From: an uncultured Bacteroidales bacterium
Lineage (GTDB): Bacteria; Bacteroidota; Bacteroidia; Bacteroidales; Muribaculaceae
Assembly: GCA_902787185.1 (NCBI GenBank)
Contig: CADAFP010000045.1
Span: 1-33,198 of the forward strand
DNA: 33,198 bases
Direction of reading: 5' to 3'
The notes below the pieces were generated by a model. The model saw only the letters and a program-made list of their open reading frames with translations, had not been told where the DNA came from and ran no database searches. Position numbers and translations under genes: made by a program. This document shows positions 1 through 33,198 of this stretch, piece by piece. Within the stretch, counting starts at the first letter, position 1, and every line of letters begins with the position of its first letter.

Positions 1-108
1 GTCATCTGCAGTTACAACAACATCCTCGGCGTCGATGTACAGATACGACTCAGCGAACGCCGTTGAGGTCATCAGCAATGCAGCAAGAGTAAATAAAAAC
101 TTCTTCAT
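1..108 (-). CDS. Secreted protein, N-terminal fragment (cut by window edge)
   Basis: The frame starts at an ATG (106-108) and stays open to the window edge, giving 36 residues. The first ~20 residues are a clear Sec signal peptide (MKKFLFTLAALLMTSTAFA, then E). The mature start, ESYLYIDAEDVVVTADD, resembles the mature start of the cohesin-like/dockerin protein at 13318-14907 (ECAFYLNDFMVSQSD). I infer a paralogous extracellular protein with an N-terminal cohesin-like fold, but the fragment is too short to prove this. No -7 box is seen close upstream. Confidence 0.7.
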   Translation of the reverse strand, partial: MKKFLFTLAALLMTSTAFAESYLYIDAEDVVVTADD

Positions 109-570
109 AACTGATCAATGTTTTTAAAATGTTAATAATAATATAATTAATAATCTCGATACTTTAAACACATAAAAGCTGGTCAATATCCTTGTCTATT
201 CACGATTCATCAAAGAGCCTCGGAGTAACCATATATATTTTACTTTTCAACATCTATACCTATATAATATATAGGCCTTTATGGAGCCAAAATGGCGACA
301 CCAAGAGACAACCTAAAAGCCCAACGGCCATGGTCGCGGATTACTACATTAAGAAATTGAATTCTTCATTTCCCTCAATATCTATATAGATTTCCAAGTG
401 ATATCACCATTCTGTATCGGCAAAATTAGTCAATTTCGGTGAGACAGCAATAAATCCACCTTGTTTTTTTCCTTAAAAAAACTTAATAAATTGAACAAAA
501 ATGTGCCTTTTTTCCAACATGATTATCACCAAAAGACTACCAGAACAGAAAATCTGTCAGGCAGCGGGGC
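109..570. other. AT-rich intergenic region without a convincing gene
   Basis: This 462-nt stretch separates two minus-strand genes. It is AT-rich and unlike the GC-rich coding DNA around it. The only promoter-like string is a minus-strand TAATTTTG (421-428), far upstream of the gene at 1-108, so its role is unclear. A weak 5-bp hairpin (ACAGA/TCTGT, 545-557) lies just past the stop of the Gate-domain gene and might help end transcription. The open frame at 192-389 has no family features and is not called. Confidence 0.5.
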
Positions 571-1755
571 TCAGACGAGCATCATCACCAGCGTGTAAAT
601 CCAGTGGGCGGCGATAGCTGCGACAAGGCCGCCGATGGTGTGCGACAAGATGGCGCGTGAGGTGAGCTCGCGGTAGTGCATCGAGTCGAGCATGGCGGTG
701 TGGGTGCTCAGGAAGCCGCTCCAGCACATACCGATGGCGGTGAACACGGCGATGGCGTTGCCATCGGCCCATCCCTCCTGAATGAACCTGGGGACCAGAC
801 CGAGCGCCGCGCCGACGGCACCAAGGGCAGTGATGGGGAAGCCGATAAGATGCGGGTCGTTGAAACCGAAGAGCCACTGGAAGATGAATCCGATTTTCTC
901 ACCAATCCAGGGGAGGACAGCGACGCCCTCATAGGCAGCACCGGTATAGGTGCCGTCGGGGCTTGCCGAGAAGGTGAGAATCATGACCAGCGACGAGATG
1001 ATGAGCACGCCGGGGATGATGGCGAGACCGACGTCCACGCCAGTGCGCCCGCCGTCGAGTAGCGAGTTGAGGACGCGCAGGAAGGTCGATTTGAGCTCCT
1101 CGTGCTCGACCTTGAGATCGGCCTCGGTGAGTTCGCAGGCTTGCTCTTCGGCATATTCGGGATGCGTCTTCTTGACAAAATACTGCATCAGTCTGGTAGA
1201 GACCATACAGCCCACGATGGCTCCCACAAGTCCGACAAGCGGTTCACGGAAGAAGCCGTAACCCATCATGAAGATGATGACAATGAGACCCATGCCGAAA
1301 GCGGTGCCGAAGTTGGTCAACGAGATGAACTGGTATTTCTTGAAATGGGATGCAAAGCGCTTGTCCTGAGACAGGGTGATGATGGCGGGATTGTCGCTCA
1401 AGAAGGTGAGGACGGCACCCAGCGAAGCCATGCCCGGCAGGTTGAACAGCGGCTTCATGAGGGGACGCAGGGCCTTCTCAAGAAGTTCGACGACGCCGAA
1501 CTCGACAAAGAGGCGCCCAATGGCACCAGTGATGACACAGACAGCCATCAAGAAGAAGCAGGTATTGAGCAAGAGGTCATGGGCGGTATGCATGACCGTA
1601 TTGAGCATGTTGGCAGCGCCCATGGTAATGGCCAGGCCACCAAACATAGCGACAACAATCGACAGACAGATGACACCACTGTAGCGGTGACGTGCGCGAT
1701 TCAAGGTACGCATATACCTCTTTGTCAGCGACATGTGTAATCTCGGCATTCTCAT
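571..1755 (-). CDS. Nucleoside-recognition (Gate) domain membrane protein
   Basis: A polytopic inner-membrane protein of 394 residues. Hydrophobic segments occur at about residues 28-50, 60-80, 105-120, 150-190 and repeatedly to the C-terminus, with a charged loop near residues 195-225. The layout and motifs such as LSDNPAIITLSQDKRF fit the Gate (nucleoside recognition, Pfam PF07670) membrane proteins related to SpmA/SpmB and CD0519/CD1768. Substrate and direction of transport are unknown in this family. The start is uncertain: Met1, Met8 and Met15 are all possible; a -7 box at 1794-1801 gives Met1 a leader of about 30 nt. It appears monocistronic. Confidence 0.75.
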   Translation of the reverse strand: MRMPRLHMSLTKRYMRTLNRARHRYSGVICLSIVVAMFGGLAITMGAANMLNTVMHTAHDLLLNTCFFLMAVCVITGAIGRLFVEFGVVELLEKALRPLMKPLFNLPGMASLGAVLTFLSDNPAIITLSQDKRFASHFKKYQFISLTNFGTAFGMGLIVIIFMMGYGFFREPLVGLVGAIVGCMVSTRLMQYFVKKTHPEYAEEQACELTEADLKVEHEELKSTFLRVLNSLLDGGRTGVDVGLAIIPGVLIISSLVMILTFSASPDGTYTGAAYEGVAVLPWIGEKIGFIFQWLFGFNDPHLIGFPITALGAVGAALGLVPRFIQEGWADGNAIAVFTAIGMCWSGFLSTHTAMLDSMHYRELTSRAILSHTIGGLVAAIAAHWIYTLVMMLV

Positions 1756-1793
1756 TGCAAATGGTAGAAATTTAGCTGTTAAAAAAGTCGGTG

Positions 1794-1801
1794 CAAAGGT
1801 A
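1794..1801 (-). promoter_or_regulatory. -7 box for the Gate-domain gene
   Basis: TACCTTTG on the minus strand matches the Bacteroidetes consensus TAnnTTTG, about 38 nt before the ATG at 1755. No clear -33 TTTG is seen. Confidence 0.55.
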
Positions 1802-1878
1802 TGACTTTTTTAGATAATAAATAAACATTCATAACAAATAATAGAAACTATAGATGCCATAGATGTTATAGTTGCTAT

Positions 1879-1919
1879 AGACAATTTGGGACAGCGTGAA
1901 AAGCTGCCCCAAATTGTCT
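1879..1919 (-). terminator. Strong hairpin after the outer-membrane barrel gene
   Basis: A 17-bp stem with one mismatch (arms 1879-1895 and 1903-1919, 7-nt loop) lies 30 nt past the stop of the minus-strand gene at 1950. There is no long U-tract on either side, so it could be a terminator or a 3' stabilising stem. Confidence 0.6.
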
Positions 1920-1949
1920 TATGGTTGTCAAAACGATGTCAAGAATTCA

Positions 1950-4772
1950 TCAGAAGGGACGACCGCCACCGGGACGTCCTCCACCCGGAGGGCCCCAACG
2001 GCCGGGACCCCAGCGGTCCTCGTTACGGTCTTTGGGTTGCTCACCCTTCTTGAAGGTGTTGAAGCGGTAGGTGAACGTCAACATGCCATAACGCCCCAGG
2101 GAGTTGTAGATGACATCCTCCATATAGTTGGCGGTGACGTTGCGATAAACGTTCTTGCGCTGGCCCAGGATGTCGTAAACCGAGAGCGTCAGCGAGGCTG
2201 CCTTCTCGCTCAGGAACTGGTAGGCGATGGAGCCGTTCCACAGCCACTGGTTGGTGTTGTAACCGGCACTGTAACCGCTGGTGGTGCTGTAACTCAAGTC
2301 GGTGCTGATGACCAGACCGAAGGGCGCCGAATAGGTGCCGTTGAACATACCGCCCCAGGTGTGGATGTCGCGGTTGCTGGCCACGGTGACAGTGTTGGAT
2401 GTCGTCTGGAAGCCGTAGCGGGGACGAATCTCCAGGTCGAAGACGCTGTTGCGGAATGCCAGACCCGGCGAGTAGTTGATGTTAAAGGTGTTACTGCGGT
2501 TCTCGATGTCGTTGTTGATACCCTTGGCCACCGAGTAACGCATGAACATGTGGCTGGAGAAATACCATACCTTGCTGGCTCCGAAGGGGAAACTCAACAT
2601 GTTCATCGCCATGGCGCTCCACACGCCGTTGACATTGGTGTAGCTGGTGATGCGGCCACCGGTGATTTCGTCGTAGGAAGTGGTCGAGACAATGCTGTTC
2701 TGAGCAAAATCGACGTTCATCATCGCCATGATGCTGCGCTGTGCACCCTGTGCAAAGTCGCCAAAGCGCAGGTTGATGTTGTGGTTGAAGGTGGGCTTCA
2801 ACTCGGGATTACCGATGACGATGTTCAAGGGGTTGCTCTCGTCGGCAACGGGCTGCAACTGGGTGATGCTGGGCTGCTGAGCGCGCATGAAGTAGTGGAA
2901 GTTCAAGTTGCGCGTGTCGGTGAACTTGTAGCGGAAACGGGCGTATGGAGCCACCGACCATGCCCAGCGCTCCTTGATGTCGCGGGCGCTGTTGATGAGG
3001 TCTTTGCTCTTGGACATGGCGCTGTTGACCGAGATACCCACATTCAGGTTATAGGCCTTGCGCACCTGCTTGAAACCGGCGCTGAACTGCTGGTTGTAGA
3101 ACGTGTTGCGGAAACTGTTGGACAACGACTTGTTCCAGTCCTGAGACGTGATAGAGCCACCAGGCCATACTCCGTCGCGGTCGTTGTCATAGACGTCCTT
3201 GTCGCTCGTGGTGTAGCGGTAGTTGCCGCGGTAGGAGAACTCGAGGAAACGGGCATTCTTGACGTCGCCGAGTGGCTCGGTCCAGGAGAGTCGGCCCGTG
3301 AAGCTGTGCGTCTTGCGGCGGTTGTTGGCCGTTTGGTCGATGAGTTGGTTGTTGTCTTGCAGCAGGTAGTAGGTGTTGTCGGTATAGGTATCGGCATCCT
3401 CACGCACGTTGCTGTAATTGTAGTTGAGCATCAAGCTCTGGCTGCGGCCCGGATGGCTGGCCACCTTGTGGTTGTAAATCAAGCGGGTGCCCCACTCAAA
3501 GCTCTTGCCGTCGTTGAAGAAGTTGCTCAAGCTGCGGTTCACACGCGTCATGGCGGGGTCGCCGGCACGGGTGAGCGACGAGTCGCCGCGCTCGCTCTTG
3601 TTGAAGTTGAACGAGAAGTTGGGACGGATATCGAGGGTGTTGTTGCTGTCCACCTCCCACTTGATGCGGAAATCACCGCGCAGGTTGTGGCTCTTGTCAC
3701 GTGCTGCGGTGTTGGCATCGTAGTAGCTGGTGGAGTCCTCAAACAGGTACTGGCGCGCAGTGCGGGTGCGGGTGTCGCGGTCGCTGTGACTGTACATCAC
3801 GTCACCGCCCACGCGGAAGTGGTCATCCTCCTTGCTGCCGACGTTGAAGTTGATGCCGCCATATTGCGACGTGGTGATGCCACGGTCGCCGCCCCATCGC
3901 TGGAAACGCCCCGATGCGCCGTCACCGAATCCCAGGTTGTTGGTGTTGTTGCCGCCACCCAAGATGGTGAACTGGTTACCGTCGCGAAAGTGGTTGATCA
4001 TCACGTTGCCGGCATAGCGGTCATCGGTGCCAAAGCCCGCATTGACCGTGCCAAACCAGCCGTTGTTCATGCCTTTTTTCACTGTCAGGTTGATGACCGT
4101 CTCGTCTTCACCGTCATCCACGCCCGTGAGACGTGCGAGGTCGCTCTTGCGGTCGATAACCTGCAACTTGTTGATCATGTCGGCTGGGATATTTTTACTG
4201 GCCACGGTGGGATCGTCGCTGAAGAACTCCTTACCGTCGATGAGGATCTTCTTCACCTCCTTGCCGTTGGCGGTAATCTTGCCGTCACTGCCCACCTCGA
4301 CGCCCGGCAGGCGCTTCAAGAGGTCCTCGACCACGGCATTGGCCTGCGTCTTGTAAGTGTCGGCATTGAACTCGATGGTATCCTCCTTGACGACGATGGG
4401 GCTTTTGACGCCCACGACAACGGTCTCTTTGAGCAAGATGGTATTGGGGTCCATCTTGACCACGCCGATGTTGACGTCACGGCCGTCTTCGCCCACAGTC
4501 ACGTGCTTGATGACGTCGTTATAACCCAGATAGGAGAAGCGCAGCAGGTAGCGTCCGGCCTTGACGCCCTTGATATTGAACACGCCGTTCATATCGGTCG
4601 TCGTGCCCTTGACCATGGTGCTGTCCTTGTTAGCCATGAGCAGCCTGACTGTCGCCTCGATAAGCTCAGTCGTGTCCTGGGAGTCCACCAAGACGCCGTT
4701 GATTACCGCAGCACGCATGCTGAGCGACATGAGGCAACCCAGGATGATGAGAATCGAAAAAATTTTCTTCAT
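1950..4772 (-). CDS. TonB-receptor-like outer membrane beta-barrel protein
   Basis: A 940-residue outer-membrane protein. It has a signal peptide (MKKIFSILIILGCLMSLSMRA), then a CarboxypepD_reg-like beta-sandwich (about residues 25-105, with NGVFNIKGVKAGRYLLRFSYLGY). A plug-like domain follows (about 110-215, with LKRLPGVEV and GKEVKKILIDGKEFF), then a long barrel rich in Tyr, Asn and alternating hydrophobic residues. This is the layout of the outer membrane beta-barrel family (PF14905-type). No SusD partner is adjacent, so it is not a standard SusC/D glycan importer; the ligand is unknown. The C-terminus is a Gly/Pro/Arg-rich tail (WGPPGGGRPGGGRPF), which may protrude beyond the barrel. An earlier in-frame ATG lies at 4796, but the signal peptide supports 4772. 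Confidence 0.85.
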   Translation of the reverse strand: MKKIFSILIILGCLMSLSMRAAVINGVLVDSQDTTELIEATVRLLMANKDSTMVKGTTTDMNGVFNIKGVKAGRYLLRFSYLGYNDVIKHVTVGEDGRDVNIGVVKMDPNTILLKETVVVGVKSPIVVKEDTIEFNADTYKTQANAVVEDLLKRLPGVEVGSDGKITANGKEVKKILIDGKEFFSDDPTVASKNIPADMINKLQVIDRKSDLARLTGVDDGEDETVINLTVKKGMNNGWFGTVNAGFGTDDRYAGNVMINHFRDGNQFTILGGGNNTNNLGFGDGASGRFQRWGGDRGITTSQYGGINFNVGSKEDDHFRVGGDVMYSHSDRDTRTRTARQYLFEDSTSYYDANTAARDKSHNLRGDFRIKWEVDSNNTLDIRPNFSFNFNKSERGDSSLTRAGDPAMTRVNRSLSNFFNDGKSFEWGTRLIYNHKVASHPGRSQSLMLNYNYSNVREDADTYTDNTYYLLQDNNQLIDQTANNRRKTHSFTGRLSWTEPLGDVKNARFLEFSYRGNYRYTTSDKDVYDNDRDGVWPGGSITSQDWNKSLSNSFRNTFYNQQFSAGFKQVRKAYNLNVGISVNSAMSKSKDLINSARDIKERWAWSVAPYARFRYKFTDTRNLNFHYFMRAQQPSITQLQPVADESNPLNIVIGNPELKPTFNHNINLRFGDFAQGAQRSIMAMMNVDFAQNSIVSTTSYDEITGGRITSYTNVNGVWSAMAMNMLSFPFGASKVWYFSSHMFMRYSVAKGINNDIENRSNTFNINYSPGLAFRNSVFDLEIRPRYGFQTTSNTVTVASNRDIHTWGGMFNGTYSAPFGLVISTDLSYSTTSGYSAGYNTNQWLWNGSIAYQFLSEKAASLTLSVYDILGQRKNVYRNVTANYMEDVIYNSLGRYGMLTFTYRFNTFKKGEQPKDRNEDRWGPGRWGPPGGGRPGGGRPF

Positions 4773-4818
4773 TGCTATAGTTACATTTTTTATCATGTGT
4801 GATGTGTCATTGTAGGCG

Positions 4819-4826
4819 CAAAATTA
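4819..4826 (-). promoter_or_regulatory. -7 box for the outer-membrane barrel gene
   Basis: Minus-strand TAATTTTG fits TAnnTTTG and gives a leader of about 40 nt to the ATG at 4772. Confidence 0.5.
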
Positions 4827-4927
4827 CTTGAAGGTGAGAAATGCGACAAAAAAAATTAGATAATTCCACGGTTTTTATCGACCAAATCCAGTAAGTTAGC
4901 TTTGCTGAAGCATTTTCTGCCCCATAA

Positions 4928-4959
4928 TTTGCTATGGTCAAGAAAAAACAGTAACTTTG
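4928..4959 (+). promoter_or_regulatory. Full Bacteroidetes promoter for carboxynorspermidine synthase
   Basis: TTTG at 4928-4931 and TAACTTTG at 4952-4959 are separated by 20 nt, the canonical spacing for the primary sigma factor. Transcription should begin near 4966, about 24 nt before the ATG. Confidence 0.75.
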
Positions 4960-4989
4960 CCCACAAATCAAAATTTGACTTAGATAATT

Positions 4990-6186
4990 ATGAGTAAAGT
5001 CATTATCATCGGATGCGGTGGCGTCGGCACCGTGTGCGCCCATAAATGCGCACAAAACCCTGACGTGTTTAACGAGATCGTGATTGCATCGCGCAACCGC
5101 GCCAAGTGTGACGCTGTGGCTCGCGCTATCGGCAAAGACAACATCACCACCGACCAGGTGGACGCCGACGACGTGGAGCAGCTCGTGGCCCTGTTTGAAC
5201 GTCACCGTCCCGACATGGTCATCAACCTGGCGCTGCCCTATCAGGACCTGACCATCATGGAGGCCTGCCTGCGCTGCGGGGTACACTATCTGGACACCGC
5301 CAACTATGAGCCTAAGGACGAGGCACACTTTGAGTACAGCTGGCAGTGGGCCTTCCGCGAACGCTTTGAGCAGGCGGGACTGACCGCCATCCTGGGCTGC
5401 GGCTTTGACCCAGGCGTGAGCGGCGTCTATACGGCCTATGCCGCCAAGCACCACTTCGGCGAGATGCACACCCTCGACATCGTGGACTGCAATGCCGGCA
5501 ACCACGGCAAGGCATTCGCCACCAACTTCAACCCCGAGATCAACATCCGCGAGATCACCCAGAAGGGGCGCTATTGGGAGAACGGCAAGTGGGTGGAAAC
5601 CGGTGCGCTGGAAATCCACAAGCCCCTCACCTACCCCATGATTGGTCCGCGTGAGAGCTACCTCATGTACCACGAGGAGCTGGAGTCGCTGGTCATCAAC
5701 TTCCCCACCCTGAGGCGTGCGAGGTTCTGGATGACCTTCGGCGAGGAGTATCTGACCCACCTGCGCGTGATTCAGGACATCGGCATGGCCAGCATCGAGC
5801 CCATCAACTACCAGGGCATGGAAATCGTGCCGCTGCAGTTCCTCAAAGCCGTGCTTCCCAACCCGCAAGACCTTGGCGAGAACTACACCGGCCAGACGAG
5901 CATCGGCTGCCGCATCAGCGGTACCGACAAGGAGGGCAAGCCGTTGACCTATTACATATATAACAACTGTGACCACCACAAGGCATTTGAGGAGACGGGT
6001 ATGCAGGCCGTGAGCTACACCACCGGCGTTCCCGCCATGACTGGCGCGATGATGTTCCTCAAGGGACTGTGGCGCGAACCCGGCGTGCACAACGTCGAGG
6101 AATTTGACCCAGATCCGTTCCTGGAGGTGCTCAACAAGCAGGGGCTGCCCTGGCATGAGCAGTTCAACATCGACCTGGAAGCGTAA
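4990..6186 (+). CDS. Carboxynorspermidine synthase (saccharopine dehydrogenase family)
   Basis: A 398-residue soluble NAD(P)H-dependent reductase. The N-terminus (SKVIIIGCGGVGTVCAHKC) is a Rossmann beta-alpha-beta with GxGGxG at residues 8-13. The central region (ILGCGFDPGVSGVYTAYAAK) and length match the saccharopine dehydrogenase-like carboxy(nor)spermidine dehydrogenases. Those enzymes condense aspartate semialdehyde with a diamine in the alternative polyamine route used by Bacteroidetes and Vibrio. The partner carboxynorspermidine decarboxylase is not in this window. The gene has its own promoter, ends beside a 7-bp repeat array, and then a strong terminator. Substrate preference (putrescine or diaminopropane) cannot be read from sequence. 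Confidence 0.85.
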   Translation: MSKVIIIGCGGVGTVCAHKCAQNPDVFNEIVIASRNRAKCDAVARAIGKDNITTDQVDADDVEQLVALFERHRPDMVINLALPYQDLTIMEACLRCGVHYLDTANYEPKDEAHFEYSWQWAFRERFEQAGLTAILGCGFDPGVSGVYTAYAAKHHFGEMHTLDIVDCNAGNHGKAFATNFNPEINIREITQKGRYWENGKWVETGALEIHKPLTYPMIGPRESYLMYHEELESLVINFPTLRRARFWMTFGEEYLTHLRVIQDIGMASIEPINYQGMEIVPLQFLKAVLPNPQDLGENYTGQTSIGCRISGTDKEGKPLTYYIYNNCDHHKAFEETGMQAVSYTTGVPAMTGAMMFLKGLWREPGVHNVEEFDPDPFLEVLNKQGLPWHEQFNIDLEA

Positions 6187-6189
6187 TAA

Positions 6190-6262
6190 CAGTTAACAGT
6201 TAATAGTTAACAGTTAACAGATAATAGATAATAGATATAGATAATAGATAAGAGTGAACAGA
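6190..6262. repeat. Degenerate 7-bp tandem repeat array A
   Basis: Directly after the polyamine gene stop, units such as CAGTTAA, TAGTTAA, CAGATAA and TAGATAA follow one another with mostly 7-nt periodicity. Similar arrays occur at 16331-16392, 26133-26308 and 30203-30300. Confidence 0.8.
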
Positions 6263-6296
6263 TATTTAGATTGTTCATTGCTTATATAAATATTAA

Positions 6297-6326
6297 GTTG
6301 AGGGGCGCGGGATTGCGCCCCTCAAC
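6297..6326. terminator. Bidirectional terminator hairpin
   Basis: A perfect 12-bp stem (GTTGAGGGGCGC and its complement, 6-nt loop) stands between the plus-strand polyamine gene and the minus-strand mutT gene. T-rich sequence follows on the plus side. Confidence 0.85.
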
Positions 6327-6349
6327 TGATTTTATACCAGGAGATTACA

Positions 6350-6742
6350 TTAAAAGAGGGCGACGAGGCGTTGGTCGGCGGCACACCAGGGGAGTGAGGG
6401 TAATTCGTCCCAAGGGAGCCAGCAGCTGGAGGCGTGCTCGCGCATGGTGAAGGCAGTGGTGGATGCCGTGCAGCGATAGGCGGCGAGGGTGATGGTGAAA
6501 TCGGGATAATCGTGGGTGACGGTGGCCAGCAGCTCATGAACCTCGACGTCGAGGTCCATCTCCTCGAGCAATTCGCGGTGCAGGGCCTGCTCGGGCGTCT
6601 CGCCGGGTTCAATCTTGCCACCTGGAAATTCCCACAAGTGGCTCGTGTAGGGGTAACGCGTCACGCCGCGCTGCATGCACAGCACGTGGCCATCCACCTC
6701 GATGACGGCGGCTACCACATTGTAATGCTTGCGCGTGGTCAT
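6350..6742 (-). CDS. mutT: Nudix hydrolase, MutT-like
   Basis: A 130-residue Nudix protein of the (8-oxo)-dGTP diphosphatase type. The Nudix box runs from GGKIEPGE through RELLEE at about residues 41-62, fitting GX5EX7REUXEE; the glycine near the box end is replaced by aspartate (MDL). The preceding LWEFPGG is typical of MutT enzymes that clean oxidised nucleotides from the pool. Its ATG overlaps the stop of the upstream rhodanese gene by ATGA, so the two are probably translationally coupled. True substrate is inferred from family only. Confidence 0.85.
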   Translation of the reverse strand: MTTRKHYNVVAAVIEVDGHVLCMQRGVTRYPYTSHLWEFPGGKIEPGETPEQALHRELLEEMDLDVEVHELLATVTHDYPDFTITLAAYRCTASTTAFTMREHASSCWLPWDELPSLPWCAADQRLVALF

Positions 6743-7155
6743 TTAACCAGTGACTTTCCTGCGTCCTGCCATACCATCACACCACCGCCCAGATTGGTCA
6801 CGGTATAGCCCTGCTCGGTGAGCAGGCTGGCGGCACGGGCACTGCGACGCCCGCTGCGGCAATAGACGGCGATGGGGCGCTGCTTGTCAAGCACAGCCAT
6901 CGCCTGCTCGACAAAGTTGCTCTCGTTCACGTCGACCAGCTTAGCACCAGCGATGTGCCCCTCGTCAAACTCGTCACGGGTGCGCACATCGAGCAGTTGC
7001 ACGTTGGGGTCGGCTATCAATTCCTGAAACTCTTCAACATTGACGGTAGAATAGGCGGTGAGGGCCTGGGTGGGGCGTGAGCTGCTCCTGCTGAACACCC
7101 TTGCACACGAAACAGCAATCACTGTCACAATCGCCAACAACATCAGCGACTTCAT
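6739..7155 (-). CDS. Rhodanese-like domain lipoprotein
   Basis: A single-domain rhodanese of about 138 residues. The N-terminus (MKSLMLLAIVTVIAVSCARV) looks like a lipoprotein signal with the lipidated Cys at residue 17. The domain shows LLDVRTRDEFDEGHIAGA and the active-site loop YCRSGRRSA with catalytic Cys about residue 99, then LGGGVMVW. Such proteins carry sulfur as a persulfide or act in redox; the donor is unknown. An in-frame ATG at 7179 is an alternative start; I prefer 7155 because it begins a compact signal peptide. It is the first gene of a two-gene operon with mutT. Confidence 0.82.
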   Translation of the reverse strand: MKSLMLLAIVTVIAVSCARVFSRSSSRPTQALTAYSTVNVEEFQELIADPNVQLLDVRTRDEFDEGHIAGAKLVDVNESNFVEQAMAVLDKQRPIAVYCRSGRRSARAASLLTEQGYTVTNLGGGVMVWQDAGKSLVK

Positions 7156-7202
7156 GTTAATCATCAATAATGCCATCATATCTTTATCATAAAAAACGGG
7201 GG

Positions 7203-7210
7203 CAAAGGTA
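7203..7210 (-). promoter_or_regulatory. -7 box for the rhodanese-mutT operon
   Basis: Minus-strand TACCTTTG. It is divergent from the plus-strand -7 box at 7255-7262, so the 7156-7307 gap holds two back-to-back promoters. Confidence 0.6.
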
Positions 7211-7254
7211 ATACATTTTCATATTTCAGTCTGATGAAATTAATAAAAAAACAC

Positions 7255-7262
7255 TACCTTTG
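7255..7262 (+). promoter_or_regulatory. -7 box for the gene at 7308
   Basis: TACCTTTG on plus. It overlaps a possible TTG start at 7260, which therefore cannot be the real start; the ATG at 7308 is supported instead. Confidence 0.6.
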
Positions 7263-7307
7263 CAACACCAAAAACAAGTAATCATATCGGTCAAGACAAA
7301 AAGTATT

Positions 7308-8030
7308 ATGTACATAACACAACGATTACTCTTATCATTATTGCTGCTGGCCTTTGCCACAGGCACCGCTCTGGCGCAATACTACAGCGGCGACCACACC
7401 TATGACGGTGAGCACCAAAATGAGGCGTCAGCTTCGGTGATCACAGGTAAAAACATCATCACTGGCCCGAGCATCGGCAACACTGTGCACTACAAGCACT
7501 ATTTCAACAACCACTGGAGTGTGGACGGCGGCCTCAATGCACAGTACACTAAGCAGCTGTACGGCTTCAAGGCAAAGGGCGAGTATCACTTCAAAGTCAA
7601 GTCTTTTCACATGTTTGCCAGCGCCGAGTTGTTGTATAATCGCTACTTCAAGTTCAAAACCAACGAGATTGACGGCAATATCTCTATCCGTTTTGAACGC
7701 GGCTATTGGGACATCACACTTGGCGAAAGTCTCATCAATTACACCATAGGCCGGAGCGGTTACACCGAACTGCCGACACTCACCTTTGGCGCCCATGCCA
7801 CACTGCGTCACCGCACTAACCCCTGGAATGTGGGCCTGCTGTTCCGCAACTATGACGACTTCTACTACGAGAACTGGAACATCAATTGGGGGGTTGACTA
7901 CTACTATAGGTTCAATCCCCAGTGGAAAATGTTTGGCGAATTCAACATACGCCCCGCCGGCTCGATGAGTCAGCTGGCGAGCAAATATGAGACAACATTC
8001 AAAGTAGGTTTAATTTATCGATGGGAATAA
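7308..8030 (+). CDS. Putative outer-membrane beta-barrel protein, unknown function
   Basis: A 240-residue exported protein. Residues 1-23 form a signal peptide (hydrophobic LLLSLLLLAFATGTALA, then QYYSG). The rest is rich in aromatic residues in alternating strands (VHYKHYFNNHWSVDGGLNAQ, YNRYFKFKT, WNVGLLFRNYDDFYYENW) and ends in KVGLIYRWE. Short amphipathic strands, aromatic girdles and an aromatic near the C-terminus are what small outer-membrane barrels show. I do not recognise a specific family. It is 55 nt upstream of a lipoprotein phosphoesterase and may be cotranscribed with it. Confidence 0.7.
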   Translation: MYITQRLLLSLLLLAFATGTALAQYYSGDHTYDGEHQNEASASVITGKNIITGPSIGNTVHYKHYFNNHWSVDGGLNAQYTKQLYGFKAKGEYHFKVKSFHMFASAELLYNRYFKFKTNEIDGNISIRFERGYWDITLGESLINYTIGRSGYTELPTLTFGAHATLRHRTNPWNVGLLFRNYDDFYYENWNINWGVDYYYRFNPQWKMFGEFNIRPAGSMSQLASKYETTFKVGLIYRWE

Positions 8031-8085
8031 TTTAGTTTCTAGTTGGGCATCAGCAAACTGAGAACCATAAAACAATGAAATAACA

Positions 8086-9162
8086 ATGAAAAAGTCAATA
8101 TCATATATCCTCATGGCAGCCGCCATGCTGGCAGCAAGTGGATTATTCAGTTCTTGTGAGAAAGTGAGTCCCCAGGGCGTACTTATGGGCAACACCAGTG
8201 TTGACGACCGTGTGAAGCAGTCAATGATTTACTACGCCTACCATGGCGAAGATTTGGACTGGGATCTTGTGGATACCATCGAGGAGTATTCTTTCCTCGT
8301 CGGCAGCGACAGCCACATCACCTACGATCCAGGCCGACTGAGTGAAATGTTACAACTCGGCATAGAATATGGCGACCTATTCTTTTGCCATCTGGGTGAC
8401 CTTGCAGACACCAAACCTGAATACTATTACAACACCCAAATAGCATTATATAATGCGGCAAGGACATGGAGAGGCAAATACATTAAACCTTTCATTAACG
8501 AATACTACACGGCTGACGATGGAATGTATTACGATAAAAGGATAACTCCTTCAACGAAGAATTACCTTAAACCCTGGGATCTGTGGGAATTGCCATTTTA
8601 CCCAGTCGTGGGCAACCATGATATCACCCACAATGGATGGTCCTTGTTCTGCGACCAATTCAATACATCATTCTATGAGTTCACCGTCAAAGTCGGCGAA
8701 TTTTATGACCGCTTTATCTTCCTGGACTCTGCAAATGGCACATTAGGAGATTTCCAGACAGATGAAATCGATAATAACGCCTTACAGAATGACGACAAAG
8801 TGATTCGCAATACTTTCACCTTCACCCACACCAACATCTTCCGCCCGTCGATGAACGAGTTTGCCTCGACCTATTGCCGCGAGGAGTTGTACTATTTGCT
8901 CAACAAACTCGAAGAGTGGAACACGACCATCGCCTTTTGGGGACATGTTCATGCCTGGGATGACCGCATGTTTAACGACGTGAGACATATCACCATGCCG
9001 TCGATGAACTTTGTTGACCATCCCAACGGCGGCGACGACCTGATTGTCAGGATTACCGTCAAGAAGGACGGCTCCTGCGAAATGGAACGCGTGGGACTGC
9101 ATTGTAAGGAGCAAAGCAGGAAGGATCTGGAAGCCATGGGCTATTTGGTCAAAACCAAGTAG
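8086..9162 (+). CDS. Lipoprotein metallophosphoesterase (calcineurin-like)
   Basis: A 358-residue calcineurin-like phosphoesterase with a lipoprotein signal (lipobox LFSSC, Cys24), so it is probably anchored in the envelope. All metal-binding motifs are visible: D75-x-H77 in SDSHITYD, GDLAD at 104-108, GNHD at 176-179, a His at 248 (FTHTN) and GHVH at 286-289. The fold holds two metal ions and hydrolyses phosphomono- or diesters; the substrate here is unknown. No obvious promoter lies in the 55-nt gap before it, so it may depend on the upstream promoter at 7255. Confidence 0.85.
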   Translation: MKKSISYILMAAAMLAASGLFSSCEKVSPQGVLMGNTSVDDRVKQSMIYYAYHGEDLDWDLVDTIEEYSFLVGSDSHITYDPGRLSEMLQLGIEYGDLFFCHLGDLADTKPEYYYNTQIALYNAARTWRGKYIKPFINEYYTADDGMYYDKRITPSTKNYLKPWDLWELPFYPVVGNHDITHNGWSLFCDQFNTSFYEFTVKVGEFYDRFIFLDSANGTLGDFQTDEIDNNALQNDDKVIRNTFTFTHTNIFRPSMNEFASTYCREELYYLLNKLEEWNTTIAFWGHVHAWDDRMFNDVRHITMPSMNFVDHPNGGDDLIVRITVKKDGSCEMERVGLHCKEQSRKDLEAMGYLVKTK

Positions 9163-9247
9163 TCGTCAAGAATACCCGATTTCATTCCAAACGCGACTGT
9201 CGTGATCAGTCGTTGAGACAATTTCTTGAAAAAAATGGTGTTTTTCT

Positions 9248-9276
9248 GAAACTTTTTCAGGGAGACGTGCGTCTAA
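9248..9276 (+). promoter_or_regulatory. Sigma-E/ECF-like promoter of the head-GIN lipoprotein
   Basis: GAAACTT (9248-9254), a 16-nt spacer, then GTCTAA (9271-9276) closely resembles the E. coli sigma-E/ECF pattern GGAACTT-N16-GTCTAA. No TAnnTTTG box is present in this gap. Transcription would start near 9283, about 37 nt before the ATG. Confidence 0.5.
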
Positions 9277-9319
9277 TACACAGAAGAGCAAGTAAAACAT
9301 CATTAAAAACGGAAAAACT

Positions 9320-10117
9320 ATGAAGCAGTATTTGACATTAAGCCTCTTGGTTATGGCTGTCATGGCGATGACGTCATGCACACATGTGAAAATCGGTGAC
9401 AAGGACTGGTCTATCTTTGACCTTGCCAATGGTCACACCAACGACACGCCGACCCAGGTACACCAAGTGGGTACCGAAACAGCGATGAACACCTTTGACG
9501 GACTAAATGTGGCAGGACCCTTCAATGTCATCTTTGAGCAAGGCGAGGGTTGCACTGTGCGCGTTGATGGCACAACCGAGCAACTCGAGAAAATAACCAT
9601 CTACGTCAAGGAAGGCGAATTGTTCATCGACCAGCGCAAGAACGAGCCCAAGGGAACCTTTGACGGCATGAGAATCTTTGTCTCAGCACCCATGATTGAT
9701 GGTATTGAGATTGCCGGCTCGGGTACGGTGACGGCATCAAAACAGCTGGCTGTTAATGACCTGGACCTTGATATTGCAGGGTCGGGCGACATTACTATCG
9801 CCCAACTGACGTGCCAGGACCTGGACATCAGCATTGCAGGGTCGGGCGACGTGACACTCGGGATGGTACAGGCCAGTAAGGTCAAGAACGATATCGCCGG
9901 GTCGGGCGGTATCGATATCGCTGGACTCATCTGCAAGACGGTGTACAACGACATTGCAGGCTCGGGCGACATCACCCTCAATAACCTGAAGGTTGACAAC
10001 GTCAAGACCGACATCGCTGGATCGGGTGATGTGATTCTGCGTGGCACGGCTGGCCACCACGATGAGGATATCGCTGGTAGCGGCAAGGTGGATGTATCAG
10101 GGCTGAAGAGCCTATAA
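9320..10117 (+). CDS. Head-GIN domain (DUF2807) lipoprotein
   Basis: A 265-residue envelope lipoprotein (signal MKQYLTLSLLVMAVMAMTSC, lipidated Cys20). After a linker, the region from about residue 55 carries the head-GIN pattern (PF10988, putative autotransporter-adhesin head): NVAGPFNVIFEQGEGCTVRVDG, then seven IAGSG motifs about 20 residues apart, indicating a right-handed beta-helix or beta-solenoid. Function in this family is unproven; adhesion or envelope-stress roles are proposed. The upstream promoter looks ECF-like, which suits a stress-controlled envelope protein. It converges with the next gene, overlapping it by 6 nt at the 3' ends. Confidence 0.85.
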   Translation: MKQYLTLSLLVMAVMAMTSCTHVKIGDKDWSIFDLANGHTNDTPTQVHQVGTETAMNTFDGLNVAGPFNVIFEQGEGCTVRVDGTTEQLEKITIYVKEGELFIDQRKNEPKGTFDGMRIFVSAPMIDGIEIAGSGTVTASKQLAVNDLDLDIAGSGDITIAQLTCQDLDISIAGSGDVTLGMVQASKVKNDIAGSGGIDIAGLICKTVYNDIAGSGDITLNNLKVDNVKTDIAGSGDVILRGTAGHHDEDIAGSGKVDVSGLKSL

Positions 10118-11086
10118 TCCTAACTGATAAAGCATCTCGGCGGTGGTGCTGTGGCGCACACCGTTGAGGTCGCGCAAATAGGCGTTGACATCGGTCGGCG
10201 CCATTTTTTTGGCATTATTGAAGCGCTCGGGGTGCGTGATGCGTGTGAAAACCACGCGCTGTATCTCGGTTTTGTGGCAGCGGCCCATGCCATAACCCAT
10301 CAACTCGGGATGCTTGCCAGGGCCGTTGGAGGACCAGTAGGTGACGGTGTCGCCCTCGCAGCCCATAAAGATGACGCTGTGTCCCGCCTCCTGGTCGGCG
10401 CTACGGTCATCGTTGCAGCCGATGATGGCACCGCTGTCGCTGCCGCGACTCTCGTTACGGTTCCAGAAGATTTTCATCAAGTCGCCGGGCACCGCCCTGT
10501 CCCAAACGTCCAGGGCGCACCACTCGCCGTCGGTCAAATAACGCTCGTCGGGCGTTTCGCGATTGCGTTCACTCTTGGCGCCGCGATAGGCGGTAAAACT
10601 GTAGCCCGCACCCAATTCATGCACCAGCACACCCAGGCCCGGGCCATTGGCATTGGCACGCCCCCAGAAGCCCACGCCATCGTCCTGCCCCATCCCGTCG
10701 GGATTGAACTCATCGGCAAAACCCACACGGGGTTTCATATTCACCCATGCCTCACGCTGGATTTTGTGCTTTGTGTCCCAAATGAGCAATGCCTTGATGA
10801 GCACGCCATAGGTTGCGCTGGAACAGAAAGACGGCTGCGCCAGCATCGGGTCAAAGCGCGGCCGCTCGTCGGCGGCAGTCATCTGGTAAGCCTCGTGCAG
10901 GCCCCGCCAGGTCGTCTTAGCAAACAGCTGGTTGGGACGGCTACCGGTGTAGTAACCGCCACGCTCGGGAAACGAGTCGATGGCTGCGAGCACAGCATGC
11001 TGCCACGCCTTATTGACCTTATCGCCGGCCATGGCTGTTTGTGCCAAGCTCAACAAGGTCAAAAAAGCAAAAAACAACGGTTTCAT
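10112..11086 (-). CDS. Secreted protein, possible papain-fold (CHAP/NlpC-like) cysteine hydrolase
   Basis: A 324-residue exported protein with a 20-residue signal peptide ending TAMA. I do not recognise the family with certainty. Three spaced features suggest an NlpC/P60- or CHAP-like papain fold: Cys88 at the head of a helix (PSFCSSATYGVLIKAL), His236 in a strand (AGHSVIFMG) preceded by VPGDLMKIFW, and Asn254 in YWSSNGPG. A Cys/His/Asn order of this kind would form a catalytic triad acting on peptidoglycan or peptides in the periplasm. The sod gene ends 13 nt before its start, so it is likely cotranscribed downstream of sod. Confidence 0.7.
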   Translation of the reverse strand: MKPLFFAFLTLLSLAQTAMAGDKVNKAWQHAVLAAIDSFPERGGYYTGSRPNQLFAKTTWRGLHEAYQMTAADERPRFDPMLAQPSFCSSATYGVLIKALLIWDTKHKIQREAWVNMKPRVGFADEFNPDGMGQDDGVGFWGRANANGPGLGVLVHELGAGYSFTAYRGAKSERNRETPDERYLTDGEWCALDVWDRAVPGDLMKIFWNRNESRGSDSGAIIGCNDDRSADQEAGHSVIFMGCEGDTVTYWSSNGPGKHPELMGYGMGRCHKTEIQRVVFTRITHPERFNNAKKMAPTDVNAYLRDLNGVRHSTTAEMLYQLGL

Positions 11087-11098
11087 CGCAGATTTCGG

Positions 11099-11707
11099 CT
11101 ACTCTTGGTAGCGTGCATCCACCACATCCCAGTCGATAATCTGCCATAAGGCGGCAAGATGGTCAGGGCGGCGGTTCTGGTAGTCGAGGTAGTAGGCGTG
11201 CTCCCACACGTCCATCGTCAGCAGCGGGCGCAGGCCGCGCTGGATAGGATTGGCGGCATTGGGTTCTTGGGTAATCACCAGTTTCCCGTCCTTGTCGGCG
11301 CTGAGCCACACCCAGCCCGAGCCAAACAGGGTTGCCCCAGCCTTGACAAACTCATCCTTAAAGGCACCGAACAAGCCGAATTGCCGCTTGATTTCGTCAG
11401 CCAATCGTCCTGTGGGCACATTGTCGGCCATGGGAGCCCTGAACTGCGAGAAATACAGGTTATGGTTCAGGATTTGCCCTGCGTTGTTCAGCATGCCGCC
11501 CTGTGCCTTGAGCACAACCTCCTCGAGCGCTTTGCCCTCCAGTCCACTGCCGGGCAGCGCGGCATTCAGGTTGTTCACATAGGTGAGCAGGTGCTTCCCG
11601 TGGTGGAAACCAAACGTGTTGGCACTAATCACCGGCTCCAGCGCCTCGGGCGCATAGGGCAACGACATCAACTCAAATTTCCCCTCAATAGGCATCGTCT
11701 GTTTCAT
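11099..11707 (-). CDS. sodB: Superoxide dismutase, Fe/Mn family
   Basis: A 202-residue cytoplasmic enzyme that converts superoxide to oxygen and hydrogen peroxide. All four metal ligands are visible: His35 in FHHGKH, His82 in LNHNLYF, Asp166 and His170 in the signature DVWEHAYY. Gln78 in NNAGQ sits where iron-type enzymes hold the outer-sphere Gln, so an iron or cambialistic enzyme is likely. The ATG at 11707 (MKQTMPIEGKFELMSLPYA) is chosen; the frame opens upstream to 11746 but those residues match nothing in the family, and 11710 or 11695 are alternatives. Confidence 0.93.
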   Translation of the reverse strand: MKQTMPIEGKFELMSLPYAPEALEPVISANTFGFHHGKHLLTYVNNLNAALPGSGLEGKALEEVVLKAQGGMLNNAGQILNHNLYFSQFRAPMADNVPTGRLADEIKRQFGLFGAFKDEFVKAGATLFGSGWVWLSADKDGKLVITQEPNAANPIQRGLRPLLTMDVWEHAYYLDYQNRRPDHLAALWQIIDWDVVDARYQE

Positions 11708-11754
11708 CATAATACTCAGAATTAAAAAGTTAGTTTTTTGTGTCAATTAAATTT

Positions 11755-12903
11755 TCACTTGTTCTTATTCAAGAAAGCGCAATATTCCTCCAATGACTTT
11801 TTCATCACCTCTTGCGGAATGAGTTTGCGTTGATATTCAGCAATCATCGTCGGGCTTAACGAGCGGTTTAGGGTGTATTCCACCATACTCCTGTCGGCCG
11901 AAGGACACAAAATGATGCCAATGCTCGGATTTTCATTTTCACGCTTCACATCACGGTCCAGCGCTTCGAGATACATATCCATCTTTCCCATAAACTCCGG
12001 CTGGAAATCAACGGCCTTTAACTCAATTGCCACCAAACATTGCAGGGCTCTATGGAAAAACAAGAGGTCAATGCGTTTAGTCGAGCCTCCTACCTGTACG
12101 CCAAATTCGCTTTCAATAAACAGGAAATCTTTACCAAGCTCAAGAATAAAGGCCTTCATGTGATCAAGCAGTCCCTTGTGCAAGTGGTGTTCATTATGCC
12201 TATTAGGCAGACTGAGAAAATCAACGACCGCTTTATCCTTGAGCATAAATTCCGACTGAGGATATTTAGCAAGCAGTTTTGGCGACATCATCTTCTCTTT
12301 GTCCATCAAGGATGAGAAGGTTTGGTTGATGATACAACGGCGCAACTCTTCGGTCTTCAATCCTTGATGACGAGCATATAGCATATAGAAGATGCGTTCA
12401 TCATCACTACGGCAACGGTTCATTATTTCAACATGATTGGTAAATGTCGTAACCTTTAAAATTGGCGGAATTATCTGGTCAACAGTTGGTTCTAATTGTG
12501 CAGTCGGCAACTGCACAATTGCATTATTTTTCGTTTGTGCAGTCGGTAACTGCACAAATTCACCAACATTTAATTGTAATTGTGATACTCTGTCAATAAA
12601 CATGGGTTGGCTATAGGTATCATAAAACTTGACCATGTTATACAGATTTCTTTTGCTGAACCCACGACGTTTTGGATTTTGCCGTTTCAGGTAGTCGGCC
12701 AAATCACCGACCACATTTGTGCCCCAGCGAGAGGATGTAAGCTGCAAGGAAATGTACTGACCGATTTCCCAATTCATCTGTAATGCCTCGGTATTGACCG
12801 CTATAACCGCAGCTGAGCGATGTCGTTCAATCAGTGAATTGACAAACTCAAATTGCTTCTCTAACTCTGACTGACTTGGAACTATAGTCACATTGTTTTC
12901 CAT
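11755..12903 (-). CDS. DUF1016/YhcG family PDDEXK nuclease
   Basis: A 382-residue protein. The N-terminal DUF1016_N helical domain (about residues 10-105) contains LQMNWEIGQYISLQ and RRGFSKRNLYNMVKFYDTY. The C-terminal PDDEXK nuclease domain (about 150-370) retains a plausible catalytic set: Glu265, Asp279 in KRIDLLFF, and Glu294-x-Lys296 in AIELKAV. The two are joined by a linker holding two copies of VQLPTAQ (residues 117-123 and 130-136), each encoded by a DNA palindrome. Family members are putative DNA nucleases, sometimes near restriction or mobile loci; none of those genes is adjacent here. The start follows a -7 box at 12924-12931, which rules out starts further upstream. Confidence 0.88.
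   Translation of the reverse strand: MENNVTIVPSQSELEKQFEFVNSLIERHRSAAVIAVNTEALQMNWEIGQYISLQLTSSRWGTNVVGDLADYLKRQNPKRRGFSKRNLYNMVKFYDTYSQPMFIDRVSQLQLNVGEFVQLPTAQTKNNAIVQLPTAQLEPTVDQIIPPILKVTTFTNHVEIMNRCRSDDERIFYMLYARHQGLKTEELRRCIINQTFSSLMDKEKMMSPKLLAKYPQSEFMLKDKAVVDFLSLPNRHNEHHLHKGLLDHMKAFILELGKDFLFIESEFGVQVGGSTKRIDLLFFHRALQCLVAIELKAVDFQPEFMGKMDMYLEALDRDVKRENENPSIGIILCPSADRSMVEYTLNRSLSPTMIAEYQRKLIPQEVMKKSLEEYCAFLNKNK
12494..12558. repeat. Two palindromes inside the DUF1016 linker coding region
   Basis: Copy 1: arms AATTGTGCAGT (12494-12504) and its complement (12510-12520), 5-nt loop. Copy 2: arms TTTGTGCAGT (12534-12543) and its complement (12549-12558), 5-nt loop. Both arms are perfect, and the copies lie 40 nt apart. 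On the coding strand each encodes VQLPTAQ. Confidence 0.9.
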
Positions 12904-12923
12904 ATTGTTCACTTTTGATATGG

Positions 12924-12931
12924 CAAAGATA
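12924..12931 (-). promoter_or_regulatory. -7 box for the DUF1016 gene
   Basis: Minus-strand TATCTTTG, 20 nt before the ATG at 12903; the leader would be only about 15 nt. Confidence 0.6.
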
Positions 12932-13317
12932 AATAAAAAGATGGTCATTTGGTATGAAATAGCACTTTTTTAGTTGAAACTGAGGTTTTTTCAATTAATT
13001 ACATCATTTTCAAGCGAATCTTTGCAACTCTTCAGCCAACTTGCATTACGCTAAGCAGCGCTGTCGCTAAGAGTAGTAATCTCATTACTCGTAAGAGGCT
13101 CGGAGACAGAAAAAACGGGATGCGGATGCCAACCTAAAAACTCTCACGACTTAGTGCCTTATCGTGAGAGAGAGTTGTGGGCATATTGACGGGATACTTA
13201 CCTATCTTTGGCTAAATGTGGTCAAAAAAATGAGATTTCGCCAAAGATAGAGCGGGGACTGCGACAGGATTTGTCGCAGCCCTCGCTGAGTTGATGGAGA
13301 AAAGCCCCGACAGGATT
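12932..13317. other. Gene-free region with several stable inverted repeats
   Basis: No coding frame is convincing in these 386 nt. Stems are dense: AGTAAT/ATTACT (13075-13089), CTCTCACGA/TCGTGAGAG (13141-13170, extended outward imperfectly), and a perfect 11-bp CTATCTTTGGC inverted repeat (13202-13212 and 13240-13250). The last one contains a TATCTTTG -7 motif on each strand, pointing inward toward each other. The stretch could hold a structured small RNA or only the 3' region of the dockerin gene. Confidence 0.5.
13259..13279 (-). terminator. Hairpin after the dockerin-protein gene
   Basis: A perfect 8-bp stem CTGCGACA/TGTCGCAG with a 5-nt loop, flanked by further G/C pairs, lies about 40 nt past the stop of the minus-strand gene at 13318. 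No long U-tract follows. Confidence 0.45.
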
Positions 13318-14907
13318 TTAATCGGGCATCGAGATGTCGCTCTTCAATGAGCCGTCGATGGCGAAAGGCATGGCGTTGAAGCCTTTGCTGAACGGCCAGC
13401 TGGTCGCCTCGCTCCAGCCGTCACCGTCCTTAATCACGCGAACGGTACCCACAGGGACAACATAGCCAGGGTCATAGCCCTTATCCAACATCACAAAGCC
13501 CTTGTACAAGTCGCGGATGCCCCCCTCGTCCATTGTACCTGAATAGATCTCAACTGTTTCAGTATTAACGCCACTGCTTGTTCCTGTAACCTTGAAGAAT
13601 ACAGTGAAGTTGCCGTTGCTACCCTGGATAATGCTTTCATACTGCGTTCCGTGGTGAGTCCCACCATCAATGATGTATTCAAAATCCACTGTATGGTTTT
13701 TAGTGCTTTGGTTCGTGAAGCGATAGTAATAGTCGCCGAAAACATGGCCTGGCGAGTAACCGTGGGAGGAAAACACCAATGAGTGGGGAGAGGACTTGTA
13801 CACTCCCTCGATGATGGGCGGAGTGTTGCCGTAGTAAATGGGCATGTATTGCTCAAAGATGTCCAAGTATTCCTGCGGGATGACTTCTTCAATTGGAGTA
13901 TTCGGCCATTTGCTGCCGTTTAACAGATAATCTATAAGTTCGACAACATCAGCAATGTTGATGTCGTTGTCGCGGTTAACGTCGGCATTGTCGGGCGGAA
14001 AAGAGTTTTCACCCATTAACAAGTAGTCAATCAAATCAGTCACATCGGCTATGGTCACCCTGCCATCATGGTTAACATCGCCAATCAATGTGTTGTTTGC
14101 ATAGACAGTGACAACGCATGAATCGGGCGCACTCACGCCGTCAGTGGGTATGACCGAAATGGTTGCCTTGCCCACGCTGATGCCTGTGATTTGAATAGTG
14201 TTATCCACCTTGCTAACTTGAGCCACAGCAGGATTACTTGTATTCACCTCATATTCAAGATCTGCGGGGAAAGAGGTCACATTGAGCAAAAGCTGTTCAC
14301 CTGGAGTGATGCGTGCGGCATGTTTGTCGAGAATGACACCATTTGTCGCAACGTGACACGTTCTGGTGAACCACACCTTGTGGTCACCGTTGTCCAGGAT
14401 CGTGCCACCACGGGGGTCAACTCCCGATGAACACTGGGTCTTGAAGATGATGTCGCCCCCCGTGAAGCCTTCCTCAATGACAAAGCTGAGCCAAAGCATC
14501 TCATCATACTCGCCACCTTCCCACTTCACGCTACCATAGGATACCCACGCTCCGCTTGAGTCCTGATAATAGCCTTGGTTACCAATTATCGCAATCACAT
14601 GATTCCAAGGCTCGTAACCACCATATAGTGTAACCACCATTGTTATTTGCTTGCCACGGGAGTTGTAATAGGTAAGGGTCATGTCTGCTCCAGCCTCTAT
14701 GCAAGTGGGTATCAGGTGCTCGGGGTAGGTAATCATAACGTCCCACCCGTTCAGGCGGCCAGAAAATGTAGCTTTGACGGGAAGCCTGAAAGTCTTGCCG
14801 ATGTCACTCTGACTGACCATAAAATCATTCAAGTAAAAGGCGCACTCGGCGACAGCTGATGCCGCACATAGCATCAGCAATGCCGCTAAAAAGGTTAATC
14901 TTTTCAT
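13318..14907 (-). CDS. Secreted cohesin-like / Big2 / dockerin multidomain protein
   Basis: A 529-residue exported protein with a signal peptide (residues 1-20, ending ASAVA). Residues about 21-185 look like a cohesin-type beta-sandwich (RLPVKATFSGRLNGWDVMITYP and a later LSFVIEEGFTGGDIIF). Residues about 187-270 look like a bacterial Ig-like Big2 domain (VNTSNPAVAQVSKVDN, GISVGKATISV). A type I dockerin pair follows at about 275-330: DVNHDGRVTIAD and DVNRDNDINIAD, each followed by a LIDYLL helix. Both loops keep most calcium-binding D/N positions. Unusually, the dockerin is internal: about 200 residues of unrecognised domain follow (from YLDIFEQYMPIYYGNTPPII). The ATG at 14907 is chosen because it starts the signal peptide. 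Confidence 0.82.
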   Translation of the reverse strand: MKRLTFLAALLMLCAASAVAECAFYLNDFMVSQSDIGKTFRLPVKATFSGRLNGWDVMITYPEHLIPTCIEAGADMTLTYYNSRGKQITMVVTLYGGYEPWNHVIAIIGNQGYYQDSSGAWVSYGSVKWEGGEYDEMLWLSFVIEEGFTGGDIIFKTQCSSGVDPRGGTILDNGDHKVWFTRTCHVATNGVILDKHAARITPGEQLLLNVTSFPADLEYEVNTSNPAVAQVSKVDNTIQITGISVGKATISVIPTDGVSAPDSCVVTVYANNTLIGDVNHDGRVTIADVTDLIDYLLMGENSFPPDNADVNRDNDINIADVVELIDYLLNGSKWPNTPIEEVIPQEYLDIFEQYMPIYYGNTPPIIEGVYKSSPHSLVFSSHGYSPGHVFGDYYYRFTNQSTKNHTVDFEYIIDGGTHHGTQYESIIQGSNGNFTVFFKVTGTSSGVNTETVEIYSGTMDEGGIRDLYKGFVMLDKGYDPGYVVPVGTVRVIKDGDGWSEATSWPFSKGFNAMPFAIDGSLKSDISMPD

Positions 14908-14979
14908 TGTTAATCGGTTATTAGAGGTTGCGTCGCTCCAGTCCCTTGGCAACAACATTAAACACAAAGAAGCGAGGAC

Positions 14980-15135
14980 TGCTTATGCCACGCTTCGCTG
15001 ATTGACGGTCCTGAGAAACCTTGAACGCAGAAGGGGATAATGAGTGCAGTCCACGCCTATAGCGTGGAAACCGCCGTGCCTTCCCTTGCGTTCTAAATGA
15101 AAATTTCTCAGGTTTTCAATCAGCAAGAATAAGCA
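14980..15135. repeat. ~156-bp imperfect inverted repeat, MITE-like or structured RNA
   Basis: The two halves pair in several blocks: GCTTAT, GCTGATTGA (14997-15005 with 15116-15124), CCTGAGAAA, GAACGCA, and a central CCACGC/GCGTGG stem with a 5-nt loop near 15051-15066. The gaps between blocks differ, as in an ageing palindromic element. An open frame of 73 residues crosses it but looks like a by-product of the palindrome. Confidence 0.6.
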
Positions 15136-15254
15136 TAACGCTCCATGAATCAAAATGTATAGACTACCGCACGCCCAGACGAACGAACCGCAGCCAATGT
15201 GCAAAATTAATCAATACCACCCAATCAAGCAACCTTTCAGCGTTTTTTCTCCAT

Positions 15255-15353
15255 AAACTGGAAAAAGTGTAGTTTTCAAAGGGTAAAAAAACGGAAAAAG
15301 TGTAATTTTCGATGGGTCAAAAACTGGAAAAAGTGTAATTTTGTTCCCTTAAA
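15255..15353 (+). repeat. Three 33-bp direct repeats ending in a promoter
   Basis: Units begin at 15255, 15288 and 15321, each with (A)AC(T)GGAAAAAGTGTA then a GTTTT or ATTTT run. Each has a small GAAAA/TTTTC-type symmetry. The third unit carries TAATTTTG (15336-15343), a perfect -7 box; units 1 and 2 have TAGTTTTC and TAATTTTC at the same place. A 33-bp period is close to three helical turns, fitting operator sites on one DNA face. Confidence 0.8.
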
Positions 15354-16229
15354 ATGTTGAGTGACATGGAGGGATATAGCAGGACATTGTATGTGAGCGA
15401 CTTGGACGGGACGTTGCTGGGTGACGACTCGCGATTGTCACGCGGCACGATTGACACACTCAACCGTATCATTGGGGAATTGGGTGGTCTGTTCACTGTA
15501 GCCACGGCACGCACGCCGGCCACGGTGGTGCCGCTGATGCAAGAAGTTCATGCCACGTTGCCGTATATCGTCATCGACGGCTCGGCGATGTGGAACCCTG
15601 TCACAGGTTGCTATGAGCACACGCGCGGCATCGCCCCCGAGACGGTGTATGCCGTTGCCGAAGTGTTTGACCGCCATGGGGCGCGCCCCTTCATCTACCG
15701 ACGTCATGGCGACAGCATGTTGCATGCCCACCACTATGGACCCATGTCGGCACAAGAGGAGCGTTTTGTCGCATCGCGCCAGCAGCTACCCCTCAAGCGG
15801 TTCTTCATCGACGACCGCGGTTACCTCCACAGCGAGGACGAGGCGCTGCTCATCTTCGCTATAAGCAAATATGCCGTGCTCAAGGAGATAGCCGAGGATC
15901 TGAGGGCTACCGTACCCACTTGTGCAGTCATAGTCTATCACGACAACTTCGACCCCAGCGAGGGGTACCTGGAAATACTCACTGCCGGCACGAGCAAGGC
16001 GGGCGCCATCCGCAAGCTGGCGCAGCAGGTGGGTGCCGAACGGGTGGTGGTCTTTGGCGACAACCGCAATGACATCGCGATGATGCAGGTTGCCGACCAC
16101 AGCATTGCCGTGGGCAACGCCTTCGCCGAGGTGCAAGCCGCCGCCAACGAGGTCATCGGCCCCAATACCGCCGACAGTGTCGCCCGCTGGATTGAGGCCG
16201 ACCTGCAATCCCACATGACCCCACGCTAA
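15354..16229 (+). CDS. Cof-type HAD-IIB hydrolase
   Basis: A 291-residue cytoplasmic HAD phosphatase of the Cof/YidA type, which dephosphorylates sugar phosphates or cofactors. Motif I is DLDGT (nucleophile Asp16, acid Asp18), motif II the Thr in VATARTP, motif III Lys215 (TSKAGAIRKL) and motif IV GDNRNDIAMM (235-244). The large cap domain between about residues 80 and 195 is the C2B type. The -7 box at 15336-15343 would start transcription near 15350, so the ATG at 15366 (MEGYSRTLYVSDLDGT) may be used rather than 15354. The final residues and stop (HMTPR, TAA) are supplied by a repeated intergenic sequence that begins inside the gene. Confidence 0.88.
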   Translation: MLSDMEGYSRTLYVSDLDGTLLGDDSRLSRGTIDTLNRIIGELGGLFTVATARTPATVVPLMQEVHATLPYIVIDGSAMWNPVTGCYEHTRGIAPETVYAVAEVFDRHGARPFIYRRHGDSMLHAHHYGPMSAQEERFVASRQQLPLKRFFIDDRGYLHSEDEALLIFAISKYAVLKEIAEDLRATVPTCAVIVYHDNFDPSEGYLEILTAGTSKAGAIRKLAQQVGAERVVVFGDNRNDIAMMQVADHSIAVGNAFAEVQAAANEVIGPNTADSVARWIEADLQSHMTPR

Positions 16230-16309
16230 GACGCGAAGGCGCTAAGACTTATAACAGGCTGCAGCACACTTGACCCCACGCTAAGACGCAAAGGCGCTAA
16301 GATTTAGTT
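16216..16309 (+). repeat. Two copies of a 55-bp repeat (ACGCTAAG family)
   Basis: TGACCCCACGCTAAGACGC starts at 16216 and again at 16271, each followed by GAAGGCGCTAAG or AAAGGCGCTAAG. The same core heads the three 132-bp units at 19517-19897. Copy 1 overlaps the HAD stop codon. Confidence 0.8.
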
Positions 16310-16330
16310 TTATATGGCATCCGCATTCAA

Positions 16331-16392
16331 ACTATTCACTGTTAACTTTTAACTGTTAACTTTATAACTGTTCACTTTTCACTGTTAACTTT
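16331..16392. repeat. Degenerate 7-bp tandem repeat array B
   Basis: TTCACTG, TTAACTT, TTAACTG and TTCACTT units follow one another, the complement of the units in array A, just upstream of the promoter of the broken DUF1016 gene. Confidence 0.75.
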
Positions 16393-16413
16393 TTTAAGTT
16401 GCTGGCGCATCAA

Positions 16414-16445
16414 TTTGTCCAATTCACGGGAATTCCTTAATTTTG
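16414..16445 (+). promoter_or_regulatory. Full Bacteroidetes promoter before the DUF1016 pseudogene and kinase operon
   Basis: TTTG (16414-16417) and TAATTTTG (16438-16445) with 20 nt between them. Transcription should start near 16452, which excludes the TTG at 16450 and supports the ATG at 16477. Confidence 0.72.
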
Positions 16446-16476
16446 CCACTTGTTAACGTCAAGCGACCTTACCTGT

Positions 16477-17422
16477 ATGGCCAACCTCAAACAAAATCAA
16501 CATACAGACCGTCAAGTCCTGGAGGCTGTCAAGGCCATCAAGACGGCTATTCTTCAGGGCCAATACGAGGCTGCAAAGGACGTCAACCGCGTGCAATTGG
16601 CGTTGTACTTTGCCGTTGGCCGCTTTTTATCCAAGAACACCCGTCAAGGAGTTTGGGGCCTGGGAGCAATCGATGCCATCAGCCAACAGTTGCGCAAGGA
16701 ATTGCCTGGACTCCGAGGGTTTTCAGCTTCCAATTTAAAGAATATGCGTCTGTTCTATGAAGAATGGATGAATCTTAATGCCCATGCGATAACAAGAAAC
16801 ATCAATTCGCCAATCGTGATTGGCGAATTACAAAACGATAACAATCAGTTAATTACAGAATCGCCAATCGCAACTGACGAAAATACGACATCTGCAGATG
16901 ATAATGTTATCGACCTCAATAATTCTTTACAGATACCGTTAACGGCCGATTTTCCTATCGAGGATTTTTTTAAAGTGCCTTTTACGCATCATATTAGAAT
17001 TCTTGAAAGAGAAAAAGAACGTGAAGCACGCTACTATTACATTCATCGCACTGCCGAAGAGCATCTTTCGGCCAACGAATTGATACGATTAATCCAAGAG
17101 GACTCGTTTCATCAACAGTCGCTGATTCCCAATAACTTTTCCCATACAATACCCAATGCCGCTTCGGCCCGTAAAGCGGTGATGATGTTTAAGGACAATT
17201 ATCTGCTCAATTTCATTAACGTGGAAGAAATCGGAGAACGGGAAAGCATCGATGTTGACGAACGGGTAGTGGAACAGCAAATCATTGAGAACATTAAGAA
17301 ATTTATCATGACTTTTGGCAATGATTTCGCTTTTATTGGCAACCAATACCACGACCAAGGATATGCCCGACCAATACCGCAACGCTTTACCTGACATTGA
17401 CGAACTGAAACAATTACTTTAA
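16477..17422 (+). pseudogene. DUF1016/YhcG gene with deleted nuclease core
   Basis: The frame encodes 305 residues to a stop at 17394. The N-terminal domain is intact (VNRVQLALYFAVGRFLSKN, GLRGFSASNLKNMRLFYEEW), as is the start of the C-terminal domain (FFKVPFTHHIRILEREKERE). It breaks after NDFAFIGNQYH, just before the strands that bear the catalytic D and ExK in the other copy. In the +1 frame, 17348-17419 encodes 24 residues ending in ALPDIDELKQLL and then TAA, a typical C-terminus of this family. So an internal deletion, roughly 80-95 codons by comparison with the copy at 11755-12903, removed the active site and shifted the frame. The truncated N-terminal product could still be made and might bind DNA or interfere with a full-length homologue. 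Confidence 0.85.
16804..16829. repeat. Palindrome in the linker of the DUF1016 pseudogene
   Basis: AATTCGCCAATC (16804-16815), GT, then its perfect complement (16818-16829): 12-bp arms. A decayed second copy starts near 16861 (TCGCCAATCG pairing partly with CAACTGACGA). They encode SPIVIGE and SPIATDE. The position matches the palindromes of the other DUF1016 gene, but the sequence is unrelated. Confidence 0.88.
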
Positions 17423-17430
17423 TTACCTGT

Positions 17431-18678
17431 ATGGCAAATTTGCGCAACATATATGACTCGCGTCGCATCTGGAAGGTGGTATTTCTGGCCATCTCGCTGG
17501 TGCTCGTGGCGCTGTTCCTCTACATCTCCAACAACCTGGTCAAGGACCTGGCCGAGCAGGAACGTGAGCGCATGGAAATCTGGGCCAATGCCACCCGTGA
17601 GCTGGCCACGATGGGCAGCGGCGGCGAGGTGGATGATGAGGGCAACCCTATCGGCACAAGCGCGACCGATGTTGACTTCTTGCTGAGCATTATCGAGGCC
17701 AACCACAACATCCCCGTGCTGCTGGTTGATGACCAGGACAACATCCTGCAGCACCGCAACTTTCGCCTGCCAGAGCCTGAGGACAGTCTCGCCTTTGAGA
17801 TTTCGCCCGTCAACATGGAGTACCTCAACAAGAAGCTGCGCCACCTCAAGGGCACCCAGAATAAGATAGAGATCAACATCGACAAGGTGACGACGCAATT
17901 CCTCTATTACGAGGACTCGACGCTGCTGCGCCGCCTCGCCTATTTCCCTTATATCCAGCTGGCGGTGCTCATCCTGTTCTTTGCCATCGCCTACTTTGCC
18001 CTGATGAGTATCAAGCGTGCCGAGCAGAACAAGGTGTGGGTTGGATTATCCAAGGAGACCGCCCATCAGCTGGGGACGCCCATCTCGTCGCTCATGGCAT
18101 GGACGCAGCTGCTCGACTCGATGGGCGTGGACAAGAGCATCGTCAACGATATGGATAAGGACGTCAAGCGCCTCTCTACCATCGCCGACCGCTTCTCCAA
18201 AATCGGCTCCATGCCCGACAAGGAACTCGTGTCGATCAACGAGGCGGTGACCAGCAGCCTGGAGTATATGCGTGCCCGCATCCCCAAGCGCGTCAACCTC
18301 TATATCCACACCAACGAACAGACCAACAACGGCGTGATGCTGAGCCAGACACTGTTCGCCTGGGTGATGGAGAACCTCACCAAGAACGCCGTTGATGCCA
18401 TGGATGGCGCGGGACAACTCGACATCACCGTCGAGGACAGTCCCAACAACGTGGTCATCCTTGTCAAGGACACCGGCAAGGGCATCGCACGCAAGAACTT
18501 CAAGAACGTCTTCAACCCCGGATTCACCACCAAGAAGCGTGGCTGGGGCCTGGGACTGACGCTCGTCAAGCGCATTATCGAAGAATACCACAACGGACAA
18601 ATCTATATCAAGGAATCAGAGGTCGGCAAGGGAACCACCTTCGGCATCGAGCTTCCTAAAGTCAAGTCACCATCATGA
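17431..18678 (+). CDS. Membrane sensor histidine kinase without adjacent regulator
   Basis: A 415-residue inner-membrane kinase. Segment one (about 14-35) and segment two (about 172-193) flank a periplasmic sensor of about 135 residues. The phosphoacceptor His212 lies in KETAHQLGTPISSLMAW, a variant H-box with QLGTP in place of the usual LRTP. The ATP-binding domain has an N-box (ENLTKNAVDAMDG, about 314-326), G1 DTGKGI (347-352) and G2 GWGLGL (371-376). No HAMP linker or response regulator is visible nearby, so it is an orphan. It starts 8 nt after the ancestral stop of the DUF1016 pseudogene and overlaps the next gene by ATGA; all three probably share the promoter at 16414. Confidence 0.9.
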   Translation: MANLRNIYDSRRIWKVVFLAISLVLVALFLYISNNLVKDLAEQERERMEIWANATRELATMGSGGEVDDEGNPIGTSATDVDFLLSIIEANHNIPVLLVDDQDNILQHRNFRLPEPEDSLAFEISPVNMEYLNKKLRHLKGTQNKIEINIDKVTTQFLYYEDSTLLRRLAYFPYIQLAVLILFFAIAYFALMSIKRAEQNKVWVGLSKETAHQLGTPISSLMAWTQLLDSMGVDKSIVNDMDKDVKRLSTIADRFSKIGSMPDKELVSINEAVTSSLEYMRARIPKRVNLYIHTNEQTNNGVMLSQTLFAWVMENLTKNAVDAMDGAGQLDITVEDSPNNVVILVKDTGKGIARKNFKNVFNPGFTTKKRGWGLGLTLVKRIIEEYHNGQIYIKESEVGKGTTFGIELPKVKSPS

Positions 18679-19502
18679 GCACCACCAACACAACTCCCTC
18701 AAGCGTCACCATGCTGGGCACGGGCAATGCCATGTGCGTCAATTGCTACAACACCTGTTTCTACCTGCGCTCGCCACGTGGAGGACTGCTTGTGGACGGT
18801 GGTGGCGGCAACGGCATCCTGCGTCAGCTCATCAAAGCCAAAATCCCCTTCGAGAGCATTCGCCACATGTTTGTGACACATGCCCACACCGACCACATCA
18901 TGGGAGCCATCTGGATGATACGTAAGATTTCGCCCATGATTTTCAAGGGCAAGCACAAGGGCATCTTCACCATCTACTGCAACGACATGGTGAAAAAAGC
19001 GCTGCTCACGATGACCGATCTGATGATTCCCAGCAAGATTACCAAATCCATTGGTTCAACGGTCATCCTGCAAGAGGTGCATGATGGCGAGGAGGTGGAC
19101 ATCGACGACATGAAGGTGACCTTCTTTGACATCGGCTCGGTGAATTTCAAGCAATATGGCTTCAGCGCCGTTTTGCCCGACGGGCAACGGCTCGTCTGCC
19201 TGGGTGATGAGCCTTACAGCATGAACAGCGAACCCTATGCACGCGGATGCGACTGGCTGATGTGCGAGGCCTTCTGCCTCTACAAGGACCGGTTTGTCTT
19301 CAACCCCTATGAGAAAAACCACAGCACCGCGCTCGACGCCGGCATGCTCGCCCAGGAACTGGGCGTGAAGCACCTTGTGCTCTACCATACCGAGGACACT
19401 CACCTCGACACCCGTGCCGCGACCTACAGCGCCGAAGTGTCACAATACTACAAGGGCGATATCATCGTCCCCAACGACCTCCAATCGTTCGACCTCGTAT
19501 AA
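18675..19502 (+). CDS. Metallo-beta-lactamase-fold hydrolase (RNase Z-like)
   Basis: A 275-residue soluble MBL-fold protein. It begins with VTMLGTGNAMCVNCYNTCFYL, then LLVDGGGG, and the zinc motif THAHTDH at residues 68-74 fits HxHxDH. Later metal-ligand regions include VCLGDEPY and YHTEDTHLDT. The overall pattern is that of the RNase Z/ElaC-like group, which covers phosphodiesterases and other hydrolases; substrate unknown. ATGA overlap with the kinase suggests a shared role, perhaps in processing a signal or in a stress response, but that is inference. Confidence 0.85.
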   Translation: MSTTNTTPSSVTMLGTGNAMCVNCYNTCFYLRSPRGGLLVDGGGGNGILRQLIKAKIPFESIRHMFVTHAHTDHIMGAIWMIRKISPMIFKGKHKGIFTIYCNDMVKKALLTMTDLMIPSKITKSIGSTVILQEVHDGEEVDIDDMKVTFFDIGSVNFKQYGFSAVLPDGQRLVCLGDEPYSMNSEPYARGCDWLMCEAFCLYKDRFVFNPYEKNHSTALDAGMLAQELGVKHLVLYHTEDTHLDTRAATYSAEVSQYYKGDIIVPNDLQSFDLV

Positions 19503-19516
19503 ACATCTTCAAGAGT

Positions 19517-19897
19517 GCCACACGCTAAGGCGCTAAGACACAAAGAGTTTTAGATTGCTCGCATAGCTCGCAAGAAATCAAAGACTTTTTTATTGGGCAT
19601 CCGCAGGGGTGGGCCATGCCTTGCGTGTCTAAATCTGTGTGAACTAAGGCCCCACGCTAAGGCGCTAAGACGCAATGTTTTTTTAGATTGCTCGCAGGGC
19701 TCGCAAGAAATCAAAGACTTTTTTATTGGGCATCAGCAGGGTGGGCCACGCATTGCGTGTCTAGCTCTGCGTGACTGAAGACCTCACGCTAAGGCGCTAA
19801 GACGCAAAGATTTTTAGATTGCTCGCAGGGCTCACAAGAAATCAAAGACTTTTTTATTGGGCATCCGCAGGGTGGGCAATGAGCACGCAATGAAGGA
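19517..19897. repeat. Three tandem 132-bp repeats filling the intergenic region
   Basis: The core CACGCTAAGGCGCTAAGAC starts at 19521, 19653 and 19785, exactly 132 nt apart. Each unit continues through a TAGATTGCTCGCA block, AAATCAAAGACTTTTTTATT, then GGGCATC(C/A)GCAGG. Copies differ by scattered substitutions. No open frame runs through them. The core is shared with the 55-bp repeats at 16216. This explains most of the 479-nt gap between the MBL gene and glgB. Confidence 0.9.
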
Positions 19898-19910
19898 GTA
19901 TAAAATGCGA

Positions 19911-19957
19911 TTCGGCTCGTAGTCTTGCACTTAGAACGTACAGGGCTGCGAGCCGAA
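19911..19957. terminator. Hairpin between convergent MBL gene and glgB
   Basis: TTCGGCTCG (19911-19919) and its exact complement (19949-19957) form a 9-bp stem with a 29-nt loop. T-rich DNA follows on the plus side (19979-19990), but the large loop makes terminator function uncertain. Confidence 0.45.
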
Positions 19958-19981
19958 CTGGTCGTTGTTGGGATTGACTTT

Positions 19982-21997
19982 TTACTTTTTCTTGGGTGCA
20001 GGCTTGCGTGCTGCAGGCTTGCGCTTGGGGGCTTTGAGGCGCAGGACTTGGGCGCTGCGGGCGGGCAGGTAGAGTTTGAGCCAGCCCAGGTGGGCGTCGG
20101 CGTAGAGGCCGTCGTGTTCGGTCAAGTGCTTCACGCCGCTGTCGATGTTGCCGTAGCCGCCATAGCGCACGTCATCACTGTCGAACACACCTTCGTACTC
20201 ACCCTCGGGGGCCAGCATCGGGTAATCGACATGCGACTGCGTGGGGCTGAAGTTAAAGACGAACACGAGGTTGCCGCGCATATAGGCCAGCACCTGGTCA
20301 TCATCCTTGTCCCAAAGCTTGCGAACCGGCAGTTTCTGGAAGTTCTTAACCCCGCCGATGAGGTGAATCATATCGTTGTCCCAGTTGTTCAGGAACTGGT
20401 ACTTGAGGTCCTCGCGATCCACAAGGTCCCACTGGCGTCGGGCGTACTTATAGCTCCAGCCGTTACCCTCGCGTGGGAAGTCGATCCACTCGGGATGTCC
20501 CCACTCGTTGCCCATGAAGTTGAGGTAGGCGCCGTTGATGAGTGAGGCGGTCACCAGGCGAATCATCTTGTGCAGCGCCATACCGCGGTCCACGGTGCCG
20601 TCGTGGTCGCCGGTCATCATGTGCCAGTACATCTCCTTGTCGATGAGGCGGAAGATGATGGTCTTGTCGCCCACGAGTGCCTGGTCGTGGCTCTCGGCAT
20701 AGGAAACGGTCGGTTTCCAGTCCTCGTCCTTGCGCTCCTTGATGGTCTTAATCCAATAGTCAGGGATACCCATGGCCATGCGGTAGTCAAAGCCGATGCC
20801 GCCGTCCTTGAAGGTACGGGCCAGGCCGGGCATGCCGCTCATCTCCTCGGCGATGGTGATGGCATTGGGATTAATCTCGTGGATGAGCACGTTGGCGAGG
20901 GTCAGATAGGTAATGGCATTGGTGTCCTCGCCGCCATTGTAGTAGTCGTCATAACTGCCAAAGGCCTGCCCCAAGCCGTGGCTGTAATAGAGCATCGACG
21001 TCACACCGTCGAAGCGGAAACCGTCGAACTTGTATTCCTCCAGCCAGAACTTGCAGTTGGAGAGCAGGAAATTGAGCACGGCATTCTTGCCGTAGTCAAA
21101 GCACAACGAGTCCCACGCGGGGTGCTCGCGCTTGTCGTCGCCATAGAAGTAGAGGTCGCCCGTGCCGTCAAAGCAGCCCAAGCCCTCGACCTCGTTCTTC
21201 ACTGCATGGCTGTGGACGATGTCCATGATGACGGCAATACCCTGGGCATGGGCATCGTCGATGAGGTGCTTCAGCTCATCGGGGGTGCCGAACCGCGACG
21301 AGGCGGCATAGAAACTCGACACATGATAGCCGAACGAGCCGTAATACGGGTGCTCCTGGATAGCCATGATCTGAATGGCATTGTAACCGTCGGCGACGAT
21401 GCGAGGCAGCACGTTGAGGCGGAATTCCTCATAGGTGCCCACGCCCTCACGGTTCTGACCCATGCCGATGTGGCACTCATAGATGAGCAACGGAGCGGTG
21501 TTGGGCTTGAAATCCTTGACCTGGAACTCATAGGGCTGTTCAGGTGCCCACACCTGTGCCGAGAAGATGTAGGTATTCTCGTCCTGAACCACACGGGTAG
21601 CGTAGGCGGGGATGCGTTCCCCTTCTCCACCCTGCCAGTGGATGCGCAGTTTGTACAGGTCACCATGGCGCATAGCCCGCTCGGGCAGCACGATTTCCCA
21701 GTTACCGCCGTCCAGCCGCTTAAGCCGGTAAGGCGCACACTCACGCCAATCGTTGAACTGGCCAATGAGGTAGATTTCGGTAGCGTTGGGGGCCCATTCA
21801 CGGAACACCCACCCCTTGGGGGTTCGGTGCAGGCCATAATAGTTATAGGCATTGGCAAACTCCACAAGATTTCCCGTGCCGCCAGTGAGCTCGGCGATCT
21901 TGTTCACAGCGTCCTGATGTCGGCCGTTGATGGCATCACTATAGGGCTCCAGCCACGGGTCATCGTTGATGATCGCAAGATTCTTTTTCTTTCTCAT
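19982..21997 (-). CDS. glgB: 1,4-alpha-glucan (glycogen) branching enzyme, GH13
   Basis: A 671-residue cytoplasmic enzyme that cuts alpha-1,4 glucan chains and rejoins them as alpha-1,6 branches. A CBM48 domain (about 60-160: VFREWAPNATEIYLIGQFNDW) precedes the GH13 barrel. Catalytic residues are visible: Asp330 in FRFDGVTSMLY, Glu384 in ITIAEEMSG, and His437-Asp438 in SYAESHDQALVGDKT. Motifs such as GYHVSSFYAASSRFGTPDELK place it with the eukaryote-type (GH13_8) enzymes common in Bacteroidetes. The C-terminus is a Lys/Pro/Ala-rich tail (KRKPAARKPAPKKK) not found in most homologues. The ATG at 21997 is preferred to a TTG at 22006. No other glycogen gene is nearby. Confidence 0.94.
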   Translation of the reverse strand: MRKKKNLAIINDDPWLEPYSDAINGRHQDAVNKIAELTGGTGNLVEFANAYNYYGLHRTPKGWVFREWAPNATEIYLIGQFNDWRECAPYRLKRLDGGNWEIVLPERAMRHGDLYKLRIHWQGGEGERIPAYATRVVQDENTYIFSAQVWAPEQPYEFQVKDFKPNTAPLLIYECHIGMGQNREGVGTYEEFRLNVLPRIVADGYNAIQIMAIQEHPYYGSFGYHVSSFYAASSRFGTPDELKHLIDDAHAQGIAVIMDIVHSHAVKNEVEGLGCFDGTGDLYFYGDDKREHPAWDSLCFDYGKNAVLNFLLSNCKFWLEEYKFDGFRFDGVTSMLYYSHGLGQAFGSYDDYYNGGEDTNAITYLTLANVLIHEINPNAITIAEEMSGMPGLARTFKDGGIGFDYRMAMGIPDYWIKTIKERKDEDWKPTVSYAESHDQALVGDKTIIFRLIDKEMYWHMMTGDHDGTVDRGMALHKMIRLVTASLINGAYLNFMGNEWGHPEWIDFPREGNGWSYKYARRQWDLVDREDLKYQFLNNWDNDMIHLIGGVKNFQKLPVRKLWDKDDDQVLAYMRGNLVFVFNFSPTQSHVDYPMLAPEGEYEGVFDSDDVRYGGYGNIDSGVKHLTEHDGLYADAHLGWLKLYLPARSAQVLRLKAPKRKPAARKPAPKKK

Positions 21998-22036
21998 AAT
22001 GGTCAATTCTTTTTAGGTTGATGACTACATCGTAGG

Positions 22037-22044
22037 CAAAGGTA
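22037..22044 (-). promoter_or_regulatory. glgB: -7 box for glgB
   Basis: Minus-strand TACCTTTG, giving a leader of about 33 nt to the ATG at 21997. Confidence 0.6.
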
Positions 22045-22171
22045 CTATTTTAACGACAATAGACATCATTGTTTGGTGCAGTTTTTGCAATTTCTTCACG
22101 AAAACGATTGTTATTCATCAAGAAAAAACAAGAAAAAGTGCCAGAATGTGATTGGTTATTAAAAAAATACT

Positions 22172-22179
22172 TAAATTTG
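22172..22179 (+). promoter_or_regulatory. -7 box for the zinc metallopeptidase gene
   Basis: TAAATTTG. It lies inside a longer open frame, so the true start must be downstream; the ATG at 22224 fits, with a leader of about 38 nt. Confidence 0.6.
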
Positions 22180-22223
22180 CACTCTTTAGGAGAATAATAA
22201 CAAACTTAAATATCATTCTAATT

Positions 22224-23096
22224 ATGAGACTTGAAGGAAGACGCGAAAGCGAAAATGTTGAGGATCGCCGTGGCATGAGCTCAGGCACCAAATTTGGTCT
22301 GGGCGGCATCGGCGCACTGATTATCGCTGGACTGATCACCCTGCTGATGGGTGGAAACATCGGCGACGTGTTACAACAGGCTGGCGGCATGGCCATGCAG
22401 GAAGGCGGCGAACAACATGAGTTCACACAAGAGGAAGAGGAACTCGCCACCTTCTCCAAACAGGTTATGGCCAGCACCGAGGACATCTGGTCACAGATTT
22501 TTAAGGAGTACGGCATCGGCCAGTACCCCGCTCCCACGCTGGTACTGTACACCGGCTCGACCAGCACCGCTTGCGGTCAAGGTCAGGCTGCAGTAGGCCC
22601 CTTCTACTGCTCAGGCGACCAGAACGTCTATCTCGACCTGTCATTCTTCCAGACCATGGACAGGCAACTCGGTGTGCAGGGAGACAACTCTAGCCTTGCT
22701 AAGGCATACGTCATCGCCCACGAGGTGGGCCACCACATTGAGTACCTGATGGGCACCCTGGACAAGGCACACCGCAAGATGCAGGCCACCAGTCAGTCCA
22801 ACGCCAACAAGTACAGCGTGCGCCTGGAGCTGATGGCCGACTTCTATGCCGGCGTGTGGGCACACTACGAGAGCAAGTACTTCAACTCCATCAGCGACAA
22901 GGACTTGATGGAGGCTATCGACTGCGCCCAGAAGATTGGTGACGACTACCTGCAGAAGCGCTCACAAGGCTATGCACAGCCCGAGAGCTTCACCCACGGC
23001 ACCAGCGCCCAGCGCATGAAGTGGTTCAAACTCGGTTACCAAACCGGCGACCTGCGCCGCGCCACCACCTTCCAGGAGAGCGACGCCACCCTGTAA
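22224..23096 (+). CDS. Neutral zinc metallopeptidase (YpfJ family)
   Basis: A 290-residue membrane-anchored protein. The start MRLEGRRESENVEDRRG is diagnostic of the putative neutral zinc metallopeptidase family (PF04228, YpfJ). One transmembrane helix follows (about 24-42, GIGALIIAGLITLLMGG). The zinc site HEVGH is at residues 166-170 (VIAHEVGHHIEYL), with ELMADFYAGVWAHY downstream as the probable third-ligand helix, so the catalytic domain likely faces the periplasm. The physiological substrate is not known for this family. The gene has its own promoter and a strong terminator. Confidence 0.92.
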   Translation: MRLEGRRESENVEDRRGMSSGTKFGLGGIGALIIAGLITLLMGGNIGDVLQQAGGMAMQEGGEQHEFTQEEEELATFSKQVMASTEDIWSQIFKEYGIGQYPAPTLVLYTGSTSTACGQGQAAVGPFYCSGDQNVYLDLSFFQTMDRQLGVQGDNSSLAKAYVIAHEVGHHIEYLMGTLDKAHRKMQATSQSNANKYSVRLELMADFYAGVWAHYESKYFNSISDKDLMEAIDCAQKIGDDYLQKRSQGYAQPESFTHGTSAQRMKWFKLGYQTGDLRRATTFQESDATL

Positions 23097-23114
23097 AAAA
23101 GGCACAACATCACC

Positions 23115-23153
23115 CAAAATGGGGCAAAGGAATCATTCTTTTGTCCCATTTTG
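23115..23153. terminator. Strong bidirectional terminator
   Basis: Arms starting CAAAATGGGG and ending CCCATTTTG pair over nearly the whole 39 nt, with only G-U wobbles, then GTTTTATT follows on plus. It lies between two convergent genes, 18 nt after the metallopeptidase stop and 2 nt before the pgeF stop. Confidence 0.85.
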
Positions 23154-23155
23154 TT

Positions 23156-23941
23156 TTATTGCCTGTAAATGGCGGTGAAGGTGCGGCCGCTTGCGGTGCC
23201 GAGGCGACGTGCAGAGAAGAAACTGTCGGGCTCGCAGCGGGAGCAGTGTTGTGACAGGAGTATCTGGTCGGCAGGCACGCCTGCGGCTATGAGGACGGCT
23301 CGATTGGCGGCGCGCAGGTCGATGTGGGCCTTGCCCGTGTCGGCGTGGCGCTTGACGATGGCGTTGAGGTCAAAATGGGCCTGCCTGAAGGCCTCCACCA
23401 CCTCGTCGCCCACCTCGAAGCACTCTTGGCAGATGCTCGGCCCCATGGCGGCCTGGATGCGCCTAACGTCGGCACCTTGACGCCGCATTTCATCCACCAC
23501 ATTGGCAGCAATGCGCCCGACAGTGCCGCGCCAACCCGCATGGGCCACGGCGATAACACCTGCCTCACCATCCACGAGGACGATGGGCACACAGTCGGCA
23601 GTGTTCACGCCGATGACCACACCCTTGAGCGAGGTCACCAGGGCATCCACACCCTCTAACGCTTGTTCCTGCTTGTCAATATCCATTGAGCGGAAAGGCT
23701 CGTCGATTACCGCCACGCGGCACGAATGAGTCTGCCGCGGCATGACCAGGTCATCAAGGTCCACGCCCAACTGCATGGCCAGTGTCAACCTGGCATCCAG
23801 CACACGCAGGGCATCATCGCCCACATAGTCACACAGGTTTACCCCCGAATAGGCATTGCGCCCATCCACCTGGCCACGCGTCATCGAGAACGCTTCCACC
23901 CCCTCAATCGGCGTCACAAATTCCAGTAATTCAAGATTCAT
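23156..23941 (-). CDS. pgeF: Peptidoglycan editing factor PgeF (laccase-domain, YfiH)
   Basis: A 261-residue protein of the multicopper polyphenol oxidase/YfiH family. Metal-site motifs are present: His72 in RQTHS, Cys117 in NTADCVP and His134 in AHAGWRG. In E. coli this protein removes wrongly incorporated L-serine residues from peptidoglycan precursors; earlier annotations call it laccase or purine nucleoside phosphorylase, and some homologues do act on adenosine. Length is normal. The promoter faces the higBA promoter across a shared palindrome, suggesting co-control. Confidence 0.92.
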   Translation of the reverse strand: MNLELLEFVTPIEGVEAFSMTRGQVDGRNAYSGVNLCDYVGDDALRVLDARLTLAMQLGVDLDDLVMPRQTHSCRVAVIDEPFRSMDIDKQEQALEGVDALVTSLKGVVIGVNTADCVPIVLVDGEAGVIAVAHAGWRGTVGRIAANVVDEMRRQGADVRRIQAAMGPSICQECFEVGDEVVEAFRQAHFDLNAIVKRHADTGKAHIDLRAANRAVLIAAGVPADQILLSQHCSRCEPDSFFSARRLGTASGRTFTAIYRQ

Positions 23942-23963
23942 ATTTCATTCTGATTTGATAGTG

Positions 23964-23971
23964 CAAAATTA
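23964..23971 (-). promoter_or_regulatory. pgeF: -7 box for pgeF
   Basis: Minus-strand TAATTTTG, about 23 nt before the ATG. Its -33 region would fall near 23992, inside the palindrome at 23986-24013. Confidence 0.6.
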
Positions 23972-23985
23972 CAAAAAAAACCATG

Positions 23986-24013
23986 AAATACTTTCCTGTG
24001 CGGGAAAGTATTT
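23986..24013. promoter_or_regulatory. Operator palindrome of the higBA-like locus
   Basis: A perfect 11-bp inverted repeat: AAATACTTTCC (23986-23996), 6-nt spacer, then its complement (24003-24013). It abuts the toxin -7 box (24015-24022) and covers the probable -33 regions of both divergent promoters. A Xre-type antitoxin encoded 376 nt downstream is the obvious candidate repressor. Confidence 0.8.
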
Positions 24014-24014
24014 G

Positions 24015-24022
24015 TACTTTTG
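24015..24022 (+). promoter_or_regulatory. -7 box for the toxin-antitoxin operon
   Basis: TACTTTTG, about 30 nt before the toxin ATG and directly beside the operator. Confidence 0.65.
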
Positions 24023-24052
24023 CACAAAGATTAAGAATAGAGCAGTTCTTTT

Positions 24053-24382
24053 ATGAAAATTGTATTGACAGCCGAGGCGCGCAAATTCCTTTACTCTTTA
24101 CCACAAGATGCTATTCAAAAGATTACCTACAATATGCGTAAAGTGCAGAGTGGAGTAAGAGACGCTGAACTTTTCAAGAAATTAGAAGGTTCAAATATAT
24201 GGGAATTTCGTACACTATATCACAACAAAGCTTATCGTTTTTTTGCTTTTTGGGATACCGACAATGAAACTCTTGTCATCACGACCCACGGTATCGTGAA
24301 AAAGACAGAAAAAACACCAGCCAAAGAGATAGAAAAAGCCGAACGAATCAGAAAAGACTATTTTCAACGAAAGAAAAAATAA
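24053..24382 (+). CDS. higB: RelE/HigB-family toxin
   Basis: A 109-residue small basic protein of the RelE/ParE fold (phage-derived Gp49/HigB-like group). It begins KIVLTAEARKFLYSLP and includes FKKLEGSNIWEFRTLYHNKAYRFFAFWD, then TLVITTHGIVKKTEKTP, the usual beta-strand core with basic residues that cleave mRNA at the ribosome. The positive C-terminal helix (ERIRKDYFQRKKK) is typical. The toxin precedes the antitoxin, as in hig-type loci. The A+T-rich composition contrasts with GC-rich pgeF and recF and suggests horizontal acquisition. Confidence 0.9.
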   Translation: MKIVLTAEARKFLYSLPQDAIQKITYNMRKVQSGVRDAELFKKLEGSNIWEFRTLYHNKAYRFFAFWDTDNETLVITTHGIVKKTEKTPAKEIEKAERIRKDYFQRKKK

Positions 24383-24388
24383 AATGAT

Positions 24389-24718
24389 ATGGAAGAAATG
24401 AAACTATACAGTCTTGAAGAGGTTCAAGACGAACTGATTGGTCCCGTTGGCACGCCAAGGCGCGATGCCTTCGAATCAAAACTCGCTGCCGAACTTGAGG
24501 CTTACAAAATTGGTGAAGCCCTCAAGAAAGCAAGGAAAGAACAAAATCTCACTCAAAAGAAATTGGGTGAGATGGTCGGCGTGAAAGAAGCCCAAATTTC
24601 CAAAATTGAGAACGGCAAGAGCGTAGCCTTCACAACAATCATTAGGTTGTTCAAAGCTTTAGGAGCCAAAACTGCATGCCTCGACTTAGGCAACATGGGC
24701 AAGGTCGCATTGTGGTAA
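24389..24718 (+). CDS. higA: Xre-family antitoxin (HigA-like)
   Basis: A 109-residue protein starting 6 nt after the toxin stop. Residues about 45-100 form a Cro/C1-type helix-turn-helix: ALKKARKEQNLTQKKLGEMV, then KEAQISKIENGKSVAFTTII. The N-terminal part (about 1-40) probably binds the toxin. The HTH would read the palindrome at 23986-24013 to repress the operon. ATG at 24389 is used; 24398 is an alternative. The recF start is 16 nt downstream, so read-through into recF is possible. Confidence 0.9.
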   Translation: MEEMKLYSLEEVQDELIGPVGTPRRDAFESKLAAELEAYKIGEALKKARKEQNLTQKKLGEMVGVKEAQISKIENGKSVAFTTIIRLFKALGAKTACLDLGNMGKVALW

Positions 24719-24734
24719 ACTTCACAATACTTCA

Positions 24735-25847
24735 ATGATACTGAATACTGCGACCATAGTCAATTACAAGAATATCGCCGAAGCGCGGCTGGAATTCTCA
24801 CCCAAGTTGAACTGCCTCATCGGCAACAACGGGCAGGGAAAGACCAACGTGCTCGACGCGATATACTATCTGAGCATGTGCCGCTCCTATGCCGCCAACA
24901 GCGACAACAGTGCGGTGATACGTCACGGCGAGCCATACATGATGCTCCAGGGCCGCTACGTGCGCCAAAAGACGCCGCTGGAAATCAGCATCGCCCTGCA
25001 GCGCGGCAAGCGCAAAGTGGTGCGCCGTGATGGCAAGGAGTACCAGCGGTTGAGCCAGCACATCGGGCTGCTGCCCATAGTGATGGTATCGCCTATGGAC
25101 TGGGACCTGGTGCGTGGCAGCGGCGAGGAACGTCGGCGCTTTATGGACCTGATCATCTCGCAGAACGACAGCGAGTACCTTGACGCGCTCATCCGCTACG
25201 GCAAGGCTGTCGAGCAACGCAATGCCATGATCAAGCGTGAGATGCGCGACCCCCTGCTCTATGAGACAGTGGAGCAGGCGATGGCGACCCATGCCGCTCT
25301 CGTGCATGAGCGCCGCCGCCAGTGGGTGGAGCAGTTCCTGCCCATCTTCATGCACTACTACACCGCCGTGGCTGGCGAGGGCGAGACGGTGAGCCTGCAC
25401 TACAAGAGTCACCTCAACGAGGGCACGATGGCCGACCACCTGGCCGCCACACGCGAGCGCGACATGATTCTGGGTTACACCACACGCGGCATCCATCGCG
25501 ATGACATCGAACTATTGATGGACGGTCATCCCATGCGCCAAACAGGCAGCCAGGGGCAGTGCAAGACCTACACCATCGCCTTGCGTTTTGCCCAGTTTGA
25601 CTTCCTCAAGGCAAACAATCCTGCGGTGCCCATCCTGCTGCTCGACGACATCTTTGACCGCTTGGACGCCACCCGCGTGGAGCGCATCGTCGATGTCGTG
25701 TCAAGCGACCGCTTCGGACAGATTTTCATCACCGACACCAACCGTACCCACCTCGACGAAATCGTGGCCCGTCATGGCGGCGGCCACTGCCTGATGCACG
25801 TCGAGAACGGCAACGTGACCGTGCTGAAAGGGGGTGAGAACCCATGA
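24735..25847 (+). CDS. recF: DNA replication and repair protein RecF
   Basis: A 370-residue SMC-like ATPase that loads RecA at single-strand gaps. The N-terminus shows ILNTATIVNYKNIAEARLEF, then Walker A GNNGQGKT (residues 30-37). The signature region is GSQGQCKTYTIALRFAQF, followed by Walker B ILLLDDIFDRLD. Length and motifs are normal. It lies 16 nt after the antitoxin and overlaps the next gene by ATGA. No own promoter is visible, so expression may come from the higBA promoter or from within higA. Confidence 0.95.
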   Translation: MILNTATIVNYKNIAEARLEFSPKLNCLIGNNGQGKTNVLDAIYYLSMCRSYAANSDNSAVIRHGEPYMMLQGRYVRQKTPLEISIALQRGKRKVVRRDGKEYQRLSQHIGLLPIVMVSPMDWDLVRGSGEERRRFMDLIISQNDSEYLDALIRYGKAVEQRNAMIKREMRDPLLYETVEQAMATHAALVHERRRQWVEQFLPIFMHYYTAVAGEGETVSLHYKSHLNEGTMADHLAATRERDMILGYTTRGIHRDDIELLMDGHPMRQTGSQGQCKTYTIALRFAQFDFLKANNPAVPILLLDDIFDRLDATRVERIVDVVSSDRFGQIFITDTNRTHLDEIVARHGGGHCLMHVENGNVTVLKGGENP

Positions 25848-26134
25848 AACGCACCGAAGCCAAAAACATCGGCCAAATCATCAACGAGGTGCTCCAGAAA
25901 GAGCATCTCGACGTGGCACTCGACGAACACCGCGCCAGCGCCCTGTGGCCTCAGATTGTGGGTGACGGCATCAACCGCTACACCATCAAGCGTTATGTCA
26001 AGGACGGCGTGATGACGGTACACCTCTCCTCGGCATCGCTCGCCAACGAGCTGATGCTCAACCGTGCTACCGTCATCCAGCGCATCAACGAGGCCTTGGG
26101 CCGCGAAATCATCCACGAAATCATTTTTAAATAA
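25844..26134 (+). CDS. DUF721 domain protein (DciA-like)
   Basis: A 96-residue protein. ASALWPQIVGDGINRYT and the later MTVHLSSASLANELMLNRATVIQRIN are the hallmark of DUF721, a KH-like fold related to DciA, which recruits the replicative helicase DnaB in bacteria lacking DnaC. The ATGA overlap with recF is a common pairing in bacteria and supports a replication role. Confidence 0.85.
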   Translation: MKRTEAKNIGQIINEVLQKEHLDVALDEHRASALWPQIVGDGINRYTIKRYVKDGVMTVHLSSASLANELMLNRATVIQRINEALGREIIHEIIFK

Positions 26135-26308
26135 TTAGGAATGAGGAGTTAGAAATTAGAAATGAGAAATTAGGAATGAGGAATTAGAAATGAGGAGTTT
26201 AACTATTCACTATTAACTGTTCTCTGTTAACTGTTAACTATTCACTGTTAACTGTTCACTGTTCACTGTTCACTATTCACTATTCACTATTCACTATTCA
26301 CTGTTAAC
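26133..26308. repeat. Degenerate 7-bp tandem repeat array C (two consensus blocks)
   Basis: Block one (26133-26200) repeats AATTAGG, AATGAGG, AATTAGA and AATGAGA every 7 nt. Block two (about 26207-26308) repeats TTCACTA, TTAACTG and TTCACTG. It runs to within 8 nt of the thioesterase ATG, so the leader of that gene is largely repeat. Confidence 0.88.
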
Positions 26309-26316
26309 TGAAAAAA

Positions 26317-26757
26317 ATGAATCACGCTATCGAATCAAAATATCCCTTTAAGTGCACAACGCCCATCCAACTGCGTTTCAACGACGTGGATGCCCTGGGC
26401 CATATCAATAATTCGGTCTATTTCCAGTTCTTTGACCTGGGAAAGACACAGTATTTCAAAGGTTTGAAGGTGCAGGCCGACATCGACTGGCGCCGCCCGA
26501 CGGTCATCATCGCCAATGTCAACTGCAGCTTCCTCAAGCCCACCCTATTCAACGAGCCGGTCGAGGTGCTCACCCAGTGCTCCCGCTTGGGCAACAAGAG
26601 CTTGACCATCTTGCAGCATGTGGTCAACAGCGACACCCGCGAGTTGAAATGCACCTGCGAAACGATTATGGTCAACATGGACCCTGGTACCAATCAGCCC
26701 AGCCCGTTGCCTCAAGTGTGGCGCGACGCTATTATCGCCCACGAGGGCCACGATTAA
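26317..26757 (+). CDS. Acyl-CoA thioesterase (hotdog fold, 4HBT)
   Basis: A 146-residue hotdog-fold protein. QLRFNDVDALGHINNSVYFQFFDLG is the classic 4-hydroxybenzoyl-CoA thioesterase/FadM motif, with the catalytic Asp in DVDALGH and a following NN turn. Such enzymes hydrolyse acyl-CoA or acyl-ACP; the chain length cannot be predicted. The start ATG follows directly on a 7-bp repeat array without a visible promoter, so it may be read from recF. A terminator hairpin lies 30 nt past the stop. Confidence 0.88.
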   Translation: MNHAIESKYPFKCTTPIQLRFNDVDALGHINNSVYFQFFDLGKTQYFKGLKVQADIDWRRPTVIIANVNCSFLKPTLFNEPVEVLTQCSRLGNKSLTILQHVVNSDTRELKCTCETIMVNMDPGTNQPSPLPQVWRDAIIAHEGHD

Positions 26758-26786
26758 GAAGCGACTCTTACACGTATAAACAACAA

Positions 26787-26812
26787 TCAGGCGACCGGAA
26801 TCGGCCGCCTGA
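26787..26812. terminator. Bidirectional terminator hairpin
   Basis: TCAGGCGACCG pairs with CGGCCGCCTGA (one A-C mismatch) around a 4-nt loop, followed by CTTATTCT on plus. It separates the thioesterase from the convergent secreted-protein gene. Confidence 0.75.
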
Positions 26813-26836
26813 CTTATTCTAATAGCTAAAAGCTCA

Positions 26837-28291
26837 TTACTTCATCACCTTAGCTGCGCTGGTGGTGCCGTCGGTATAGGTGGTAACGACGATGGTCATG
26901 CCGTTGGGCTGAGCCATCTCCTGACCAGCAACGTTGAAGTAGCGTACGTTAGCAACTGCCTTGTCACCGTTCAGCTCATCGAGGCCGGTGCGCGGGGTCA
27001 CGGTGAACGAGCAGCTCACGTGCAGCGACTCACTCTTGCCGTTGGCGAGAGCGTAAGCCTCTACCTGATAGTAACCGTCCTCCTCGAAGGGGATAACATC
27101 GTCGTAAAGCGTCCAATCGCTCCACTCGCCGTTGTCCTTGCAGTAACGGTAGTACAGCTCGCAATCCTCGCTCGGGGTAACGGTCACGAAGTAAGCGTGA
27201 ACACCCTGCTGGGTGTCGGCCGAGATGCTGGGAGCCTCGGTCTGCTCGCCGGGAACGGGAGGATCGATGGGCTCGGGCTCGGGGAAGACCTCAAGATAAA
27301 CGATGTCGGATGCATTGCGTACACCATTTACCGTGTAGTAAACCTGCAAGCCAATGCGCCACTCAAAGAAGCGGTCATAACCCTCGGCATTGGTCCTGTA
27401 GAAGAAGATGCTCTCGGGCGAGAAGTTGTAGCTGTATTGACCATAGGGCACCTCGGTAACATCCTGGTTGTTGAAGTCATAGCCATACCTGTCGCTGGAG
27501 AAGGTAAAGATCTCGTCATAGTCGGTAAATACGCTATAGGTCAACTGGCCCTGCTCAAGATCCAGGGGATTGCCATCCACATCATAGGGGTTGATCAAGA
27601 ACTGGAGACGGTTGTAACCGGACTCGTTGCCCATGTCACGCCACTCAATCACCTCGGGATTGGCAGGAACTGCGGGCTGAGCAGCGGGCAGCTCGGTCAA
27701 CGTGGTGAACCACTCGATGGTCTCCACCCAACCGCGGGTATCGGCCCAGATAGCAGACAGACCAGTAGCGGCAAACTCGGCCAAATCCTCGCCTGTGAGA
27801 GCTTCCATGGCAGTACCTGCCGAATTCTCCAAGCGGATCTTGTCACCATCGATGGTGAAGATGGCAGCCTCGACGCTCTCGTCGGGGGTGTAGTTCACTT
27901 CCAGCTCATAGGTGTCATAATTGATGAAACCCTCGCTGGTGCTACCCCATGACAGGATCACGTCAGCATTATAGTTATCGCTGTGGTACAGCACCTGGCC
28001 CATGGGAATCGAGATGGTCGTGCCATCATCGCTCAGCGTGCCTTCAACCCATGTGTCATAGGCCATGGCCATCAAAGGGTTCTTCATGTACACCTTGCCA
28101 TCCTCGGCAAACACGATGCTCACTTTGCCCTCCTGATAGGCTACATAGAAGCCGTAATCATAGTGGCTGATCACGCAGCATCCCTCGCGGGTGTAGGTCT
28201 TGAGCGTGCCGGCGGGCTGCTCGGTAATGACAGCGGCAAATGCAGTGGCGACAAAGGCCAATGCCGCAAACAATAAAGTAAATCTTCTCAT
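26837..28291 (-). CDS. Secreted protein with T9SS-like C-terminal domain, unknown function
   Basis: A 484-residue exported protein with a signal peptide (MRRFTLLFAALAFVATAFA). The body is beta-rich, acidic and full of Tyr/Phe, without a recognised enzyme motif. Residues about 350-425 (from TEAPSISADTQQGVHAYFV to YYQVEAYALANGKSES) look like the chitobiase/hexosaminidase C-terminal type Ig-like domain. The last ~50 residues (GLDELNG, VRYFNVAGQEMAQPNGMTIV, TTSAAKVMK) resemble Bacteroidales sorting-type C-termini. A Pro/Glu-rich hinge (FPEPEPIDPPVPGEQ) precedes the Ig-like part. It is probably surface-bound or secreted; function unknown. A long leader (about 117 nt) separates it from its promoter. 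Confidence 0.72.
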   Translation of the reverse strand: MRRFTLLFAALAFVATAFAAVITEQPAGTLKTYTREGCCVISHYDYGFYVAYQEGKVSIVFAEDGKVYMKNPLMAMAYDTWVEGTLSDDGTTISIPMGQVLYHSDNYNADVILSWGSTSEGFINYDTYELEVNYTPDESVEAAIFTIDGDKIRLENSAGTAMEALTGEDLAEFAATGLSAIWADTRGWVETIEWFTTLTELPAAQPAVPANPEVIEWRDMGNESGYNRLQFLINPYDVDGNPLDLEQGQLTYSVFTDYDEIFTFSSDRYGYDFNNQDVTEVPYGQYSYNFSPESIFFYRTNAEGYDRFFEWRIGLQVYYTVNGVRNASDIVYLEVFPEPEPIDPPVPGEQTEAPSISADTQQGVHAYFVTVTPSEDCELYYRYCKDNGEWSDWTLYDDVIPFEEDGYYQVEAYALANGKSESLHVSCSFTVTPRTGLDELNGDKAVANVRYFNVAGQEMAQPNGMTIVVTTYTDGTTSAAKVMK

Positions 28292-28414
28292 AAAAAATAC
28301 ACTTTTGAATATGGTTAATAATTAACGGTTATTCATCTAATACCAGCCGATGTTGCACCTTGTCTAGACAAAAATCAAGCCCAAAATCATCACTAACAGC
28401 GACTATTACAATGG

Positions 28415-28446
28415 CAAAAGTAGTATAATATCTCCAACTTGACAAA
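28415..28446 (-). promoter_or_regulatory. Full promoter for the secreted-protein gene
   Basis: On minus, TTTG (28446-28443) and TACTTTTG (28422-28415) are separated by 20 nt. Predicted transcription start near 28408 leaves an unusually long leader of about 117 nt. Confidence 0.68.
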
Positions 28447-28461
28447 AAACGTCTGGGCCTT

Positions 28462-29451
28462 TTAGATTTTATGGGCACGCCGACGGGTCCAGCGTGTGGC
28501 AATGAGGTTGCACACCCAACCAAAGGTTAGCGTAATTACAGCTAACGCAAGGGCAACACAAAATGCAAGCATTTTTATTACCATTGGGCTAATAACAATC
28601 TGCTTCCTTTTAAAAATGTCAATGATGGATGTATCAATCTCAACGCTAAACATACACCCTAAGGTTGCAGTAAGAAAAACGACCGTCATCATTACAAAGC
28701 CTTGACGCCATAAGGTTCCCCACAAGCTATAGCCGAAAAGCTTCTTGTAAACAATGATGTAATACACCATCAGGATTAACATATTGATAAACAGTCCTAC
28801 TTGATACTGAATCAGTGAAATCGGGATGACTAAGAAGTTTATCAATATAGCCAAAACCGATAGGAAAATTTGGATAAAAAAGCCTTCGGGCAACACGTGA
28901 CAGGTATTGCGTGGAGAATTGCGGAACATCACCCAGGTTGGGATAATAGCTAATAGTGACATGATCAATGAAAACCAACTGTAATGACTGCGACCCCATT
29001 CATCAAAGGCGTCTAAAGATCCTTCTGCTGGGATGTCGATATCAATTCCCAGCACGGCAGGAAAAAACCAATAGACGACAGCCGAAAAAATCAACGCCAC
29101 GATGAACAGCATTTTTACCGGCGGGAAACTGACCTGACGCTTGCCGCTGATGTACTCACCGATGAGCTGCCCTGGGCGCAGCAACAGCTGCAGCAGGGTG
29201 TACAACAGCGAGCGTGTGCCCAGTCCCCAAATGTCCATCACGCCCTGATGAACACTGCGCCAAGTGACGCGTCCCACGCCGGCACGTTGCGAGCAGTAGG
29301 GGCAGAAGTTGCCCACAAAGTCATTCCCGCAGTTATTACAATGCTGAGGCTCCGGATGCTCAATTTTGTAATCAAATGGCTTCTCTTTCCATTGCTTGAA
29401 CAACCGGCGTTGATGCTTAAGTTTTAGACGGTCTAACTCCATTGGTCTCAT
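28462..29451 (-). CDS. DUF3667 membrane protein with zinc ribbon
   Basis: A 329-residue inner-membrane protein. The N-terminal cytoplasmic part holds a four-cysteine zinc ribbon (C38-x2-C41 and C50-x2-C53 in HCNNCGNDFVGNFCPYCSQ). The conserved DUF3667 stretch follows (WGLGTRSLLYTLLQLLLRPG, YISGKRQVSFPPVKMLFIV). Four to five hydrophobic helices run from about residue 115 to the C-terminus, which ends in a basic tail (ATRWTRRRAHKI). No biochemical role is known for the family. ATG at 29451 is used; 29442 is possible. Confidence 0.85.
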   Translation of the reverse strand: MRPMELDRLKLKHQRRLFKQWKEKPFDYKIEHPEPQHCNNCGNDFVGNFCPYCSQRAGVGRVTWRSVHQGVMDIWGLGTRSLLYTLLQLLLRPGQLIGEYISGKRQVSFPPVKMLFIVALIFSAVVYWFFPAVLGIDIDIPAEGSLDAFDEWGRSHYSWFSLIMSLLAIIPTWVMFRNSPRNTCHVLPEGFFIQIFLSVLAILINFLVIPISLIQYQVGLFINMLILMVYYIIVYKKLFGYSLWGTLWRQGFVMMTVVFLTATLGCMFSVEIDTSIIDIFKRKQIVISPMVIKMLAFCVALALAVITLTFGWVCNLIATRWTRRRAHKI

Positions 29452-29464
29452 CGTTTGATTTTTA

Positions 29465-29472
29465 CAAAAGTA
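29465..29472 (-). promoter_or_regulatory. -7 box for the DUF3667 gene
   Basis: Minus-strand TACTTTTG, only 14 nt from the ATG at 29451. Such a short leader may mean the downstream ATG at 29442 is used. Confidence 0.5.
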
Positions 29473-29557
29473 ATCGTTTTTTACCTATTAGACGTACGTT
29501 AGTGCCAAAAAACTACAACAATCCACCGAGAAAGACCGAAAACTGAAAACAAATTAG

Positions 29558-29565
29558 TAACTTTG
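29558..29565 (+). promoter_or_regulatory. -7 box for the SIS-domain gene
   Basis: TAACTTTG, about 29 nt before the ATG at 29594. Confidence 0.6.
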
Positions 29566-29593
29566 CAGGTCATTTACAATCTTATACCGAATT

Positions 29594-30202
29594 ATGGACG
29601 TTAAACAATCAATGCGCGAAATACTAGAGGCCGAGAGCAAGGCCGTCCTTAATATACCTGTTACCGATGCCTACGAGGAGGCCGTGAACCTCATTGTCGA
29701 GCAAGTGAAGCACGAGGGTGGAAAACTGGTCACCTCGGGCATGGGCAAGTGCGGCCAGATTGCCGACAACATCGCCACCACTTTCTCATCAACGGGCATC
29801 CCCGCCATCTTTCTGCATCCCAGCGAGGCACAGCATGGCGACCTGGGCGTGGTACAACCCCACGACGTGTTGCTGCTGCTCTCCAACTCGGGACGCACCA
29901 ACGAAATCTGCGCCCTCGTCTCGCTGGCCCACAACCTGTATCCCCAACTCAAGATTGTGGTCATCACGGGCAACAAGGACAGCGAACTGGCGCACCTCGC
30001 CGACATCTGCCTGTGGACGGGCAACACCCAGGAGGTGTGCCCCCTGGGACTCACCCCGACCACTTCGACCACAGTGATGACGGTCATCGGCGATGTGCTG
30101 GTGGTCAACACCATGCGTGCCACGGGATTTACCCGCGAGGACTATGCCCTGCGCCATCACGGCGGCTACCTGGGCAGCATAGCCAAAGGGACGAAATACT
30201 AG
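29594..30202 (+). CDS. SIS-domain sugar-phosphate isomerase, KdsD/KpsF-like without CBS domains
   Basis: A 202-residue SIS protein. LVTSGMGKCGQIADNIATTFSSTG and IFLHPSEAQHGDLGVV match the arabinose-5-phosphate isomerase (KdsD/KpsF/GutQ) sequence closely; LLLLSNSGRTNEI is the sugar-phosphate loop. The C-terminal LRHHGGYLG corresponds to the conserved His region of these enzymes. KdsD makes arabinose 5-phosphate for the Kdo of lipopolysaccharide. The two CBS domains of the ~320-residue proteobacterial enzymes are absent. It could also act on another sugar phosphate. Confidence 0.82.
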   Translation: MDVKQSMREILEAESKAVLNIPVTDAYEEAVNLIVEQVKHEGGKLVTSGMGKCGQIADNIATTFSSTGIPAIFLHPSEAQHGDLGVVQPHDVLLLLSNSGRTNEICALVSLAHNLYPQLKIVVITGNKDSELAHLADICLWTGNTQEVCPLGLTPTTSTTVMTVIGDVLVVNTMRATGFTREDYALRHHGGYLGSIAKGTKY

Positions 30203-30300
30203 TTGACAGTTAACAGTTAACAGTTAATAGTTAATAGATAATAGATAATAGATATCTCAAACTAGAAACTAGGGACTATAAACTAGGGACTAAAAACTCA
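30203..30300. repeat. Degenerate 7-bp tandem repeat array D (two consensus blocks)
   Basis: First block: CAGTTAA, TAGTTAA and TAGATAA units as in array A. Second block: AAACTAG, GGACTAT, AAACTAG and GGACTAA units. It fills the gap between the SIS gene and the next ATG. Confidence 0.85.
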
Positions 30301-30306
30301 AAGCAA

Positions 30307-32085
30307 ATGAACTCCTTGCCGATTACAGTGGCGATGCCGCGACTCAGCAACGACATGACCATTGCACGGGCTCAAATGGCCACGGCTGGCACTATGCCCT
30401 CAATCAAAGGGCTGGACCAGCGCATCGTGACCGAGATGCAGATGTGCTACATCGAGTATCTCATCGCCAACAAGCGCGACCTGGAGGCCGAACAAGTCAT
30501 CGAGGGGTTCATCTATGACGACGATCACATGCAGCAGCTGCCCGAGTTGTATGCCGCTTGGCTGTGGCTCGCTCGCATGGCACTGCTCATCGACAGCGGC
30601 AACCCGTCACTGTCGCTGGGAGCCGCCGAGAATGCGCTGCTCGTGCTGTCAGACCATCAGGGCAAAAAGACCGAGGACTTTAATGCCATCGTCGCCGTCC
30701 TGCTTTACCATCTGGCCCTCGCCCACCATGACATGGGCGACAACAGCCGCGCTGTCAAGGAACTGACCAAAACACACCAGATGCTCGAACGGCTCACCAA
30801 GCGCAACGAGGCCCGGTTCTCGGCCTTGCTGCTCATGGCCGTCGAGGCATCGACCGAGGTCATCAAGTCCAAAACCAAGCAGATGAACGTGCTCGCCCAC
30901 TACCAGAGCGCCAGCGAACTGTACATGAGCGAATTGAAGAGTGGCGACGCCAATGCCACGCGCACCGCCATGTCTAACCTCGTGGACACCCTGGGCAAGG
31001 AGGGCGACATCATGCTCGAGATGGGCAACGGGCGCAATGCCGTCAAGTACTACACCAAGGCGTTGCGCTACCAGAAGAAGCTGGGCGAAAAGATGGGACA
31101 CCGCGAGCTGCAGCTCTCCATCGGCCTGGCCAAGGCGCTCATCCGCCTCATCAACCGCCGTGCCGCCGCCGAACAACTGCTGCGCTCGCTGCTGCCGCTG
31201 GCACAGCGTCTCGATGCCACCGCCGAGGTCAACGAGATTCAAGACCTGCTTAACAACAAGAACAAAAACGTGAATATTATGACACTGCTCAAGAGCATCT
31301 TCACCGCTGCCCTCATCATCGTGGGCACCCTCTCCATGCAAGCCCAGCTCATCGTGGGTCACCGTGGCTCGCAATGGGGTGTCGAGAATACCCGCGCCGC
31401 CTTTATCAACGGCGCCGAGGCCGGAGCCTGGGGTCTGGAGTGTGACATCCGCGTCACTGCCGACGGCACCTTCGTTGTCAGCCATGACGACAACTACAAA
31501 CGCCTGGGCGGTCCCGATACCAAGATTGCCGACATGAGCACCGAGCAAGTGCTCTCGACCCGCCTCACCAGCAAGCGCCACGGCATCACCTATGCCGCCA
31601 CACCGTGCACCCTGGGCGAGTTTCTCGACATCTGCAACGAGCGCAACGTCGTGCCCGTTGTCGAGGTCAAGGTATGCACCAGCATCCACAGCAATACCAA
31701 AGCCGAGAACGAGCCCGTGTTTGACGGCATTCCCGCCCTCATCAACCTCATTGACCAGAAGGGACTGACCGACCGCGTTGTCATCATCTCATTCATGCCC
31801 GGCGTGGTGGACTTTATCCACCGCCATTACCCCGACATCAACGTGCAGGTGCTTGCCGGCGACGGTGACGGCTCCATCGACCAATGGGTGGACTGGTGCA
31901 TCGAGCGCAAGATGGACCTGGACGCCGTGCACTCCATCGTCACCAAGGAGGCCGTGGACCGCATGCACGCCGCTGGCCTCAAGGTCAACGTCTGGACTGT
32001 GGACCGCGTCGAGGACTTTGAGCGCGTCAAGGCGATGGGTGTCGATTTCATCACCACCAACGCCCGTTTCCCCAAAGAACTTTAA
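30307..32085 (+). CDS. TPR-like protein fused to a secreted-type glycerophosphodiester phosphodiesterase
   Basis: One 592-residue frame with two unlike halves. Residues 1-322 are helical TPR-like repeats (LLYHLALAHHDMGDNSRAVKEL, GNGRNAVKYYTKALRYQKKLGE), soluble and without a signal. Residue 325 is a Met (ATG at 31279) that opens a classic signal peptide (MTLLKSIFTAALIIVGTLS, then MQAQ). The rest is a GDPD domain: His352-Arg353 (VGHRGS), Glu-Asn-Thr 360-362, Glu378-x-Asp380 in ECDIRVTADG, and His393 in VVSHDD, which together form the catalytic site that releases glycerol 3-phosphate from glycerophosphodiesters. Probably two genes that share a frame, or a homopolymer length change (see findings). 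If made as one protein, the hydrophobic segment would place TPR in the cytoplasm and GDPD in the periplasm. Confidence 0.8.
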   Translation: MNSLPITVAMPRLSNDMTIARAQMATAGTMPSIKGLDQRIVTEMQMCYIEYLIANKRDLEAEQVIEGFIYDDDHMQQLPELYAAWLWLARMALLIDSGNPSLSLGAAENALLVLSDHQGKKTEDFNAIVAVLLYHLALAHHDMGDNSRAVKELTKTHQMLERLTKRNEARFSALLLMAVEASTEVIKSKTKQMNVLAHYQSASELYMSELKSGDANATRTAMSNLVDTLGKEGDIMLEMGNGRNAVKYYTKALRYQKKLGEKMGHRELQLSIGLAKALIRLINRRAAAEQLLRSLLPLAQRLDATAEVNEIQDLLNNKNKNVNIMTLLKSIFTAALIIVGTLSMQAQLIVGHRGSQWGVENTRAAFINGAEAGAWGLECDIRVTADGTFVVSHDDNYKRLGGPDTKIADMSTEQVLSTRLTSKRHGITYAATPCTLGEFLDICNERNVVPVVEVKVCTSIHSNTKAENEPVFDGIPALINLIDQKGLTDRVVIISFMPGVVDFIHRHYPDINVQVLAGDGDGSIDQWVDWCIERKMDLDAVHSIVTKEAVDRMHAAGLKVNVWTVDRVEDFERVKAMGVDFITTNARFPKEL

Positions 32086-32107
32086 AGACCATCGCCTGTC
32101 ATTTTAA

Positions 32108-32122
32108 CCGTGCTTTGCACGG
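32108..32122 (+). terminator. Small hairpin after the GDPD gene
   Basis: CCGTGC, TTT, GCACGG: a 6-bp perfect stem 23 nt past the stop, followed by AT-rich DNA but no U-tract. Confidence 0.4.
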
Positions 32123-32244
32123 GAAATTAAAACAAATTATATATAAAATTTTAATAAAAAATTTGATTAATTTGGCTTCGCCGAGCTAAAGGTTCCCGCT
32201 CGTTAAGCGGTAAAAGGTAGTAGGCGATACATACTCACTATATT

Positions 32245-32727
32245 ATGTCAACTCAACTTCAACAAAACGATAACCTCCACACCCTGCCCCACGTGGACGG
32301 CCTCACCGTGGGCATCGTCTGCGCCGAGTGGAACGAGAAAATTACCGGAGCCTTGCTGCAAGGCGCGCTGGACCTCTTCAAGCGAGAGGGATATGAAGAC
32401 ATCAACGTGGCCCATGTGCCCGGCACCGTCGAGCTCACCTACGGCGCCGCACAGATGGCACGCACCGGACGCTACGACGCCGTCATCATGATCGGTTGCG
32501 TCATCCGTGGCGGCACGCCTCACTTCGACTACGTGTGCGACAACGCCACGCAGGGCTGCGCCTACCTCAACGCCACGCAACAGGTGCCCATCATCTTCTG
32601 CGTACTCACCACCGACGACGAGCAGCAGGCCCTGGACCGCGCCGGCGGAGCCCTGTGCAACAAGGGTACCGAAGCTGCCGAAGCCGCCATCAAGATGGCC
32701 CACTTCGCACGCACCCTCAACCGTTGA
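32245..32727 (+). CDS. ribH: 6,7-dimethyl-8-ribityllumazine synthase
   Basis: A 160-residue enzyme of riboflavin synthesis that joins 5-amino-6-ribitylaminouracil with dihydroxybutanone phosphate. Family motifs are intact: CAEWNEKIT (substrate-binding Trp-Asn), VPGTVELTYGA, and IRGGTPHFDYV with the catalytic His93. Length is normal for the subunit, which forms large oligomers. No FMN-riboswitch hallmarks are seen in the 159-nt leader, which holds small stems (GGCTTCGCC, CCGCT/AGCGG). Confidence 0.95.
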   Translation: MSTQLQQNDNLHTLPHVDGLTVGIVCAEWNEKITGALLQGALDLFKREGYEDINVAHVPGTVELTYGAAQMARTGRYDAVIMIGCVIRGGTPHFDYVCDNATQGCAYLNATQQVPIIFCVLTTDDEQQALDRAGGALCNKGTEAAEAAIKMAHFARTLNR

Positions 32728-32886
32728 TTCTCACGCACGTATAGACTAAACGACAGGAATTTCTAAAACTATAATTTCTATAAATTGCTGCCGTCGCGAT
32801 GGGGGCTTTTAACCGGACACCAATACAATATACCACACCGTATCATTTTTTACTGGGCACTGACGGTTCATTATCTTAATTAATTC

Positions 32887-32894
32887 TATCTTTG
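32887..32894 (+). promoter_or_regulatory. -7 box upstream of the dockerin-protein gene
   Basis: TATCTTTG, giving a leader of about 85 nt to the ATG at 32986. The leader contains a short open frame beginning at 32900. The rest of the 258-nt gap after ribH shows no gene. Confidence 0.55.
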
Positions 32895-32899
32895 CAGGT

Positions 32900-32971
32900 G
32901 TGAAACGGTTGCCGTTGGTCATATTGGTCTTTGTGGTGCTCGTGAATGTAGCGACTTTTCAAGTGACCTAA
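32900..32971 (+). CDS. Possible 23-residue hydrophobic leader peptide
   Basis: GTG at 32900 opens a 23-codon frame (MKRLPLVILVFVVLVNVATF, then QVT and stop) that begins at about the predicted transcription start and ends 14 nt before the next ATG. Lys-Arg followed by an unbroken hydrophobic run looks like a signal or membrane peptide. It could be a leaderless small protein, the decayed signal peptide of a former gene, or chance. Confidence 0.2.
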   Translation: MKRLPLVILVFVVLVNVATFQVT

Positions 32972-32985
32972 ATTCTTAATGTATA

Positions 32986-33198
32986 ATGAAGAATATCTTT
33001 GTAGCATTGTTGATTTCGTGCCTCACACTGGCGGCATTCTCACAGGATGGCTTGCGCCCGCGGGGTGACGTGAACTGCGACTGGGTGGTGAATATCTCCG
33101 ATATCAGCATATTGGTTGACGACATCATCTCTGGTATGCCATATCACTCGCTTTACACCTATGCCCACGACATCAATGGTGACAAGGTCATCAATATT
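32986..33198 (+). CDS. Dockerin-domain secreted protein, N-terminal part (cut by window edge)
   Basis: 71 residues to the window edge. Signal peptide MKNIFVALLISCLTLAAFS (then QDG) is followed almost at once by a dockerin-like pair: DVNCDWVVNISDISILVDDI, and HDINGDKVINI at the edge. The first loop has Trp where Gly is usual. An N-terminal dockerin directly after the signal peptide is unusual compared with the C-terminal position in clostridial cellulosome proteins. The remaining domains are outside the window. Confidence 0.75.
   Translation, partial: MKNIFVALLISCLTLAAFSQDGLRPRGDVNCDWVVNISDISILVDDIISGMPYHSLYTYAHDINGDKVINI

Follow-up and report, generated by a model that had tools for sequence, protein, structure and literature searches.

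Autogenous and intragenic operators are well known from lac O2/O3, phage CI and the controller proteins of restriction-modification (R-M) systems. In ParB-parS, a helix-turn-helix (HTH) protein reads a palindrome located close to the gene that encodes it, and homing endonucleases cut alleles that lack their gene. Palindromes within genes have been described as Rickettsia palindromic elements (RPEs), which according to passages of PMC4316617 (citing Ogata 2000, 2002) are about 100-150 nt long and are found between genes as well as within RNAs and many genes. For the DUF1016/YhcG nucleases (PF17761, PF06250, COG4804; PDC-S02), passages of one account report no obvious conserved neighbours and one type I R-M association (PMC1189080). 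Titles, abstracts and passages of the papers retrieved on this family report no palindrome in the gene and no DNA site for the protein, and the same papers name no molecular function for the family, E. coli yhcG included.

Here we describe two genes of this family in a 33,198-nt stretch of an uncultured Bacteroidales genome (the window). Gene A is a full member and gene B a truncated member, and both carry palindromes in their coding sequence. Analysis of 293 distinct family genes suggests that each DUF1016/YhcG protein very probably recognises a site in its own gene.

Results

Two DUF1016 genes with in-frame palindromes

The two genes and their palindromes are as follows:

11755..12903, minus strand: gene A, a DUF1016_N + YhcG_C (PD-(D/E)XK) protein of 382 aa
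12534..12558, minus strand: palindrome A1, perfect, arm 10, loop 5, coding for FVQLPTAQT
12494..12520, minus strand: palindrome A2, perfect, arm 11, loop 5, coding for AIVQLPTAQL
16477..17394, plus strand: gene B, DUF1016_N, with an early stop that shortens the nuclease domain
16804..16829, plus strand: palindrome B1, perfect, arm 12, loop 2, coding for NSPIVIGEL
16861..16881, plus strand: B2, a decayed copy, 81% identical to B1 across 21 nt, coding for SPIATDE

Both genes match PF17761 above the cut-off (E 4.7e-25 for gene A, 1.2e-23 for gene B) as well as the PADLOC PDC-S02 model (E 1.1e-107 and 3.2e-64). The YhcG_C PD-(D/E)XK domain, PF06250, is present in gene A (E 6.8e-50, 150 of 157 positions) and in part in gene B, where the match is limited to positions 3-51 (49/157). 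An earlier note on this DNA had gene B end at 17422; its frame stops at 17394, and two stops lie inside the longer stretch.

The axes of A1 and A2 are separated by 39 nt and B2 is placed 54 nt beyond B1. A1, A2 and B1 are the only perfect inverted repeats with an arm of at least 10 and a loop of at most 5 in the window, for which an order-1 Markov model gives a mean of 0.37 and a maximum of 2 (30 draws). With three observed against 0.37 expected, the earlier note's finding of palindromes in both DUF1016 genes, translated in frame, is confirmed. The note placed them in an interdomain linker, but the insertion point falls within DUF1016_N and not between the two Pfam domains, the DUF1016_N match of gene A spanning it. 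The source genome comprises 3.22 Mb in 102 contigs and is about 81% complete. In it, the exact pattern TTGTGCAGTN5ACTGCACAA is matched only by the two gene A copies and ATTCGCCAATN4ATTGGCGAAT only by gene B, and paralogues in this genome bear different palindrome sequences.

A dyad at a fixed place across the family

Homologues were assembled as four sets: a genus set (150 profile matches, 141 with both anchors and enough length, 128 distinct), a viral set (70 loci, giving 63 and finally 57 genes), a phylum set (31/31) and named genomes (82 reduced to 81). The pooled 297 genes, of which 293 are distinct, represent many phyla of bacteria, two archaea and viral contigs. Among the matches listed, 29 loci and 94 regions were taken, together with six stretches of the window's own genome.

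Across the 293 genes, a dyad of about 27 bp tends to occur at the same place. All 197 of the 197 short-linker genes pair at 7 or more of 11 positions, compared with 29% of shuffles. In 180 of the 182 short-linker genes with a core arm of at least 6, the dyad axis lies 17.5-18 nt before one anchor codon, which nearly always encodes Trp. The axis was taken as the better of two in pairing and mismatch counts, a mild bias that the shuffles shared in the 197-gene pairing test. Short-linker genes bear the dyad without any insertion, and some linkers hold up to three perfect palindrome copies. The comparison of linker inverted repeats with codon-shuffled controls that the earlier note had proposed gave a very strong excess: arms of at least 10 in 68/128 genus genes (control mean 1.45), at least 9 in 39/57 viral genes (0.4), at least 8 in 21/31 phylum genes (0.45) and at least 9 in 63/81 named-genome genes (0.65; the best 80 of at least 579 matches), close relatives remaining within these counts.

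The half-site consists of a core that is hypervariable, spanning positions 2-9 counted from the axis, and, in most genes, an outer AATT at positions 10-13. Arm sequences differ between genes yet change in concert. The same position with a different sequence had been read as evidence against simple inheritance; instead, the position is fixed family-wide and the arms diversify with the recognition helices described below.

All four Watson-Crick pair types are present at several core positions. Among mismatches at positions 2-12 of 163 distinct sites, G.U (24) is not favoured over A.C (43), which points to a dyad acting as double-stranded DNA rather than RNA and speaks against the view of hairpins as such being what is kept.

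Site bases covary with predicted recognition helices

In each protein two recognition helices are predicted, and the residues that open them covary with core bases of the gene's own site. The positions in the window are given below; coordinates were counted by hand, those of gene A from its translation, and columns are those of the family alignment.

12613..12654, minus strand: gene A, recognition helix 1 (predicted, AlphaFold model), residues 84-97, KRNLYNM..., preceded by GFS
12328..12354, minus strand: gene A, recognition helix 2 (predicted, AlphaFold model), residues 184-192, preceded by GLK
16726..16767, plus strand: putative recognition helix 1 of gene B (ASNLKNM...), after GFS, by homology to gene A only

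In gene A, Arg85 and Asn89 of helix 1 correspond to columns 97 and 101, and Thr and Glu of helix 2 occupy columns 153-154. In gene B, column 97 is Ser and site position 7 is C. The palindromes of gene A lie partly within residues 122-136, where the AlphaFold model has a pLDDT under 50.

In the structure model, the coupled columns stand at the beginning of helices 85-97 and 143-151, which follow GFS and GWS turns. Their codons lie some 50-65 nt upstream or some 105 nt downstream of the axis, outside the segment that the site itself encodes. Counted in short-linker genes with symmetric sites, column 97 is coupled to position 7 with a z of 10.2, Arg97 accompanying G in 98/99. Likewise, Lys at column 100 goes with G at position 9 (55/55), Arg at column 101 with C or T (24/24) and Asn with A (14/14) at position 5, Arg at column 154 with C at position 2 (66/66), and Val at column 153 with A or T at position 3 (25/27). 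In a tree-based control, the 28 changes of Arg97 gave 14 independent pairs, of which 12.7 were concordant and 1.0 against (median p 0.0018). Arg101 reached a median p of 0.03 (range 0.03-0.125), and Arg154 (4 pairs) and Lys100 (6 pairs) were not significant.

Long-linker genes served as a test set. For sites with the axis on a base, the column-97 rule was right in 81 and wrong in 11 of 92 cases (shuffles: mean 46, maximum 67). In the same class of sites Asn101 accompanied A in 20/20, Arg101 C or T in 11/12, Val153 A or T in 17/17 and Arg154 C in 25/29. The Lys100 rule fails in long-linker genes, gene B included, with G in 15/30, and in 2/15 where the axis lies between bases; at the latter sites Arg97 is found twice with C and twice with G. 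Tyr101 accompanies C in 10/43 long-linker genes and, by reading, E. coli sites do not cleanly obey the column-97 rule. Since long-linker palindromes lie at varying places and mostly keep the column-97 rule, a protein-protein contact behind the coupling of column 97 and position 7 is weakened as an explanation.

We propose that the N-terminal domain comprises two tandem HTH-like units. Because the N-terminal half has no PDB match, either by sequence or by structure comparison of a relative's model, this predicted assignment leans on the AlphaFold model and the covariation. The relative's model gave four significant PDB matches, all to NucS/EndoMS-type PD-(D/E)XK repair endonucleases. The site changes in step with the protein's putative DNA-reading residues, so that recognition of its own gene by each protein is very probable; the covariation lends support to a site specific for the protein that the gene encodes. 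The interpretation in the earlier note is partly supported: one role that it suggested, hairpin DNA recognised by the nuclease itself, pointed in the right direction.

Further copies and matches outside the gene

Copies of a gene's own site elsewhere in its locus numbered 29, against 2 in controls; second sites are common to related genes and the 29 copies are not 29 independent events. In E. coli K-12, the linker of yhcG holds one perfect palindrome (+378..+410) and two imperfect ones (at about +303 and +341), and a further perfect palindrome lies just past the stop codon of the gene. A second site at 16 or more of 22 matches was found 25 times in 274 genes (5.8 in controls). In a ranked test on 66 site clusters, enrichment was seen upstream of the start (KS p 0.0008), with 6 individually extreme clusters where 1.7 were expected. 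Extreme clusters were no fewer in the stretch immediately within the gene (6) and in the one immediately downstream of the site (9, in part copies in the linker). A second matching site stands directly before the ATG in three to five genes. Most genes show no second site, and a promoter operator in every gene is unsupported. Second copies near the start codon are neutral as to DNA or RNA, as they could be transcribed too.

Of eight genomes searched, five had a match. In four of these, the own site was confined to the gene by coordinates, and in the fifth one extra copy lay some 200 bp ahead of the matched gene. In a search for candidate phage targets in IMG/VR, gene A's exact pattern had no match and a canonical pattern occurred in seven contigs: one within a DUF1016 gene, five in the DNA polymerase gene of one phage family (by motif reading) and one near an ORF end. 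A looser scan of 395 Bacteroidota genomes for the canonical-type pattern, which represents part of the site variety only, gave 23 sites in 21 genomes. Reading of 21 loci placed 7 in profile-found DUF1016 genes, while a short ORF accounted for 3 and other ORFs for 11; three of the 14 outside DUF1016 genes are probable remnants. Several of the other ORFs are signal-peptide-like by reading, and for the short ORF the surrounding genes were viewed in locus L342 only.

Discussion

Probable own-gene recognition and proposed autogenous control

We favour, with a probability of roughly 0.65, the reading that DUF1016/YhcG proteins recognise their own genes, autogenous control being the likeliest use. 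Four things are computational observations: the presence of the dyad, the constancy of its position, the DNA-level nature of the signal and the covariation with predicted helix starts. Building on these, a protein dimer would read the dyad of about 27 bp inside its own coding sequence, in the stretch coding for the segment between two HTH-like units, each lineage or paralogue having its own half-site matched to its own recognition helices. Dimeric binding is what we infer; that the binding serves repression is a less secure proposal. The bound protein may block transcription across the gene that encodes it or, in some genes, may work jointly with a second site close to the start codon. The gene would thereby bring its own operator wherever it is transferred. 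The site is intragenic in all genes studied; for a pure operator, so fixed a codon position would be unneeded.

Alternative explanations

A possible alternative, of clearly lower probability, is a self-addressed nuclease whose gene evolves as a portable, swappable 'address plus reader' cassette, in which an allele's nuclease would recognise DNA with the same allele and so mediate kin or self recognition between mobile elements. Recognition helix and target would then share one gene stretch, and control of the resident copy would be a by-product.

Rather unlikely is a self-addressed nuclease for which the site would be a cutting or loading site, serving to cleave or exclude other DNA with the same gene, or would drive conversion between copies; the targets would be competing mobile elements, the resident copy being spared by regulation. 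Key nuclease residues are present in 278/293 genes, the genes occur in phage records, plasmids and viral contigs, the family is the PADLOC defence candidate PDC-S02, and the own site is restricted to the gene in the genome of genes A and B as in four of five matched genomes. However, the resident gene would be cut as well, and we know of no modifying partner of a DUF1016/YhcG nuclease. Moreover, 14 of the 21 canonical-type loci from the 395 genomes fall outside DUF1016 genes, and arms of at least 8 are kept in 13/15 genes without a full in-frame nuclease domain, a pattern equally expected from recent loss, contig ends or frameshifts introduced by assembly.

Recombination sites that vary the linker, another suggestion of the earlier note, draw limited support from E. 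coli. The number of palindrome copies in yhcG varies from three in K-12 to two in E21 and one in H19. Between K-12 and E21, identity falls to 58-67% at nt 241-420, which contain recognition helix 1 and the linker palindromes, and to 87-90% at nt 421-540, other compared parts being 95-100% identical. The K-12 cassette is matched by 3784 of 5426 genomes and the E21 cassette by 468. Dyads might allow exchange or multiplication of a cassette of linker copies and recognition helix. Nevertheless, homologous exchange under diversifying selection explains the diverged block, no recombinase was seen tied to the dyad, and a passive crossover site would not covary with recognition helices; we regard this explanation as improbable.

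An mRNA hairpin within the coding region, for RNA-level control or processing, is very improbable: the arms would form stable RNA hairpins at a fixed place in the transcript, but G.U pairs show no excess and an Rfam scan of the window gave no match at the gathering threshold. Template switching between arms would keep them matched without selection and yield matched arms of arbitrary sequence, but such mutational self-correction leaves both the link to residues of two recognition helices and the further same-site copies in the locus unexplained, and we give it scarcely any weight. Mobile elements of the RPE type, as also proposed earlier, or REP-like ones, inserted repeatedly at one tolerant place, would account for in-frame coding palindromes in up to three perfect copies per linker, but are rejected for both window palindromes, as each is, in the window's genome, unique to its gene with none of the many dispersed copies per genome typical of such elements, paralogues in the same genome differ in sequence, and short-linker genes have the dyad without insertion.

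Comparison with known systems

Self-recognition of this kind would provide a testable function for a nuclease family that is widespread in bacteria and also occurs in archaea, with E. coli yhcG among its members. Its natural matched protein/site pairs could make an HTH recognition code readable, and, unusually, one DNA stretch is seemingly selected both as protein code and as that protein's binding site.

RPEs share with DUF1016 genes the in-frame translation of palindromes, as far as the cited passages describe them; the DUF1016 dyad differs in measuring about 27 bp, in belonging to one gene family and in that the window palindromes are not dispersed. A site in the gene itself is the opposite of the usual arrangement of homing endonucleases. 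ParB-parS likewise pairs an HTH protein (here predicted) with a palindrome close to the gene encoding it, whereas the DUF1016 site lies within the gene and the protein has a nuclease domain. A further likeness is to lac O2/O3, phage CI and R-M controllers, where a dimeric HTH protein (here predicted) also goes with a dyad in or near its own gene and where, as in DUF1016, some genes have several sites. Unlike in those operators, the DUF1016 site lies inside the coding sequence of the putative DNA-binding domain itself, at one fixed codon position (197/197 short-linker genes), and diversifies with the protein. If this is plain autorepression, it would be a new variant of the intragenic operator, and even then the family-wide, self-encoded arrangement is without precedent in the literature searched.

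Palindromes within the two nuclease genes

The earlier note placed two DUF1016 nuclease genes in the window, each with paired palindromes in its linker. Its positions hold for the two genes and for each of the four palindromic stretches; small corrections apply to the end of gene B and to the domain layout.

11755-12903, minus strand: gene A, full DUF1016_N and YhcG_C nuclease gene
12494-12520 and 12534-12558: palindromes of gene A
16477-17394, plus strand: gene B, nuclease domain shortened by an early stop
16804-16829: palindrome of gene B
16861-16881: decayed copy of the gene B palindrome

No inverted repeat in the window other than the three perfect palindromes combines an arm of at least 10 with a loop of at most 5, and each of the three is unique, at the stringency searched, in its own 3.22-Mb, approximately 81% complete genome. 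The sole further perfect inverted repeats in the window with an arm of at least 9 and a loop of at most 9 (6296-6327 and 23986-24013) are perhaps terminators. The window also holds a 33-nt repeat (AAACTGGAAAAAGTGTA...), present three times head-to-tail in intergenic 15255-15353, and a 40-nt element, CA[CT][AT]TGACCCCACGCTAAGACGC.AAGGCGCTAAGA, with two copies at 16212-16306 and a third, diverged copy at 13037-13076.

The dyad is a trait of the DUF1016 family

About ten DUF1016_N genes, one under the cut-off, were found in the window's genome. Eight of them lie outside the window; six of these have, at the equivalent place, inverted repeats with an arm of at least 8, all of different sequence; the other two (L003, L006) have no such arm there. 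The earlier note had proposed comparing homologues with codon-shuffled controls. Codons were shuffled inside each gene, preserving protein and codon usage, and the predicted excess was borne out: 68 of 128 genus genes have an arm of at least 10, against a mean of 1.45 after shuffling. These are the distinct genes among the matches listed (61 same-genus genomes searched, 55 with a match), and their non-site windows reach arm 10 in 0.24% (n=2872). The outcome agrees in 57 genes from viral contigs, 31 from phylum-search loci and 81 from named genomes (best 80 of at least 579 matches kept in the scan). Where the phylum of the locus is named, an arm of at least 8 is found in 15 of 17 phyla, including 34/40 genes of Pseudomonadota, and in both archaeal genes; Chlamydiota and Deinococcota, each with one gene, have shorter arms only. 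The palindrome is a trait of the family.

Its position is nearly fixed. Among 182 short-linker genes with a core arm of at least 6, the dyad axis lies 17.5 nt before an anchor codon in 157, 18 nt before it in 23 and elsewhere in 2; this codon, almost always Trp, belongs to an LxWxH motif. At least 7 of 11 positions pair in all 197 short-linker genes (shuffles 29%) and at least 9 of 11 in 178 (shuffles 3%). Numbered outward from the axis, pairing extends 13 bp and then declines; positions 10-13 read AATT in most sites and positions 2-9 are variable, several of them showing each of the four pair types (position 3: CG 91, GC 28, AT 23, TA 7). Long linkers carry as many as three perfect copies. 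An RNA stem would be expected to favour G.U mismatches and a DNA dyad would not; the coding strand of 163 distinct sites has 24 G.U and 43 A.C mismatches at positions 2-12.

Site bases follow protein residues

Core bases were compared by mutual information with those protein alignment columns that lie outside the encoded segment, in 174 genes (effective number 93). Columns 97, 100 and 101, column 125, and columns 153 and 154 stood out, and weaker signals trailed off over other columns. The resulting rules were tested on 121 palindromes of 82 long-linker genes, in which the site lies away from its structural position.

Table. Residue and base rules, with sites that follow them
Rule; symmetric sites of short-linker genes; long-linker test sites (axis on base unless stated)
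Arg97, G at position 7; 98/99; 46/48 (axis on base)
Ser, Thr, Ala, Lys or Gln at 97, C or T at position 7; two exceptions
Lys100, G at position 9; 55/55; 15/30 (axis on base), 2/15 (axis between bases)
Asn101, A at position 5; 14/14; 20/20
Tyr101, A at position 5; 89/92; 33/43
Arg101, C or T at position 5; 24/24; 11/12
Val153, A or T at position 3; 25/27; 17/17
Arg154, C at position 2; 66/66; 25/29
Asn154, A at position 2; 36/47

The column-97 rule was kept in 81 of 92 long-linker sites whose axis falls on a base, against a mean of 46 and a maximum of 67 in 1000 shuffles. Where the axis falls between bases, Arg97 occurs twice with C and twice with G, and the Lys100 rule fails in the long-linker sites. 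Gene A (Arg97, G) and gene B (Ser97, C) both obey the column-97 rule; gene B, with Lys100 and C at position 9, violates the Lys100 rule. With these exceptions and those of Tyr101, the code is therefore partial.

As a control, changes were counted on a tree built with the recognition columns omitted. Arg97 changes 28 times and position-7 G 30 times; 14 independent supported pairs go 12.7 the same way versus 1.0 opposite (median p 0.0018). Arg101 gives 7 pairs, 5.5 to 0 (median p 0.03, range 0.03-0.125); Arg154 (4 pairs) and Lys100 (6 pairs), each 2.3 to 0, are not significant. The tree controls among those listed are even (column 300: 1.4 v 1.5) or have few pairs.

In the structure that AlphaFold predicts for one canonical member (pLDDT 82.8, pTM 0.62; protein alone, without DNA), two helices begin with the covarying columns: helix 85-97, which follows a GFS turn, and helix 143-151, which follows a GWS turn. 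Two predicted helix-turn-helix-like units flank the palindrome-encoded segment. Judged from descriptions, no significant match in a PDB search with the model covers the N-terminal part.

Proposed reader and address in E. coli yhcG

The K-12 yhcG linker contains three palindromes: a perfect one with arm 15 at +378..+410 and, by inspection, two imperfect ones; E21 has two and H19 one. A perfect palindrome matching the yhcG site directly follows the K-12 stop codon (L351:6971-6995), and one is also found there in E21, H19 and ECCWS199. Between the alleles of K-12 and E21, identity is 95-100% at nt 1-240 and 541-1080, 87-90% at 421-540, and 58-67% at 241-420, where predicted recognition helix 1 and the palindromes of the linker lie; from this pattern, reader and address appear to have been exchanged together. 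Among 5426 genomes, 3784 match the K-12 cassette and 468 the E21 cassette.

Two broken alleles were observed among the matches listed, one with its breakpoint at nt 406 in BL21 and five other strains (L352:3001-3406), the other at nt 385 in two strains, adjoining IS1 in ECCWS199 (L353:3001-3744). Both breakpoints fall within the arm-15 palindrome, which may therefore be an insertion-sequence hot spot. A published screen reports synthetic lethality between loss of yhcG and weak alleles of dnaB, dnaN and parE, and an association of the YhcG protein with Hsd and Mcr proteins (PMC2672614).

Further sites and neighbouring genes

When the locus of each of the 197 short-linker genes was searched for the gene's own half-sites, 29 extra sites were found in 1.03 Mb, some common to related genes, versus 2 in mismatched controls. 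Some lie 108-111 or 255 nt upstream, within the open frame. In three loci (L144, L201, L224) the extra site is centred 23-28 nt before the ATG, and the frame is not open until about the site or beyond it; in L198 and L203 a second in-frame ATG follows the site by 26 and 32 nt, and the site is upstream only if translation starts there; L288 and L312 have it within the open frame near the likely N-terminus. Over 66 site clusters, a ranked test showed overall enrichment ahead of the start (KS p 0.0008), with few genes individually extreme and similar numbers of extremes in nearby stretches, so start-proximal sites belong to a minority only. In most genes no site besides the intragenic one was found.

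Several neighbouring features were also seen. A short ORF with palindromes, MKWFF[RK].LELM..W.RF...[IF]VQQAAAQ...IP.VNNFGI (L342:1342-1596, minus strand), lies between genes reading like hsdM and hsdS; the same type recurs near a matched site in L341 and L339, with one to four palindromes, and looks like a DUF1016 remnant keeping recognition helix 1 and its sites. In five contigs of seemingly one phage family (L323, L325, L326, L328, L329), a gene resembling a DNA polymerase has a near-canonical site. This site encodes HDEILVESPE.IVQQVAAQLEKS, a peptide motif shared with DUF1016, and could be either chance or a natural target. Adjoining DUF1016 gene pairs occur at G000:C12:50803-53103 and G034:C2:105419-107179 and in L214, L290 and L315, the last three with palindromes that differ between the partners.

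What the site may be for

On converging computational evidence, we put at roughly nine in ten the probability that the DUF1016/YhcG protein recognises the dyad of its own gene and that site and reader change in step over evolution. The purpose of such binding is less certain. Autogenous control of the gene would fit several observations: the site lies inside and around the gene itself, no other copies turned up in the genomes checked, and some genes have start-proximal copies. It would also fit the need to keep a nuclease in check. Binding could possibly serve instead the cutting or exclusion of DNA carrying the same address. Under autogenous control, an in-frame operator would travel with its gene, and DUF1016 genes do occur in phage records, plasmids and viral contigs.

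By title and abstract opening, the matches listed on DUF1016/YhcG, in-frame palindromic elements, intragenic operators and PDDEXK, from a literature search with most subscription journals outside its scope, describe no self-encoded site. The pairings of arginine with G and asparagine with A are those of classical helix-turn-helix contacts.
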